Assembly (NCBI RefSeq): GCF_009827535.1 | Contig: NZ_WTYN01000002.1 | Coordinates: forward strand, 1-64,000 | DNA from: Qipengyuania oceanensis | GTDB taxonomy: Bacteria; Pseudomonadota; Alphaproteobacteria; Sphingomonadales; Sphingomonadaceae | Direction: 5' to 3' | Length of the DNA stretch: 64,000 nt | Part shown: piece by piece, positions 1-64,000 of the stretch | Layout: the number at the start of each line of letters is the position of its first letter | How positions within the stretch are numbered: position 1 is the first letter of the stretch | Notes under the pieces: generated by a model | What the model was told of the DNA's origin: nothing | The model's input: only the letters and a program-made list of their open reading frames with translations | Databases searched by the model: none | Translations under genes and position numbers: made by a program

Positions 1-566
1 AGCGCAATGTGGATCGCCTTGTTGCGAACCATGCCTTCGTCGCGGATTTTGACCCGGATGGCGTCGAAGAACACCAGCGGATAGGCCGGATCGAGCGGCC
101 GGGCCTGCCAGGCCGCGACCTCCTCGAGCACGGCGTCGGTGACTGTCGATATCAGGTCCGGCGAGACGTCGATGCCGTACAGTTCGCGCAGATGCCCTGT
201 GATCTCCCGGGTGCTCATGCCGCGCGCGTACATTGACACGATTTTGTCGTCGAAACCCGGAAAACGCCGCTGGTACTTGGCGATCAGTTGTGGATCAAAG
301 CTGCCTTGCCGATCGCGGGGTACCTCGATCTCGATCTTGCCGGTGTCGGTAACGACGGTCTTGCGGCCATAGCCATTGCGGTTGTTGCCAGCCTGGTCTT
401 CGTGCCCGAGATGATGATCCATCTCGGCATTGAGCGCACGTTCAGCCAAGGCTTTCTTCAGCGAATCCAGCAAGCCGCCTTGCTGCAAGGCCGCAGCAGC
501 ATCGCCGCCAGCCAGAAGTTGATCCAGCAAATCTGACGGGATCGCAGGTTCTTTGCGTCGGGACAT
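1..566 (-). CDS. IS256 family transposase (N-terminal part, runs off the edge)
   Basis: The first 188 or so residues of a mutator-type DDE transposase. It starts at the ATG at 566 ([18 protein letters not shown]) with a purine-rich AAGGAG about 8 bases upstream. Visible family hallmarks are the stretch with [12 protein letters not shown], the [19 protein letters not shown] region, the [10 protein letters not shown] block and, near the edge, the [14 protein letters not shown] segment that carries the first catalytic Asp. The rest of the catalytic domain is outside the window, so whether the copy is intact is unknown. No frameshift is seen in the part present. Confidence 0.93.
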
Positions 567-621
567 AGTGGGACTCCTTCTTACCCATTATGCCCGCCCA
601 CACACGGAAATCCTGACAGTT
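1..621 (-). mobile_element. IS256-family insertion sequence, one end only
   Basis: This is the 5' end of an IS256-type element whose other end lies beyond the left edge. Its transposase reads leftward, and the right boundary falls inside a glycosyltransferase gene. The exact tip is inferred: recognisable glycosyltransferase sequence stops at about 625, and the bases 600-621 have the look of a terminal inverted repeat, but the opposite terminus needed to confirm it is not in the window. No target-site duplication can be tested for the same reason. Confidence 0.75.
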
Positions 622-1043
622 CCCGGCATGGCGCGCACGCTCTCGATATCGAAAAAGCGATTGCCCTTCACGTAGTCCGCTTTTCCTTCGAGAACAGGCC
701 GGGCCAGTTCAGGCGCGAACATCGGATCCATCTGACCGTCACTGTCGACCTTCACAATAGCAGCTGCCCCAAGTTCGACGGCGCGTCGGTAGCCTGACAC
801 CGTAGCCCCGCCGACGCCAAGATTTCGTGCATTCCTGACAACAGATATGCGGCTGTCAGCTTCGGCCAGCCGGGTCATTACTTCCGCCTGCCCATCGTCG
901 CTTCGATCATCGACGAGGATGATCATCGACACTGCCGGAGGGACCGCACTCACGACTTCGCCGATTGTCTCACTACATTTAAAGCAGGGTATCACAACTG
1001 CGATGCTGTCGGACCCTTCAGTCGTCACATGCAAATCGGTCAA
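588..1043 (-). pseudogene. Family 2 glycosyltransferase, truncated by the IS
   Basis: The N-terminal 145 or so residues of a GT-A fold glycosyltransferase of the dolichol-phosphate-mannose-synthase type, which would transfer sugar from a nucleotide donor to polyprenyl phosphate. Visible parts are the entry strand VVIPCFKCSETI, the VDDRSDDG acidic motif and the DSDGQMD metal-binding motif. It reads normally to the conserved GNRFFDIESVRAMPG and then enters the IS end, ending in about ten foreign residues (TVRISVCGRA). The usual C-terminal half is missing. The TTG start abuts the stop of the upstream membrane gene, so the two form an operon. Probably inactive, since the acceptor-binding half is lost. 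Confidence 0.82.
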
Positions 1044-2738
1044 TTATTGATCCTCGCGGCGCACATAAGCATCCAATCCTGGCACGGGTGACGGTACCTG
1101 CTCGTAGTTCTTCCAAGATTCGCGAAATGCCTCATCCTCAAGATAGAATTCGAGATGGTCGAACTGGCGCGCACCGATTGCGTGCCGGACTTTGGCCACA
1201 TCGACAAGCACAAGCGCGGGCTTTTCCGCTATATCTCTCGCCATTGCCGCGCGCTCACTTCGCTCGACAAAAGCAAGGAGCGCAGGATCTTGGGCCCCGT
1301 TCTCACGCAATTTGATCACTGCGGGCAGGAAAATGCGACTGTTGCTCGTCGAGCTCCAATGTCGGTCCGCGTAGACAGCCACCGGAAAACCCGGAAAGGG
1401 ATGCGTGGCTATCGCCAAGTAAGGCTCGTTGGCCGGAACCATGTCCTCGACAAAAGCGACTACTTTCGCCGTCCGCATATACAATGGCTTGCCCGGCTGA
1501 CTGGCCATCAACCAGAGTATGGGCGTTACAAGCGACGCTGCGACGACCAAAGCCAGGAGCGAACCCTGAACGATCCGGATCGTCCTGTCGACACCGCGCA
1601 GCAACAGCACATTAGCAATAAGCACAAAAGTGTATGCTGGATACAAATGATAGGAATAGTATTTGGCTTGGATCACGGCTGCGAGCAGGAACGCTACGCT
1701 AGCGAGGAGGGCGAGCAGCGACATCCCCGAGAATCTTTTGCGCGAAATCACCAATGCCGCCAAACCCATGAAAAGCGGAACAGCGAATAGCACGGCAATT
1801 TTTGAATTATGAACTAGCGAGGCCTCCTCGAATGCCCAGTATGCCTTGAATATCGCAGGCGCCGCCTCGAACAACCATTCGCGAGCCAGGATCATAATTG
1901 CCACGGCGTATGCAGCGATGGCGACGACGGCACCCAGCGCTTCGCCTCGCCATAACAGGGCCAAGCGGCGTTGGCGAACAAGGAGCGCTGCTTCGACTAG
2001 CAGGGGAACCAACCCAAAATATGGCTTCAGGGCAATACCGATTCCCGCCAATAGCCCGATGAGGATAGCAGCGCGTCTGTTGAGACTAAATCCGTCATAA
2101 CGAATGCCCGCGGCAAGGATGTAAGGCAGCGACAGCATGACGGTGACATGTTCGCGCTGGCCAAAATCGCGGTAAGCGCCAAGGGTGAATAGTGTGGCGC
2201 AGACGAGAAGGAAAATTGCCCGCCAGACGCGGTCATAGTTGGCCACGCGCAAAAGCCGGTCCGAAACGATGAGCGTTAGCGCCGCTATGAGCGTTATGAA
2301 TGTGCGAAACGCATGTTCGACGGGAATGCCAAGCAGTCGGGAGGCGAGGTTCGGAACGTGGGAGATCCACCAGATCAGGGGCGGGTTGGACTCCACTATG
2401 TCGCTACCGAACCAACCACCGTCCAGCAAAATACCGGAACCATAGAGCACCCAAGCGACATCGTGATTCAGGAAGGTGCGACTGAGAAGGAAAAGGCTGA
2501 TAAAGGCTGCCAGGATCGGTGGTAGGGTCAGCCAACCCAACCGGTCCGTTGCTTGAGGTTTCGACTTTTGCCCGCGGAACATCCAGGCCTCTTTCACTAG
2601 TGCTGAGATGTACCTCCAAGGCCCTCCCTGAGGTCCGTCGAGCATAGGCGATCCTCTTTTGCATACAGTGGCGGGTTTGGCAGCACTGCTTCCAAGTTTT
2701 GCCAGTTTTCCCAAGATTTTCGGCCTGTCAAACATCAT
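1044..2738 (-). CDS. Polytopic membrane glycosyltransferase-like protein
   Basis: About 564 residues with an N-terminal cytoplasmic stretch, then around ten hydrophobic segments, then a soluble C-terminal domain of about 130 residues. The first external loop has the pattern NHDVAWVLYGSG followed by VESNPPLIWWI, which resembles the GT-C fold enzymes (PMT/ArnT-like, GT39/GT83) that use polyprenyl-phosphate sugars. The adjoining DPM-like glycosyltransferase would supply that kind of donor, so a role in surface polysaccharide or glycolipid decoration is inferred. The start is uncertain: ATG at 2738, ATG at 2735, or ATG at 2645 just before the membrane part. Base composition is less GC-rich than in the core genes. 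Confidence 0.65.
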   Translation of the reverse strand: MMFDRPKILGKLAKLGSSAAKPATVCKRGSPMLDGPQGGPWRYISALVKEAWMFRGQKSKPQATDRLGWLTLPPILAAFISLFLLSRTFLNHDVAWVLYGSGILLDGGWFGSDIVESNPPLIWWISHVPNLASRLLGIPVEHAFRTFITLIAALTLIVSDRLLRVANYDRVWRAIFLLVCATLFTLGAYRDFGQREHVTVMLSLPYILAAGIRYDGFSLNRRAAILIGLLAGIGIALKPYFGLVPLLVEAALLVRQRRLALLWRGEALGAVVAIAAYAVAIMILAREWLFEAAPAIFKAYWAFEEASLVHNSKIAVLFAVPLFMGLAALVISRKRFSGMSLLALLASVAFLLAAVIQAKYYSYHLYPAYTFVLIANVLLLRGVDRTIRIVQGSLLALVVAASLVTPILWLMASQPGKPLYMRTAKVVAFVEDMVPANEPYLAIATHPFPGFPVAVYADRHWSSTSNSRIFLPAVIKLRENGAQDPALLAFVERSERAAMARDIAEKPALVLVDVAKVRHAIGARQFDHLEFYLEDEAFRESWKNYEQVPSPVPGLDAYVRREDQ

Positions 2739-2759
2739 AATATAGTATCTCAGGGGCAA

Positions 2760-3375
2760 ATCGACGAGGCCATTCTAGTGATCGGCAGTCCTTGGTTTGC
2801 CGCGCCATCCCGCATATGTTGAAGTAGGTTAATTTACTAACAAGACCGGCCACTCATGAGGTTACAAGGCCTCGGTCGCTCCCTTCGGATCGTGGGCACA
2901 GTTTCCTCAAATTATGATCTCAATGGAACAATCCTAAACTGGTGCCTTATGCATATGAGATGACAAGGATAGTGAGAGCGGAGACGGCTGCGCTAATTGG
3001 GATGGACATTGCCAGGTCGACTTTAGACGCAAGTATAGATTCGAGAAGGGCGGTCTGCGCTTGCAAAACTGCCGTCGTGCATGATGGAGAAAAAAATTCG
3101 AGTTCCTCGGATCAACGATCGACACAGTCGCTGGCGATACGTCACGAGATCCTGCTCACGCTGGCCAGCACACGAAGTTCAACGTCAAGCGCATCGAGGA
3201 CGAGGCAGCCATGCCAAACCGACTGTGGAGCGCCTACTCCAGGTGGCGATCAGACCTAAGTCTCAACTCGTTGGCTAGCAAACGCGGAAACAATTTTTAC
3301 TCGGAGCAAAACATGCGGATAGGTCAGAAATGCTTTGAACACTTTTATGTTCTCTGTCGGCAAATTCCCTGTGAC
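2760..3375. other. Gene-poor, AT-richer stretch at the accessory/core junction
   Basis: About 616 bases between the membrane glycosyltransferase-like gene and the cysG-like gene. Only short unrelated reading frames cross it, none with a convincing start or a recognisable motif. It is visibly less GC-rich than everything to the right. A low-GC patch with aaaaaatt runs near 3090. It may hold the promoter for the leftward gene and remnants of older genes, but none could be identified. Confidence 0.5.
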
Positions 3376-4161
3376 CTAACGAATGGTCCGCAGAACAATA
3401 ACCAATCCATCCCCATCCTCGCCCTCGCACGGTAGTTCCCGCCGGACGGCGTCGGCGCGGGCGCGGTTGAGGATCGCTTCCGGCACCCCGGGATCGTGAA
3501 ACACGACATCGGCGATGCCGAGCAGGCGCGCCTGGCGCAGGGTCAGGTCCTCCGGGTCGTCGCTCGTGAGCACGAACTCGTAGCGACCTGCTGCCGGAGC
3601 GTCCCCTGCGCCATCCAGTGTCTCCTCCAGCCACGGTTCCAGCCGCCCGGCGGACGCGGCGTCGAGCACGTCGAGCGCGCCGCCTTCACCCAGCGCCTCG
3701 TCGAGCGCCCTGCGGCGTTCGTCGGTCGTGGGAAAGCGGGCCCGCAGCGCCTCGCGCGCCGCGCCGAGCCTGTCGGCGAGCGTCCCGATGGTCTGCGGCA
3801 ACAGCGCTTCCAGCCGCAGCCGCAGATGCTTGGCGAGCCCGGCGGATGCCCCGCTGGTGCCAATCGCGATCAGCACCGGGTCGCGTTCCAGAATGGAGGG
3901 CAGGGTGAAGTCGCACAGCGCGGGCATGTCGGCGACATTGACCAGCAGGCCGAGCCGCTTCAGCCGGAGCGCCGCCGCAGTGGCAGCGCGCTCGTCCTCC
4001 ACCGCGACGAAGGCGAGCCTTGCATGATGCGCCTCGGCCTCGCTGCAGACTTCGCCGCCCGCGCGCGTGACCAGCCGCGCCTTCGCTTCCGCCATCGCCC
4101 CTTCGCCGACCACCACCACGCGCGTGCCGGCGATGCGGTGGAAGAGCGGCAGGCTGCGCAT
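3376..4161 (-). CDS. Siroheme-synthase-like precorrin-2 dehydrogenase with partial methyltransferase tail
   Basis: A 261-residue protein matching the N-terminal half of CysG, which oxidises precorrin-2 with NAD and inserts iron to give siroheme. The Rossmann start is seen at residues 8-35 (VVVVGEGAMAEAKARL), followed by the VNVADMPALCDF and GTSGASAGLAKHLR blocks of the CysG dimer region. The last 65 residues (from about 197) align with only the first subdomain of uroporphyrinogen-III methyltransferase (DPEDLTLRQARLLGIADVVF) and then stop, without the SAM-binding loop. The start is ATG 4161, 4 bases after the lysA stop with GAGG just upstream, so it is probably co-transcribed with lysA. Confidence 0.8.
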   Translation of the reverse strand: MRSLPLFHRIAGTRVVVVGEGAMAEAKARLVTRAGGEVCSEAEAHHARLAFVAVEDERAATAAALRLKRLGLLVNVADMPALCDFTLPSILERDPVLIAIGTSGASAGLAKHLRLRLEALLPQTIGTLADRLGAAREALRARFPTTDERRRALDEALGEGGALDVLDAASAGRLEPWLEETLDGAGDAPAAGRYEFVLTSDDPEDLTLRQARLLGIADVVFHDPGVPEAILNRARADAVRRELPCEGEDGDGLVIVLRTIR

Positions 4162-4165
4162 GGCC

Positions 4166-5443
4166 TCAGTCGAGCCAGTCGGGAACGCGCTCGGCGTCCA
4201 TGATCGCGGCCGGATCGATCCGGTCGGCGACGACGGCATGGCGATCGCCATCGACCAGCACCTCGGCGATGAAACCGCGCGAATTGTAGGATGAGGCCAT
4301 GGTCGCGCCATAGGCCCCGGCGGTACGGAACACGGCGAGATCACCCGACTGGACCGCGTCGCATTCACGGTCGCGCGCAAAGGTGTCGCCGGTCTCGCAG
4401 ATCGGGCCGACGATGTTGGCGGTCATCCGTTCGCCGCTCGGCTCGACCGCGTCGAAGTCGTGCCACGCGCCGTAGAGCGCGGGCCGGGCAAGATCGTTCA
4501 TCGCGGCATCGACGATCACGAAGGGCGGGCCGTTGCCGCCGCGCTTCACGCGCACGATGCGGGTCAGCAATACGCCGGCCTCGCCTGCGATGACGCGGCC
4601 CGGCTCGAATGCCAGCTGCACGTCCCATCCTTCGGTCGCGCGGGCCACCATCGCACCGTATTCGGCCATGGTCGGAGGTATCTCGCCCGCCTTGTAGGCG
4701 ACGCCGAGCCCACCGCCGAGATCCACATGGGTGATGGTGTGGCCATCCTCGCGCAATTGGGCAACCAGCTGGCCGGTCTTGGCAAAGGCGGTTTCGAGCG
4801 GCTCGAGATCGAGGAGCTGGCTGCCGATGTGGATCGCCACGCCGCGCAGCGACAGCCCGTCGAGCGCGGCCAGCTCGCGATAGGCTTCGCGGGCATGGAC
4901 CATCGGGATGCCGAACTTGTTCTCGGCCTTGCCGGTCGAGATCTTCTCGTGCGTCTTGGCATCGACATCGGGATTGATGCGCAGCGTCGCCTGCGCCTGC
5001 AGGCCGAGGGATGCGGCCAGTTCTGCCAGCTCGCGGCCTTCCTCGCGCGATTCGATGTTGAATTGCCCGATCCCCTTCTCGAGCCCGAGGATGAGCTCGG
5101 CACGGCTCTTGCCGACACCCGAGAACACGATCTTGTCGGCCGGGATCCCGGCAGCGAGCGCACGGATCAGCTCGCCGCCCGATACCACGTCCGCGCCGTA
5201 ACCTTCGTTGGCGAGAATGCGCAGCACGGCGAGGTTGGGGTTGGCCTTCACGGCAAAGGCGAGCAGCGGTTCGCGGCCCGACTGTTCGGCCACCGGGGCC
5301 AGCCCCGCGCGAAACTCCCGTGCGCGGGTTTCGAGTGCGGCGCGCGAATAGACATAGACCGGCGTGCCGATTTCGGACGCGATGCGCGACAGCGGCAGGT
5401 CCTCGGCGTGCATCACACCGTCACGGATCGGGAAATGGGTCAT
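4166..5443 (-). CDS. lysA: Diaminopimelate decarboxylase
   Basis: Final step of lysine synthesis: PLP-dependent decarboxylation of meso-diaminopimelate to lysine in the cytoplasm. The 425-residue length is normal. Residues near 60-70 (FAVKANPNLAVLR) contain the PLP lysine. The HIGSQLLD, DLGGGLGVAY and EPGRVIAGEAG motifs and the C-terminal GPICETGDTFA and GAYGATMASSYN blocks are all present. ATG at 5443 is preferred over the upstream TTG. It lies 6 bases downstream of the LptM-like gene and forms one leftward operon with argH, lptM and the cysG-like gene. Confidence 0.96.
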   Translation of the reverse strand: MTHFPIRDGVMHAEDLPLSRIASEIGTPVYVYSRAALETRAREFRAGLAPVAEQSGREPLLAFAVKANPNLAVLRILANEGYGADVVSGGELIRALAAGIPADKIVFSGVGKSRAELILGLEKGIGQFNIESREEGRELAELAASLGLQAQATLRINPDVDAKTHEKISTGKAENKFGIPMVHAREAYRELAALDGLSLRGVAIHIGSQLLDLEPLETAFAKTGQLVAQLREDGHTITHVDLGGGLGVAYKAGEIPPTMAEYGAMVARATEGWDVQLAFEPGRVIAGEAGVLLTRIVRVKRGGNGPPFVIVDAAMNDLARPALYGAWHDFDAVEPSGERMTANIVGPICETGDTFARDRECDAVQSGDLAVFRTAGAYGATMASSYNSRGFIAEVLVDGDRHAVVADRIDPAAIMDAERVPDWLD

Positions 5444-5449
5444 CGGCAA

Positions 5450-5698
5450 TTACTCGGGAGGCAGGTCAAAGGGATCGTCTTCGCGTTCCTCCGACCGTTT
5501 TCGCAGTTCCACGCTGCGTTCGGGCGCCGCGAGCGTCTCAAGCTCGAGCAGCTTTTCGGCTTCGGGCCGTTCGCCCGCGCCATAGGGAGCCGGCGGCAAC
5601 TCGGCATTGGCGACCGGTTCGAGCGCCCGCTTCTGGCCGCAACCGGCGAGGGCCAGCGCCACTACGGACGCGGTGAGAAAGGCGGATCTGCGCATCAT
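5450..5698 (-). CDS. lptM: LptM (YifL)-like small lipoprotein
   Basis: An 82-residue protein with a lipoprotein signal (positive MMRR, hydrophobic core, lipobox ALAGC at residue 20) and the GCGQK start of the mature part typical of the LptM/YifL family. In E. coli this protein helps mature the LptDE LPS translocon. The rest is low-complexity and acidic ([18 protein letters not shown]). The ATG at 5698 overlaps the argH stop in ATGA, so translation is coupled; a second ATG follows directly at 5695. Location beside lysA is the usual one for the family. Function is by family similarity only. Confidence 0.75.
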
Positions 5699-7071
5699 TC
5701 CTCCATGCCCAGCGCGGTGCGCGCTTCGGCTACCCGGGCGCGTACCTGATCGGGCGCGGTCCCGCCATAGGATGCGCGGGCCGCAACCGAGGCCTCGACC
5801 GACAATGCGGCGAAAACCCGCTCGTCGATGCGGTCGTCCATAGCCTTGAGTTCTTGCAGCGAGAGCGCGTCGAGTGCGACGCCCTTGCTCTCGGCCAGCC
5901 TGACCGCGCTGCCGGTGATGTGATGCGCCTCGCGGAACGGGATGTCCGCCTCGCGCACCAGCCAGTCGGCAAGGTCGGTCGCGGTGGCATAGCCGAGCTC
6001 TGCCGCGTGCCGCATGCGCGCCGTATCGAAGGCGCTGTCGGCGACCATGCCGGTCATCGCGGCGATCGACAGGGCGAGCAGGCCGGAGGCTTCGAACACG
6101 GGCGGCTTGTCGTCCTGCATGTCCTTCGAATAGGCGAGCGGCAGGCCCTTCATCGTGATCATTAGCGCGGTCGCGCATCCGATCACCCGACCGGCATGGC
6201 CGCGCACCAGCTCGGCGGCGTCGGGGTTCTTCTTCTGCGGCATGATCGAGCTACCGGTGCTGAGCGCATCGGGCAGCCTGATGAAGCCGAACGGCTGGCT
6301 GGCCCACAGGATCATTTCTTCCGCGAGCCGCGAGAGATGGAGCGCGCACTGGCTTGCCGCCATCAGGTAGTCGAGCGCGAAATCGCGGTCCGATACGGCG
6401 TCGAGGCTGTTGCGCGTCGGTGCATCGAAGCCGAGCGCACGCGCCGTCGCCTCGCGATCGATCGGAAAGCCCGTCCCAGCGAGTGCCGCACTGCCGAGCG
6501 GCGAAAAATTCATCCGTGCACGCGCGTCGGCGAAGCGACTGCGATCGCGGGCGATCATCTCGTAATAAGCCATCAGGTGGTGGCCGAGCGTCACCGGCTG
6601 CGCGGTCTGCAGATGGGTGAAGCCGGGCATGATGGTGCCGGCATGGGCGCCTGCCTGCTCCACGAGCGCGCGCTGCAGGTCCGCCAGACCCGCGTCGGCC
6701 TGGTCGAGGGCATCGCGCACCCACAGCTTGAAGTCGGTCGCCACCTGGTCGTTGCGGCTGCGCGCCGTGTGAAGACGCCCGGCCGCCGGGCCGATCAGTT
6801 CCGACAAGCGGCTTTCGGTCGTCATGTGAATGTCTTCCAGGTCCCAGTCTTCCGGAACGCCGTCCGCCTCGTATTCGGCGGCAACCCGGTCGAGCCCGTC
6901 GGATATCGTCGCCGCGTCCTCGGCGCTGACGATGCCCTGCGCGCCGAGCATCGCGACATGGGCCTTGCTTGCCGCTATGTCCTGGCGCCAGAGCGCCTTG
7001 TCGAAGGGAATCGAGGCGTTTATCTCGCGCATGATCGCGCTCGGCCCCTCGGCAAAGCGTCCGCCCCACAT
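5695..7071 (-). CDS. argH: Argininosuccinate lyase
   Basis: Last step of arginine synthesis: argininosuccinate to arginine and fumarate. The 458 residues begin with the near-invariant [20 protein letters not shown]. The [29 protein letters not shown] and [19 protein letters not shown] signatures of the fumarase/ASL superfamily are present, the last containing the catalytic Ser of the mobile loop. The start is taken as ATG 7071; longer in-frame extensions run into the divergent TlpA-like gene. It is first in the operon argH-lptM-lysA-cysG-like. Confidence 0.97.
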
Positions 7072-7090
7072 CTGGTTGGAGCCTTTCGAA

Positions 7091-7660
7091 TTGTCCCGTT
7101 CGCTGCTCACGCTCGCGCTTGCCGCCCTTCTGCTGACTGGCGGCTGCGATAGGGAAGCGCCGCAAGAGGCGCAAGAAAACGCACCTTCGCCCGAGGCAAC
7201 GGGCGCTTTGACCGGGACAATCGATGCCGAATACGCAGGCGAGTTGATGCCCGCGATAGCGCTCACCAATCCCTCCGGCGGCGCCCTCAATACCGGGGCG
7301 CTCCAGGGCGAGCCGGTGCTGGTCAACCTGTGGGCGACCTGGTGCGCGCCCTGTGTCGCGGAAATGCCTTTGCTGGACGAGCTTGCAGCCGAGTACGACG
7401 GGCGCTTGCGCGTGGTCACCGTCAGCCAGGACCTGACCGGGGCGAAGGCGGTGGAGCCGTTCTTCGCCGCGCGCCGGTTCACGCATCTGGAACCATGGCT
7501 CGACCCGGAGACTGCCTTCGGCTTCGCACTGGGCGATGTCGCGTTGCCGACGACCGTGCTCTACGACGCGGCAGGCCAGGAAGTCTGGCGGGTACAGGGC
7601 GGCTACGACTGGGGGAGCGAGGAAGCGCGCGCCGCCATCGACACCGCGATCGGTGGCTGA
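7091..7660 (+). CDS. TlpA/ResA-like thioredoxin lipoprotein
   Basis: A 189-residue membrane-anchored thiol-disulfide protein for the periplasm. The signal ends in a lipobox (LLTGGC). The thioredoxin fold carries WATWCAPC, the redox-active CxxC in the usual TlpA form, with the cis-Pro in [13 protein letters not shown] at 7091 is chosen because GGAG sits 10 bases upstream and it gives a short lipoprotein signal; TTG at 7076 is the alternative. Only 19 bases separate it from divergent argH. It probably reduces or oxidises exported proteins such as apocytochromes; the substrate is not shown by context. Confidence 0.88.
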
Positions 7661-7681
7661 GCCGCAAAAATATCGAAAACG

Positions 7682-7757
7682 TGGTGGGCGATGACAGGCT
7701 CGAACTGCCGACCCTCTCGGTGTAAACGAGATGCTCTACCAACTGAGCTAATCGCCC
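7682..7757 (-). tRNA. tRNA-Val (anticodon TAC)
   Basis: The 76 bases fold as a complete cloverleaf on the minus strand. The acceptor is GGGCGAT pairing with ATCGCCC followed by A and an encoded CCA. The D arm is GCTC-AGTTGGTA-GAGC. The anticodon stem is TCTCG/CGAGA around the loop TTTACAC, so the anticodon is TAC (valine). The T arm is GGCAG-TTCGAGC-CTGTC. A T-rich run follows the 3' end, suitable for termination. Confidence 0.97.
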
Positions 7758-7849
7758 CACGGCCTTGCGGCGTGCGCGCTATCTAGCGTGCGCGAGCGCA
7801 AAATCAATCGCCGATGGCGCGGGCGCCTGCACGGCGCTAGGGCAGGGCG

Positions 7850-8830
7850 ATGATCCTCCCCCGTATCACCGTGCTGGCGACCGGCGGCACCATCGCCGGC
7901 AAGGCGGGTTCTGCGACTCGCCACGATTACCGGCCCGGCCAGATCGGCATTGCCGAATTCCTGGCGCAGGCCGCCGCTCTCGATCTTCACGCCCGGCTCG
8001 ACGGTCGACAGATCGCGAATATCGGGTCGGAGAACATCGACGAGGAAGTGTGGGCACAACTCCATGCCGCCTGCCGCGAAGCGCTCGCGGATGCGGATTG
8101 CGCGGGCGTCGTCATCACCCATGGTACCGACACCGTCGAGGAAACCGCCTTCGTGCTCGACCAGACGTTGCCGTGCGACAAGCCGGTGGTGCTGGTGGGC
8201 GCGATGCGTCCGGCAGACGTTGTCGGCTCGGACGGACTGCGCAATTTCGCGAGCGCGGTGCGCGTTGCGGCGGCGTCCGATGCCGCGGGGCGGGGCGTGC
8301 TCGTGGTGATGGGCGACCGGGTCTATGCCGCGCGCGATATCCGCAAGGCGCGGACCGACAGTACCGATGCCTTCGCCGGTTTTCCGCGCGATGCGATCGG
8401 CCTCGCCCGGCCGAGCCAGCTCGAATGGTTCGGCGCGCCGTGGCGCGTGGGCGAATGCGCGCGCTTCGACTTGCCCCGGCAATGGCCGGAGGTGGCAGTG
8501 ATCTTCGTTACCGCCGGGATGACGGCACAGATCGCTGCCCGCCAGATCGCGCCGGAGACGCGCGGAGTCGTGGTTGCGGGCGTCGGCGAGGGCAACATGC
8601 CTGCCGGCGTGCGCGCGATGCTGGCGGACAAGGTGCGCGATGGGCTGGCGGTCGTGCGCGCCAGCCGGGTGGAGGAAGCGCTGATCGACCGGGAGCCGGA
8701 CGACGATCAATCCGGCTTCGTCGCATCGCGCGCGCTGACGGCGCAAAAGGCGCGGATCCTGCTGGCGTTGCTGCTGGCGAGCGGGATCACCGACCCCGCC
8801 GCCGTGCAGGCAGAATTCGACCGTCGCTGA
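7850..8830 (+). CDS. L-asparaginase
   Basis: Hydrolyses asparagine to aspartate and ammonia. The 326-residue protein has both active-site signatures of the bacterial asparaginase/glutaminase family: LATGGTIAG at residues 9-17 with the nucleophilic Thr, and THGTDTVEET near residue 90 with the second Thr-Asp pair. No signal peptide precedes the first motif, so it is probably cytoplasmic although the sequence pattern is type-II-like. It converges on the MDR oxidoreductase gene with a 3-base gap. Confidence 0.92.
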   Translation: MILPRITVLATGGTIAGKAGSATRHDYRPGQIGIAEFLAQAAALDLHARLDGRQIANIGSENIDEEVWAQLHAACREALADADCAGVVITHGTDTVEETAFVLDQTLPCDKPVVLVGAMRPADVVGSDGLRNFASAVRVAAASDAAGRGVLVVMGDRVYAARDIRKARTDSTDAFAGFPRDAIGLARPSQLEWFGAPWRVGECARFDLPRQWPEVAVIFVTAGMTAQIAARQIAPETRGVVVAGVGEGNMPAGVRAMLADKVRDGLAVVRASRVEEALIDREPDDDQSGFVASRALTAQKARILLALLLASGITDPAAVQAEFDRR

Positions 8831-8833
8831 ACC

Positions 8834-9946
8834 TCAGCCGTTCGGCACGACGAGATACTTCTCGCCGGTCTTCATCTGCTTGTAGTCCATGATCGCGTCC
8901 TTGGTCAGCATGCCTTCGAGATCGACTTTCGACTTGTAGCTGCTGGCGAAAGTGGTCGTCAGATTGTCCAGCACGCGCTTGCGCATCCGCATCATGGTTT
9001 CCTGCCCGGCCTGCTGCAGGAACGGCGTGAGCAGCCAGCCCGACAGCGTCCAGCCGAAGCCGTAGCTGGGCGTCAGCGTGGTCGGCGAGAAGTCGAGGCG
9101 GCCATAGATGAACATGCGCTTCGCCTGGTTCGAGCCGTAGCGCGAATATTCGCTCATCTTCGAGACCGCGACCTGCTCCATCGCCTTGAAGCAGCTGTCG
9201 ACCATCGTCCCGCCGCCGATCGGATCGAAGCCGTAGAAAGCGTCGGTTTCGTCGATCGCCGACTTGAGCTGGTTCATGAAGTCGCCGTCCGAGGAATTGA
9301 CGATATGCGTCGCCCCGAGATCCTTGAGCAGGTCGACCTGGTCCTGCTTGCGCACGATGTTCACGAGGCCGAGCCCGTCTTCCTGGCAGATCTTGACCAG
9401 CATCTGGCCGAGGTTGGACGCGCCGACCGTGTGCAGGATCGCCTTCTGGCCGTCCATCTTGGCGTTTTCGGCAAAGCCGAGCGCGGTCATCGGGTTCACG
9501 AAGCTCGAAGCGCCGTCTTCCGAGGAATGGTCGCCGAGCGGCAGGCACATGGTCGCATCGACCAGCGCATACTGGCTGAACGCGTGGCCGGGCACGCAGG
9601 CGACCCGCTGGCCCATCAGCGCCTTGGCCATGTCGGAATCGCCGGTGGCGACGACGGTGCCGGCCCCTTCGTTGCCTGCCGGCAGGCGCTGCCCGTGGCG
9701 CGCCTTGGACCCGGTGTTGAACGGTTCGGGCATGTTGGCGACGACCTTGCCGGGCGAATATTCGGCGTTCTCGAAATCGGCGGCGCCGGTCAGGATGGCC
9801 AGGTCGCTCGGGTTGATCGGAGCGGCTTCCATGCGGACGAGCACCTGGTTTCCGGTCGGATCGCGGAACTCGCTTTCTGCGATCTCCAGCGTGAGGGTGC
9901 CGTCGCTTGTCAGCGTGGTGAAAAGTTGCTTGCCGGTGGTGGCCAT
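8834..9946 (-). CDS. MDR-family NAD(P)-dependent oxidoreductase
   Basis: A 370-residue medium-chain dehydrogenase/reductase. The GroES-like N-terminal domain has INPSDLAIL and GNEGAGTVVATG. The nucleotide-binding domain has GASNLGQMLVKI and VNIVRKQDQVDLLKDLGATH. The cysteine-rich structural zinc lobe of alcohol dehydrogenases is absent, so it is closer to quinone oxidoreductase/enoyl reductase types. The substrate cannot be told. It starts at ATG 9946 and diverges from the M28 peptidase gene. Confidence 0.85.
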   Translation of the reverse strand: MATTGKQLFTTLTSDGTLTLEIAESEFRDPTGNQVLVRMEAAPINPSDLAILTGAADFENAEYSPGKVVANMPEPFNTGSKARHGQRLPAGNEGAGTVVATGDSDMAKALMGQRVACVPGHAFSQYALVDATMCLPLGDHSSEDGASSFVNPMTALGFAENAKMDGQKAILHTVGASNLGQMLVKICQEDGLGLVNIVRKQDQVDLLKDLGATHIVNSSDGDFMNQLKSAIDETDAFYGFDPIGGGTMVDSCFKAMEQVAVSKMSEYSRYGSNQAKRMFIYGRLDFSPTTLTPSYGFGWTLSGWLLTPFLQQAGQETMMRMRKRVLDNLTTTFASSYKSKVDLEGMLTKDAIMDYKQMKTGEKYLVVPNG

Positions 9947-10095
9947 GTCGATCTCTCCTGTGACTGTTGTGGTCTGGCTAGTCGCTACGGGAGCGCGTGG
10001 CTAGGGTGCCGTTGCGTCAACCCGCGTCGCGGCTATTGGCAAGCGGCGTGCTGCAGGCCAGACGCCGTTGCACGGATATCATCGAAGGAATGCCC

Positions 10096-11718
10096 ATGCG
10101 CAGATTACTGACCGTTTCGGTTGCCGCCCTGGCCCTGTTGCACGGCGCGACCGCACTGGGCCACGACGGCGAGGTTTCCGCAGAACGCCTTGAGGCGGAC
10201 GTCACCCTGCTTGCCGACGATGCCCTGGGCGGGCGCGAGGCGGGGACCGAAGGATACAATCTGGCGGCGGGCTACGTCGGGGGAGAATTTGCAGCGATCG
10301 GGCTCGATCCCGCGATCGGCAACCATTATTTCCAGACCATGCCGTTCCGCTTTTTCCAGGCGGACGATCCGTCGAAGCTTTCGATGACCATCATCGGGCG
10401 CGACGGTGCGCAGACGCTGGTCCCGGGCGACGAGATCATGATCGGAACCGAGGCCGCGGTCGCTTCCGCCAGCATCGAGGCGCCGCTGGTATTCGTCGGC
10501 AGCGGGTTCGCCGATGACGGGCTGGGCTGGGACGATTTCTCCGGCGTCGATGTCGCGGGCAAGATCGCGGTCGTCCTGCGCAATCCGCCGAAGATCATGG
10601 GCGACCAAGAGTACGGTTACTATCGCAACACGCAGGCCGAGCGGCTGGCAGCGCGCGGTGCCGTCGGCATGATCGTCCTCGTTACGCCGACTTACGAGAA
10701 GGGCATCAAGTTCGAGATGCTCAAGAGCGATTTCGAACCGGCCGTCAACATGGCCTGGCTGAGGGCTGACGGAACACCCTTCGCCGAGGTTCCCGACAGC
10801 TTCATCCGCGCTTTCGCGAGCGAGGAACTCGGCCGGCGCCTGATGGAAGGCCAGCCGGTCAGCTGGGAAGAAGCGGCAGCGGCCGAAGCCGATGGCAAGA
10901 AACGCCTACCGGCCTTCGAGCTGGGGTTCGGCGCGCGCCTGACCGCGGGCAACCGGCTGTGGCAGCAGAACAGCTACAATGTCGTCGGCGTGTTGCCGGG
11001 TAGCGATCCTGCGCTCGCGAACGAGATCGTCGTCGTCACCGCGCATCTCGACGGCGTCGGCACCCACGTCACCGAGAAGGAAGGCGACGACGAGATCGTC
11101 AATGCCGCGATGGACAATGCGACAGGCGTTGCCGCGATCACGGAGATCGCCCGCCTGCTCGCCCCGACCCCGCCGCGCCGCACGCTGGTGTTCGCCGCGT
11201 TGACCGCCGAGGAAAAGGGCCTGTGGGGCGCCGATTACCTTGCGCGCAACCCGGTCATGGCGGGCACGCACAAGGTCGTTGCCAATATCAACGTCGACAT
11301 GCCGCTATCATCCTGGGAATTCACCGACCTGGTGGTCTACGGCGTCGAACGGACCACCATGGAACCGGTCATCCGCCAGTCTGTCGCCAGTGCCGGACTG
11401 GTCATCGTGCCCGATCCGCAGCCCGAGGAAAGCTATTTCACCCGCTCGGACCACTATCGTTTCGTGCAGCAGGGAATCCCGTCGGTCTACGTCAACCCGG
11501 GCTTCGGCAACGGCGGCGACAAGGCCTACAAGGACTTCATCGGGAAACATTATCACCAGCCTTCGGACGAGGTCGGGAACGTCGATTTCAGGCAATTGGC
11601 ACGCTTCACCGATGTCTATCGCGACATCGTCGTGGGCGTTGCCAACATGGACGAGGCACCGCTGTGGCGCAAAGGTGATTTCTTCGCGAAGTTCTACGGC
11701 GGCAAGATGGAGGACTGA
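10096..11718 (+). CDS. Exported M28-family metallopeptidase with PA domain
   Basis: A 540-residue exported zinc aminopeptidase-like protein. A signal peptide ([15 protein letters not shown], cleavage after about ALG) leads to a protease-associated domain insert (residues about 120-230). The M28 catalytic core then shows all expected metal ligands: [10 protein letters not shown] (His), [12 protein letters not shown] (Asp), TAEEKGLWG (Glu-Glu), NINVDM (Asp) and [16 protein letters not shown] (His). ATG 10096 is preferred because AAGGA lies 6 bases before it, whereas ATG 10090 abuts it. The 3' end overlaps the convergent truA gene by 25 bases. Confidence 0.9.
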
Positions 11719-12482
11719 TCCCCTCCTACCGGCAGCGGTGAGTCGGGATATGTGGCGCGAACGAAATACAGGCCGTGGGGCGGGGCATTGAGACCCAGTT
11801 CCTGCCGGTCCTTCGCGACCAGCGCTTGTGCCACCTGCTCCTCGCGCCAGCGCCCCATGCCGACCAGCGCCAGGCAGCCGACGATGCTGCGGACCTGGTG
11901 GTGCAGGAAACTGCGCGCCTCGGCATGGATCAGCACGTGCTCGCCATCTCTCTCGACATCCAGCCGGTCGAGCGTCTTGACCGGACTGGCCGACTGGCAA
12001 TGAACCGAGCGGAAGGTCGTGAAATCATGGTGGCCGACCAGCGCCTGTGCGGCGCGGTGCATGGCCTCTTCGTCGAGCGGCTGCGTTACCTGCCACGCCC
12101 GGTCCTTCTCCAGCGTCAGCGGCGCGCGGCGATTGGCGATACGATAGATGTAAGCGCGACCCGTGCAGGAAAAGCGCGCGTGCCAGTCGTCGGGCACGAT
12201 CTCGCAGTGCGTGACTGCGATCGGATCGGGTCGCAGATGCGCGTTGAGCGCCTCCATCAGCCGGAACGGTTCGATCGGTTTGGCGATGTCGACATGGCTG
12301 CGCATCGCAAGTGCGTGGACGCCGGTGTCGGTGCGACCCGCCGAGGCGAGCGTCACCTGCTCGCCCGTAATGCCCAGCACCGCCTCTTCGACCGACTGCT
12401 GCACGCTTGGGCCATGCGGCTGGCGCTGCAGGCCGAAGAAGGGTGTGCCGTCGAATTCGAGGGTCAGGGCGAAACGTTTCAT
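11694..12482 (-). CDS. truA: tRNA pseudouridine(38-40) synthase
   Basis: Isomerises uridines 38-40 in tRNA anticodon arms. The 262 residues carry the catalytic [11 protein letters not shown] motif (Asp nucleophile) near residue 50, the RIANRRAP segment and the [16 protein letters not shown]-terminal block. It starts at ATG 12482, 7 bases after the fmt stop, so fmt-truA is an operon. Its last 25 bases overlap the end of the M28 peptidase gene on the other strand; the C-terminal tail beyond [11 protein letters not shown] is not conserved. Confidence 0.95.
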
Positions 12483-12489
12483 CAGCGCG

Positions 12490-13398
12490 TCACCGGACCA
12501 GCGTGCCCTCCGGCACCGGCTTGCCGCGCAGGAAATCGGCCGCGTCCATCACCGGCTTGCCTGCGCGCTGGACTCGGGTCGGGCGGATCGCGGCGTGTTC
12601 GCAGGCGATGGTCAGTTCGTCGTCCAGGACATAGCCCGGCTTGCCCGCGCGCCCGATCACGTCGGCGGCGAAGACCTTGATCCGTTCGCCGTCGAGCTCG
12701 AACCAGGCACCCGGCGCGGGCGCGAAGGCGCGAACCTGCCGCTCGATGAAGCCGGCTGCGCGCGTGAAATCGATGCGCGCCTCGGACTTGTCGATCTTCG
12801 CGGCATAGGTCGCTTCCTTGTCGTCCTGCTCGACCGGCCGAAGCGCGGGCAGGTCGATCAGCGTGCCGACCATCAGTTGCGCGCCGATTTCCGCGAGTTC
12901 CGCGGTTAGTTCGCCGGCGGTCTTGTCCTCGATCGGGGTGCGGGCGGTCGCCAGCATGGGGCCGCTGTCGAGACCCGCTTCCATCTGCATGATCGTGATT
13001 CCCGTCACCGGGTCGCCCGCCAGGATCGCGCGCTGGATCGGTGCCGCGCCGCGCCATGCAGGCAACAGCGAGGCGTGGACGTTGAGACAGCCGTACCTCG
13101 GCACGTCGAGCACTGCCTGCGGAAGGATCAGGCCATAGGCTGCGACCACCGCGAGGTCCGGTTCGAGCGCGGCGAAATCGGCCAGCGTATCGATGTCCTT
13201 CAGCCGCTCGGGATGGCGCACCTCGATATGCAACCGTTCGGCTGCCTGATGCACCGGCGTCTTGACCAGTTCGCGCCCACGTCTGCCGCCGGGGCGCGGC
13301 GGCTGGGTATATACGCACACCACCTCGTGTGCCGCTTCGACCAGCGCGTCGAGCGTCGGAACGGCGAACTCTGGCGTTCCCATGAAAACTATCCGCAT
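12490..13398 (-). CDS. fmt: Methionyl-tRNA formyltransferase
   Basis: Formylates the initiator Met-tRNA using 10-formyl-tetrahydrofolate. The N-terminal domain starts [14 protein letters not shown]. It has the [19 protein letters not shown] active-site block, with the catalytic Asn-His region and a downstream Asp in [14 protein letters not shown]. The C-terminal OB-like domain has [17 protein letters not shown] 13398 gives the standard N-terminus; an upstream in-frame start would intrude into a repeat element. About 302 residues. Unlike in many bacteria, def is not in this operon but lies about 760 bp away on the other strand. Confidence 0.95.
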
Positions 13399-13420
13399 AG
13401 CGAGGCCTTGTAATTCCACC

Positions 13421-13507
13421 GTTCGGGCTGAGCTTGTCGAAGCCCTGCCTTTTCTTCTGCGGCAAGGCTAGTAGGAAGTACGGCCCTTCGACAGGCTCAG
13501 GGCGAAC
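13421..13507. repeat. Sphingomonad-type dispersed inverted repeat (REP-like)
   Basis: Two outer arms of about 24 bases (beginning GTTCGGGCTGAGCTTGTCGA and ending TCGACAGGCTCAGGGCGAAC) are near-perfect inverse copies. Between them the inner segments also pair (CTTCTGCGGCAAGGC region), so the whole element can form a long hairpin. It fills the gap between divergent fmt and recR. Elements with this CCTGAGC-TGTCGAAGG core are common in sphingomonad genomes. Confidence 0.8.
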
Positions 13508-13526
13508 AAAAAAAGGGCGAGGCGCT

Positions 13527-14123
13527 TTGGCTTCACAAGAGATCGAGACGCTCGCATCGGCGCTGGCGCGGCTGCCCGGCCTCGGGCCACGGTCGGCCCG
13601 GCGCGCGGTCCTGTGGCTGGTCAAGCGGCGCGACAGCTCGCTCGGCGCGCTGGTCGATGCGCTGGCCGCGGTGCGCGACACGCTGGTGGAATGCTCCGTG
13701 TGCGGCAATGTCGACACGCGCGATCCCTGCGGCATCTGCGCCGATCCGCGCCGCGACACCCGTTCGATTTGCGTGGTCGAGGACGTGTCCGACCTGTGGG
13801 CGCTCGATCGGGCGAAGCTGTTCACCGGCAAATATCACGTGCTCGGCGGCAAGCTGTCCGCGCTGGACGGCGTGCGACCCGAAGATCTCAATATCGCCGG
13901 ACTGCTCGCCCGGGTCGAGCAGGGCGGGGTGGACGAGGTCGTGCTCGCCATGAACGCCACGCTCGAAGGGCAGACGACCGCGCATTATCTCGCCGAGCGG
14001 CTCGAGGGTTTCCCGATCCGCATCACCCAGCTCGCCCATGGCCTGCCGGTCGGCGGCGAGCTCGACTACCTGGACGAGGGCACGTTGGCGCAGGCGCTCA
14101 GGGCGAGAAGACCCGTTTCCTGA
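13527..14123 (+). CDS. recR: Recombination mediator RecR
   Basis: Works with RecF/RecO to load RecA onto gapped DNA. The 198 residues show the helix-hairpin-helix [16 protein letters not shown], the four-Cys zinc finger ([16 protein letters not shown]) and the Toprim domain with [11 protein letters not shown] and [14 protein letters not shown] at 13527 is chosen since AGGGCGAGG lies directly upstream and the length then matches the family; the longer frame would translate the hairpin repeat. Confidence 0.95.
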
Positions 14124-14161
14124 CCTTGCCGTTTGGCGAAGCCGACACTAAATCGCCACCC

Positions 14162-14734
14162 ATGGCCATACGTGAGATTCTCGAGGTGCCGGATCCCCGG
14201 CTCAAGATCGTGTCCGAACCGGTGAAGCCGGAAGAGTTCAACGACGATTTGCGCACGCTCGTCGACGACATGTTCGAGACGATGTACGATGCTTATGGCA
14301 TCGGCCTCGCCGCGATCCAGGTCGGCGTGCCCAAGCGCCTGCTGGTGATCGACCTGCAGCCCGAGGATCCGGATGCGCCGCCGGTCGAATGCGATCACGA
14401 CGGGCACAAGCACACCCATCCCGCTACCAAGAAGGAGCCGCGGGTTTTCGTGAATCCCGAGATTCTCGATCCGGCGGAAGAACTCTCTACCTACTCGGAA
14501 GGCTGCCTGTCGGTCCCCGAGATCTATGCCGACGTCGATCGCCCCTCGACCTGCCGGGTCCGCTACCAGGATCTCGACGGCAACACGCACGAGGAAGACC
14601 TCGAAGGAATGATGTCGACCTGCATCCAGCACGAGATGGACCACCTTGAGGGGATCCTGTTCATCGATCACCTCAGCCGTCTGAAGCGCAACATGGCGCT
14701 CAAGAAGCTCAAGAAACTGCGCGAAGCGGCTTGA
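14162..14734 (+). CDS. def: Peptide deformylase with His-rich insertion
   Basis: Removes the N-formyl group from nascent proteins. All three signatures are present: [10 protein letters not shown] (residues 46-55), EGCLS with the metal-binding Cys, and QHEMDHLEG containing the HExxH zinc/iron site. An insertion at about residues 67-91 ([16 protein letters not shown]) is rich in His, Cys and Asp and is not in the enterobacterial enzyme. 190 residues. The start follows recR by 38 bases, so it may be co-transcribed with recR. Confidence 0.96.
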
Positions 14735-14803
14735 TCGTCCGAAACGGTTGAAATTGTGGGAATGTCGCTGGCGTTCCCTCTCCGTTCCGCATAACATGTG
14801 CGG

Positions 14804-16267
14804 ATGGATCCGACGCTTCTCACCATAATCGTACTCGTCATCAGCCTTGCTTGCGGCATCGCGGCAGGCTGGTTCTTCGGCTCTCGCCCGGTCGCGGACT
14901 GGAAGGCGCGCCACGGCGAACGCGACGCCGAAGCACGTGCGCTCGATGAGAAGTTCCGCAAGGCGATCGTCGATCTGGAGAATGCGACCGTGCGGGCTGG
15001 CCGGGCGGATGCGCTCGATGCCGAATTGCGCGAGACGCGGACAGCGCACGACGCGGCGCTGGAAGACCTTCGCCGGACCAACGGTGCGCTGGCATCGGAA
15101 CTGGCTACGCTCAAGGAAAAGACCGCCAATTTCGATGAGCAGAAACGGCTGTTGGTCGAAGCGCGCGAGGAATTGCTCAAGGAGTTCCAGAACACCGGAT
15201 CGGCCGTCCTCAGCAAGGCGCAGGAGGCGTTTCTCGAGCGCGCCAACGAGCGGTTCGGTCATTCGGAGAAGACCTCGGAGGAAAAGCTGCGCGCATTGCT
15301 CGACCCGGTCGGCAAGCGGCTCGAGGCCTATGAAAAGCAGGTCGCCGCGCTGGAGGAAAAGCGCACCGATGCCTTCGGGCGGCTGCACCAGCAGATCACC
15401 GAGATGCAGCGCGGGCAGGAAGAGGTCCGGCGCGAGGCGCAGCGGCTCGGCAACAGCCTGACCAATGCGCCCAAGGCGCGGGGCCGCTGGGGCGAGCGGG
15501 CGCTGCAGAACGTGCTCGAGCAATGCGGCCTGTCGGAGCACACCGATTTCATCCTCGAGCAATCGATGGATACCGACGAGGGACGACTGCGTCCCGACGC
15601 GATCGTCAACGTGCCCGGCCAGAAGAAACTGGTCATCGATGCCAAGGTGTCGCTCAACGCCTACCAGGCCGCGTTCGAGGCGGACAATGACGAGGATCGG
15701 GTGAGGCATCTCGACCTGCACGCCAAGTCGATGCGCGGTCACGTCCAGACGCTCGGTTCCAAGAACTACCAGAGCCAGTTCGACGATGCGCCCGATTACG
15801 TCGTCATGTTCGTCCCGGGCGAGCATTTCGTGGCCGCCGCGCTCGAACACGATCCCGAGCTGTGGGACTTCGCGTTTCGCAACAAGGTGCTGCTGGCAAC
15901 GCCGACCAATCTTGTCGCAATCGCGCGGACTGTCGCGCAGGTCTGGCGGCAGGATACGATCGCTCGCGAGGCGGTCGAGATCGGCAAGGCGGGGGCCGAG
16001 CTCTACGACCGGCTGGCGGTCGCCGCAGAGCACATGAAGCGCGTGGGTGGCGGCCTGGAAACGGCGGTCAACAACTACAACAAATTTGTCGGCAGTTTCG
16101 AACGCAATGTCCTGTCGTCGGGCCGGCGACTGGCAGACAAGGGGATCGAGATCGGCAAGCGCGAAATCGAGGAAGTGCCGATTGTCGAGGCCACGCCGCG
16201 CTACAACGCCGAGGACGCCGCTCAGATCGAAGACGCGGGCCGCGAGGAACGCGACGCCGCGGAGTGA
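14804..16267 (+). CDS. rmuC: DNA recombination protein RmuC
   Basis: A 487-residue RmuC-family protein with one N-terminal membrane helix (LLTIIVLVISLACGIAAGWFF), a long coiled coil (about residues 40-210), then the nuclease-like core with GRWGERALQNVLEQCGL, LRPDAIVNVPGQKKLVIDAK and the DYVVMFVPGEHFVAAAL block. RmuC limits recombination between inverted repeats in E. coli. ATG 14804 is chosen; GTG 14798 in the same frame is the alternative. The stop meets the stop of the convergent methyltransferase gene with no gap. Confidence 0.93.
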   Translation: MDPTLLTIIVLVISLACGIAAGWFFGSRPVADWKARHGERDAEARALDEKFRKAIVDLENATVRAGRADALDAELRETRTAHDAALEDLRRTNGALASELATLKEKTANFDEQKRLLVEAREELLKEFQNTGSAVLSKAQEAFLERANERFGHSEKTSEEKLRALLDPVGKRLEAYEKQVAALEEKRTDAFGRLHQQITEMQRGQEEVRREAQRLGNSLTNAPKARGRWGERALQNVLEQCGLSEHTDFILEQSMDTDEGRLRPDAIVNVPGQKKLVIDAKVSLNAYQAAFEADNDEDRVRHLDLHAKSMRGHVQTLGSKNYQSQFDDAPDYVVMFVPGEHFVAAALEHDPELWDFAFRNKVLLATPTNLVAIARTVAQVWRQDTIAREAVEIGKAGAELYDRLAVAAEHMKRVGGGLETAVNNYNKFVGSFERNVLSSGRRLADKGIEIGKREIEEVPIVEATPRYNAEDAAQIEDAGREERDAAE

Positions 16268-17077
16268 TCAGCCTTCGAGGCTCGCGAGAACTTCGTAACC
16301 CAGTACTGCAGCCGCCACCGCGGCATTGAGGCTGTCGGCACGGCCGCGCATCGGCATGGTGACGCGCAGGTCGCAGGCAATCTCGTAGTCTCCCGGAAGA
16401 CCTTGCGATTCATTGCCAACCATCACGAAGCACGGGGCCGCGTAAGCTGCGCCGCGATAGGGCACGGCGTCGCGCAAGCTTGCGGCAACCAGTTGCCCGT
16501 CGCCCGACCGCAACCACGGCAGGAAATGCTCCCACCGGGCCTGCGCGATCTGCTGCGTGAAGACGGCGCCCATGCTGGCGCGCACGGCTTCCACGCTGAA
16601 CGGATCGGCGCAATCGTCGATCAGGATCAGTCCGCCTGCACCGATCGCATCGCCGGTGCGCAGCATGGTGCCAAGGTTGCCGGGATCGCGCAGCGCCTGC
16701 GCCACCAGCCAGATGTTCGCGCTCGCCCGATCGAGCGCTTCGAGGGGGGTGTCCAATTCGTCGAAAACCCCCAGTACGGCCTGCGGATTGTCCTTTCCGC
16801 TGATCTTGGCGAGGATGTCCGGAGTGGTCTCGATCACTTCGCCGCCGGATCCGGCGACCGCGCTTTCCAGTTCCGTCAGCAGGGGATGCGTGTCGCGCCG
16901 GCTCGCCACGACGAGGGTTTCCGGTATCCGCCCATTCTCCCGCGCATCGGTCAGCAGCCGCAGGCCTTCTGCGAGAAACTTGCCGGCAGCCTTGCGATGC
17001 TTTTTCACGCGCAGTGCGCGCAGGGCCTTGACCGTCGGATTGGAGAAGCCGGTGATTTCGCGGCGATCGATCGCCAT
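16268..17077 (-). CDS. TrmH/SpoU-family RNA 2'-O-methyltransferase
   Basis: A 269-residue SPOUT enzyme that should methylate a ribose in rRNA or tRNA with SAM. The N-terminal RNA-binding part has NPTVKALRALRVKKHRKAAGKFLAEG (given here as known family region). The C-terminal knot shows the three SpoU motifs: LRDPGNLGTMLRTGDA, FVMVGNESQGLP and LRVTMPMRGRADSLNAAVAA. The exact target is not predictable. It lies 4 bases after the HPr stop, at the end of the chvI-PTS operon. Confidence 0.9.
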   Translation of the reverse strand: MAIDRREITGFSNPTVKALRALRVKKHRKAAGKFLAEGLRLLTDARENGRIPETLVVASRRDTHPLLTELESAVAGSGGEVIETTPDILAKISGKDNPQAVLGVFDELDTPLEALDRASANIWLVAQALRDPGNLGTMLRTGDAIGAGGLILIDDCADPFSVEAVRASMGAVFTQQIAQARWEHFLPWLRSGDGQLVAASLRDAVPYRGAAYAAPCFVMVGNESQGLPGDYEIACDLRVTMPMRGRADSLNAAVAAAVLGYEVLASLEG

Positions 17078-17081
17078 GGAA

Positions 17082-17360
17082 TCATTCCTCGCCGAAGCCG
17101 TCCTCGACCAGCTCGACGAGCTGTGCGAGCACCGCTTCGGCGTCGGTGCCCTCGACGATGATCTCGACGGTATCGCCCTTGGCGGCGCCGAGCATCATCA
17201 GGCCCAGGATCGATCCGCCCGCTGCTTCGGTCCCCTTGCGCGCGACATGGACCCGCGTGCTTTCGTCGAGTTCGGCCACTGCGGTCACGAACTTGGCGCT
17301 CGCGCGTGCGTGAAGGCCGCGCTTGTTGACGATCGTGACCTCGCGCCGCGCTTCGCTCAT
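17082..17360 (-). CDS. ptsH: HPr phosphocarrier protein of the regulatory PTS
   Basis: A 92-residue HPr. The phosphorylatable His is H17 in NKRGLHARASAKF. The Ser-phosphorylation site is S50 in AGGSILGLMMLGA, the target of the HprK encoded upstream in the same operon. ATG 17360 lies 7 bases after the EIIA stop. No sugar permease is nearby, so it should function in phosphorelay regulation rather than transport, as in other alphaproteobacteria. Confidence 0.94.
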   Translation of the reverse strand: MSEARREVTIVNKRGLHARASAKFVTAVAELDESTRVHVARKGTEAAGGSILGLMMLGAAKGDTVEIIVEGTDAEAVLAQLVELVEDGFGEE

Positions 17361-17367
17361 GGTCCGG

Positions 17368-17796
17368 TCACCGCGCCCCGGCCTTGGCCTTGCCGGGCTC
17401 GCCCTCGAGGAATTCGGATGCGATGGTGATGTAGTTGCGGCCCGCGTCGCGTGCGGCTTCCACCGCCTCGACCACGCCCATGCACTTGCGCGCGCCGGCC
17501 AGGCGGATGAGCATCGGCAGGTTGATGCCTGCAATGACCTCGACCCGGCCCGCGTCGAGCAGCGAGATCGCCAGGTTGGAGGGCGTCCCGCCGAACAGGT
17601 CGGTCAGCACGATCACCCCTTCGCCCGAATCGACCGCGGTGATCGCCTTGGCGATCTGGCCGCGGCGCTGTTCCATGTCGTCGATGGGGCCGATGCAGAC
17701 GGTCTCGATCGCGTCCTGCTTGCCGACGACGTGCTCCATCGCCTCGACGAATTGCTCGGCGAGATTGCCATGCGTGACCAGGATCATGCCGATCAT
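17368..17796 (-). CDS. PTS EIIA component, mannose (Man) family
   Basis: A 142-residue EIIA-Man domain protein. The active His is H9 in MIGMILVTHGNLAEQF. The LTDLFGGTPSNLA block and GINLPMLIRLA are typical of the family. No IIB, IIC or IID partner lies in the window, so it probably serves as a phosphate acceptor and signalling protein downstream of HPr. It is 34 bases after rapZ and 7 before ptsH. Confidence 0.93.
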   Translation of the reverse strand: MIGMILVTHGNLAEQFVEAMEHVVGKQDAIETVCIGPIDDMEQRRGQIAKAITAVDSGEGVIVLTDLFGGTPSNLAISLLDAGRVEVIAGINLPMLIRLAGARKCMGVVEAVEAARDAGRNYITIASEFLEGEPGKAKAGAR

Positions 17797-17830
17797 GCGT
17801 TGCTACCAGCTGCAATCATTTGGGAAGTCT

Positions 17831-18754
17831 CTATCCATTCGCCTGCCTGCGGGGCTTTTCCAGCTCGTCCGCGGCCCGGGTGGTCAAATTACGGTGACGG
17901 ACAGTGGGCGAAAAACCCGCATCGCGCAAGGCCTGAGCGATCCGCTCGGCGGTGAAAACCGAACGGTGCCGGCCGCCGGTGCAGCCGAACGCGACATTGA
18001 GATAGCTGCGTCCTTCGTCGCGATACTGCGGTATCAGGAACAGCAGGAGATCACGGATCCGCTCGTATGCGGGGACGAAAGCCTCGTCAGCCTCGATATA
18101 GTCCCCGACTTCGGCGTCGAGCCCGGTCTGCTCGCGCAGGGCGGCGTCCCAGTGCGGATTGGCGAGAAAGCGCATGTCGAACACCAGGTCGGCGAGCGGG
18201 GGCATGCCGCGCGCGAAACCGAAACTGGACACGGTAATCACCATCTCTACCGGCGCGCTGTCGTGATAACGGTCGCGCATGACCTGCTGCAGCTGGTTGG
18301 TCGAATAATCGGTGGTATCCACGACGGCCTCGGCCCAACTGCGAAGCGGCTCCAGCAATTCGCGTTCGGCCTTGATCCCGTCGAGCACGGGTCGGCCTTG
18401 GGCCATCGGATGCCGCCGGCGGTTCTCGTTGTAGCGCCGTTCCAGCTCGCCGCTGGCGCAATCCAGAAAGAGCGTATGGACGGCGAGGTCTTCGCGCTGC
18501 GACATCCTGTCGACCAGTTCCACGATGTCTTTCGGGTCGAACCCGCGGGTACGGCTGTCGAAACCGATCGCCAGCGGCGTACGCCCGGGGTGGTCTTTCC
18601 CGATCAGGCGACCGAGCAAGCGGACCGGAAAATTGTCGATCGCTTCCCAACCGAGGTCTTCCAGCGTGCGCAGCGCGGTGGTCTTGCCCGCGCCCGACAT
18701 GCCGGTGACCAGCAGGATCGGCTGGGGAGGGACAGGGGGCTCGTCGCTATGCAT
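17831..18754 (-). CDS. rapZ: RNase adapter protein RapZ
   Basis: A 307-residue RapZ-family nucleotide-binding protein. The Walker A motif is at residues 18-25 (GMSGAGKT). The DNFPVRLLGRL, FLDCASGELERRYNENRRRHP and C-terminal FGCTGGRHRSVFTAE motifs are diagnostic. In E. coli it senses glucosamine-6-phosphate and directs RNase E to the GlmZ sRNA, controlling glmS. The alphaproteobacterial role is less clear. It lies between hprK and EIIA, a common arrangement. Confidence 0.95.
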   Translation of the reverse strand: MHSDEPPVPPQPILLVTGMSGAGKTTALRTLEDLGWEAIDNFPVRLLGRLIGKDHPGRTPLAIGFDSRTRGFDPKDIVELVDRMSQREDLAVHTLFLDCASGELERRYNENRRRHPMAQGRPVLDGIKAERELLEPLRSWAEAVVDTTDYSTNQLQQVMRDRYHDSAPVEMVITVSSFGFARGMPPLADLVFDMRFLANPHWDAALREQTGLDAEVGDYIEADEAFVPAYERIRDLLLFLIPQYRDEGRSYLNVAFGCTGGRHRSVFTAERIAQALRDAGFSPTVRHRNLTTRAADELEKPRRQANG

Positions 18755-18840
18755 GATTCGAGGAATCTCAATCCGATGCGACCCGGATCGTGAGCAAGCA
18801 TGAGGGTGCCAGGGCTGCCGGGCAAGTCAAAATCGCCGGG

Positions 18841-19269
18841 TCAGACAAATGCGCCATGCGTGCGCAGCGCCCACTCCGCACGCAGCGGCGCGGCGGCCAG
18901 CGCCGGATCGAAGGCGAGCGCCGGGATCGCCACGTCGAGCAGGACCTCGTGCGAAACGGTTTCGGGAAACCGCGGCGCATCGGGGGTCAGCTTTAGCACC
19001 AGCGCGAGCGGTGCGGACGTCGTCGCGATCTCGACGATCCCGACATTTCGCACCTCGATCTTCCCGGCGATGTTCGGCGGCGGCGTCGCGAGCAGGCGGG
19101 TGCTTTCGCGAAGGAGGGAGATGCCATCGTCGCCGATCAGCACCGCACCGCGATCGATGAGGCCGAGGGCGAGGGTGCTCTTGCCACTTCCCGGTGGGCC
19201 GGACAGCATGATCGCGTGTCCGTCGACCGCGACGACGGTTACTCCGGCAATGCTCGTCTGCTCGTTCAC
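18841..19269 (-). CDS. hprK: HPr kinase/phosphorylase, short form
   Basis: A 142-residue protein made only of the catalytic C-terminal domain of HprK, as usual in alphaproteobacteria; the N-terminal domain of the Bacillus enzyme is missing. The P-loop is GPPGSGKS (residues 24-31), followed by LIGDDGISL. It should phosphorylate HPr on the Ser site. The GTG start overlaps the chvG stop in GTGA, so translation is coupled. It is followed after 86 bases by rapZ. Confidence 0.92.
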   Translation of the reverse strand: MNEQTSIAGVTVVAVDGHAIMLSGPPGSGKSTLALGLIDRGAVLIGDDGISLLRESTRLLATPPPNIAGKIEVRNVGIVEIATTSAPLALVLKLTPDAPRFPETVSHEVLLDVAIPALAFDPALAAAPLRAEWALRTHGAFV

Positions 19270-20825
19270 CGCGCGACCGGCAGTTCGAGCCGCAGGCAGG
19301 CGCCGCTTTTGCCATCGTCGCGGCCGTGGGCGGAAAGCGCCCCGTCGTGGGCCTCGGCGATCGTGCGGGCGATCGCGAGGCCAAGGCCACTGTGCTGCCC
19401 GAAATCCTCGTCTTCTGGGCGCACCGAGTGGAACCGTCGAAACACCTTCTCGCGCTCTTCCTCGGGGATCCCCGGCCCCTCGTCGCAGACCGTCAGCACG
19501 TACCAGTCGGCATCGCGCACGATCGACACGGTGACCGCGCCGCCGGGAGGGGAAAAGGAAACCGCATTGTCGAGCAGGTTCTCGATGACGCGTTCGAGCC
19601 GGGCGGGGACGCCGCCCACGATCGGCGGGCTTTCCGGGGGCTCGAAACGAATGGTCTGGCCGGCATTTTCCGCCCGGTCCTCGCGCGAGCCGAGAATGTT
19701 GACGACGAGCTTCGCCAAGTCGATCCGCTCGAAAACCGCGCGCGACATCTCGGCGTCGATCCGGCTCGCATCGGATATCTCGGTCACCAGCCGGTCGATG
19801 CGCCGTACGTCGTGGGTAGCGATGTCGGTCAGTTGCTTGCGCAGGTCGGGATCCTCGACCCGGCCAAGCGATTCCATGGCGCTGCGCAGCGAAGCGAGCG
19901 GGTTCTTGATTTCGTGCGCGACGTCGGCGGCGAAGCTTTCGACCGCGTCGATCCGGTGGCGCAGGGCATCCGTCATGTCGGACACCGCGCGCGCCAGCAG
20001 GCCGATCTCGTCGCGCCGTTCGGGCAGGCGAGGGACCTCGACCTGCCGGTCGCGCCCGAGCCGCACGCGGATCGCCGCCCTGGCCAACAGGCGCAGCGGC
20101 TGGGCGATCGTGCGCGCCATGTAGAGCGACAGCAGGACGGAAATCAGCATGGCCAGCCCGACCGCGCTGACCAGCGTGGTGCGGGCTTCGCGCACGCTGT
20201 CGCGGATGTCGGTAGCCTTGCGGGTAGTCAGAAGCGTCGCGCCGATCAGGCCGACCGGCGCGGCGGCATTGATGACCGGCGTTCCGTCGGGCGCATCGCG
20301 CAACTGGATCTGGCTGAGGTTCTCGTTGCGAGCCCGCTCGAGTTCGGGCCAGACATCTGCGCGCGTATCCTCCGGCTCGATGTAATCGGGGATCGGGTCG
20401 GCCCCGACCACAGTGTCGACCGCCTTGTCGAGCACGCGGGCGACGTCTTCGCGCCATGGCTTGTCGCCCGAATCGTCGAACGTGAAAGCCGGCTGGTCGA
20501 GGACGAAACTGTCGGCCCATAGCAAGCCCTCGGCATCGAACATCCGCAGGCGCATCTGCTGTTCCTTGCCGATCTGTACCAGCAGCGCCTCCTGCCGCTC
20601 CCTCGACGCGCCTGCCAGCGCCTCGGCGGTGATCTGCGCCTCGATCCGCGCGAGCTTGTAGCGTTCGGAAAGGAGCTGCTTGCGATAGGTGTCGAGATAG
20701 AACGTGCCGCCGCCGAGCAGCAGCAGCGGCAGGACGTTGACGGCGAGAATCTTGGTCGTGAGCGAGAGGCTGGGCGACCAGCTGATCCGCTCCAGCCCGT
20801 CGCGCAGGCGGCTGGTTTCAGCCAT
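19266..20825 (-). CDS. chvG: Sensor histidine kinase ChvG
   Basis: A 519-residue membrane kinase. TM1 is at about residues 24-44, a periplasmic sensing domain at 45-210, TM2 at 216-236, then HAMP, HisKA with H304 in [18 protein letters not shown], and HATPase ([26 protein letters not shown]). The match and context fit ChvG/ExoS, which in rhizobia responds to acidity and envelope stress. ATG 20825 overlaps the end of chvI by 8 bases. Confidence 0.92.
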
Positions 20826-21561
20826 CGTTGAAGCTGTAGCCGGCACCGTAGAGCGTCTCGATCGCCGAGAACTCGGGCGCAACGCTGCGGAACTTGCGCC
20901 GCATGCGCTTGATGTGACTGTCCACAGTACGATCGTCGACGAAGACATCGTCCGGGTAGGCCGCATCCATCAACTGGTTGCGGCTCTTGATGACACCGGG
21001 GCGGGTCGCGAGGGCTTCCAGGATCAGGAACTCGGTCACGGTCAGCGAAACGGTCTTGCCGTCCCATGTCACCCGGTGGCGGGCCGGGTCCATCACCAGC
21101 GGGCCGCGCACGATCTCCACGCTTGCGTCGCCCCCCTCGTCGCGGGCGGTACCCGGCACGTGGATGTCGCGGCGGCGCAGGATCGCACGGATGCGGGCGA
21201 GCAGCAGGCGCAGGCTGAACGGCTTGGAGATATAGTCGTCCGCGCCCATTTCGAGCCCGGCCTCCTCGTCCTGCTCGTCGTCCTTGCTGGTCAGGAAGAT
21301 CACCGGCAGGTCGGACCGTTCGCGCACGCGACGCAGCAATTCCGTCCCATCCATGCGCGGCATCTTGATGTCGAAGACGCCCAGGTCGGGCGGATTGTCG
21401 GTCAGCGCCTTCAGCGCCGTTTCGCCGTCGGAGTAAACCCGCGTGGCGAAACCCTCGGCCTGCAGGGCGATGGACACGGTCGTCAGGATGTTGCGATCGT
21501 CATCGACCAGCGCGATCACGGTTTCGGTCTTCTCCACCGGCGCTTCGTCGGCATTGGTCAT
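20818..21561 (-). CDS. chvI: Response regulator ChvI
   Basis: A 247-residue OmpR/PhoB-class regulator. The receiver has an acidic triad (ALVDDDRN) and phospho-acceptor D64 in [13 protein letters not shown], with K in YISKPFSL. The C-terminal winged helix has [14 protein letters not shown] and [10 protein letters not shown]. It is first gene of the leftward operon chvI-chvG-hprK-rapZ-EIIA-ptsH-RNA methyltransferase and diverges from pckA, a gene linked to ChvI control in rhizobia. Confidence 0.93.
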
Positions 21562-21732
21562 CTGGCTTGGTCCATTTAGTAGGCTGCGCCCTGTGACCTA
21601 GCGCTTTGCCTGCGGTGAAACAACGCGGGCCGCGCCCGGCAACCTCGATTGTGCATAATCGTGGCTACCAAGGCCAGCATTCGCCCGGATTTCCATGGGA
21701 TTCGGCGATTGGGAACGTTAGCATCGCGCGGT

Positions 21733-21761
21733 TTGACGCTTGTGGCGAACAACAGTATTGC
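21733..21761 (+). promoter_or_regulatory. Candidate promoter of pckA
   Basis: TTGACG at 21733 and TATTGC at 21756 are separated by 17 bases, close to a sigma-70 pattern, within the 273-base chvI-pckA intergenic region about 75 bases before the pckA ATG. The prediction is by eye and no ChvI box could be defined. Confidence 0.35.
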
Positions 21762-21834
21762 AAGGTGCAAGGCTCGCGTGTCCGCTCGCTCGGCGACGCG
21801 GGGTTTTCTCACATCTCGGTCCTCAGGAGAGAGC

Positions 21835-23433
<1,599 letters not shown>

Positions 23434-23492
23434 ACCGATCGGACGGCTGGTCGGGCCCAGTGGGCGGACTGACCGCTGAAACAAGCTGACAG

Positions 23493-23519
23493 CCCCCGGC
23501 CGGGAAACCGGACCGGGGG
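23493..23519 (+). terminator. Terminator hairpin after pckA
   Basis: A strong GC stem (CCCCCGGCCGG, GAAA loop, CCGGACCGGGGG) about 60 bases after the pckA stop. Flanking AACAAGC and GCTTGTT extend the stem. The T-tract is weak. Confidence 0.7.
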
Positions 23520-23567
23520 TTCGCTTGTTCAGGGAGGGTAGGGCATTCCGCCCACCGGAGACCCGAT

Positions 23568-24134
23568 ATGAGCCTAACCCAAGCCCTTCAGCAGAACGGC
23601 ACGATCGCCAGCATGGCCGATGAACTCGGTATCGACCAGCAGACCGCCATGGCGGGCGCGCAGGCGGTGCTGCCCGCGCTGGTCGCAGGGATGGGGCGGC
23701 AGACGGCCCACGGGACGAACAATTTCGGCGGCCTTGCCGACATCCTGACCAGGTCGCTCGGCAGTCAGTCGGCACCTGCCGGCGGAGGCGGGCTGGGCGA
23801 CGCCCTTGGTGGCGGCCTCGGCGGTGTCCTGCTCGACGCCGTGCTCAAGAAGCAGCCTACCCCGACGCAGCCCGGCAACGACATTCTCGGCGAGATTTTC
23901 GGCAACAAGGATGTCAGCCGCGGTGTGGCCGAGGAGGCCGCCGGCTCGACCGGTATCGCGCCCGAACTCATCAAGAAAATGCTTCCGATCCTGGCGATGG
24001 CCGTGGTCGGCTACATGCTCAACCAGAAGCAGGGCGGGCAGACTGGCGGAGGCGGGCAGGATGCAGGAGGTCCGATCGGCGGCGCACTGGGCGGCATACT
24101 GGGACAGGTCGTCGGAGGAATGCTGCGCCGCTAG
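23568..24134 (+). CDS. DUF937 (YidB-like) protein
   Basis: A 188-residue protein without a signal peptide. The N-terminal half (LGIDQQTAMAGAQAVLPALVAGM) is a helical DUF937 repeat region. Glycine-rich linkers (GGGGLGDALGGGLGG and the C-terminal GGALGGILGQVVGG) alternate with a helical segment IKKMLPILAMAVVGYML. The E. coli relative YidB has no established enzymatic function. It is monocistronic, with terminators on both sides. Confidence 0.8.
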   Translation: MSLTQALQQNGTIASMADELGIDQQTAMAGAQAVLPALVAGMGRQTAHGTNNFGGLADILTRSLGSQSAPAGGGGLGDALGGGLGGVLLDAVLKKQPTPTQPGNDILGEIFGNKDVSRGVAEEAAGSTGIAPELIKKMLPILAMAVVGYMLNQKQGGQTGGGGQDAGGPIGGALGGILGQVVGGMLRR

Positions 24135-24152
24135 CGCACGCGCGAAAAAAAA

Positions 24153-24180
24153 GGGACCGATAGCTTGCGCTACCGGTCCC
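24153..24180. terminator. Bidirectional terminator between DUF937 and DUF3597 genes
   Basis: The stem GGGACCG-A-TAGC / GCTA-C-CGGTCCC has a TTGC loop and one mismatch. An eight-base A run precedes it on the plus strand, which becomes a T-tract for the minus-strand gene. It sits between two converging stops. Confidence 0.75.
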
Positions 24181-24204
24181 GATTCTTTCGCAAGGCTCGG
24201 ACTG

Positions 24205-24579
24205 TCAGTCGAGAAACTCGGCCGGGACCTTGCCGCCATTGCGCGAAAGATGCTGCATCGTCGTGCGGTGGAGCCAGACGTTGTCTTCGGCCGTGCCGGA
24301 ATAATCCTCGCGGCCCAGCTCGTGCGCGAGCGCTTTGCGGTTCTCATAGCTCGAATCGACGCCGATCAGCTTCATCAGGTCGACGATCGACGTGCGCCAG
24401 TTAAGCCGGTCCGCGCCGGGCATCGAATCGAGATTGTTCTCGACATCGACCACGTCCACCGCGTGTGCCTGGGCGGCCTGGGTCGGTGTCGGCTGCGGTG
24501 TCGGCGGCGGCATGACGCCGTCTTGCGGCTTGTCCTTCTTGCCGAAGATGGCGTCCTTGATCTTGCTGAAAATGCTCAT
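24205..24579 (-). CDS. DUF3597 family small protein
   Basis: A 124-residue protein beginning MSIFSKIKDAIFGKK, followed by a Pro/Thr/Gln-rich linker (PPPTPQPTPTQ) and a conserved C-terminal domain (LNWRTSIVDLMKLIGVDSS, LAHELGREDYSG, MQHLSRNGGKVPAEFLD). This C-terminal block is the DUF3597 domain, related to the LysM-neighbour domain of unknown function. No signal peptide. It has no operon partner. Confidence 0.82.
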   Translation of the reverse strand: MSIFSKIKDAIFGKKDKPQDGVMPPPTPQPTPTQAAQAHAVDVVDVENNLDSMPGADRLNWRTSIVDLMKLIGVDSSYENRKALAHELGREDYSGTAEDNVWLHRTTMQHLSRNGGKVPAEFLD

Positions 24580-24712
24580 GGGGCACTGCTCCTGAATTGC
24601 TCCGCCGGAGAAATGACTCCCGCTTCGCTTTATCAACGCAGCTTTGCCCCGCCGGTTTCGAGAATTTCGACCGGGCTTGCGCCACGCGGCGCGGGCGGCG
24701 AAAGGTGACCCG

Positions 24713-24946
24713 ATGGATACCGTCCTGTCAGTCGTGGTTCTCGGCGCCGTCCTGTTGCTCGGCGGCGCATTCGTGCTTTGGCGGAAGGGAGGGAGCACCA
24801 GGCAGGTATTCCTGATGATCCTGCTCGCGCTGATCATGCTCGCCAATGTGGCGATCTGGACGGTCCCCGATGCGAGCGGCGATGCGCCGCTCGACCGGGT
24901 GGAGGAGCAGCAACGGCAGGCCGCTACTCCGGCAGTACCCATTTGA
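24713..24946 (+). CDS. Small two-helix membrane protein
   Basis: A 77-residue hypothetical protein with two hydrophobic helices (VLSVVVLGAVLLLGGAFVLW and VFLMILLALIMLANVAIW) separated by a short basic loop, then a polar tail. ATG 24713 follows AAAGGTG. Its 3' end overlaps the convergent tonB-like gene by 23 bases. Family not recognised. Confidence 0.6.
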   Translation: MDTVLSVVVLGAVLLLGGAFVLWRKGGSTRQVFLMILLALIMLANVAIWTVPDASGDAPLDRVEEQQRQAATPAVPI

Positions 24947-25601
24947 CCGAGCTTTCGTAACGACCGGCCACCGGCTGGTTTTCGCCATTGCGCGCCGGAT
25001 CGAACTTGGCTCGCCGCTCGACATTACGACATGTGGCTTCGTCGAGCCGGGCCGACCCGCTCGATCGGGTGATGGTGCAGCTCTCGACCTTGCCATTCGC
25101 CGCGATCTGGAGCCGGAACCGCGCGGTTCCCTCGCTACCCTTGCGAATCTCGGCGGACGGGTAGTCGTCCGTCGTCACCCAGCGCGAAGGATCGTTGCGC
25201 GGACGCGCCGCGACCGGATCGAAGCTGGGCTTGGGAGCCACACTCGGGCCCGGCGTCGGCATCGGTACCGGGATCTTGGTGATGATGAAGTCGTCGACCG
25301 GCGGCAGGTCGGCAGGCTCCACCTTGAAATCGGCCGGCTTGTTGAAGTCCAGCGGAGGAGCGGGAACCTGCACGATCGGATCGACGGCCGAATCCTCGGG
25401 CTGCGGCGGGGGAGGCTCGTCGATCGGCGTGGGCGGATCGATCGGGATATCGATCACATCGGGATTCTGCTGGATGATACGATCCATGATCGCGCCGCCG
25501 AGCCCGGTTACCAGCAAATATCCGATGCCGGCATGGATCGCGATCACGGCGGCGATGGGCCCGGGGCGGGCGGCTCGGTTGAAGTTATCGGCATAGGCCA
25601 T
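24924..25601 (-). CDS. TonB-family energy transducer-like protein
   Basis: A 225-residue protein with one N-terminal membrane helix (PIAAVIAIHAGIGYLLVTGL), a Pro-rich periplasmic span (residues about 50-120) and a C-terminal TonB-type domain (SEGTARFRLQIAANGKVES, then ATCRNVERRAKFDPA). It would transmit proton-motive force to outer-membrane receptors, but no ExbB, ExbD or receptor gene is in the window. Two AT-rich palindromes lie upstream. Confidence 0.85.
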   Translation of the reverse strand: MAYADNFNRAARPGPIAAVIAIHAGIGYLLVTGLGGAIMDRIIQQNPDVIDIPIDPPTPIDEPPPPQPEDSAVDPIVQVPAPPLDFNKPADFKVEPADLPPVDDFIITKIPVPMPTPGPSVAPKPSFDPVAARPRNDPSRWVTTDDYPSAEIRKGSEGTARFRLQIAANGKVESCTITRSSGSARLDEATCRNVERRAKFDPARNGENQPVAGRYESSVKWVLPE

Positions 25602-25667
25602 GGCGGGTTCCTCTCGCTTGCTGGCGGGAACCGACCCCAGGGTGGATAGAGCCGGCCCCCAACCTTT

Positions 25668-25705
25668 ATGTTACAACATTACCTAAATGATATGAAGTTA
25701 CATAT
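25668..25705 (-). promoter_or_regulatory. AT-rich palindromes upstream of the TonB-family gene
   Basis: ATGTTACAACAT (25668-25679) and ATATGAAGTTACATAT (25690-25705) are near-palindromes sharing GTTACA, in the only AT-rich patch of this region, 67-104 bases before the TonB-family start. They could be a repressor site (Fur/Zur-like control is common for such genes) but they match no consensus I can state with confidence. Confidence 0.3.
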
Positions 25706-25852
25706 GTTTGCAAGGACTTTCGCGTTTCCCGATGCAACGGAACCTGAGGTCGGACGGAAATGGCCGGTCTGTCCCGCCCGGCGGGAGATCCCAGCTTAAC
25801 AGCTTATTTGCGTAGAGCACCCTGGCCGAAATGCGACCGCATGAACAGAAAA

Positions 25853-25875
25853 GGGCGGCCCATGCAGGACCGCCC
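25853..25875 (-). terminator. Terminator after the alpha/beta hydrolase gene
   Basis: On the minus strand the stem GGGCGGTCC-TGCAT-GGGCCGCCC is followed by TTTTCTGTT, about 28 bases after the stop at 25903. The region from 25602 to 25902 otherwise holds no gene. Confidence 0.85.
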
Positions 25876-25902
25876 GTTTGCTTTTTCATCGTGATGCCGG
25901 AA

Positions 25903-26559
25903 TTACTTGATCGGGCAATCCGGTGAGAGACGGAAATCGAGGTAGTTGTTCACCGAATCCATCAGCTCCTTCTGTTCGTTCTCGAAAAAGTGATTGGCGC
26001 GGGGAATTTCCTCGTGGTGGATCGTGATGTGCTTTTGCGTGCGCAGCTTGTCGACCAGCTTCTGCACGGCGCTCGGCTGGACGACCGTATCGGCCGCACC
26101 CTGAATGAAGATGCCGCTTGCGGGGCAGGGCGCGAGGAAACTGAAATCATACATGTTGGCCGGCGCGCCAATGGAGATGAAGCCGCGCACTTCGGGGCGG
26201 CGCATCAGCAATTGCATCCCGATCAGCGCTCCGAAGCTGACGCCGGCGACCCAGGTGGTCTGCGCTTCGGGATGGATCGACTGGACCCAGTCGAGCGCCG
26301 ATGCCGCATCCGACAGCTCGCCGATACCATTGTCGAAACTGCCCTGGCTGCGGCCGACGCCGCGAAAGTTAAAGCGAAGGGTCGCAAAACCGCGGTCGAC
26401 GAAGGTCTTGTAGAGCTCCTGCGTGATCCGTTCGTTCATCGTGCCGCCGCCTTGGGGATGCGGGTGCAGGATCATCGCCACGGGCGCGCGCGGACGCGGG
26501 CCGGGAGAGAAACGACCTTCGAGACGGCCTTCGGGGCCGGGAAAGATGACTGAGGGCAT
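25903..26559 (-). CDS. Alpha/beta hydrolase (dienelactone-hydrolase-like)
   Basis: A 218-residue cytoplasmic hydrolase. It has LHPHPQGGGTMNERI, the FNFRGVGRSQG oxyanion region, the nucleophile elbow GVSFGA, the acid region QGAADTVVQ and the catalytic His in RANHFFENEQ. This short form (COG2945-like) is widespread, often next to cysteine desulfurase genes in sphingomonads; the substrate is unknown. It diverges from the first desulfurase gene by 91 bases. Confidence 0.85.
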   Translation of the reverse strand: MPSVIFPGPEGRLEGRFSPGPRPRAPVAMILHPHPQGGGTMNERITQELYKTFVDRGFATLRFNFRGVGRSQGSFDNGIGELSDAASALDWVQSIHPEAQTTWVAGVSFGALIGMQLLMRRPEVRGFISIGAPANMYDFSFLAPCPASGIFIQGAADTVVQPSAVQKLVDKLRTQKHITIHHEEIPRANHFFENEQKELMDSVNNYLDFRLSPDCPIK

Positions 26560-26650
26560 GCAGGAACCTGTCAGATGATGTCGGGGCCGCGCGGTCCGGG
26601 TGGCGCGCGCGAAGTCGCGGGCTATATAGGGTTTCGCGCAAAAATCGCAA

Positions 26651-27706
26651 TTGTTTCACGCTTTCCCACGTCAGGCCCGTCCCATCCCCGAACGCATCTA
26701 TCTCGACCATGCCGCGACCAGCCCGCTTCGCCCCGAAGCACAGGCGGCGATGGAAAAGGGTATCGGGCTCTGGGCGAACCCCTCTTCGCCCCATGCCGAA
26801 GGGCGCCGGGCGAAGGCCGCGCTGGAGGATGCGCGCGACAGGGTAAAGCAGGCTCTGGCGTGGGATGGCGAGTTGATCTTCACTAGCGGTGCGAGCGAGG
26901 CGCTGTGGATTGCCCTCAACCGCGCAAAGGCCAGGCGGCGGATCGTCAGCGCGGTGGAGCACGACGCGGTGTTCCGCGCCGCGCCCGATGCCGAGGTGCT
27001 GCCGATCGAGAACGGTGAGGTCGTGCTGGATGCGGACCTCGGCGCAGCGGTCGTCGCGATCCAGCAGGTCAATCCGGAAACCGGAGCCATGTTTCACGAG
27101 ATGGGCGAAGTGCTCGCCCGCGTAACAAATGCCGGCGGGGTACTGCTTGTCGATTGCTCGCAAGGGGCCGGCAAGATCGAGCTTCCGGATTGCGACATGG
27201 CGGTGGTCAGCGCGCACAAATTCGGCGGACCCATCGGGATCGGCGCATTGCTGGTACGCGACTTCGCCCTGCTCGAACCTGTAGGCGGGCACGAGCGCGG
27301 CTACCGCGCCGGGACGGAAAACCTGCCCGCCGCACTGAGCATGGCTGCTGCGCTGGAAACAGGCGGCTTCGATGGCTGGCGATCGACGCGCGAACAACGG
27401 TCGGGCTTCATGGATCAGCTCGCAGGCGAGATGCTGGTGACGGGGCAGGTCCACAGCGACCATATCTTTGCGATCACCCACCAGTCGCTCAGCGCGCAGG
27501 CGCAATTGATCCGGCTCGATGCAATGGGCTTGGCCGTCTCGGCGGGCAGCGCGTGCTCTTCGGGCACGCTCAAGAAGAGCCGCGTGCTCGATGCATTCGG
27601 GATCGACGACGACACCGCCAGCCGCACGATCCGCGTCAGCATGGGCTGGAACACGACCGCCGCGGAACTCGATGCCTTCGCAAACGCTTGGAAGTCGCTC
27701 ACATGA
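26651..27706 (+). CDS. Cysteine desulfurase family protein, copy 1
   Basis: A 351-residue class-V aminotransferase-fold enzyme. It has IYLDHAATSPLRPEA, the PLP-stacking His in SAVEHDAVFR, the PLP-binding Lys in VVSAHKFGGPIG and the sulfur-carrying Cys in SAGSACSSGTLK. All catalytic residues are present, although the protein is shorter and more divergent than IscS. TTG 26651 is the probable start, with no clear ribosome site, so the N-terminus is uncertain. The stop overlaps the start of copy 2 in ATGA. Confidence 0.88.
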   Translation: MFHAFPRQARPIPERIYLDHAATSPLRPEAQAAMEKGIGLWANPSSPHAEGRRAKAALEDARDRVKQALAWDGELIFTSGASEALWIALNRAKARRRIVSAVEHDAVFRAAPDAEVLPIENGEVVLDADLGAAVVAIQQVNPETGAMFHEMGEVLARVTNAGGVLLVDCSQGAGKIELPDCDMAVVSAHKFGGPIGIGALLVRDFALLEPVGGHERGYRAGTENLPAALSMAAALETGGFDGWRSTREQRSGFMDQLAGEMLVTGQVHSDHIFAITHQSLSAQAQLIRLDAMGLAVSAGSACSSGTLKKSRVLDAFGIDDDTASRTIRVSMGWNTTAAELDAFANAWKSLT

Positions 27707-28785
27707 TCTATCTCGACTATCAGGCGACCACTCCGCTCGCTCCAGAAGCGCGCGACGAAATGCTGCGCTGGCTCGATGGGCCGGGCGGCTCGGGCTTCGG
27801 CAATCCGCACAGCGCGCATCGCATGGGCCGGCAGGCCGCGGCGGCGATCGAGGTCGCGCGCGACAGGGTGGCGGCGCTGTTCCCCGCAGGCGGCAAGGTC
27901 ATTTTCACCAGCGGCGCGACCGAAGCGATCAATCTCGCCATGAGAGGGACAGCGCAGCAGGCGGGCACCATCTCCGTCTCCGCGATCGAGCACGCAGCCG
28001 TGCTCGATACCGCGCGATCGCTCGGCAATTGCCACGAACTGAATGTCGCGAAGAACGGCCAGTGCAACACGAAGCAGGACTTGCCTGCCGACACGCGGCT
28101 GGTCGCGGTGATGCAGGTCAACAACGAGATCGGCACGATCCAGCCGACGGTGGATTGGCATCGCAAGGCCAAGCAGGCGAACGCGCTCTACCTGTGCGAC
28201 GCGGTGCAGGCTTACGGCAAGATGGACGTTACCGGCGCGGACATGATCGCCGTATCCGCGCACAAGCTGCACGGTCCCAAGGGGGTGGGTGCGCTGTGGA
28301 TCCGCAGCGGTCTCGATATCGACGAGGTGCAGACCGGGGGCGGGCAGGAGGAAGGCCTGCGTTCGGGCACGCTTAGCCCTGCATTGTGCGCCGGCTTCGG
28401 AATTGCTGCGAAGGAAGCGAAGGAACGGATGGAGCGCGATGCCGAGCATATCGATAAGCTCTGGACGAAGGCGCGCGACATCCTCGACAACTGGGTCGTC
28501 AACGGCAGCGAGAGCGCCCGGTGGCACGGGAATCTCAACCTGCGCAAGAACGGCCTCGACGTCGCAAGGCTGATGAGCGACTGCCGCGACGTGATGTTCT
28601 CCGCCGGCAGCGCCTGCGCCAGCGGATCGGGCCGTACCAGTCACGTGCTGAGAGCCGTCGGCCTGTCGGACAAGGCCGCTAAGAGCTCGATCAGGATCGG
28701 CTTCGGACGCTACACCACGATGGACGAGATCGAGAAGGGCTGCGGCAAGATCGCCGAGGCAGCGAAGGCACAGGGGCTGGGCTGA
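27703..28785 (+). CDS. Cysteine desulfurase family protein, copy 2
   Basis: A 360-residue IscS/NifS-like enzyme that should mobilise sulfur from cysteine for Fe-S clusters or thiolation. MIYLDYQATTPLAPEARDEM begins it. It has HSAHRMG, the His in SAIEHAAVLDT, the PLP Lys in VSAHKLHGPKG, and SAGSACASGSGR with the active Cys. Its ATG overlaps the stop of copy 1, and its stop overlaps the ferredoxin ATG in TGATG, so all three are translationally coupled. Confidence 0.92.
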   Translation: MIYLDYQATTPLAPEARDEMLRWLDGPGGSGFGNPHSAHRMGRQAAAAIEVARDRVAALFPAGGKVIFTSGATEAINLAMRGTAQQAGTISVSAIEHAAVLDTARSLGNCHELNVAKNGQCNTKQDLPADTRLVAVMQVNNEIGTIQPTVDWHRKAKQANALYLCDAVQAYGKMDVTGADMIAVSAHKLHGPKGVGALWIRSGLDIDEVQTGGGQEEGLRSGTLSPALCAGFGIAAKEAKERMERDAEHIDKLWTKARDILDNWVVNGSESARWHGNLNLRKNGLDVARLMSDCRDVMFSAGSACASGSGRTSHVLRAVGLSDKAAKSSIRIGFGRYTTMDEIEKGCGKIAEAAKAQGLG

Positions 28786-29117
28786 TGGTTCGCGTCACTT
28801 TCACGACACCGCGGGGCGAAACCGTGGAAGCCGAGGGCGCTGCGGGCGATAATCTGCTGCGCGTCGGCCAGGCGGCGGGGATGCCGCTGGAAGGCACCTG
28901 CGAAGGGCAGATGGCCTGTTCGACGTGCCATGTGATCGTCGACAAGGATTGGTTCGACCGGCTCGTACCGGCGAGCGATGAAGAAGAGGACATGCTCGAC
29001 CTTGCCGCCGGCGCTCGCGCGACGAGCCGGCTGTCGTGCCAGATCGAGCTGTCCGATGCTCTCGACGGGCTGGCAGTGACCATCCCCGCCGAGAGCAACG
29101 ACATGCGCCGGATCTAG
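28785..29117 (+). CDS. 2Fe-2S ferredoxin, adrenodoxin type
   Basis: A 110-residue electron carrier. The cluster ligands are C-E-G-Q-M-A-C-S-T-C (three Cys) and the fourth Cys in SRLSCQIEL. The intervening DEEEDMLDLA is the acidic partner-binding helix of the adrenodoxin/Isc-ferredoxin class. Coupling to two desulfurases suggests it supplies electrons for Fe-S cluster assembly. It overlaps the convergent DUF4349 gene by 4 bases. Confidence 0.94.
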   Translation: MVRVTFTTPRGETVEAEGAAGDNLLRVGQAAGMPLEGTCEGQMACSTCHVIVDKDWFDRLVPASDEEEDMLDLAAGARATSRLSCQIELSDALDGLAVTIPAESNDMRRI

Positions 29118-30034
29118 ACCGCCTCGGGCTCGGCTCCGGCCCCGGCTCCGGCAAATCGGCGGCGCAGTTTAAGCCCGAGCCAGACCAGCAGCGCGAGCGG
29201 AATCGCGAGCGCCCCGAACAGGATCAGGCCCGCGATCACCGTGCCGAGGATCGCTCCGACCGAGCCGAGCGCATCGCGGATCGGATCCACGAATCCGCTC
29301 GCGGGTGGGGCGCCGGATTCGTAGGCGATATTGACCCGGCTGTAGGCGACGCGGGTCTTCATTTCCTCCAGCCAGCTCCTCGCCTGGTCGATCTCCTCGT
29401 TGACGCGGGCAACGCTGCGCTCCGCCTCGACCAGTTCGGCGACCGTGCCCCGCCGGGTCTGCAGCACCTCGAGCAACCGGTCGCGCAGGACCATTCGCGA
29501 ACGCAGCCGCGCCTCGGTATCGACGATCGCCTTCGACAGGTCCTCGCCCGCGATGGTCGCCCCGGTCGCCTCGGCCTCGACCGCCTGGGCAGCTTCGCCA
29601 AGCTTCGTGCCGAAACCGCGCGCCTTGTCCGAAACGACGGCCAGCTGGAGCGTGCCCCTGGTGTAATTGCCCGGCTCGCCGTCCTGGCTCATCGACAGGA
29701 TTCGGCATGCATACGGCCCCTGCGCCTCGCACATGTCGGCGTGCTTCTGCTGCAGCGTGGGGATGTCTTCGCCCGCCAGCCGGAAGCCGTAATCGAAAAC
29801 GTAGGCGATCTTCGGCAGCGAGACGGGAATGTCCGGGGCGGCGGAAATCGATCGCATTTCGCCGCTCGACGAGGCTTGCGTGTCCTCGTTTTCGGTCGAT
29901 TCGGTCATCGCCATGTCGGCGGTGGCGGCCTCTTCGCCGGAAACCTCGTAGGGGTCGCCAGTTTCCGAACATCCCGCCAGCAGCGCCAGTGCAGCCGCTC
30001 CGCCGAGCGCCATGCTTGTCATTGTCTTAGCCAT
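29114..30034 (-). CDS. DUF4349 domain lipoprotein
   Basis: A 306-residue lipoprotein with lipobox LLAGC (Cys22), an acidic Ser/Thr-rich linker, a long coiled-coil region (about residues 150-230) and a C-terminal membrane helix (ILGTVIAGLILFGALAIPLA) followed by a basic tail. This is the DUF4349 layout. The two membrane attachments, lipid and helix, suggest it is held at the periplasmic face. Function unknown. Confidence 0.82.
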   Translation of the reverse strand: MAKTMTSMALGGAAALALLAGCSETGDPYEVSGEEAATADMAMTESTENEDTQASSSGEMRSISAAPDIPVSLPKIAYVFDYGFRLAGEDIPTLQQKHADMCEAQGPYACRILSMSQDGEPGNYTRGTLQLAVVSDKARGFGTKLGEAAQAVEAEATGATIAGEDLSKAIVDTEARLRSRMVLRDRLLEVLQTRRGTVAELVEAERSVARVNEEIDQARSWLEEMKTRVAYSRVNIAYESGAPPASGFVDPIRDALGSVGAILGTVIAGLILFGALAIPLALLVWLGLKLRRRFAGAGAGAEPEAV

Positions 30035-30191
30035 ATTGCTTCCTCTCTTGCCTCAATTGCGCCAAAGTTTTGCCACATTCTCGCCATAATTAAGCCGCGA
30101 GGTCAAGTTCGGTTCCGCTGTCCTAGCTGATCGGGCAGTTTCACCAGGCTTTTGTGCGCGCCACTGTCCGCCAGAAAGAGGAGAGACGTGC

Positions 30192-30965
30192 ATGGCAATT
30201 CTCGACCAATTCGCGCTGGACGGTCAGGTCGCCGTCGTGACCGGGGCAGGCAAGGGCATCGGCCGCTCGATCGCCATCGGGTTGGCAGAGGCAGGGGCGG
30301 ACGTCGTGGTCGCTTCCCGCACCCAGGCCGATCTCGACACGGTCGCCGACGAAATCCGCGCAACCGGCCGCCGCGCACTCGCGGTGGCGAGCGATGCCAC
30401 CGACCGCTCAGCGCTCGAGGCACTCGCACAGGCCGCGATCGCGCAGTTCGGCAAGTTGGATATATGGGTGAACAATGCCGGCGGCATACCCGGCGGAACG
30501 CCCGATTACCTCACCCGGACGAGTGAAGAGAGCTTCGACGCGCAGATCGATCTCAACCTCAAGGCGGTGTGGATGGGTTCGACCGTGGCCGCGCGGGCGA
30601 TGGGCGAGGCAGGTGGCGCGATCGTCAACATCTCGTCGCGCGCAGCTTATGGTCCGCAAGTCAAGAACGGCCCGTACGGGGCGGCAAAAGCGGCGACCAA
30701 CAGTCTGACCGAGACACTCGGGTGGGAACTTGCCCCGACAATCCGGGTCAACGCTGTCGCGCCGGGCCCCATCCCGACCGAGAATTTCGACGACTGCATG
30801 GGCACGGACACCCAAGAAAAACGCGCGGCTCTCCTCAAGCACATCGGGATCCCGATGCGTCGATACGGAGAGCCGCGCGATATCGCGTCGGCAGTTGTGT
30901 TCCTCGCCTCGCCAGCGGCTAGCTGGATCACCGGTCAGTGCCTCTACGTCACTGGCGGGCGATGA
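30192..30965 (+). CDS. Short-chain dehydrogenase/reductase
   Basis: A 257-residue classical SDR. It has the cofactor motif TGAGKGIG, NNAGG, the Ser in NISSRAAYG and YGAAK for the catalytic Tyr-Lys pair. The Arg in VASRTQAD after the second strand suggests NADP preference. Substrate not determined. It is preceded by GAGGAGAG and followed by the convergent DJ-1 family gene. Confidence 0.88.
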   Translation: MAILDQFALDGQVAVVTGAGKGIGRSIAIGLAEAGADVVVASRTQADLDTVADEIRATGRRALAVASDATDRSALEALAQAAIAQFGKLDIWVNNAGGIPGGTPDYLTRTSEESFDAQIDLNLKAVWMGSTVAARAMGEAGGAIVNISSRAAYGPQVKNGPYGAAKAATNSLTETLGWELAPTIRVNAVAPGPIPTENFDDCMGTDTQEKRAALLKHIGIPMRRYGEPRDIASAVVFLASPAASWITGQCLYVTGGR

Positions 30966-30977
30966 AACATGTGGTGA

Positions 30978-31529
30978 TCAGGCGGTTTCCATCTCGCGCT
31001 TTTCCGCGCTTTCGCCGAGCATTTCGATCAGCGCCTTACTGAAGGCGGGGATGTCTTCCGGCTTGCGGCTCGTGATGAGATTGCCATCGACCGAGACTTC
31101 CTGGTCGACGACCTTGGCACCGGCATTGGTGAGGTCCGTGCGGATCGAGGGCCAACCCGTCACCGTGCGGCCGTTGACGAGATTCGCTTCGGCGAGCAGC
31201 CAAGGCGCGTGGCAGATCGCGGCGATCGGCTTGCCCGCGCTGTCGAACTGGCGGATCAGGTCGATGACCTTGTCATTCATGCGAAGAATGTCCGGGTTCA
31301 TCTGTCCGCCGGGCAGCAGAAGTGCGTCGTAATCGCCGACAGCGACCTCGTCGACGGTCAGGTCGACCGCAACGCTTTCGCCCCAATCCTTCTGATCCCA
31401 GCCCTTGATCTCTCCGTCTTCGAGGCTGGCTACGGTCGTTTCGAAACCCTGGTTGTCGAGGTTCTTGCGCGGCTTCATCAGCTCGCTCTGTTCGAAGCCG
31501 TCGGTGGCGATAATCAGTACGCGTTTCAT
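30978..31529 (-). CDS. DJ-1/PfpI family protein
   Basis: A 183-residue single-domain protein. The nucleophile elbow is AICHAPWLL with Cys106, and Glu13 in the GFEQSE stretch is the usual partner. It is closest in pattern to YhbO/PfpI-type stress proteins, which have been described as deglycase or glyoxalase-like enzymes; which activity applies is unknown. AGGAGT precedes ATG 31529. Confidence 0.9.
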   Translation of the reverse strand: MKRVLIIATDGFEQSELMKPRKNLDNQGFETTVASLEDGEIKGWDQKDWGESVAVDLTVDEVAVGDYDALLLPGGQMNPDILRMNDKVIDLIRQFDSAGKPIAAICHAPWLLAEANLVNGRTVTGWPSIRTDLTNAGAKVVDQEVSVDGNLITSRKPEDIPAFSKALIEMLGESAEKREMETA

Positions 31530-31625
31530 GGGTAACTCCTTATTTCGTGTTACCCGTTCAATGCGTGGGGACAGCAGACCGTTCCGCCCTGTTAGCCGAG
31601 CTGTTGCGGTGATAGGGCGAGCCGC

Positions 31626-33926
31626 ATGGCAGTCCTTGAAGACGAAAAAGATCCGTTCGACGCGATCGTTGATGCGCCCTTCGATTCCGCGCTCGAGGAG
31701 CGCTATCTTGTCTATGCTCTCAGCACGATTACGGCGCGCTCGCTGCCCGACCTGCGCGACGGGTTGAAGCCGGTCCACCGCCGCCTGTTGTGGACGATGC
31801 GGCAATTGAAGCTCGATCCAACCAACACTTTCAAGAAGTCCGCCCGCGTGGTCGGCGAGGTGATCGGCAAGTACCACCCCCACGGCGATACCGCGGCTTA
31901 CGATGCGATGGTCCGCCTCGCGCAGGATTTCTCGCTCCGCTATCCGCTGGTCGAAGGGCAGGGCAACTTCGGCAATATCGACGGCGATAACGCGGCGGCC
32001 TATCGCTACACCGAGGCGCGACTGACCAAGACGGCGATGCAGCTCATGGCCGGGCTCGACGAAGGCACGGTCGACTTCATCCCGACCTACAACGGCGAGG
32101 AGGAAGAGCCCGACATCATGCCCGGGCTGTTCCCGAACCTGCTTGCCAACGGGGCGAGCGGGATCGCGGTCGGCATGGCCACCAGCATCCCCAGCCACAA
32201 TGTCTCCGAGGTGATCGATGCGACGCTCGAGCTGATCGACAATCCGCACGTCGAACACGCCCGATTGATGGAGCTGTTCCAGGGGCCCGACTTTGCCACC
32301 GGCGGGCTCGTCGTCGACAGTGCGCAGAGCATTTCGCAAGCCTACGAGACTGGTCGCGGCAGCTTCCGTCTGCGCGGCCGTTTCCATGCCGCCGAAGCCG
32401 AGAAGGCGGAGGATCGCGAGGCCGGGATCGAGCGGCTGAAGGGTGGCGGCTACCAGCTGGTCATTTCCGAGATTCCCTACCAGGTCGCCAAGGGCAAGCT
32501 GATCGAGCAGATCGCGCAGGCGATCGCCGACAGGAAGCTGCCGATCCTGGAAGACGTGCGCGACGAAAGCGACGAGCAGGTCCGCATCGTGCTGGTGCCG
32601 CGCAGCCGCAACGTTGATCCCGAACTGCTCAAGGAATCGCTCTACAAGCTGACCGATCTGGAAACGCGCTTCGGCCTCAACCTCAATGTCCTCGATGCGA
32701 CCCGCACCCCGATGGTCATGGGGCTGAAGGAATTGCTGGAGCACTGGGTCCGCAGCCAAATCGACATCCTGCAACGGCGCAGCCTGCACCGGCTCGACCA
32801 GATCGCCCGGCGGCTGGAACTGGTCGAAGGCTACATCATCGCCTTCCTCAACCTCGACCGGGTGATCGAGATCATCCGCACCGAGGACGAGCCCAAGCAG
32901 GTGATGATGGCCGAATTCAGCCTGACCGACCGGCAGGCCGAAGCGATCCTCAACATGCGCCTGCGCTCCTTGCGCAAGCTGGAAGAAATGCAGCTGCGCG
33001 GCGAGAAGGACGACCTGCTCGCCGAACAAGAGGAACTGCAGAAGCTGCTCGACAGCCCGGCGCGCCAGCGCACCCGCCTCAAGCGCGATCTCAAGTCGCT
33101 GCAGAAGGACTATGCGCTCGATACCCCGCTCGGCGCGCGGCGGACGACCATTGCGGAAGCGGCCCCGGTGGTCGAATTCAGCATGGACGCGATGATCGAG
33201 AAGGAGCCGGTGACGGTCATCCTTTCGAAGAAGGGCTGGATCCGAGCCGCCAAGGGCCACGTCGATCTGGGCGAGGATGGCTGCGGCGACTTCAAGTACA
33301 AGGAGGGGGACGAGCACGCCTTCGCGCTGCATGTCCAGACGACCGACAAGCTGCTGGTCGCTGCCGACGACGGCCGGTTCTTCACGGTTGGTGCCGACAA
33401 GCTGCCTGGCGCGCGCGGCTTCGGCGAACCGCTGCGCAACACGCTCGACATCGATGCCGAGGCCGAAATCGTCGCGCTGGTGCCGCATGGCGACAAGCGT
33501 CGCCTGCTGCTGGTGGCTTCGACCGGCAAGGGCTTCGTCGCCAACACGACCGACCTTCTCGCCGAAACCCGCAAAGGGCGCCAGGTCGTCAACCTGAAGG
33601 GCGACGCGAAGCTGGTGGTCGTCTATCCGATCGCCGAAACCGACGATCACGTCGCAGCGGTCGGCGACAACCGGAAGCTGGTCGTCTTCAATCTCGAGGA
33701 AGTGCCCGAACTGGGGCGCGGGCAGGGCGTTACCTTGCAGCGCTATCGCGATGGCGGGCTTGCCGATGCGCGGACCTTCCGGCTGGAAGACGGCTTGTCC
33801 TGGAGGATGGGCGGCAAGGGCGACCGGACGCGGACCGAGAGCGACATCTGGCAGTGGAAGGTGGCGCGCGGAGGCGCCGGACGGTTGCCGCCGCAGGGAT
33901 TCCCGCGGGACAACAGGTTCGGATAA
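31626..33926 (+). CDS. parC: DNA topoisomerase IV subunit A
   Basis: A 766-residue type IIA topoisomerase subunit that decatenates replicated chromosomes with ParE. The winged-helix segment has [12 protein letters not shown] (residues 84-95) and the catalytic Tyr is Y128 in AYRYTEARL. The coiled-coil gate and a six-bladed C-terminal pinwheel (repeats around [29 protein letters not shown]) follow. The quinolone-region positions are Thr89 and Asp93, where E. coli ParC has Ser80 and Glu84. ParC rather than GyrA is inferred from the lack of a clear GyrA box. Confidence 0.93.
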
Positions 33927-33931
33927 CGAAA

Positions 33932-33961
33932 AAGGCCGGAGGATCACTCCTCCGGCCTTTC
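33932..33961. terminator. Bidirectional terminator after parC
   Basis: A perfect 13-base stem (AAAGGCCGGAGGA / TCCTCCGGCCTTT) with a TCAC loop, A-rich before and T-rich after. It lies between the convergent parC and the 33982 gene. Confidence 0.9.
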
Positions 33962-33981
33962 TTGCTCGAATGATGCCAGGC

Positions 33982-34503
33982 TCAGCTCGCTGCGTCTGCC
34001 GCCGGCGCTGCAGCGGCTACTGCCTGCTCGATCTGCTCGACCGTGAACAGCGCCATCAACTGCCCGTTGGCGTCGACCGCGAAATGTTCGCGCTTCAGGG
34101 CGACCGGGCCTTCGGCCAGGGCAACGATCACGTCGTCGCCATCGACGCTGTCGATCACGCCGAGCGGCGCACCCTTGGCGCTGACCACCGCCGCGCTCGC
34201 GACGAGTGCGGCATCGCGCTTGGCGTGGGCGGCGGCGACCTGCTCGTCCATCATCTGGTCGATCTGCGCCTTGGTAACGGTGATCGTCGGGCCGGTTTCA
34301 CCCTTGCCGAAACTGTCGACTGCCAGCGGAACCTTGTGCTTGCCCGTGTCGAGGACGACCTGGCCGTCGGCGACAGTCTCGATGGTGCCGACCGTGTTGC
34401 CTTCCGGTCCGGTAACGGTTGCGCCCGCGACGACCTGGTCGTTGGCGAGAGCGGGAGCGGCGGCAAGCGCTGCTGCGGCAATAGCGAGTTTCGCGATTTT
34501 CAT
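33982..34503 (-). CDS. Exported protein with duplicated PRC-barrel-like repeats
   Basis: A 173-residue periplasmic protein with a signal peptide (MKIAKLAIAAAALAAAPALA). Two similar beta-rich units are seen: GNTVGTIETVADGQVVLDTG with KVPLAVDSFG, and GAPLGVIDSVDGDDVIVALA with PVALKREHFAVDANG, joined by a helical segment (QIDQMMDEQVAAAHAKRDAAL). The pattern resembles tandem PRC-barrels; this is by eye. The tail is Ala-rich. No neighbour hints at a role. Confidence 0.7.
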   Translation of the reverse strand: MKIAKLAIAAAALAAAPALANDQVVAGATVTGPEGNTVGTIETVADGQVVLDTGKHKVPLAVDSFGKGETGPTITVTKAQIDQMMDEQVAAAHAKRDAALVASAAVVSAKGAPLGVIDSVDGDDVIVALAEGPVALKREHFAVDANGQLMALFTVEQIEQAVAAAAPAADAAS

Positions 34504-34755
34504 TCGGTGACTCCTGTTCGGTTCAAAAGGTGCGCTCCCCCCACACGCGAAAGCGCGCGCCCAGCAGGAGTGCGTTAAAATGTCTGCGCGAGTGACCGCG
34601 AGGCCGGCGATTGCCCGCTTCAGGAGCGATCATGCGCGAATGCCGCGCCAAGGCGCGACGGGTTTGCTTATCCAAGACCGATCGGTCGAAGCAACCCCTG
34701 TGCCAAGTTTTTAGCGGCGCGCGGCTGAAGCGAAGCTGAAGCGGAGCCTTCGCTG

Positions 34756-35943
34756 TCAGCTTTCGTCGCGGGTCTGCAACAACTCGTCGTCAAGCATGGC
34801 CTCGACCGCCTTGCGGCCAGGGAATCCTGCCTCGATCCACCGGCGTTCGACTGCCTGGAGGATCCGCGCGACTTCCGGCCCCTTGCCGACGCCGCGGGCG
34901 ACGATCTCGCCTCCCTTCAGCGGCAGTTCCGGCAGTTCCCATCCGTCGAGTGGACTGGTGCTCGCACCCAGCAGCAGCAACCGATCGGTCGCACAGGCTA
35001 GCCCTTCGCGATAGGCGAGACCCCGTGGGTCGGCTGGATCGTCCGACGTTCGCGCGGCGACACAGCCAAGGCGCGCGCGCTGGCTGCGAGACAGGCGCAG
35101 GCGCGCTGCGACCTGCTCGGCGACGGGCGGAAGCGCGGGGAGGAGAGCGGCGAGCCGGCGCATGGCATCGGGCTGGACATCCTGGCGGCTTTCTTCCGCA
35201 ACAAGAGCCGCCAGCGCCGCGACTTCGCGTGCGCTGGCTTCCGGCAAGACGACCTGCAGCACGCCCAGTGTCCGCATTCGCGCGACGGTGGCCGATGGAT
35301 CGGTCAGGGCAAGCAGGTTCTGTAATTCCCAGCCGACCCGCTCACGCGAAAGGCCGCGCAAGCCCTCGGCAAGATCCTTGCAGGCATCCTCCGCATCGGC
35401 ATCCAGCTGCGAGCCGAATCGCGCCTGGAACCGGAAATAGCGCAGGAGGCGCAGGTAATCCTCGCGGATGCGCTCGCGAGCATCGCCGATGAAGCGGACG
35501 CGCCGTGCCGCCAGATCGTCCAGGCCGCCGAAATAATCGTGGATCTCGAGCGTCTCAGGGTCGGCATAGAGCGCGTTGATGGTGAAATCGCGTCGGGCCG
35601 CATCGTCGCGCCATTCCTGTGCGAACTCGACCGTCGCACGCCGTCCATCGGTCTCGACATCCTTGCGCAGCGTGGTGATCTCGACGTTTCCGCCCTCGAC
35701 GATCGCGGTGATCGTGCCGTGCTCGATCCCGGTCGGTGCCGTGCGTATGCCGGCCTTGGTGCAGGCGGCAATGACCTCCTGCGGGGAAAGCGGGGTCGCC
35801 GCGTCGATGTCGTGCACCGGGCTGCCGAGCAGCGTGTCGCGCACGGCACCGCCGACCCAGCGCACCTTGCCGTGACCCAGGGCGTCCACCAGTGCCGCGA
35901 GTTCTTCTCGCCCGGTCCATTCGGCGGCGGGCAGCCTTGCCAT
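34756..35943 (-). CDS. cca: CCA tRNA nucleotidyltransferase/poly(A) polymerase family
   Basis: A 395-residue class II nucleotidyltransferase. It has VRWVGGAVRDTLLG, the metal-binding DIDAAT, RRDFTINALY and the RFIGDARERIREDYLRLLRYFRF signature. It should add or repair CCA ends, although the tRNA-Val here has an encoded CCA. A PcnB-like role cannot be excluded. ATG 35943 lies 2 bases after the Nudix stop, in the operon DUF1285-Nudix-cca. Confidence 0.9.
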   Translation of the reverse strand: MARLPAAEWTGREELAALVDALGHGKVRWVGGAVRDTLLGSPVHDIDAATPLSPQEVIAACTKAGIRTAPTGIEHGTITAIVEGGNVEITTLRKDVETDGRRATVEFAQEWRDDAARRDFTINALYADPETLEIHDYFGGLDDLAARRVRFIGDARERIREDYLRLLRYFRFQARFGSQLDADAEDACKDLAEGLRGLSRERVGWELQNLLALTDPSATVARMRTLGVLQVVLPEASAREVAALAALVAEESRQDVQPDAMRRLAALLPALPPVAEQVAARLRLSRSQRARLGCVAARTSDDPADPRGLAYREGLACATDRLLLLGASTSPLDGWELPELPLKGGEIVARGVGKGPEVARILQAVERRWIEAGFPGRKAVEAMLDDELLQTRDES

Positions 35944-35945
35944 TG

Positions 35946-36551
35946 TCAGCGCTCCACCAGTTCGTGCCAGGCGAGACGGCGCGAAAGATTGGCGATGATC
36001 GCGGCAGTCACGCCCCAGATGCGGAAACCTTCGTAGTGCATCTCGAGATACTCGCGCTCGGCGCCTTTCCACCACACCGAATTGGTTTTCCAGTTCTCCC
36101 GCAGCATCAGGTGCGCGAGCGGGACCTCGAACCATGCTTCGACCTCTCCCGGATTGGGAACGAGTGGCAAATCGGGAGGGATGATGCCCAGCACCGGGGT
36201 TATGTCGAAACCGGTTCCGGTCTGGTAGCGGTCGGTGCTCCCGATGACGCGAACGTCGGCAGGACGCATCTCGAGCTCTTCATGCGCCTCCCGCAATGCT
36301 GCCGTGATCGCGTCCTCCCCGGGATCGAGCTTCCCCCCGGGGAAAGCGACCTGACCAGGGTGGTCGCGCATCTGCGTGGGTCGCTGGGTGAGGATGACGC
36401 CGGGTTCCGCGCGCTCGGTCACCGCGATCAACACGGCCGCGTCGGCCGTCCGGTCGAGGTCGGCAAAGCGTGCATCTGTCAGCAGGTCGGGAATGTCCTC
36501 GCGGTGTCCATGGTGGAACAGGTGCGAGAGGCGATCGAACAGCGCGCTCAT
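35946..36551 (-). CDS. Nudix hydrolase, CoA pyrophosphatase-like
   Basis: A 201-residue Nudix protein. The box is AFPGGKLDPGEDAITAALRE followed by AHEELEM, and the flanking QRPTQMRDHPGQ is the NudL/CoA-diphosphatase signature. It likely cleaves CoA or related dinucleotides. ATG 36551 overlaps the DUF1285 stop by 4 bases. Confidence 0.9.
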   Translation of the reverse strand: MSALFDRLSHLFHHGHREDIPDLLTDARFADLDRTADAAVLIAVTERAEPGVILTQRPTQMRDHPGQVAFPGGKLDPGEDAITAALREAHEELEMRPADVRVIGSTDRYQTGTGFDITPVLGIIPPDLPLVPNPGEVEAWFEVPLAHLMLRENWKTNSVWWKGAEREYLEMHYEGFRIWGVTAAIIANLSRRLAWHELVER

Positions 36552-37108
36552 GGCGGCGTCAGCGGGAAGTTCTCGCCCTGGCTGGTCACTGCCCAGCCAT
36601 CGGCCTCGCTGCCACCCTGCGCGATCGCGATTTCGACCAGTTGCGCCCAGGTACTGCGGTTCAGCCGGGCTTCGCAGCCACGCCGGACCATGACGTAGCA
36701 AGCCGGCTCTTCCGGCGTGCCCGCAACGCGGATCGGGTGTTCCGGACCGGCCAGAACCAGGTCGTCGGTATTCAGGCGAAAGGCCAGCGCACCGTCACGC
36801 TCGGTCACGTCGGTCGCGATGAAGCAGGCATCCTCGACCTCGATGGTCAGCCGCTCGAACGGCGTGACCAGCCAGTGCTGCCCGTCCGCATCGCACGTGA
36901 GCAGGCCCGAAACGGCGCGGACCATTGCGCCGCGGGTGACGGGCGATCCGTCGTGGTACCAGGTGCCGTCGGCGGCAATCCGCATCCCGCTGTCGCCATC
37001 CTGCTGCGGAGCCCAGCCTTCGACCGGGGGCAGCTTGCGCTGGGCGACCAGGTCGGCGATTTGCGCCAGCGTCATGCCGGCGAGTTCTGGTGGAGGTTCG
37101 TAAGGCAT
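36548..37108 (-). CDS. DUF1285 domain protein
   Basis: A 186-residue cytoplasmic protein of the DUF1285 family, with GMRIAADGTWYHDGSPVTR, WLVTPFERLTIEVEDACF and a C-terminal RLNRSTWAQLVEIA block. The family has two small beta domains and no assigned activity. It heads the operon with the Nudix and cca genes, separated by 20 bases from the GNAT gene upstream. Confidence 0.82.
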   Translation of the reverse strand: MPYEPPPELAGMTLAQIADLVAQRKLPPVEGWAPQQDGDSGMRIAADGTWYHDGSPVTRGAMVRAVSGLLTCDADGQHWLVTPFERLTIEVEDACFIATDVTERDGALAFRLNTDDLVLAGPEHPIRVAGTPEEPACYVMVRRGCEARLNRSTWAQLVEIAIAQGGSEADGWAVTSQGENFPLTPP

Positions 37109-37128
37109 CTGCGGCGTGCGATGCCAGA

Positions 37129-37668
37129 TCAGCTATCGCTCGCCAAGTGCGGCGACCACGGGCCGAGCATCCCTTCCACCGGCAAGACGCCGGGATTGTA
37201 GCTGCGCACGAGCAATCTCGCGAGATCGTAGGGGCCGGGGCAATGCCACTTGCCGGTATGTACCGCGGAGAAGCCCCAGCGCCCGTAATAGGATTCGTCC
37301 CCGATGAGCACTTGCGGCATCGGCATCGAGCCTTCGTCCACCCCGCTATCGATAGCACCGAGCGAGGCGGCGACCAGCGCCTTGCCGTAGCCTTCACCCT
37401 GGAGCCCGGGGACGACCGCCACCGGACCGACCATCACCAGCGGATGGCGACGCCCCTCCGGATCGGTGAGCGCGACCGGCCAGCACTGGATCGTGCCGAC
37501 CAGCAGGTCGTCGTCGTCCAGCGCGGCAAAACTCAAACCCTCGAGCCAGTCCATTCCATCGCGGATACGATAGGCGGTACGCGCATGACGGTCGGGCCCG
37601 AAGGCGTCGTCGAGCAGTTGCTCGACCAGGGCGGGTTCGACCTGGGACAGAGGAATGAGCGTGGGCAT
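37129..37668 (-). CDS. GNAT family N-acetyltransferase, YhbS-like
   Basis: A 179-residue acetyltransferase. The acetyl-CoA site is VGPVAVVPGLQGEGYGKALV (motif A, R/Q-x-x-G-x-G/A). The following VLIGDESYYGRWGF is typical of the YhbS/PA4866 group. Substrate unknown. It may be first gene of the leftward DUF1285-Nudix-cca group. Confidence 0.87.
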   Translation of the reverse strand: MPTLIPLSQVEPALVEQLLDDAFGPDRHARTAYRIRDGMDWLEGLSFAALDDDDLLVGTIQCWPVALTDPEGRRHPLVMVGPVAVVPGLQGEGYGKALVAASLGAIDSGVDEGSMPMPQVLIGDESYYGRWGFSAVHTGKWHCPGPYDLARLLVRSYNPGVLPVEGMLGPWSPHLASDS

Positions 37669-37730
37669 AGGCGCCGCGCCGATATGCGGGTGCGATGGCG
37701 AAGTCGATCAACTTCGCATTGCCGCCGCGC

Positions 37731-38936
37731 TTATCTGGCTTTGGTCAGCTTCAGGAGGCGGCCCTTCTCGCCATCCTCGATCACCCAGAGCGAACCGTCC
37801 GGTCCCTGTGCGATGTCGCGCAGTCTCTCGGGAAATTCGTAGCGCGATTCTTCCTTGGCCGAGTTCTTGTCGGCAGCGAAGCTGACGCGGCTGATCGAGG
37901 TGGTCCGCAGGTTTGCAACCAGCGCCTGTCCGCGCCAGTCGGCGAACATAGCCCCTGTGTAGAAGATCATGTCCCCGGGAGCGATAACGGGCGTCCAGTA
38001 GATCACCGGCTTGGTGAAACCGTCATCCGGCGAGTGGTTCGGGATTTTCGAACCGTCGTAATTGTCGCCGTTGCTGCGGACGGGCCAGCCATAATTCTCG
38101 CCCGGTTCGATCCGGTTGATCTCGTCACCGCCCGCGGGGCCGTGCTCCAGATTGAACAGTTGCCCATCCGGGTCGAACGCGAGGCCGAGCGTGTTGCGAT
38201 GACCATATGACCAGACCTGGTCGGTGGGCGTGCCGCGGTCGGAGAACGGGTTGCCAGCCGCGGGCGTGCCGTCGAGGTTCAGGCGGACGATCGTGCCGAG
38301 ATTGTTCGACAGGTCCTGCGCAGGGTCCTGTTTCTGCCGCTCGCCGCTGGAGACGAAGAGGTATCGTCCATCGGGAGAAAAGGCGATGCGGTGCGAGTAA
38401 TGTCCGCGGCCGGTCACCTTGGGTGCCTGCCGCCAGATGATGCGCAGGTCGCTGATCGCGCAGCGGTCCTGGTCCTGGCACGCAAGATTGCCGCGCCCGA
38501 CGACCGCACCGCGCGTGTCGCCGTCACCGGCCTCGACCCAGCTGAGATAAACCGTCTTGCTCGACGCGTAGTCAGGCGCGAACACGAAATCGCCCAAGCC
38601 GCCCTGGCCACCATAATCGACCCTGGGCAAGCCGCTGACCGTTCCGGTTCTGCCGGTGCGAGGCTGGAAGAACTTCATCGTGCCGGCTTTTTCCGTGATG
38701 AACACGTTGCCGGTCCCTGGCTCGATGGCCAGCGCCCATGGCTCTGCGAAGCGCCCGAAGCTGGCGGCGGCGAAGGGGGAGGTTTTCTGAAGCTCGATGC
38801 TTTCGCCACCCGTGGCGGTCGCGGGCGAGGGGGTCGAGGTGGTAGTCGCCTCGCTATCCCCGGCTCCGGTCGGTCCGCAGCTTGCGAGCACGAGGGCGAT
38901 GGGGGATAGGGCGATGCCGAGGATCGATGTCTGCAT
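37731..38936 (-). CDS. PQQ-dependent sugar dehydrogenase-like lipoprotein
   Basis: A 401-residue beta-propeller of the soluble glucose dehydrogenase/Yli-type aldose dehydrogenase family. It has a lipobox (VLASC at Cys20), then ALAIEPGTGNVFITEKAG, HYSHRIAFSPDG (catalytic His region), WSYGHRNTLGLAF and NLEHGPAGGDEINRI. It would oxidise an aldose or related compound in the periplasm using PQQ. The ATG at 38936 shares its bases with the rnhB ATG on the opposite strand. Confidence 0.88.
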   Translation of the reverse strand: MQTSILGIALSPIALVLASCGPTGAGDSEATTTSTPSPATATGGESIELQKTSPFAAASFGRFAEPWALAIEPGTGNVFITEKAGTMKFFQPRTGRTGTVSGLPRVDYGGQGGLGDFVFAPDYASSKTVYLSWVEAGDGDTRGAVVGRGNLACQDQDRCAISDLRIIWRQAPKVTGRGHYSHRIAFSPDGRYLFVSSGERQKQDPAQDLSNNLGTIVRLNLDGTPAAGNPFSDRGTPTDQVWSYGHRNTLGLAFDPDGQLFNLEHGPAGGDEINRIEPGENYGWPVRSNGDNYDGSKIPNHSPDDGFTKPVIYWTPVIAPGDMIFYTGAMFADWRGQALVANLRTTSISRVSFAADKNSAKEESRYEFPERLRDIAQGPDGSLWVIEDGEKGRLLKLTKAR

Positions 38937-39567
38937 GTTGTCCGGAACGCCCACGCCAGAGTTTTGTGCCAAGCTTGCTGATGGCATCGTCGCCGGCGTC
39001 GACGAGGCCGGTCGCGGTCCGCTGGCAGGGCCGGTGGTGGCCGCGGCGGTCGTTTTGTGCAGGCCGCGTCCCTCCGGGCTGGACGATTCCAAGAAGCTCA
39101 CTGCGAAACGGCGGGGCGAACTGGAGGGCGTCATCAGGAGGCGCTGCGCTTTCGGCATCGGCGTCGTCGGTGTGGACGACATCGATCGGCTGAACATCTT
39201 CGGCGCGACGATGCTGGCGATGACGCTGGCGATGGAGCGGCTGTGCGAGGCGATCGGGGCCGATTGCCACCAGGCACTGATCGACGGGAACCTGACGCCG
39301 CAGGGGCGCAACGCAGGCTGGCGCTGGCCGGCGCGCGCGATCGTCGGCGGGGATGGCAAGGAGGCCGCAATCGGAGCGGCCTCGATCCTGGCCAAGGAAT
39401 ATCGGGACCGCATCATGCGTGACGCGGCCGAGCGACATCCGCACTACGGGTGGGAACGCAACAAGGGTTACGGCTCTGCCGAACATATGGAGGCGCTGCG
39501 CGTCCACGGCCCCAGTCCGCTCCATCGACGCAGCTTCGCGCCCGTCGCGCAACTGGAGCTGCTGTAA
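38935..39567 (+). CDS. rnhB: Ribonuclease HII
   Basis: Removes RNA, including single ribonucleotides, from RNA-DNA hybrids. The 210 residues carry the catalytic acids in GVDEAGRGPLAGPV (Asp-Glu), VDDIDRLNI (Asp) and ALIDGN (Asp), and the HPHYGWERNKGYG block. ATG 38935 is chosen, with GAGG 12 bases upstream; ATG 38914 is an in-frame alternative that would overlap the PQQ dehydrogenase gene further. Confidence 0.95.
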   Translation: MLSGTPTPEFCAKLADGIVAGVDEAGRGPLAGPVVAAAVVLCRPRPSGLDDSKKLTAKRRGELEGVIRRRCAFGIGVVGVDDIDRLNIFGATMLAMTLAMERLCEAIGADCHQALIDGNLTPQGRNAGWRWPARAIVGGDGKEAAIGAASILAKEYRDRIMRDAAERHPHYGWERNKGYGSAEHMEALRVHGPSPLHRRSFAPVAQLELL

Positions 39568-39685
39568 GACCGGTTCTCACGTCCATCCGAAGCTGGCACG
39601 CCGATCCGAGGAGCGACGGGCTTCGGAACGGCCCCGTGGTTCGACACGTTGTATGCACGACACCCGAATACCGGAGATTATCCAC

Positions 39686-40606
39686 GTGAGCTTTGCCTTT
39701 TCCGACATTCCCGAACTCAGCGGCAAGACCGCCATCGTCACCGGCGCCAACACCGGAATCGGGCTGGAAATCGCCCGCGGCCTGGCGCGCAAGGGCGCGC
39801 GGGTTCTGCTCGCCTGTCGCGATGGTGACAAGGCGACCGCTGCGATCGAGGATATCTCGCGCGGGCCGGAGCGGGTCGATCTCGACTTCTTGCCGCTCGA
39901 CCTCGCCAACATGGCCTCGATCCGCGAGGCGGCCCGGCTGGCTGGCGAGGAGCCCAAGATCGACATGCTGGTGAACAATGCCGGGATCATGATCCCGCCG
40001 CTCGATCACGCGATCGGCGGGGCGGAGAGCCAGTTCGCTGTCAATCACCTCGGCCATTTCGCGCTGACCGGCCTCCTGCTGGGCAAGCTGGCGGCAGATG
40101 GGGGCGCACGGGTCGTCAGTCAGTCGTCCATCGCCCATCGCGGGGCGAAGATCGACTTCGACAATCTCGACGGCTCCAGAGGCTATGTGCGGACCCAGTT
40201 CTACGGGCAGAGCAAGCTCGCCAACCTGCTGTTCGCGCTCGAACTCGATCGGCGCTTGCGCGCGGCAGGCTCGCCGGTAGTCTCGATTGCCTGCCACCCC
40301 GGCGTCGCGCAGAGCGAGCTGACGCGCCACATGGGCGTGCTGGGCAAGATCTTCGGACCGGCGGTGGGCATCTTTCTGAATACGAGCGCGCAGGGCGCGC
40401 TTCCCGCGCTGCAGGCCGCGACCGATCCGGCTGCCGAGGGCGGGGACTATTACGGACCCTACGGGCTGCGCGAAATGAGCGGGAACACCTCCGGCGCGGC
40501 TTACGCCACCCCGACGGCGCGCGATCCGCTTCTGGCAGCACGCTTGTGGGCAAAGTCTGTAGAACTGACCGGCGTCGATCCGGGCCTGCCACCTGCCGCG
40601 GCCTGA
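39686..40606 (+). CDS. SDR family oxidoreductase, retinol-dehydrogenase-like
   Basis: A 306-residue SDR. It has TGANTGIG, NNAGIM, a Ser in SQSSIAH and FYGQSKLAN with Tyr-Lys. Length and the CRDGDKATAAIEDI segment fit the RDH/WW-oxidoreductase-like subgroup that uses NADP. GTG 39686 is preferred, with GGAG 9 bases upstream; ATG 39653 is the alternative. Substrate unknown. Confidence 0.87.
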   Translation: MSFAFSDIPELSGKTAIVTGANTGIGLEIARGLARKGARVLLACRDGDKATAAIEDISRGPERVDLDFLPLDLANMASIREAARLAGEEPKIDMLVNNAGIMIPPLDHAIGGAESQFAVNHLGHFALTGLLLGKLAADGGARVVSQSSIAHRGAKIDFDNLDGSRGYVRTQFYGQSKLANLLFALELDRRLRAAGSPVVSIACHPGVAQSELTRHMGVLGKIFGPAVGIFLNTSAQGALPALQAATDPAAEGGDYYGPYGLREMSGNTSGAAYATPTARDPLLAARLWAKSVELTGVDPGLPPAAA

Positions 40607-40619
40607 TCGTTTCCGAAGC

Positions 40620-40673
40620 GAGTCCTCGGGGCCACACCCCAGCATGTCGAGTCCCGGGATTCCGAACAGACTC
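40620..40673 (+). promoter_or_regulatory. Cluster of four GANTC methylation sites upstream of ccrM
   Basis: GAGTC at 40620, GAGTC at 40649, GATTC at 40658 and GACTC at 40669; a fifth (GACTC) is at 40767 in the presumed leader. GANTC is the target of CcrM, encoded directly downstream. By chance fewer than one would be expected in the 199-base gap. The sites suggest methylation-dependent control of ccrM itself. Confidence 0.65.
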
Positions 40674-40708
40674 AACATCTTGTGCCGGACACCTTCTGTT
40701 CTCTCTAG

Positions 40709-40725
40709 TTAGCGAGGCGTTAACC
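40709..40725 (+). promoter_or_regulatory. CtrA-binding-site-like box upstream of ccrM
   Basis: TTAG-CGAGGCG-TTAACC matches the CtrA consensus TTAA-N7-TTAAC with one mismatch and exact spacing, 80 bases before the ccrM ATG. In Caulobacter CtrA activates ccrM from a box of this kind. By-eye prediction. Confidence 0.65.
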
Positions 40726-40784
40726 ATATCCTGCGATCACTTCGCGCTTGACGCGGTGTCCGCGAGGACTCACCCTGTGGATAA

Positions 40785-41963
<1,179 letters not shown>

Positions 41964-42006
41964 AGCCACCTTTCCATTCGGCCTCGGCCATTCGTTAGGA
42001 CGCATC

Positions 42007-43128
42007 TTGCCACTGTCGGACACCGTCTACATCCAGCCGATCGGCCTTGCAGCCAGCCCGCAGAGCGAGGAGGGCGACTGCATCCGCCTTGCCGGAGGGA
42101 TGGTCTATGCCCACCGCTTCGTGGTGCTGGTGCGGCGCGATGGTGAGATCGTGGAACGCTGGCGCGCGACCCGCGATACGATCGACGACGTCATGGCGCG
42201 CCTGCCCGACGAGCTGGCGGCCGATGCCGAGGCGCAGTGGACCAATCTCACCCTCGCGCATCCGCCGCTCGAACTGGGGGGACGGACGGTCCGGCTCGAC
42301 CAGCCGCAAGTCATGGGCATCCTCAACGTGACGCCCGACAGTTTCAGCGATGGCGGCCAGTTTCTCGACAATCCCGAAGCAGGTCGGCAGCACGCCGCTG
42401 CCATGCTCGAGGCGGGCGCATCGCTGGTCGATATCGGTGGCGAGAGCACGCGTCCGGGCGCGCCGGCGACATGGGAAGGCGACGAGATATCCCGGGTCGT
42501 GCCAGCAGTTGAATATTGCGCGGGGATGGGCGCGGCGATCAGCATCGACACCCGGCGCGCGGCGGTTATGGAAGCCGCGCTCGATGCGGGCGCGCACGTG
42601 GTCAACGACGTGTCGGGCCTTCGCTTCGATCCGCGGAGCGCCGAGCTCTGCGCGGCCCGTGGCTGTCCGGTCGTGCTGATGCACGCGCCCGGCAAAGGCG
42701 AGGATCCGCACGCCGACGGCAATTACGCCAATGTCGTCCTCGATGTGTTCGACTGGCTGGCCCGGGCGCGCGACCGCGCGGTATCGACGGGCATCTCGCG
42801 CGCCAAGATCGTGCTCGATCCGGGCATCGGCTTCGGCAAGTCGCTGGCCGAAAACCTGGCGCTGATCAACGCGCTGCCGATGTTCCACGCGCTCGGCCAG
42901 CCCTTGCTACTCGGCGCGAGCCGCAAGCGGATGATCGGCGCGCTGAGCAAGGAAGCACCCGTCGATGCGCGGCTCGGCGGCAGCATCGCGCTGTCCGTGG
43001 CCGGAATGAACGCCGGCGTTCAGCTTGTCCGCGTCCACGACGTGGCGGAAACGGTCCAGGCGAGGGACGTCTGGCGGGGCTTGCGCGATGCCGCGCTGAC
43101 CGATTTCTCGATGCTGCCCGAAGACTGA
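42007..43128 (+). CDS. folP: Dihydropteroate synthase with N-terminal extension
   Basis: Condenses p-aminobenzoate with the pterin diphosphate in folate synthesis. The TIM-barrel core (from about residue 98) has [37 protein letters not shown] and [12 protein letters not shown]. Before it are about 95 residues not found in E. coli FolP (including [18 protein letters not shown]), apparently usual in related alphaproteobacteria. TTG 42007 is the start, with TAGGA 6 bases upstream. Confidence 0.94.
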
Positions 43129-43908
43129 TCAACCCGGCGAGGCGGCGCTCCCGGCGAGCAATCCACCGTCCAGCGTCAGCTCCGTCCCGGTCATGTACGC
43201 GCTGTCGTCACTGGCAAGGAACACGCAAAGCGCGGCGACTTCCTCTACCGTGCCAAAGCGCTTCAACGGCGTATCGGCGACCAGCGCCGCCATCTTCGCA
43301 TCGCGGTCGGGCCCGTCGCCAAGCATCGGCTCCCAGATGTCGGTCAGGATCGCGGCAGGATGGATCGAATTGCAGCGGATCTGCCAGCCCTGTTGCGCCG
43401 CATAGAGTGCCACGGACTTGGTATGGTTGCGGATCGCCGCCTTGCTCGCCGCATAGGCCGCCGCACCGGGTATTCCGACGAGGCCCGAGCGCGAGGACAT
43501 GTTGATGATCGCGCCCGTGCCCGCCTGCTTCATTGCGCCCAGGGCATAGCGGCAACCGAGAAAGCAGCCGTCGGTGTTGACCGCGTGGACGCGGTGCCAT
43601 TCGGCAAGGCTCGCATGTTCGGGATCGTGTAGTGCCGGGCCGTCTTCGAAACCGGTGATCCCCGCATTGTTGACCAGCACGTCGATAGCCGGATGCGCCT
43701 CGGCAAAAGCGAGCCACTCGTCCTCGCTAGCGACGTCGAGCTTCAGGAACTCGCAACCGAGCGCGGCAGCAGTCCGCGCCCCCTGATCGGCGTCGACGTC
43801 GGTCAGGACGACATGCGCGCCCTCGTGCGCGAAAGCCTCGCACACGGCCTTGCCGATGCCCCGCGCGCCGCCGGTGACGACGCAGATCTTTCCGTCGAGT
43901 TTTCCCAT
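43129..43908 (-). CDS. Short-chain dehydrogenase/reductase
   Basis: A 259-residue classical SDR with TGGARGIG, an acidic residue after strand 2 (LTDVDADQG) suggesting NAD preference, VNNAG, a Ser in [10 protein letters not shown] and YAASK. Close in pattern to 3-beta/17-beta-hydroxysteroid or glucose dehydrogenase types; substrate not determined. It converges with folP; the stops are adjacent. Confidence 0.87.
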
Positions 43909-43923
43909 GACCGGACGTGATAA

Positions 43924-43953
43924 GGGGCCGCCTGCCTATCGGCAAGCAGCCCC
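43924..43953 (-). terminator. Possible terminator after the hemerythrin gene
   Basis: An imperfect GC hairpin (GGGGC-GC-TGCC ... GGCA-GC-GCCCC) 20 bases beyond the hemerythrin stop in the gap before the SDR start. The T-tract is poor. Confidence 0.4.
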
Positions 43954-43974
43954 TCGATGGCTGTGCGCCCAGGC

Positions 43975-44490
43975 TCAGGCGTGTTCGTTTTCCTTGATGT
44001 AAGCGTCGGGATCCTTGTCCTCGCGGTCGTAGTGGCCCGAATGCTTCGATTCGAAGGCGAGATACTTGATGCCGAGCGCGATACGTTCTTCCAGCGGCAC
44101 GCGGCGACGGAAATCGGTGAGGCCCTGGCGCTCTTCCTCGCTCATGTGCTTTGAATTCTGCAGGTTCGCCTGGTCGACGCATTTCCACCAAGCATCTGAG
44201 CCGACTTCCTCCTTGCCGGCAGCTTCCGCCGCGTGCGCGATCTTGTTGTGATCGTCGATCGCATCGTCGGTGGTTTCTTCGGCGCTGTCGCTGTCGAGCG
44301 CGCCCGAGCCGCACTGCAGCAGGCGGGGGTAGAAATAGAGTTCCTCTGCCTCGGCATGGGCCTCGAGGAAATTGCGCAGGCGGTTGAAAATCTGTCCGAG
44401 CGATTCGGTGTCGTCGCGGGCCATGTCGAGCGCGGCAAACATGCGGCGCTGGCGGTCGTGGTCGGCGAGAATGCAGTCGACGATGTCCAT
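43975..44490 (-). CDS. Hemerythrin HHE domain protein
   Basis: A 171-residue four-helix protein with the di-iron ligand pattern of HHE proteins: His in ILADHDRQRR, HAEAEELYFYPRL (His and Glu), DDHNKIAHAAEA and a later His (NSKHMSEEER). Likely binds O2 or NO-related ligands or acts in stress sensing. It follows the NtrC-like gene by 93 bases on the same strand. Confidence 0.85.
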   Translation of the reverse strand: MDIVDCILADHDRQRRMFAALDMARDDTESLGQIFNRLRNFLEAHAEAEELYFYPRLLQCGSGALDSDSAEETTDDAIDDHNKIAHAAEAAGKEEVGSDAWWKCVDQANLQNSKHMSEEERQGLTDFRRRVPLEERIALGIKYLAFESKHSGHYDREDKDPDAYIKENEHA

Positions 44491-44583
44491 CGTGGTCTTC
44501 CTTCGTTTGACGGTTCGATCGCCAAACGGAGGGTCGGACTGCGGGTTCCGGGTCAGACGATCCCGTCGATTCCTACGCGGTCT

Positions 44584-46002
44584 CTAGGCCGCATTGTCGA
44601 TGCCGAGGTCCGAAAGCTTGCGATAGAGTGTCGAGCGCCCGATGCCGAGCCGCCGGGCGACTTCGGTCATACGTCCGCGATAGTGGCCGATGGCGAGGCG
44701 GATGACGTCCGCCTCGATCTCCTCGAGCGGGCGCAAGTTGCCGTCCGGCTGGTATAGCATCACCCCCATGCCGTCCTGCGAGGGCGCGCCCGCACCGTCC
44801 TCGCGATCGCCGAGGATCGCGTGGAGATCGGGAAAGCTTTCCGGCGTCAGCGTCTGCGCGTCGCAGAACACGGCGGCGCGGAAAAGCACCGCCTGGAGCT
44901 GGCGGACATTGCCCGGCCAGTCGAAGGCGGCGAGCAGCGACAATGCGCTGTCGGAGATCGACAGATGCCGCAGGCCCGGCTGTTCGCCGATGCGGGCGAG
45001 GAAATGGCGAGTGAGCGCCGGAATGTCGCCCGCGCGCTCGCGCAGCGGCGGCAATTCGATGCGCGTGCCCGACATCGCCTCGAACAGGTCGCGGCGGAAA
45101 TGGCCCTCGGAAACCATGTCGGCGAGCGGCAGGTTGCTGGTCGCCATGAAGCGCACGTCGACGCGGAAGCCGTGGCTCGCCCCGACCGGGCGCACGATGC
45201 CGCTCTCGATCATGGTCGCCAGCGCTTCCTGTGTCGCCGGTTCGAGCCGGTCGATGTCGTCGAGCACCACCGTGCCGCCATCGGCATGCTGAATCGCGCC
45301 GACCTGGCGGTCGAAAGCGCCCGGAAAGGCATCGGGCTCGTGCCCGAACAATAGCGATTCGATGGCGCTGGCAGATGCGCTGCCGATGTTGACGATCCGC
45401 AGCGGCGCCTTGGCCCGCGCACTTGCGCCATGCATCGCGCGCAGCAGCATTTCCTTGCCGGTGCCGCTTTCCCCCTCGATCAGCACCGAGCCGTTGCCGC
45501 GCGCGGTCTTCGCCGCCTGCGCCAGTGCAGAGCGGAATGGCGGAGAAGTGCCGATCATCGAATCGAAGTCGAGCGTCCCCTGCATCTTTTCGGCAAGCGG
45601 CTGGAGTTCCTTGCGCGGTGCCTCGACCTGCGTCGCGGCGCGCAGCGACTGCATCAGCCGCTCCGGCGCGACCGGCTTGATGAGATAGTCGTTGGCTCCG
45701 GCGCGCATGGCCTCGACCGCGAGCAGCGGCGACGCGCTTCCGGTGAGCATCAGTACCGGTGCATCGGGCCGCTTGTCCTTGAGCGCACCGATCAGGCTGC
45801 AGGCCTGGTCGCCGATCGCAGCCTGGTCGAGGATGATCGCGGTGACCGCCTTGCCTTCGGCGCTCTTGAGGGCGGTGAGTGCGGCTTCGGCATCGCGCAC
45901 GACCAGCGTACGCCAGCCTTCACGCAGGGCGACAGCCGTGATGAGCCGGCTCTGCGCCGGTTCCCTGTCGATCAGCATCAGCAGGCGCGAATCGTCCGCC
46001 AT
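44584..46002 (-). CDS. NtrC-like AAA+ response regulator with degenerate sigma-54 motif
   Basis: A 472-residue protein: receiver (1-120; acceptor-like D59, K109, but the usual N-terminal Asp pair reads LIDRE), AAA+ (145-380; Walker A GESGTGKE at 177-184, Walker B VVLDDIDR) and a Fis-type HTH (MTEVARRLGIGRSTLYRKL). Where active sigma-54 activators have GAFTGA, it reads DAFPGA (224-229). So contact with sigma-54 is doubtful. It may act at sigma-70 promoters as TyrR-type proteins do, or as an antagonist. Confidence 0.85.
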   Translation of the reverse strand: MADDSRLLMLIDREPAQSRLITAVALREGWRTLVVRDAEAALTALKSAEGKAVTAIILDQAAIGDQACSLIGALKDKRPDAPVLMLTGSASPLLAVEAMRAGANDYLIKPVAPERLMQSLRAATQVEAPRKELQPLAEKMQGTLDFDSMIGTSPPFRSALAQAAKTARGNGSVLIEGESGTGKEMLLRAMHGASARAKAPLRIVNIGSASASAIESLLFGHEPDAFPGAFDRQVGAIQHADGGTVVLDDIDRLEPATQEALATMIESGIVRPVGASHGFRVDVRFMATSNLPLADMVSEGHFRRDLFEAMSGTRIELPPLRERAGDIPALTRHFLARIGEQPGLRHLSISDSALSLLAAFDWPGNVRQLQAVLFRAAVFCDAQTLTPESFPDLHAILGDREDGAGAPSQDGMGVMLYQPDGNLRPLEEIEADVIRLAIGHYRGRMTEVARRLGIGRSTLYRKLSDLGIDNAA

Positions 46003-46166
46003 GATCTCCCATCCGTCCCGCATCGGTACGAAGCCACGCTTTAGCGGTTCGGAGTAAAGAGGTTGTTAAGCCTGCGGGCGAGGGTGGCCGTGGGGCTTGA
46101 GGTGCGTGCGCGCGCGGGTTAAGCCCACGCCCGACATTCAACGCATTCCATTCTCAAGAGGGTAAA

Positions 46167-46292
46167 ATGGCTTCGGGCAACGACATGAAGGCGCATTCCG
46201 GCACCTACGCCGGGTTCATCGCGAAACTGAAATGGATGGTCCCCCTGATCGCGGTCATCGCTTTCATCGTCGTCATCCTGATCTCGGGCTGA
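46167..46292 (+). CDS. aa3-type cytochrome c oxidase subunit IV
   Basis: A 41-residue protein (begins MASGNDMKAHSGTYAGFI) with one C-terminal membrane helix (WMVPLIAVIAFIVVILIS). The short polar start with a Tyr and the single helix fit the bacterial aa3 oxidase subunit IV family (COX4_pro_2). AGAGGG precedes ATG 46167. It is 10 bases from pntAA and not near other oxidase genes. Confidence 0.75.
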   Translation: MASGNDMKAHSGTYAGFIAKLKWMVPLIAVIAFIVVILISG

Positions 46293-46302
46293 GCCCGCGC
46301 AG

Positions 46303-47424
46303 TTGCGGATCGCAGTCCTGAAAGAGCGTGCGGCCGGTGAACACCGTGTCGCGCTGACCCCCGAGACGGTGAAGAAATTTGCCGCCCTCGGCGCGACTGT
46401 CGCGGTCGAGCACGGGGCGGGTGCAGGGGCTTCGATCCCCGATGCGGCCTATGCCGAAGCCGGTGCCGAAGTCGTTTCCGCTGCCGATGCGGTGGCGAAC
46501 GCCGACATCGTGATGGGAGTCGTCGCGCCCGATCCGGCCCTGCTGGCGGGCGCGAGGCCGGGCGCATGGGTCGCGGCGACATTCGATCCGTTCCGTAACG
46601 GCGCGCTGGTCGAGAGCTATGCGAATGCGGGGCTCGAGGCATTGAGCATGGAGTTCATGCCGCGCATCACGCGTGCGCAGAGCATGGACGTGCTCTCCAG
46701 CCAGTCGAACCTCGCCGGTTACAAGGCGGTGCTGACCGCCGCGAACGAATACGGCCGCGCTTTTCCGATGATGATGACCGCTGCCGGCACGGTGCAGGCG
46801 GCCAGGGTGTTCGTGATGGGCGTGGGAGTGGCGGGCCTGCAGGCAATCGCCACGGCCAAGCGCCTCGGCGCGCAAGTCTCCGCGACCGACGTGCGTAGCG
46901 CCACGAAAGAGCAGATCCAGTCGCTCGGCGCGAAGCCCGTTTTCGTGGAGGAAGTGGCCGGTATCGAAGGCGAAGGCTCGGGCGGCTATGCCACCGAAAT
47001 GAGCGAGGAATACCAGGCCGCCCAAGCCAAGCTGGTCTCCGAGCATATCGCCAAGCAGGATATCGTGATCACCACCGCGCTCATCCCGGGCAAGCCCGCG
47101 CCGCGGCTTGTCTCCGACGCGCAGGTCGCGAGCATGAAGCCGGGCAGCGTGATCTTCGACCTCGCGGTCGCCCAAGGCGGGAATGTAGAGGGCTCGCGGC
47201 CGGACGAGGTGGTCGAGAAGCACGGGGTGAAGATCGTCGGCTATTCGAACACCGCCGGACACCTGGCGGCGGACGCATCGGCGCTTTATGCGCGCAATCT
47301 CTACAATTTTCTGTCGGCGTTCTGGGACGCCGAGGCAGGCAAGCCCGTGCTCGACGAAGAGATCGGCGATGCCGTGCGGCTGACGCAGGGTGGCAAGATC
47401 GTGAACGAGAGGCTTCAGGGGTGA
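46303..47424 (+). CDS. pntAA: Proton-translocating NAD(P) transhydrogenase subunit alpha, part 1
   Basis: The 373-residue soluble NAD-binding dI component. It begins MRIAVLKERAAGEHRVALTP, and has the MSMEFMPRITRAQSMDVLSSQSN family region (in part), VFVMGVGVAGLQAIATAKRLGA for NAD binding and the mobile loop near GYATEMSEEY. The TTG start at 46303 lacks a strong ribosome site and may be coupled to the upstream gene. The stop overlaps the next GTG. Confidence 0.94.
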   Translation: MRIAVLKERAAGEHRVALTPETVKKFAALGATVAVEHGAGAGASIPDAAYAEAGAEVVSAADAVANADIVMGVVAPDPALLAGARPGAWVAATFDPFRNGALVESYANAGLEALSMEFMPRITRAQSMDVLSSQSNLAGYKAVLTAANEYGRAFPMMMTAAGTVQAARVFVMGVGVAGLQAIATAKRLGAQVSATDVRSATKEQIQSLGAKPVFVEEVAGIEGEGSGGYATEMSEEYQAAQAKLVSEHIAKQDIVITTALIPGKPAPRLVSDAQVASMKPGSVIFDLAVAQGGNVEGSRPDEVVEKHGVKIVGYSNTAGHLAADASALYARNLYNFLSAFWDAEAGKPVLDEEIGDAVRLTQGGKIVNERLQG

Positions 47425-47807
47425 GGGCTTATGCCTCGGCCTTGGCGCTCGTTGCGATCCCGCTTGCGGGGTGCGAAACCCTGACATCGAAAGATCCTGC
47501 GCCGGTCCAGGCGTTATCGGGCGAATGGACAGTCGATCTGCGCCCCTCCTTCGAGGATGCTCCATATGACCAGCAGATGGTTCTGACGGTATCGCGGTCC
47601 GGCGAGATGACGGGGACATTTTACGGCAGCGAGATAAGCGAAGGCCGTGCGGGAGCCGGCCAAGGCCGCGTTTGTGCGGCATGGCGCACATTCGACAATA
47701 GCGGACCCTATCAGCATTCCGGCTGCCTCGAAGGGGATACCATCGTGGGCCAGAGCTGGAGCGAGGGTCGCGACTTCGTCCTGCCATGGACCGCCAGAAG
47801 GGACTGA
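47421..47807 (+). CDS. Small lipoprotein between transhydrogenase subunits
   Basis: A 128-residue protein with a lipobox (PLAGC at Cys18) and a single beta-rich domain (LSGEWTVDLRP, MVLTVSRSGEMTGTFYGS, GRVCAAWRTFDNSG). GTG 47421 overlaps the pntAA stop in GTGA. It is not a subunit of known transhydrogenases. Family not recognised; similar small domains are often annotated as hypothetical. Confidence 0.7.
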   Translation: MRAYASALALVAIPLAGCETLTSKDPAPVQALSGEWTVDLRPSFEDAPYDQQMVLTVSRSGEMTGTFYGSEISEGRAGAGQGRVCAAWRTFDNSGPYQHSGCLEGDTIVGQSWSEGRDFVLPWTARRD

Positions 47808-47808
47808 C

Positions 47809-48093
47809 ATGGACTTCATCAGCATCCTATCGATCTTCGTGCTGGCGTGTTTCGTCGGCTATTACGTGGTCTGGTCGGTCACGCCCGCGCTGCACACGCC
47901 GCTGATGGCGGTGACCAATGCGATTTCCTCGGTGATCATCGTCGGCGCGCTCATCGCGGCGGCGGCGGCGGATGTGCCGGGGGCGAAGTGGCTGGGGCTG
48001 CTTGGCATCGTGCTCGCCAGCGTGAATATCTTCGGCGGTTTTGCGGTGACGGCGAGAATGCTCGCCATGTACAAGAAGAAGGAGAAGAAGTGA
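47809..48093 (+). CDS. pntAB: Transhydrogenase subunit alpha, part 2 (membrane)
   Basis: A 94-residue membrane component with three helices (ISILSIFVLACFVGYYVVW, PLMAVTNAISSVIIVGALIA, LGLLGIVLASVNIFGGFAVT). The HTPLMAVTNAISSVI and NIFGGFAVTARML motifs are family signatures. The C-terminus is KKKEKK. The stop overlaps a pntB ATG in TGATG. Confidence 0.94.
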   Translation: MDFISILSIFVLACFVGYYVVWSVTPALHTPLMAVTNAISSVIIVGALIAAAAADVPGAKWLGLLGIVLASVNIFGGFAVTARMLAMYKKKEKK

Positions 48094-49745
48094 TGGGCTC
48101 GCTCTTCTCCGTCATCCCAGCGAAAGCTGGGATCCGCCTCGGCACGCTCCGCGCTATATGGACAGCGATCCCAGCTTTCGCTGGGATGACGATGTGGGCC
48201 ACCCCCGCCCACGCCTCGACCGGCGAGGCAGTGAACCCGTGGGTCGCGCTGGCCTATCTCGTGTCGGGCGTGTTCTTCATCCTCGCGCTGCGTGGCCTCT
48301 CGAGCCCTGCGACGAGCCGGACGGGCAACCGCTTCGGCATGATCGGGATGGCTGTAGCGGTGGTGACGACGCTGGTGACGCATTTCCCGTGGATCAGACC
48401 GGATGCGGCGAAGTGCGCGCAAATTCGGAATGTTTCTAGCGATGGTTCGACGTTCGCCTTCGACGGGCCAGGGCCGTGTGGTTACATGTCATACCCGGAC
48501 TGGTTCAGCGCAGGCGAAATCCTCATCGCCATCGTCATCGGTGCGATCATCGGGATCACCATCGCCCGCCGCATCGCGATGACCGCGATGCCTGAGCTGG
48601 TCGCGGCGTTCCACTCGCTGGTCGGCCTCGCTGCGGTGCTGGTGGGCTGGGCGGCCTATCTCAATCCGGGCGCATTCGGGCTGCTGGTCGACGGCGGCAT
48701 CGGAGCGGTCTCCAAGGTCGAGATGGGCCTCGGCATCGCCATCGGCGCGATCACCTTCTCCGGCTCGGTCATCGCTTTCGCCAAGCTTTCGGGTCGGATG
48801 AGCGGTTCGCCGATCCTGCTGCCCGCGCGGCACGTCATCAATCTCGGCACGCTGGCGGCGATCATTGTGCTGACCGCGCTCTTCGCCATGGCCGGCCCCG
48901 CCGAGACCATGCCGTTGATCGTCGCGCTCACGGTGCTGGCCTTCCTTATCGGCTTCCTGTTGATCATCCCCATCGGCGGGGCGGACATGCCGGTCGTCGT
49001 CTCGATGCTGAACAGCTATTCGGGCTGGGCGGCAGCGGCGATGGGCTTCACGCTCGGCAACACGGCGATGATCATCACCGGCGCGCTGGTCGGCTCTTCG
49101 GGCGCGATCCTCAGCTACATCATGTGCCGCGCGATGAACCGCAGTTTCATCTCCGTGATCGCGGGCGGGTTCGGCGCGGATGCCGGCGCGGGCGGGGGCG
49201 AGGCCAAGGAACAGCGCCCATACAAGCAGGGCAGCGCGGCCGATGCGGCCTTCATGCTCGAACAGGCGGAAAAGGTCATCATCATCCCCGGCTACGGCAT
49301 GGCGGTGGCGCAGGCGCAGCACGCCTTGCGCGAGATGGCCGATATCCTCGAGGAAAAGGGCGTCGAGGTGAAATATGCCATCCACCCCGTCGCGGGCCGG
49401 ATGCCGGGGCACATGAACGTGCTCCTCGCCGAAGCGCAGGTGCCGTACGAGAACGTGTTCGAGCTGGAGGACATCAACTCCGAATTCGCGCAGGCCGACG
49501 TTGCCTTCATCATCGGCGCGAACGATGTGGTCAATCCGGCGGCCAAGACCGACAAGTCCAGCCCCATCTACGGCATGCCCGTGTTCGACGTCGATAAGGC
49601 CAAGCAGGTCTTCTTCATCAAGCGTAGCATGGGCGGCGTGGGCTATGCTGGCGTCGACAACGACGTCTTCTACATGGACCAAACCATGATGCTGCTCGCC
49701 GATGCGAAGAAGATGGTCGAGGAAATCGTCAAGGCGCTGGACTGA
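48093..49745 (+). CDS. pntB: Transhydrogenase subunit beta with repeat-derived N-terminus
   Basis: Membrane helices of dII plus the NADPH-binding dIII (IIIPGYGMAVAQAQHALREM, HPVAGRMPGHMNVLLAEA, IIGANDVVNPAA, VDNDVFY). From ATG 48093 it is 550 residues, but codons 7-33 are translated from an inverted repeat (VIPAKAGIR ... AIPAFAGMT). A native start at ATG 48186 or 48192 is as likely. A loop of about 30 residues with two Cys (AAKCAQIRN to GPGPCGYMSYPDW) lies between helices and is not in E. coli PntB. Confidence 0.92.
   Translation: MGSLFSVIPAKAGIRLGTLRAIWTAIPAFAGMTMWATPAHASTGEAVNPWVALAYLVSGVFFILALRGLSSPATSRTGNRFGMIGMAVAVVTTLVTHFPWIRPDAAKCAQIRNVSSDGSTFAFDGPGPCGYMSYPDWFSAGEILIAIVIGAIIGITIARRIAMTAMPELVAAFHSLVGLAAVLVGWAAYLNPGAFGLLVDGGIGAVSKVEMGLGIAIGAITFSGSVIAFAKLSGRMSGSPILLPARHVINLGTLAAIIVLTALFAMAGPAETMPLIVALTVLAFLIGFLLIIPIGGADMPVVVSMLNSYSGWAAAAMGFTLGNTAMIITGALVGSSGAILSYIMCRAMNRSFISVIAGGFGADAGAGGGEAKEQRPYKQGSAADAAFMLEQAEKVIIIPGYGMAVAQAQHALREMADILEEKGVEVKYAIHPVAGRMPGHMNVLLAEAQVPYENVFELEDINSEFAQADVAFIIGANDVVNPAAKTDKSSPIYGMPVFDVDKAKQVFFIKRSMGGVGYAGVDNDVFYMDQTMMLLADAKKMVEEIVKALD
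48111..48190. repeat. 80-bp dispersed inverted repeat inside the 5' end of pntB
   Basis: Perfect inverted arms of 24 bases at 48111-48134 and 48167-48190 (each containing CCCAGCGAAAGCTGGG, itself a hairpin) flank a 32-base centre. This is the widespread GTCATCCCAGCGAAAGCTGG type element, whose translation gives the VIPAKAG peptide. It keeps the pntB frame open. Confidence 0.9.
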
Positions 49746-49840
49746 GCGCGGCAAGATCGTGCGCACCCGGGCGCGCGTTCAGCGTCCTTCTTGCATTCCG
49801 TATTCCTTGCGGCACAATGGGTTGCAAGGGAGAGACTCAC

Positions 49841-51034
49841 ATGAAGACATTGACCTTTGCCGCCGTGCTGCTGGCGAGCGCATCGCCGCTGCTGGCCGAA
49901 ACGCACACGATCGCGCCGGGCGACGATGCTGCCGAGCGCCTGCAGGAAGCGCTCATCATGGCAGAGCCGGGGGACGAGATCGTCATCGGCGCGGGTCGGT
50001 ACACCCTCACCGACGGGCTCAGCCTCGATGTCGACAACGTGACGGTGCGCGGCGAGGGGATGGACGCCACCATCCTCGACTTCTCCGGCCAGCAGGGCGC
50101 GGGCGAGGGGCTGCTGGTCACCAGCGACAATGTCACCTTGCGCGATTTCGCGATGGAGAACACCGCGGGCGACGGAATCAAGTCCAAGGGCGCGGACAAC
50201 ATCATCTACCATCGGATCCGCGTCGCCTGGACTGGCGGACCGGACCCTGAAAACGGCGCTTACGGCATCTACCCGGTCGAAAGCACCAACGTGCTGGTCG
50301 ACGGGGCGCAGGTCTCCGGCGCGTCCGATGCCGGCATCTATGTCGGACAGAGCGACCGCATCACCGTCCGCAACTCGCTCGCCGAAAGCAATGTCGCCGG
50401 GATCGAGATCGAGAACAGCCGCAACGCGGTGGTCGAGAACAACATGGTCACCCGCAATACCGGCGGCATTCTGATCTTCGACCTGCCGAACCTGCCGGTG
50501 ATGGGCGGCGGCAACGTCCTCGTCCGCCGCAATCTGGTGGTCGACAACGACACGCCCAATTTCGCGCCGCCGGGCAATATCGTCGCCGGCGTGCGCCGCG
50601 GTACCGGGATCATGGTGATGGCGAACGATGCGGTCACGGTGGAAGGCAACGTGCTCGACAACAACCCCACCGCCGGGATCATGGTGATCGCCTATCCGCA
50701 GCCTTACGACGACAAGACCTACAACCCCTATCCGCGCCGCGTGGCGATCGGCGAAAACTTCGACAATCGAAGCGGTTACGAGCCGCAGTTCGAAGGGGCT
50801 GACATGCTGCTCGCGGCATTCGGCGGCCAGCTGCCGACCGTGATGTGGGACGGGCTGGGCGAAAATGCCATCACGGTCGTGCCCAGTCTGCAGGGCTGGA
50901 ACGTCGGCGTGACGGGACAGGGCGTCGGCCTCGAAGGGGCTAGCCCGTCGCCGGCCACCTTCGCCGCCTTTGCCGATGCGCTCGACCGCAGCCAGGTCGG
51001 CGCAACGGCGGATCTGGAGGCGCGGCTGAAGTGA
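49841..51034 (+). CDS. Exported parallel beta-helix protein (TIGR03805-like)
   Basis: A 397-residue protein with signal peptide (MKTLTFAAVLLASASPLLA) and a right-handed beta-helix built of repeated turns (DNVTVRGEGMDATILDF, DNVTLRDFAMENTAGDGI, DRITVRNSLAESNVAGIEI, NAVVENNMVTRNTGGILI). It fits the family known as half of a recurrent gene pair with diheme cytochromes such as SO_2930; the pair has no known function. AAGGGAGAG precedes ATG 49841. The stop overlaps the cytochrome GTG. Confidence 0.83.
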   Translation: MKTLTFAAVLLASASPLLAETHTIAPGDDAAERLQEALIMAEPGDEIVIGAGRYTLTDGLSLDVDNVTVRGEGMDATILDFSGQQGAGEGLLVTSDNVTLRDFAMENTAGDGIKSKGADNIIYHRIRVAWTGGPDPENGAYGIYPVESTNVLVDGAQVSGASDAGIYVGQSDRITVRNSLAESNVAGIEIENSRNAVVENNMVTRNTGGILIFDLPNLPVMGGGNVLVRRNLVVDNDTPNFAPPGNIVAGVRRGTGIMVMANDAVTVEGNVLDNNPTAGIMVIAYPQPYDDKTYNPYPRRVAIGENFDNRSGYEPQFEGADMLLAAFGGQLPTVMWDGLGENAITVVPSLQGWNVGVTGQGVGLEGASPSPATFAAFADALDRSQVGATADLEARLK

Positions 51035-52035
51035 AACGCGCCGGGGTCGCCCTTGTCCTTTCCATTGCCGCGCTCGCCGGAGCCTTCATGGCGCGCGCGA
51101 CGCCGATCGGCAGCGTGAACCAGCAGGCCGTGCTCGAGGGAATGCCCGCGCAACTGAGCGACTATGGTTTCTTTGCCGATGCGGTCGCGCAGGTGCCGGG
51201 CAAGAGCGTGACGCCCTATCGCCTCAACACGCCGCTCTATTCCGACGGGGCCGAGAAACTGCGCTTTGTCTACTTGCCGCCGGGCGCGCAGGCTAAGGCC
51301 GATGGCGAAAACCTGCTCGACCTTCCGGTCGGGGCTGCGCTCATCAAGACCTTTGCCTTCGGCGAAGGCGACGATCGCCGCCTGATCGAAACCCGCGTTC
51401 TGCTGCACCGCGCCGACGGCTGGGTGGCACTGCCCTATATCTGGGACGAGGCACAGACCGACGCGAAGCTATCCATCGCGGGCGGGCGGCGCGATGTCGT
51501 GACCCCTGCTGGCAAGACGATCAGCTACCGCGTGCCGAACAAGAACCAGTGCAAGGAATGCCACGGCCTCAACGGCGCCGTCATCCCGATCGGACCCAAG
51601 GCGCGCAATCTGTCGCGCGATTGGCTCTCGGCGCTGCATGATGCGGGCAGGCTCGACATGGTGCCTGAAGTCGCCGCCGGCCTTCCGGTCTGGGAAGCCC
51701 GCGCCAGTGCCGATCTCGACAGCGCGGCGCGCGGCTATCTCGACGTCAATTGCGCGCATTGCCACCGGCCGGGCGCGACCGCATCCAACTCCGGGCTGGA
51801 CCTGCGCTGGGAGCAGACGGATCCCAAGGCGATCGGGATCATGAAAAGACCCGTCGCAGCCGGCCGCGGCGCGGGCGGGCATTTGTTCGACATCGTGCCA
51901 GGAAAGCCCGAGGAATCGATCATGACCTATCGCATGGGCAATCTCGAAGGCGGGGTGGCCATGCCAGAACTCGGCAAGTCGACGGTCGACGAGGACGGCC
52001 TGAAGGTCGTGCGCGACTGGATTGCCGGCCTGTGA
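51031..52035 (+). CDS. Diheme c-type cytochrome (SO_2930/TIGR03806-like)
   Basis: A 334-residue exported protein with signal peptide ending about ARA. Its N-terminal half is a family domain without heme (FADAVAQVPGKSVTPYRLNTPLYSDGAEK region). The C-terminal half has two heme sites, CKECH and CAHCH, and a likely axial Met in GGVAMPELG. GTG start coupled to the beta-helix gene. It is probably a periplasmic redox partner or enzyme; the substrate is not known. Confidence 0.85.
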   Translation: MKRAGVALVLSIAALAGAFMARATPIGSVNQQAVLEGMPAQLSDYGFFADAVAQVPGKSVTPYRLNTPLYSDGAEKLRFVYLPPGAQAKADGENLLDLPVGAALIKTFAFGEGDDRRLIETRVLLHRADGWVALPYIWDEAQTDAKLSIAGGRRDVVTPAGKTISYRVPNKNQCKECHGLNGAVIPIGPKARNLSRDWLSALHDAGRLDMVPEVAAGLPVWEARASADLDSAARGYLDVNCAHCHRPGATASNSGLDLRWEQTDPKAIGIMKRPVAAGRGAGGHLFDIVPGKPEESIMTYRMGNLEGGVAMPELGKSTVDEDGLKVVRDWIAGL

Positions 52036-53003
52036 AACTGTTCGGCAGGATGCTGCTTGGACTGGTCGCGCTCCTCGTGGTCGCGTTTCTCGTGCTGCGG
52101 GTGCCGGATACCGATCCGGCGGAAATGCGCGCGAAATACGGCGCTGCGCCGTCGCAATTCCTGACGCTCGACGACGGGCAGGTGGTTCACCTGCGCGACG
52201 AAGGGCCGAAGGATGCGCTGCCGGTGGTCCTGCTCCACGGCTCCAATGCGGACCTCCACACCTGGCAGCCCTGGGTCGATCGTCTGAAGGCCGATTACCG
52301 GGTCATCCGCTACGACCAGATCGGCCATGGGCTGACGGGGCCGTCGGTATCGGGAAACTACGAGCGCGCCGAGTTCGAGAAGACCATCGACCAGGTCGCC
52401 GGCAAGCTGGGGCTCGAGCGCTTCGTGCTCGCTGGCAACTCGATGGGCGGCGGGATCGCGATGGGCTACGCGATCGATCACCCGGAACGGCTGGCAGGCC
52501 TGGTGCTGGTGGACGCCGCAGGGGCCGACATCCAGCGCGAAGGCGGCGGAAATCTCGCTTTCACGTTGGCCGGCATGCCCGTCGTCGGCGATGTGCTGAG
52601 CCAGCTGCTGCCGCGCAGCCTGGTCGACAAGAGCTTCCGCCAGAGCGTTTCCAACCAGGCGATCGTCACCGACGAGGCGGTCGACCGCTACTGGGAACTG
52701 GCGCGCTATCCCGGAAACCGCGGTGCCACGCGCAAGCGCTTCTCCGCCCCCCGCATTCCCTTCGCCGAGGCGCAGTTGCGCGCAGTAAGCGTGCCGACGC
52801 TGGTCATGTGGGGCGAGGAGGATTCGCTGATCCGGGTCGAGGCAGCGCGCTGGTACGACGGACTGCTGCCGAACAGCACCCTCGTGGTTTATCCGGGTAT
52901 CGGCCATATTCCGATGGAGGAAGCGCCGGACCGCTCGGCTTCGGATCTTCGCAAGTTCCTCTCCGGGATAGAGCGAGAAGCTCCGTCATCGCACGGGCTT
53001 TGA
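52032..53003 (+). CDS. Membrane-anchored alpha/beta hydrolase
   Basis: A 323-residue protein with an N-terminal hydrophobic anchor (MLLGLVALLVVAFLVL). It has HGSNADLHTWQPW, DQIGHGLTGP, the nucleophile GNSMGGG, an acid in WGEEDSLI and the catalytic His in GIGHIPMEE. The fold resembles meta-cleavage-product hydrolases and haloperoxidase-like proteins. GTG 52032 overlaps the cytochrome stop, so it is the third coupled gene of this unit and probably shares its pathway. Confidence 0.85.
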   Translation: MKLFGRMLLGLVALLVVAFLVLRVPDTDPAEMRAKYGAAPSQFLTLDDGQVVHLRDEGPKDALPVVLLHGSNADLHTWQPWVDRLKADYRVIRYDQIGHGLTGPSVSGNYERAEFEKTIDQVAGKLGLERFVLAGNSMGGGIAMGYAIDHPERLAGLVLVDAAGADIQREGGGNLAFTLAGMPVVGDVLSQLLPRSLVDKSFRQSVSNQAIVTDEAVDRYWELARYPGNRGATRKRFSAPRIPFAEAQLRAVSVPTLVMWGEEDSLIRVEAARWYDGLLPNSTLVVYPGIGHIPMEEAPDRSASDLRKFLSGIEREAPSSHGL

Positions 53004-53103
53004 AGGCTCTTGGAAACCAACTGCGTCCCGAGCGTTTAGGCCTTTGAAATGAGGGGGCGCATAAGCTCCCCGTACACGGATCCAGCGCTTTCAGGGGGCA
53101 GAC

Positions 53104-53799
53104 TTGCGGAAACTAGGCCTGATCGGGGGTATGAGCTGGGTCTCGACCTACACCTATTACAATCGCATCAATCACATGGTCCAGAAGCGCGCCACGCCGA
53201 TGTCGAGCGCGCCGCTGCTGATCGAAAGCCTCGACTTTGCGCCGCTTTACGGGCTCAAGACGCAGGAAGACTGGGATCGTGCGGCGGGCATCCTGATCGA
53301 TAGCGCGAAGCGCCTGGCCGATGCCGGCGCCGGTTGCCTGCTGATCTGCGCCAATTCCATGCACAAGATCTACGACAAGGTGGCCGGGGCAGTCGACGTG
53401 CCCGTGCTCCACATCGCGGATTGCGTGGGCGAGAAGATGAAGCAGGCCGAGGCGACCGAGGCTGCCTTGCTCGGCACGCGTTACGTGATGACCGAAAGTT
53501 TCTATCGTCAGCGGCTGGTCAAGCACGGCGTGGACCTCGTCCCGCCCGACATGGACATCGTCGAGATGGTCGACGGGATCATCTACAAGGAACTGATGCT
53601 GGGCAAGGTCACGCGGGATGCGGAGCGGGCGCTGCGCACGATCATCACGCGCAAGGAACAGGACGGGGCGCAGGCCATCGTGCTTGCTTGCACCGAATTG
53701 GAAATGGTCGTCGATATCGACGCCAATGTGCTGCCGATCTTTGATTCCACTACGATCCACTGCGAGGCCGCAACCGACTGGATCATGGGCGGAGACTGA
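53104..53799 (+). CDS. Aspartate/glutamate racemase family protein
   Basis: A 231-residue PLP-independent racemase fold. It begins MRKLGLIGGMSWVSTYTYYN and has the two catalytic Cys regions, LLICANSMHK and LACTELEMVV. The GGMSW start and the ANSMHK motif fit the YgeA/aspartate racemase group with broad substrates. TTG 53104 follows AGGGGGC. Standalone. Confidence 0.88.
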   Translation: MRKLGLIGGMSWVSTYTYYNRINHMVQKRATPMSSAPLLIESLDFAPLYGLKTQEDWDRAAGILIDSAKRLADAGAGCLLICANSMHKIYDKVAGAVDVPVLHIADCVGEKMKQAEATEAALLGTRYVMTESFYRQRLVKHGVDLVPPDMDIVEMVDGIIYKELMLGKVTRDAERALRTIITRKEQDGAQAIVLACTELEMVVDIDANVLPIFDSTTIHCEAATDWIMGGD

Positions 53800-53892
53800 C
53801 GTCGCTGCGCTTGGCGGGCGGGATAAACCGTGCCCGTTCCCACACTGTTCCCGTTGTTCGGCCTGCCCGCCTGACCTAAGCGGACCCGGCCC

Positions 53893-55053
53893 ATGGCCCG
53901 TTCTCCACTCGCCTCCGATCCTGCCCGCTCGCGCGGCCGCGAATTCGTCGAAGATCGCGAAGGTGCGCGTGGTCCGCGCAGCGAATTCCAGCGCGATCGC
54001 GACCGGATCATCCACTCGATCGCCTTCCGGCGGCTGCGCTCCAAGACCCAGGTCTTCATCGCGCCAGATGGCGACCATTATCGCACGCGGCTGACCCATT
54101 CGCTCGAAGTGGCACAGATCGGCCGCGTGATCGCACGCGAGCTCGGCCTCGACGAGGACCTGACCGAGGCCCTGTGCCTTGCCCACGACATCGGCCACCC
54201 CCCATTCGGCCATGCCGGAGAACAGGCGCTGTCCGATGCGATGGAGCAGCACGGCGGCTTCGATCATAACGCACAGTCGCTGCGGATGCTCGCGCGGCTC
54301 GAAAGCCCCTACTGCGACCACGAGGGGCTGAACCTGAGCTGGGAAGTGCTCGAGGGGCTGGCCAAGCACAACGGCCCCGTGGCCGCGCCGAACTGGGCGC
54401 TCGCGGAGATCGACCAGGCGTTTCCGCTCGAGCTTGGCAGCTGGGCTTCGCTGGAGGCGCAGGTCGCTGCCGTCGCCGACGACATCGCCTATGACAATCA
54501 CGATATCGACGATGGGCTGCGCGCGGGCTTCATCGACCTCGACGACCTTCTCCAGATCGACTTCGTCGCAGACCAGTGGCGGGACGTCGAAAAGCGTTTC
54601 CCCGATGCTCCGCGCGAGCGGCAGTTGCGCGAACTGGTCCGCGCGCAGATCGGGTTAATGGTCAACGATGTGCTGGCCGCCACCCGCAAGGCAACGCAAG
54701 GCCTGGAGGTTGTCGGCGACGTGCGCGCTGCGGGCCGCGCGCTCGCCGGATTTTCGCCCGGCATGGCCAATGACGAACGCAGGCTCAAACGTTTCATGTA
54801 CGACCGGCTCTACTACCACCCCGACCAGATCGAGACAGCCGAGCGGGCCCGCGACGTTGTCTCCCGCCTGTTCGCCGCATACGATCAGGACGCGGGCACG
54901 CTGCCCGACGAATGGCGCGCGTCCAAGCCCGCCGGGGAGCCACGGCGCAGTCGGCATATCGCGGATTTCATTGCCGGGATGACCGACCGCTATGCGATGG
55001 ACCAGTTCGCGCGCATCTACGGCAAGGTGCCGGAGGGATTGAGCAATGTTTGA
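53893..55053 (+). CDS. dGTPase-like HD-domain triphosphohydrolase
   Basis: A 386-residue deoxynucleoside triphosphate hydrolase. It has the metal ligands in RTRLTHSLEVAQIGR and CLAHDIGHPPFGHAGE, with a later Asp in AAVADDIAYDNHDIDDG. The N-terminal SEFQRDRDRIIHSIAFRRL is the family signature. It would trim dNTP pools. Overlaps the next gene by 8 bases. Confidence 0.92.
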   Translation: MARSPLASDPARSRGREFVEDREGARGPRSEFQRDRDRIIHSIAFRRLRSKTQVFIAPDGDHYRTRLTHSLEVAQIGRVIARELGLDEDLTEALCLAHDIGHPPFGHAGEQALSDAMEQHGGFDHNAQSLRMLARLESPYCDHEGLNLSWEVLEGLAKHNGPVAAPNWALAEIDQAFPLELGSWASLEAQVAAVADDIAYDNHDIDDGLRAGFIDLDDLLQIDFVADQWRDVEKRFPDAPRERQLRELVRAQIGLMVNDVLAATRKATQGLEVVGDVRAAGRALAGFSPGMANDERRLKRFMYDRLYYHPDQIETAERARDVVSRLFAAYDQDAGTLPDEWRASKPAGEPRRSRHIADFIAGMTDRYAMDQFARIYGKVPEGLSNV

Positions 55054-55741
55054 CGTCGAGCGGATCGCGTTGGTCGGCGCGACCGGCCTCATCGGTCGCA
55101 AGGTGATCGACATCAGCGTCGGGCGCGAGGATCTGCGCCTGACGGCGCTCGCCCGGCGCGAGGTCAAGCTGCCCGAGGGTGCGAAGATGGAGCTTTTCGT
55201 CGCCGATCCCGCCAAGTGGGGCGAGGTGTTCGAGGCGATCCGCCCGGTTTCGGTGATCTGCGCGCTGGGAACGACCTGGCGCAAGTCTGGCAAGGAGGAG
55301 GCGGCCTTTCGTGCGGTCGATCACGATCTCGTGCTGAAGATCGCGCGCGCTGCCATCAATGCCGACGTCAAGCGCTTCGTCGCTATCAGCTCGGTCGGTG
55401 CCGACGCCCTGTCGAAGAACTTCTACCTGAAGACCAAGGGCGAAACCGACCGCGAGCTGATGCACATGAAGTTCGACCGGCTCGACATCCTGCGGCCCGG
55501 CCTGCTGCGCGGATTTCGCGGGATGGACCTGCGTCCGGCAGAGCAGGTCGGCCAGATGCTCGGACCGGTCGCGAATCTCGCCATGCACGGCGGTCTCAAG
55601 CGCTATCGCTCGATCCCTGCGGACACGGTGGCGAAAGCCTGCCTCGCGCTTGCCATGCGCAAGGCGCGCGGGCGCTTCCGGCACGAGTACGAGGCGATCG
55701 TGAAGGCGGCGAACAGCCTGCCTGCGATCGGCGCGGATTGA
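55046..55741 (+). CDS. NAD(P)H-binding oxidoreductase-like protein
   Basis: A 231-residue Rossmann protein of the atypical SDR group (HTATIP2/YwnB-like). It has IALVGATGLIGRKVI, a CALGTTWRKSGKEEAAFR stretch and RFVAISSVGADA. There is no classical YxxxK; FYLKTKGETD takes its place. Substrate unknown. Coupled to the dGTPase-like gene by overlap. Confidence 0.82.
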   Translation: MFDVERIALVGATGLIGRKVIDISVGREDLRLTALARREVKLPEGAKMELFVADPAKWGEVFEAIRPVSVICALGTTWRKSGKEEAAFRAVDHDLVLKIARAAINADVKRFVAISSVGADALSKNFYLKTKGETDRELMHMKFDRLDILRPGLLRGFRGMDLRPAEQVGQMLGPVANLAMHGGLKRYRSIPADTVAKACLALAMRKARGRFRHEYEAIVKAANSLPAIGAD

Positions 55742-55745
55742 TCCG

Positions 55746-56201
55746 ATGAGCTGGGCCGCCCTGTTTGGCATCGTCAACATGATCGCGCTGGTCGCCTGGA
55801 TCGCGCTGATCCTGCTGCCGCGCTGGCCCGCTCTGCTGGCCGCGTGCCTCTATGCCGGCGTCGGCCTGCTATGTCTGGTCTACGCCGTCGGACTGGTCGG
55901 AATCGTCACCGGCACCTTCGATCCGGGCGGCGCGGGAGGCAGCGAAGCGAGCTTTTCGACGATCGAGGGCGTCCGCGGCATTTTTGCCAGCGACGGCGGA
56001 GTCACGATCGGCTGGACGCATTACCTGGCCTTCGACCTGTTCGTCGGGATCTGGATCGCGCGCGATGCCGATGCGAAGGGCTTTTCGCGCTTCCTTCAGG
56101 CTCCCGTGCTGGTCGCGACCTTCATGGCGGGGCCGCTCGGCCTGCTGATCTGGCTCGTGATCCGCGAGCGCCGCGCCCGCGCAGGCGGACGATGGTCCTG
56201 A
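55746..56201 (+). CDS. ABA4-like membrane protein
   Basis: A 151-residue protein with four predicted helices (LFGIVNMIALVAWIALILL, LLAACLYAGVGLLCLVYAVG, YLAFDLFVGIWIARD, VLVATFMAGPLGLLIWLVI). The HYLAFDLFVGIWIARDA and FMAGPLGLL motifs are those of the ABA4/DUF4281 family, whose plant member is needed for neoxanthin synthesis. A carotenoid link is plausible in a pigmented sphingomonad but not shown by neighbours. Confidence 0.82.
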   Translation: MSWAALFGIVNMIALVAWIALILLPRWPALLAACLYAGVGLLCLVYAVGLVGIVTGTFDPGGAGGSEASFSTIEGVRGIFASDGGVTIGWTHYLAFDLFVGIWIARDADAKGFSRFLQAPVLVATFMAGPLGLLIWLVIRERRARAGGRWS

Positions 56202-56283
56202 TTCGCAACTAGTTCTGGACTCGCGCCGCCGCGGTGGCATCATGCTTTTCAAGGAGTCCCGTCAGCGGACCGATGGAGAGCAC

Positions 56284-57837
56284 ATGACCGACACCAGCAA
56301 GGCTATCACCTTCGACCAGTTCATCCGCCAGTGGGCGCAGGAGCGTCCGGACAACGTGGCGATGGAGCAGGAAGAACGCGTTCTCACATTCGCCGATCTC
56401 GAGGAACACGGCCGCCGGATCGTGACCTGGCTGCAGGCGCAGGGCCTGGCGAAGGGCGACCGGATATCGTGGCTCGGCAAGAACGAGCTGACCTATTTCC
56501 TGATGTTCTACGCCGCCGCGCGGCTGGGCATCGTCACCGTCCCGATCGGCTGGCGGCTGACCGCGCCCGAGATCGCCTACATCCTCGGCGACACCGGTGC
56601 GAAGCTGCTGGTGTGCGGCGAGGAGTTCCTCGACACCGCGCACAAGGCCGGCGAACGCCTGGACAGCCCGCCGCAAATCGTCACCTCGCAGGATTTCGAA
56701 CGACAGGTCGCCGATACGCCCGCCGACGATTTCGCTCCTGCCGGGCCCGACGACGCGGTGTTGCAACTCTATACCTCCGGCACGACCGGCAATCCCAAGG
56801 GTGCGGTACTGTCGAACCGCAATCTCTTTTCGCTGCGCCTCGCCAACGGTGCCGACGACCAGCCGTGGTCGACGTGGGAAGAGGACGAGGCGATCCTGGT
56901 ATGCATGCCCTGCGCCCACATCGGCGGCACCGGCCTCGGGATCATGGCGATCGCCGGCGGCGTGCGGGCAATCGTGCAGAAGGAATTCAGCCCCGAAGGC
57001 GTACATGACGGGTTCGATGCGGGGATCACCCGCCTGTTCATCGTCCCTGCCGCACTGCAGATGGTGATCCAGCATCCGCGCGCAAAGGAGACCGATTTCT
57101 CGCGCGTACGCTACGTCATGTACGGCGCCGCGCCGATCCCGCTCGAACTGCTGAGGGAAGCGGTGCAGACGATCTCGAACGCCGGCTTCCTGCAATGCTA
57201 CGGCATGACCGAGACGACCGGCACGATCGCCATTCTGCCGCCCGAAGACCATACGCTCGAAGGCAACCAGCGCATGCGCAGCGCAGGCAAGGCCGTTCCG
57301 GGCACGGAAATGAAGGTCGTCGACGAGGACGGCAACACGCTGCCCGTGGGCGAAGTGGGCGAGTTGTGCGTCAAGTCGCCGTCCAACATGCTCGGCTACT
57401 GGAACCTCGACGAGGCGACCAGCGGGGCGCTCAAGGACGGCTGGATGCATACCGGGGATGCGGCCTACATGGACGAGGACGGCTACGCCTATATCCAGGA
57501 TCGCATCAAGGACATGATCATCTCCGGCGGCGAGAACGTCTATCCGGCGGAGGTCGAGAGCGGCATCTACGGCCACCCGGACGTTGCCGAAGTGGCGGTG
57601 ATCGGCGTGCCCGACCAGAAATGGGGCGAGGCGGTCAAGGCGGTCTGCGTGCCCAAGCCGGGCCACTCGATCGATGCAGGCGAAATTATCGCCTATGCCC
57701 GCGAGCATCTCGCACCGTACAAGGTTCCCAAGACGATCGACGTGATCGAGGCCTTGCCGCGCAACCCGTCCGGCAAGATCCTCCGGCGCGAGCTGCGTGC
57801 ACCCTACTGGGAAGGGCAGGAACGCCAGGTCAACTGA
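56284..57837 (+). CDS. AMP-dependent acyl-CoA synthetase/ligase
   Basis: A 517-residue ANL-superfamily enzyme that activates a carboxylic acid with ATP and CoA. It has the P-loop-like LYTSGTTGNPKGA, CYGMTETTG, HTGDAAYMDEDGY, DMIISGGENVYPAEVE and the catalytic Lys in NPSGKILRRE. Probably long- or medium-chain acyl-CoA synthetase; chain preference cannot be told. GGAGAG precedes ATG 56284. Confidence 0.92.
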   Translation: MTDTSKAITFDQFIRQWAQERPDNVAMEQEERVLTFADLEEHGRRIVTWLQAQGLAKGDRISWLGKNELTYFLMFYAAARLGIVTVPIGWRLTAPEIAYILGDTGAKLLVCGEEFLDTAHKAGERLDSPPQIVTSQDFERQVADTPADDFAPAGPDDAVLQLYTSGTTGNPKGAVLSNRNLFSLRLANGADDQPWSTWEEDEAILVCMPCAHIGGTGLGIMAIAGGVRAIVQKEFSPEGVHDGFDAGITRLFIVPAALQMVIQHPRAKETDFSRVRYVMYGAAPIPLELLREAVQTISNAGFLQCYGMTETTGTIAILPPEDHTLEGNQRMRSAGKAVPGTEMKVVDEDGNTLPVGEVGELCVKSPSNMLGYWNLDEATSGALKDGWMHTGDAAYMDEDGYAYIQDRIKDMIISGGENVYPAEVESGIYGHPDVAEVAVIGVPDQKWGEAVKAVCVPKPGHSIDAGEIIAYAREHLAPYKVPKTIDVIEALPRNPSGKILRRELRAPYWEGQERQVN

Positions 57838-57850
57838 CCGGCTGACCACG

Positions 57851-58444
57851 ATGAAGCGCCATGCCCCCGCAACCGGCCGCAACAGTGCGCCGATCGCCGA
57901 TGTTCTGCGGCGCGAACTGCCGGACGAAGGGCTGGTGCTGGAGATAGCGAGCGGCACGGGCGAACACGCGGTCTTTTTCGCGCGAGAATTCCCGCAGATC
58001 ACCTGGCTGCCGACCGATCGGGAGGCGAGCGAGCTCGCCTCGATCGCTGCGTGGACCGAGGACGCGGGGGTCGGCAATATCGCAGAGCCGGTCGTCCTCG
58101 ATGCATCGGCGCACGACTGGCCCGTCATCGGTGCCGATGCCATCGTCTGCATCAACATGATCCACATCAGCCCGTGGGAGGCGACCGAGGGTCTGATGCG
58201 GGGAGCGGGTCGTCTGCTGGACAGCGGGGCGCCGCTGGTCCTGTACGGGCCTTACCGCGAGGCCGGCGTCGAAACCGCGCTGTCGAACGAGCAGTTCGAG
58301 CTCTGGCTGAAGGATCGCGATCCGCGTTTTGGACTCCGCAACATCGAGGATGTCGATGCGCTTGCGGCGCGTCACGGCCTCGCGCGGACCGCGCGCCACG
58401 AAATGCCGGCGAACAATCTGACGCTGGTCTACCGCAAGCGCTGA
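57851..58444 (+). CDS. DUF938 SAM-dependent methyltransferase-like protein
   Basis: A 197-residue Rossmann methyltransferase fold. It has the SAM site LEIASGTGEHAVFFA, and the INMIHISPW and LYGPYREAG motifs of the DUF938 family (human METTL26 relatives). Substrate unknown. It starts 13 bases after the ligase stop, so probably the same operon. Confidence 0.85.
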   Translation: MKRHAPATGRNSAPIADVLRRELPDEGLVLEIASGTGEHAVFFAREFPQITWLPTDREASELASIAAWTEDAGVGNIAEPVVLDASAHDWPVIGADAIVCINMIHISPWEATEGLMRGAGRLLDSGAPLVLYGPYREAGVETALSNEQFELWLKDRDPRFGLRNIEDVDALAARHGLARTARHEMPANNLTLVYRKR

Positions 58445-58448
58445 GCAG

Positions 58449-59369
58449 TCAGATGTTCGTGCCTTCCTCGCGGGCGAGGGCGGCAAGATCCTGCCTGGCG
58501 AGCCGGTGCTCGCGCCAGGCCACGATCACGCCCGCGGCGATGACGAGCGGCGCGCCGAGCCAGGTGGTCGCGGATGGCAACCGGTCGAACAGCCCCCAAC
58601 CCAGCAGCGTTGCCCAAAGCAGAGAGGTGTAGTCCATCACCATCACGCTCGCGACCATCCCGTAGCGCAGGGAGGCGGTCAGCAGGAGCTGCGCCACGAG
58701 CCCCAGGCCCGCGAGGCTCGCCAGCATGGACCACTGTTCCGCCGTGTGCGCAGTGTATACGAAGGGCAGCATCGCCCCCATGATCGGCAGGCTGAAGAGC
58801 GAGAAATAGAACACCACCGTGATCGGTTCCTCGGTCCGGCCAAGGTCGCGGATCAGCACCGAGATCAGGGCGATGAGCATGGCGGCGGCAAGTCCAATCG
58901 CCGCGCCCAGTAGAGGCAGGTCCGAGCCGCCCGGCTGGGTGATGACCAGCACGCCGGTGAAGCCCAGCGCCACCGCGCCCCAGCGGTATCGACCGACCTT
59001 TTCCTTGAGCAGCACGGCGGCCAGGATCACTGCCCAGATGGCCGCGGTAAAGACGATAGTGGTCGCCTCGGCGAGAGGCAGCATCATCACCGCGGTGAAG
59101 TTGAGCGCCATGCTGGCAAGACCGATCAGCGCCCGGCGGGCGTGCGCGCCGACCCGCGTGGTCTTGAGCCGGGCCACTTCGCCTCGCAGCAGAAGCCAGC
59201 CGAGAATGGCGAAGATCGTCGGGACCTGCCGCCAAAAGACGATCTCCGCGAGGTGAATGCCGCTCTCGCCCGCCAGCTTGACTATCGCCAGCATCACCGA
59301 AAGCACGATCGCGGCGAGCAGGCGGAGCAGCAGGGCCATGATCGGACGGTTGTGGACGGATGCGGTCAC
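58449..59369 (-). CDS. DMT-superfamily (EamA) transporter
   Basis: About 306 residues with ten predicted membrane helices in two EamA repeats (LAEIVFWRQVPTIFAILGWL ... LPLAEATTIVFTAAIWAVIL; the second repeat ends ASVMVMDYTSLLWATLLGWG). Substrate unknown. The start is unsure: GTG 59369 (VTASVHNRPIMALLL) or ATG 59339; no ribosome site decides. Confidence 0.82.
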   Translation of the reverse strand: MTASVHNRPIMALLLRLLAAIVLSVMLAIVKLAGESGIHLAEIVFWRQVPTIFAILGWLLLRGEVARLKTTRVGAHARRALIGLASMALNFTAVMMLPLAEATTIVFTAAIWAVILAAVLLKEKVGRYRWGAVALGFTGVLVITQPGGSDLPLLGAAIGLAAAMLIALISVLIRDLGRTEEPITVVFYFSLFSLPIMGAMLPFVYTAHTAEQWSMLASLAGLGLVAQLLLTASLRYGMVASVMVMDYTSLLWATLLGWGLFDRLPSATTWLGAPLVIAAGVIVAWREHRLARQDLAALAREEGTNI

Positions 59370-59452
59370 GCGCTGGCTCTGCGCCCGAGCGCGACCGCTG
59401 GCAAGAAAGCCATCATTGTGCCCGCGATAAAGGTTTCCCATATGCGCGCGCG

Positions 59453-59686
59453 ATGCTGCAGCTCCACGCCTTCCTCACCTTTGCCAGCGATGCCGAGATC
59501 ATGGCGCTGTGGGGCGCAGCCTTCGTCGCGCTGGGCCTGCTGGCCAACTATATGGAGCGACGTCGAATGAAGCGCGCGCGGATCGACCGGCTCGGCTGGG
59601 TGCCGTGGGTGCCGATCTTCCTGTTCTGCCTGGTCATCGGCGGCGGGCTGCTGGTATTCTCGCTACCGCAGGTAATCGCCGGCTAG
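59453..59686 (+). CDS. Small two-helix membrane protein
   Basis: A 77-residue hypothetical protein with two hydrophobic segments (EIMALWGAAFVALGLLANYM and WVPIFLFCLVIGGGLLVFSL) around a strongly basic loop (ERRRMKRARIDR). The 3' end overlaps the convergent cpaF gene by 4 bases. Not recognised as a named family. Confidence 0.62.
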   Translation: MLQLHAFLTFASDAEIMALWGAAFVALGLLANYMERRRMKRARIDRLGWVPWVPIFLFCLVIGGGLLVFSLPQVIAG

Positions 59687-61209
59687 AGGCAGGCTTCCAG
59701 ATACGCCTGGTCGAAGCCGAACTGGCGGGCTTTCTCCAGCGTATAGGGGCGCAGGCCCGACGAGCGGAACTCGCCGAGGATCTTGCCGTCCTCGCTCTCG
59801 TCCAGGTATTCGAACTTGAACAGTTCCTGCGTCACGATGACGTCGCCTTCCATCCCGATGACCTCGGTGATGTTGGTCGTGCGGCGCGAGCCGTCGCGCA
59901 GACGCTTGACCTGCACGATCAGGTCGACCGATTCGGCGATCTGGCGGCTGATGGCTTCCTTGGGGATCTTGATGTCGCCCATCAGGATCATGTTCTCCAT
60001 ACGGCCCAGGCATTCGCGCGGGCTGTTGGCGTGAAGCGTACACATCGAGCCGTCGTGGCCGGTGTTCATGGCGGCGAGAAGGTCGAAACACTCCGCACCA
60101 CGGATTTCGCCCAGGATGATCCGGTCGGGACGCATACGCAGGGCGTTCTTGACGAGATCGCCGATCGTGATGGCACCCTGGCCTTCCAGGTTCGGGGGAC
60201 GGGTTTCCAGCGGCAGCCAGTGCGGCTGCTGCAGGCGGAGTTCGGCCGCATCCTCGATCGTCAGCACGCGCTCGCCCGGGTCGATCATCTTCGACAAAGC
60301 ATTGAGCATTGTGGTCTTGCCCGAACCGGTACCGCCCGAAATGACCACGTTCATCCGGCAGGCACCGGCGATCTTGAGCGCGGTGCACATCTTGTCGCTC
60401 ATCGAGCCGAAGTCGCGCAGCATGTCGAGCGTGATCGGCTTTTCGGAGAATTTACGAATCGAGATCGCGGTGCCGCGCAGCGAGAGCGGCGGAACGATGA
60501 CGTTCACACGGCTGCCGTCCTTGAGGCGGGCGTCGGCGAGCGGGGTGGTCTGGTCGACACGGCGGCCGACCTGGTTCACGATCCGCTGCGCGATCTGGAA
60601 CAGATGCTGTTCGTCGCGGAACTGGATCGGCGCCATGATCAGCTTGCCGCCCTTTTCGATGTAGGTCTGCTGCGGCCCGTTGACCATGATGTCCGACACG
60701 TCCGGATCGTTGAGCAGTTCCTCGAGCGGACCGAAACCGAGCAGTTCGTCGATCAGGACCTTTTCGAGCGCGAACTGTTCACGCCTGTTCAGCGTGACCT
60801 TCAGCTCGGCCAGCACTTCCATGATGATCGGCCGGAATTCCTCCGACAGCTCTTCCTTGCTCAGCGTGGCTGCCGCTTCGGGATCGACTCGTTCGAGCAG
60901 GCGCGGCAGCACCTGTTCCTTGATCTTGTGGACGCTGGCTTCGAATCCGCCGACTTCCTGCTGCTCGTGAATGGCGTTGGCGCGGTCTGCGAGACGCGAG
61001 AGTGCTTCGGCGTTCGGGCCGGCGGACGAGGCCGGATCCGCGCCTTCGCCCGCGGGCAGCGGCGGGAATTGGTCCCCCCCTTTCGGCAGGTCATCCTCGA
61101 CCGGCGCGGGGCGACCGCTGCCGCCCGTCATCGGACGCGCCACACCGAAGGAGGGACGCGCGCCGGGTTTCATGCCGGCAGGCCCGTTCTTCCGTCCGAA
61201 TGCGCTCAT
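59683..61209 (-). CDS. cpaF: Type IV pilus/tad secretion ATPase CpaF
   Basis: A 508-residue GspE/TadA-type ATPase. A low-complexity start of about 60 residues precedes helices, the DPDVSDIMVNGP block, Walker A (SGGTGSGKTTML), the Asp box (LTIEDAAELRLQQPHW), Walker B-like LGEIRGAECFDLL and the His box (STLHAN variant MCTLHANSP). It would power Flp pilus assembly at the inner membrane. No other cpa/tad gene is in the window. ATG 61209 is chosen over an upstream start. Confidence 0.94.
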   Translation of the reverse strand: MSAFGRKNGPAGMKPGARPSFGVARPMTGGSGRPAPVEDDLPKGGDQFPPLPAGEGADPASSAGPNAEALSRLADRANAIHEQQEVGGFEASVHKIKEQVLPRLLERVDPEAAATLSKEELSEEFRPIIMEVLAELKVTLNRREQFALEKVLIDELLGFGPLEELLNDPDVSDIMVNGPQQTYIEKGGKLIMAPIQFRDEQHLFQIAQRIVNQVGRRVDQTTPLADARLKDGSRVNVIVPPLSLRGTAISIRKFSEKPITLDMLRDFGSMSDKMCTALKIAGACRMNVVISGGTGSGKTTMLNALSKMIDPGERVLTIEDAAELRLQQPHWLPLETRPPNLEGQGAITIGDLVKNALRMRPDRIILGEIRGAECFDLLAAMNTGHDGSMCTLHANSPRECLGRMENMILMGDIKIPKEAISRQIAESVDLIVQVKRLRDGSRRTTNITEVIGMEGDVIVTQELFKFEYLDESEDGKILGEFRSSGLRPYTLEKARQFGFDQAYLEACL

Positions 61210-61383
61210 TCCCTCGTCCCCCCGAAAGGTAGTCAATCAAACCGGCCCTCTGGATCGCCTGACTTGGCGAAGAGAGCCTTCCGAGACGCGGTGAATAATT
61301 TGGAAACCTTATTTTTTTCCTAAAGCTGCGCTTCCCGCAAACATCGCATCGCTCTAGGGGCGGAGACGATTGCAGGGCAGGGG

Positions 61384-62277
61384 ATGGACGTGGAGCACGG
61401 CGAGCGAAGGGGGCAATGGCTCGCCCTGGCGGGATTTGCGACGCTGTCGTGCGGGGATGCCATCATCAAGACGATGGCCGGGGAATGGCCCCCGGTCGCC
61501 GTTGCGACCTTGCGGTTTTCCATCGGTGCCGTGATGCTGACGTCCCTGTTGCTCTGGAAAGAGGGGCCGCAGGCATTCTGGCCCAGGCATCCCTGGCTTC
61601 AGGCGTTTCGCGGGTTGTGCCTCGCCGGTGCCTCGCTGCTGTTCTTCAGCGCGATTTACGTGATGCCGCTCGCAGAGGCGATGGCGCTGACCTTCCTCGC
61701 GCCGATTTTCACCGCGCTGCTGAGCGGCCCGATCCTCAAGGAGAAGGTTCGCCCCGTGGTTTTCGTGGCCTGTGCCATGGCCCTCGTCGGCGTGTTCATC
61801 GTGCTGCGGCCGAACCTCGCCGAACTGGGTCTCGTCGCGCTGTTCCCACTCGGATCCGCGCTGTTCTTCAGCTGCATGGTGATCGCCAATCGAGCCAGCG
61901 CCGGGCACGGCAGCGCACTGTCGATGCAGGTCTTCATGAGCGTCGTCGCCGCGCCGCTGCTGCTTGTCGCGGCAATCATGGGCGATGCGACCGGCCTCGC
62001 GCCGATAGCGCCAATCGTGCCGGACTGGTCGGTAGCGGCACGTTGCGCGATCGTCGCCGTGACCGCGAGCACGGCGCATTACCTGATCTATCTCGGGACG
62101 GCGCGCGCGGGGGCTTCGAGCGTCGCGCCGATGAGCTACGTGCAGATCATCGTCGCCTCGATCCTCGGCTGGGCGATTTTCGGAAACATTCCCGACGTGC
62201 TCACATGGACCGGCGTCGCCGTGATAGTCGGCTCGGGCCTGTTCCTCTGGTGGCGGACGCGCAAGAGCGCGGCTTGA
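61384..62277 (+). CDS. DMT-superfamily (EamA) transporter
   Basis: A 297-residue protein with about ten helices and two EamA domains (LALAGFATLSCGDAIIKTMA, YVMPLAEAMALTFLAPIFTA; second repeat YLIYLGTARAGASSVAPMSY, IIVASILGWAIFG). It is a second DMT exporter within 2 kb of the one at 58449 but with low similarity by eye. Substrate unknown. Its stop abuts the putative vapBC operator. Confidence 0.87.
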   Translation: MDVEHGERRGQWLALAGFATLSCGDAIIKTMAGEWPPVAVATLRFSIGAVMLTSLLLWKEGPQAFWPRHPWLQAFRGLCLAGASLLFFSAIYVMPLAEAMALTFLAPIFTALLSGPILKEKVRPVVFVACAMALVGVFIVLRPNLAELGLVALFPLGSALFFSCMVIANRASAGHGSALSMQVFMSVVAAPLLLVAAIMGDATGLAPIAPIVPDWSVAARCAIVAVTASTAHYLIYLGTARAGASSVAPMSYVQIIVASILGWAIFGNIPDVLTWTGVAVIVGSGLFLWWRTRKSAA

Positions 62278-62279
62278 CA

Positions 62280-62300
62280 TGATATCATCGAGTGATATCA
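62280..62300 (+). promoter_or_regulatory. Putative operator of the VapBC-type module
   Basis: Two copies of the self-complementary octamer TGATATCA at 62280-62287 and 62293-62300, 13 bases apart, directly before the antitoxin ATG. Autoregulation by a ribbon-helix-helix antitoxin at such repeats is typical. Confidence 0.6.
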
Positions 62301-62309
62301 GCCCACCTA

Positions 62310-62537
62310 ATGCGGACGCTGGTCGAGATTCCCGATGACGACATTCGCTGGCTCGACCGCCAGGCCGACGAGCGCGGAGTGTCGCGGACCGCGCTGGTTC
62401 GGGAAGCGGTCGCGCAGATGCGCAGCGGGACGTCGCGCCGCGGCGTGGACGGCTATTTCGGCATGTGGCGGGATCGCTCCGACGTGGGCGAGGGGCAATC
62501 GTTCCAGCGCCGCATCCGCAATGGCGATCCGACTTGA
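62310..62537 (+). CDS. Ribbon-helix-helix antitoxin (VapB-like)
   Basis: A 75-residue CopG/RHH protein. It begins MRTLVEIPDDDIRWLDRQAD, with the recognition strand TLVEI and helix SRTALVREAVAQM; its C-terminal part (GYFGMWRDRSDVGEGQSFQR) would wrap the toxin. ATG 62310 is used; the longer GTG-started frame would translate the operator. The stop overlaps the toxin TTG. Confidence 0.82.
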   Translation: MRTLVEIPDDDIRWLDRQADERGVSRTALVREAVAQMRSGTSRRGVDGYFGMWRDRSDVGEGQSFQRRIRNGDPT

Positions 62538-62899
62538 CCGGCGTGCTGTTCGATAGCGCGATCCTGGTCGATGCACTCGTCGGGCTCGACGATGCCCGGA
62601 CCGAGATCGTGAAGCATTCCGATCGCTGGATCACCCGGCTCGGCTGGACCGAGGTGCTGGCCGGAGCGAAGGGCGACGAGCAGCAGGTCGAAGAGTATCT
62701 CGATCATTTCAAGGTGATCGAGATCGGCGAGGACATCGCCCGCCGCTCGGCCTCGCTGCGTCGCCAGCGCCCGCAAATGGCGCTTGGCGATGCGATCGGT
62801 CTCGCCGCCGCGCAGGTCACCGGCCGGATCTACATCACCCGCAATACGGCGGCCTTTTCCGGCGCAATGCCCGGCGTGCGCATCCCTTACACCCTCTGA
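62534..62899 (+). CDS. PIN-domain toxin (VapC-like)
   Basis: A 121-residue PIN nuclease-like protein. The acids are Asp in VLFDSAILVDAL, Glu in GWTEVLAGA and Asp in LGDAIGLAAA. At the fourth site the motif reads ITRNTAAF, without the usual Asp. It would cleave RNA when freed from the antitoxin. TTG 62534 overlaps the antitoxin stop; GTG 62543 is an alternative. Confidence 0.82.
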   Translation: MTGVLFDSAILVDALVGLDDARTEIVKHSDRWITRLGWTEVLAGAKGDEQQVEEYLDHFKVIEIGEDIARRSASLRRQRPQMALGDAIGLAAAQVTGRIYITRNTAAFSGAMPGVRIPYTL

Positions 62900-62920
62900 A
62901 CCAAGGATACCCTTTCCAAC

Positions 62921-64000
62921 ATGTGCGGAATCATCGGAATTGTCGGCAAGCAGGCCGTCGCAGACCGGCTCGTCGACGGGCTCAAGCGGATGGAATATCG
63001 CGGCTACGATAGCGCGGGGATCTGCACGATCGACGGCGGTGAACTGATCCGCAGGCGCGCGGAGGGCAAGCTCGCCAACCTGGTCGAGGAGCTGCGCGAA
63101 CATCCCGCCGCGGGTGATGTCGGCATCGCCCATACCCGTTGGGCAACGCATGGCGCGCCGACCGCCCGCAACGCTCACCCGCACGCGACGGAGCATGTGG
63201 CGCTGGTCCACAACGGTATCATCGAGAACTACAAGGAACTGCGGCAGGAACTTCTCGACGACGGGCGCAAGCTCGAAAGCGAGACCGACAGCGAGGTGGT
63301 CACGCATCTGATCTCGCGCCGGATCGAGTCCGGCGAGAGTTTCGAGGACGCGATCAGGAATGTCTTGCCCCGGCTTCGCGGTGCCTTTGCTCTCGCCATC
63401 GTGTTTCGCGACCATCCCGACATGGTGGTCGGCGCGCGGCTTGGGTCGCCGCTGGTAGTCGGTTACGGCGAAGGCGAGACCTATCTCGGGTCCGACGCGC
63501 TCGCGCTTGCGCCGCTGACGCAGAGAATCTCCTACCTGGAAGAAGGCGACTGGGTCGTCGTCACGCGCGAAGGCGCGCAGATCTACGACGAGACGAACGA
63601 ACTGGTCGAGCGGCCGATCACCCATTCGGGCGCCTCGGCGGCGGCGGTAGAAAAGGGCAATTACCGCCATTTCATGCAGAAGGAGATCTTCGAGCAGCCG
63701 ACCGTGGTCGCGCAGACACTCGCCTCCTATGTGCGGCAGGCGGATCGCTCGGTCGCGCTGCCGCAGCTCGACGTCGATCTGGGCGAGATCAACCGCGTGA
63801 CGATCGTCGCCTGCGGAACGTCCTATTATGCAGGGCTGGTCGCGAAATACTGGTTCGAGCAGTTCGCGCGGCTGCCGGTCGACATCGATGTGGCGAGCGA
63901 ATTTCGCTATCGCGAGCCGGTGCTCGAGCCGGGCGGGCTGGCGCTGTTCATCTCCCAGAGCGGGGAAACCGCCGACACGCTGGCCGCGCTGCGCCACTGC
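62921..64000 (+). CDS. glmS: Glutamine-fructose-6-phosphate aminotransferase (3' end outside)
   Basis: First step of UDP-GlcNAc synthesis: makes glucosamine-6-phosphate from fructose-6-phosphate and glutamine. The first 360 residues are visible. Cys2 in MCGIIGIVG is the glutaminase nucleophile, with RMEYRGYDSAG, HTRWATHGAPT and the first SIS domain (VACGTSYYAGLVAKYW, ISQSGETADT). It is cut by the right edge. Ribosome site AAGGA lies 13 bases upstream, rather far. Confidence 0.97.
   Translation, partial: MCGIIGIVGKQAVADRLVDGLKRMEYRGYDSAGICTIDGGELIRRRAEGKLANLVEELREHPAAGDVGIAHTRWATHGAPTARNAHPHATEHVALVHNGIIENYKELRQELLDDGRKLESETDSEVVTHLISRRIESGESFEDAIRNVLPRLRGAFALAIVFRDHPDMVVGARLGSPLVVGYGEGETYLGSDALALAPLTQRISYLEEGDWVVVTREGAQIYDETNELVERPITHSGASAAAVEKGNYRHFMQKEIFEQPTVVAQTLASYVRQADRSVALPQLDVDLGEINRVTIVACGTSYYAGLVAKYWFEQFARLPVDIDVASEFRYREPVLEPGGLALFISQSGETADTLAALRHC

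Follow-up and report, generated by a model that had tools for sequence, protein, structure and literature searches.

Do the exported beta-helix protein, the diheme cytochrome and the membrane-anchored hydrolase encoded by three overlapping genes of Qipengyuania oceanensis constitute one periplasmic system, and what chemistry might they carry out? The genes are found in a stretch of 64,000 nucleotides (contig NZ_WTYN01000002.1, hereafter the window) and are all located on the forward strand. The first (49841-51034, 397 aa) encodes a beta-helix protein of family TIGR03805 ('beta_helix_1') with a Sec-type signal peptide and an AlgE/AlgG/NosD-like fold. The second (51031-52035, 334 aa, GTG start) encodes an exported diheme cytochrome of the SO2930 family, TIGR03806, and the third (52032-53003, 323 aa, GTG start) a membrane-anchored, PlaF-like alpha/beta hydrolase. 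We confirmed all three genes, their frames and coordinates as given in a preliminary description of this DNA, together with the GTGA sequence at both joints, where the GTG start of the next gene overlaps the TGA stop of the previous one. Overlaps of the NTGA type are kept in 87/130 beta-helix/cytochrome joints and in 24/35 cytochrome/hydrolase joints of relatives, and are thus not a chance feature. No sites resembling a promoter or terminator were found above chance by a sequence scan between the three genes. A hydrophobic, signal-peptide-like stretch opens both the beta-helix protein and the cytochrome, and the N-terminal hydrophobic helix of the hydrolase (Kyte-Doolittle 2.6 at residues 7-25) is stronger than either.

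A conserved pair and a lineage-specific hydrolase

The first two genes had been recognized as the TIGR03805 and TIGR03806 pair, and both products indeed pass the curated NCBIfam cut-offs: the beta-helix protein scores 415.5 bits against a cut-off of 141.5 over the full profile (1-314) and the cytochrome 357.6 bits against 313.3. As in the family descriptions, the two genes are adjacent, exported and in the same order. The window pair differs by the coupled hydrolase downstream, and the TIGR description names neither a function nor any kinship with cytochrome P460. In 147 genomes of the order, the beta-helix gene was located immediately upstream and on the same strand for 73/73 cytochromes, and in 398 genomes of the phylum it adjoined every cytochrome above the cut-off. 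In six genomes of this phylum sample (G460, G356, G424, G380, G223 and G334) the pair forms one open frame. Among sequenced species we found at least 575 pair loci, ranging from Proteobacteria to Bacteroidetes and Planctomycetes; 80 of these were examined, including Flavobacterium and Cytophaga-type Bacteroidetes and a MAG of Isosphaeraceae, and 76 of the 80 carried the upstream beta-helix gene. The conserved unit is therefore the first two genes, not the trio.

The distribution of the hydrolase is far narrower. It is found directly downstream of the pair in 21 of the 71 pair genomes of the order, all from the window's own family, and linkage outside this family was seen in none of the pair genomes examined. 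Elsewhere in the order it is unlinked from the pair or absent, with 10 pair genomes devoid of the hydrolase family and 7 hydrolase genomes devoid of the pair. Similarly, the hydrolase was present at 25 of the 80 loci examined (of at least 575), almost all of them in genomes assigned by name to Erythrobacteraceae genera and two in MAGs named only Sphingomonadaceae; Pelagerythrobacter, Citromicrobium and MAGs named as Novosphingobium carry the same locus without it. On these linkage counts we rejected the view that the trio is a general system. The hydrolase was added to the operon in one lineage and is linked to the pair only in this bacterial group, and its earlier description as the third member of the system fails beyond Erythrobacteraceae-type genomes. 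Absence of the hydrolase from the pair in nearly all relatives had been named as grounds for giving up the trio; such absence is largely what we observed, yet the operon structure is kept inside the clade.

A functional link between hydrolase and pair is possible, given this kept structure and the co-occurrence of the two when unlinked. In within-family tables that leave out the linked genomes, the unlinked hydrolase family co-occurs with the pair (Mantel-Haenszel odds ratio 11, p 7e-8), and also when the window's own family is removed (odds ratio 8, p 2e-4). These statistics ignore lifestyle and kinship inside families, and a genus within the window's own family is an exception to the rule, so we treat the co-occurrence as a lead, not proof. 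Together with the cytochrome/hydrolase overlap conserved in the clade, it would suit a dedicated periplasmic degradation route in which beta-helix protein, cytochrome and hydrolase work one after another on a single polymer or lipid that bears an ester. We consider this route unlikely, since linkage is confined to one family and each partner also occurs without the other.

The hydrolase itself matches Abhydrolase_1 in Pfam and only generic alpha/beta-hydrolase entries in NCBIfam. Its Ser/Asp/His motifs are intact, as previously noted, with Ser137, Asp264 and His292 located in the expected motifs. The nearest solved structure by sequence is 6i8w (103 bits), the inner-membrane phospholipase A PlaF of P. 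aeruginosa, which has a periplasmic catalytic domain and the triad S137/D258/H286 (PMC9132575). The alignment includes the N-terminal membrane helix and the triad. In contrast to these likenesses, the score is only 103 bits, members of the hydrolase family in other proteobacteria score higher, and phospholipase activity is putative here.

The genomic surroundings of the pair vary among lineages. In many Erythrobacteraceae, as in the window (46303-49745 and 53104-53799), the pair is flanked by pntAB (transhydrogenase) and a gene of the Asp/Glu racemase family, a setting also found without the hydrolase. Outside the window's own family, TonB-dependent receptors and TetR or AraC regulators often adjoin the pair, which fits an inducible, imported substrate. 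In two genomes (L071 and L072; G116 and G140) the neighbors, judged from sequence alone, resemble maleylacetoacetate isomerase, MarR and 4-hydroxyphenylpyruvate dioxygenase genes, which hints at a setting close to tyrosine catabolism. A second SO2930 cytochrome gene is found near the fused beta-helix/cytochrome gene at G460:C29:30820-34538 (L117) and in G356 (L118). At G143:C1:1829834-1830679 the beta-helix gene is interrupted by an in-frame TGA, possibly a pseudogene or a sequencing error, and the cytochrome and hydrolase look intact.

Two variant architectures were also observed. Four loci (L143-L146, in G450, G011, G478 and G372) encode a TIGR03805-like beta-helix protein, 505-524 aa long, with a C-terminal CxxCH cytochrome domain of its own, and the fusion gene adjoins a gene for a CCP/MauG-family diheme protein; 3 of the 4 also encode a c-type cytochrome, a regulator of the AraC type and a TonB-dependent receptor. 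At L139:6869-10459 and L141:5380-12489 a distant SO2930-type module follows PQQ glucose/sorbosone dehydrogenase domains; the fused proteins measure 1196 and 2369 aa. The earlier idea of an exported redox unit thus stands for the pair, supported by constant adjacency, gene fusions and the parallel variant in which the partner is a MauG-type diheme protein; it does not extend to the hydrolase as a general third member. Literature on SO2930, SO_2931, PA4926 and PA4927 yielded no phenotype, substrate or expression for the pair. The SO_2931 of that literature is an outer-membrane multiheme cytochrome and not the beta-helix partner.

The polar ladder of the beta-helix protein

The beta-helix protein was modeled with high confidence (AlphaFold2, pLDDT 94.6). 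The closest folds identified by VIA were the AlgE4/AlgE6 epimerase modules (Z 33), followed by RbmB (30), NosD (28) and AlgG (27). When scored over 65 sequences from Alphaproteobacteria to Bacteroidetes, the protein displayed an invariant polar ladder. Part of it is encoded at 50180-50413 of the forward strand (Lys114, Trp130, Asn138, Tyr141, Tyr144, Asp163, Tyr167, Gln170, Glu189 and Glu191), and Asn192, Asn206, Asn231, Asn236 and Asn240 are further invariant members. The same 65 sequences contained no invariant His, Cys or Met. A polar ladder of this composition is consistent with a groove for substrate, and speaks against both copper binding and the known type of epimerase catalysis.

Accordingly, copper binding by the beta-helix protein was rejected. 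Alginate C5-epimerases carry a catalytic, His-containing DPH-type motif. The window protein has no DPH and, with no invariant His among the 65 sequences, membership in the AlgE/AlgG group was rejected. The fold is shared with AlgE4, AlgE6, AlgG and the lyase RbmB (Z 27-33 over about 290 residues, VIA), but identity is limited to about 14-20% and both an invariant His and the DPH-type motif are missing. NosD membership was likewise rejected (TIGR04247, 48.9 bits against a cut-off of 300), with the fold alone in common.

Likeness of the N-terminal heme domain to cytochrome P460

The cytochrome (AlphaFold2 model, pLDDT 89.8) contains two CxxCH motifs, at residues 174-178 and 241-245. The second belongs to a C-terminal class I cytochrome c domain (51751-51963, forward strand; Pfam CBB3/Cytochrom_C), in which Met311, the only invariant Met of the protein, is the likely axial ligand of heme 2. 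The first, carrying heme 1, lies in an N-terminal domain of about residues 36-199 (51136-51627, forward strand). Lys106, Glu120, Arg122, Trp131, both CxxCH motifs and Met311 are invariant in 67/67 relatives and in the fused variants, and remain unchanged in a sugar-dehydrogenase fusion with as little as 29% identity.

Structural comparison of the N-terminal domain with VIA returned cytochrome P460 or c'-beta for all of the top 12 matches (Z 7.3-5.3; the next were unrelated, at 3.9 or lower), all of them below the Z of 8 under which a match can reflect a common arrangement or accident. Foldseek alone gave no match under E 0.001 for the cytochrome model. As the VIA scores were possibly accidental, a sequence comparison was run, in which 16 P460 proteins, collected from genomes by PF16694, were compared with 67 SO2930 cytochromes. 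Aligned profile against profile (hhalign), the two groups matched at E 7.7e-6 and a probability of 84% on the motif FPxGTxLxK. The score between the N-terminal domain and P460 (34.0) exceeded those of 129 other families (next 30.2) and of 200/200 column shuffles. With CxxCH removed, P460 proteins still occupied ranks 1-3 for the N-terminal domain HMM, and the P460 HMM in turn placed SO2930 proteins at ranks 1-3 of the non-P460 proteins. PF16694 itself matched 29/67 relatives at E<1 (best 1.9e-4), mostly at the Lys strand, one match running from the strand through CxxCH. None of six relatives scanned singly passed its gathering cut-off (27 bits), no PF16694 match was found in the window genome, and the N-terminal domain HMM reached no P460 chain among PDB sequences.

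Taken together, the predicted fold, the profile match that outscored its controls and the sub-threshold Pfam matches make it probable that the N-terminal domain belongs with the cytochrome P460/c'-beta fold. It resembles this superfamily (PF16694) in its predicted fold, the Lys strand motif, one CxxCH heme and no invariant distal ligand. Unlike the known members, which are single-domain and single-heme, SO2930 cytochromes possess a second cytochrome c domain and a beta-helix partner, and fall below the Pfam cut-off. The relationship was not described in the literature examined, nor was it foreseen in the preliminary description; our searches for literature linking P460 or MauG with a beta-helix found nothing relevant.

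The P460 likeness brings specific residues into focus. Lys106 (51346-51348, forward strand) is placed by the hhalign register on the P460 cross-linking Lys, aligning with the Lys106 that is cross-linked to heme in the P460 of Nitrosomonas sp. AL212 (NsP460; 6amg/6w6n sequences). The corresponding residue is Lys70 in NeP460 and Lys78 in McP460 (Table 2, PMC11928373). Judged by this alignment, there is about an even chance that Lys106 is cross-linked to heme. Glu120 (51388-51390, forward strand) is a candidate distal-pocket carboxylate, a role we put forward as a hypothesis; forced hhalign alignments were unstable for the P460 counterparts of both Glu120 and Trp131, and their register is not fixed.

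Members of the superfamily are documented to oxidize hydroxylamine and to bind NO (PMC11928373), and the structural match of the N-terminal domain covers the P460/c'-beta fold. One could accordingly picture a stress defence, in which NO, hydroxylamine or peroxide is bound or removed at the P460/c'-beta-type heme, the C-terminal heme relays electrons and the beta-helix protein only anchors the unit to surface glycans. The strictly conserved polar ladder, the TonB-dependent receptors and the TetR/AraC regulators better suit a role in nutrition or modification, and no nitrogen-oxide genes were seen beside the pair in the loci read. Such a defence role thus appears improbable to us.

Another proposal comes from the variant loci, where the partner of the beta-helix protein is a diheme protein of the CCP/MauG family. 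Membership of the window cytochrome in this family was rejected for want of a PF03150 match (across SO2930 relatives PF03150 is marginal, 8/67, best E 0.11), and SO2930 cytochromes, unlike MauG/CCP diheme peroxidases, match P460 plus cytochrome c. The heme protein could still oxidatively modify and thereby activate the beta-helix protein, in the way that MauG or MbnH act on their partner proteins, a scheme that would account for fixed 1:1 pairing, fusions and the invariant Tyr and Trp residues of the ladder. In the MauG-linked beta-helix variant, Asp163, Tyr141, Tyr167, Glu189 and Glu191 are kept, but Trp130 and Lys114 are not. Moreover, protein modification is not known for the P460 family and the same cytochrome module is also found behind sugar-dehydrogenase domains. 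We regard maturation of this kind as quite unlikely.

A putative periplasmic redox unit

P460-type heme domains have an open coordination side. Heme 1 shows no second ligand that is invariant, whereas heme 2 has Met311, and we therefore propose heme 1 as the reaction site and heme 2 as the electron exit. The SO2930 modules behind PQQ sugar-dehydrogenase domains, together with the CxxCH-bearing beta-helix lineage paired with CCP/MauG proteins, suggest that a substrate module forms the core of a redox unit, although the former would also suit a plain electron acceptor. We give roughly equal odds for and against a redox unit of two proteins in the periplasm or outer membrane, composed of a P460-like heme oxidant and a beta-helix scaffold, to which a hydrolase was added in Erythrobacteraceae.

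In such a unit the two proteins would form a complex. The beta-helix protein, with its alginate-epimerase-like fold, would be a non-redox scaffold or enzyme whose conserved polar groove binds the substrate. Heme 1 would have an open distal side, with a predicted cross-link to Lys106 and Glu120 as predicted proton acceptor, and this P460-like heme would most likely oxidize a substrate held or released by the beta-helix protein. The C-terminal cytochrome c domain (His245/Met311) would then hand electrons to the respiratory chain. In Erythrobacteraceae, the PlaF-like hydrolase, anchored in the inner membrane and facing the periplasm, would probably remove acyl groups from that substrate or from membrane lipids in contact with it.

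The pair is common, already known to curated families and so far without a function. Correcting the trio leaves the hydrolase as an addition of one lineage, and placing the cytochrome near P460 provides a catalytic hypothesis that is directly testable by spectroscopy. We suggest, tentatively and with considerable doubt, that SO2930 cytochromes are a large unrecognized diheme branch of P460 with a Lys-heme cross-link and that, together with the beta-helix protein, they make up a new type of periplasmic oxidase, widespread outside nitrifiers, whose substrate is glycan-like or otherwise imported by way of TonB. If true, a rare heme-lysine cofactor would reach far beyond ammonia and methane oxidizers.
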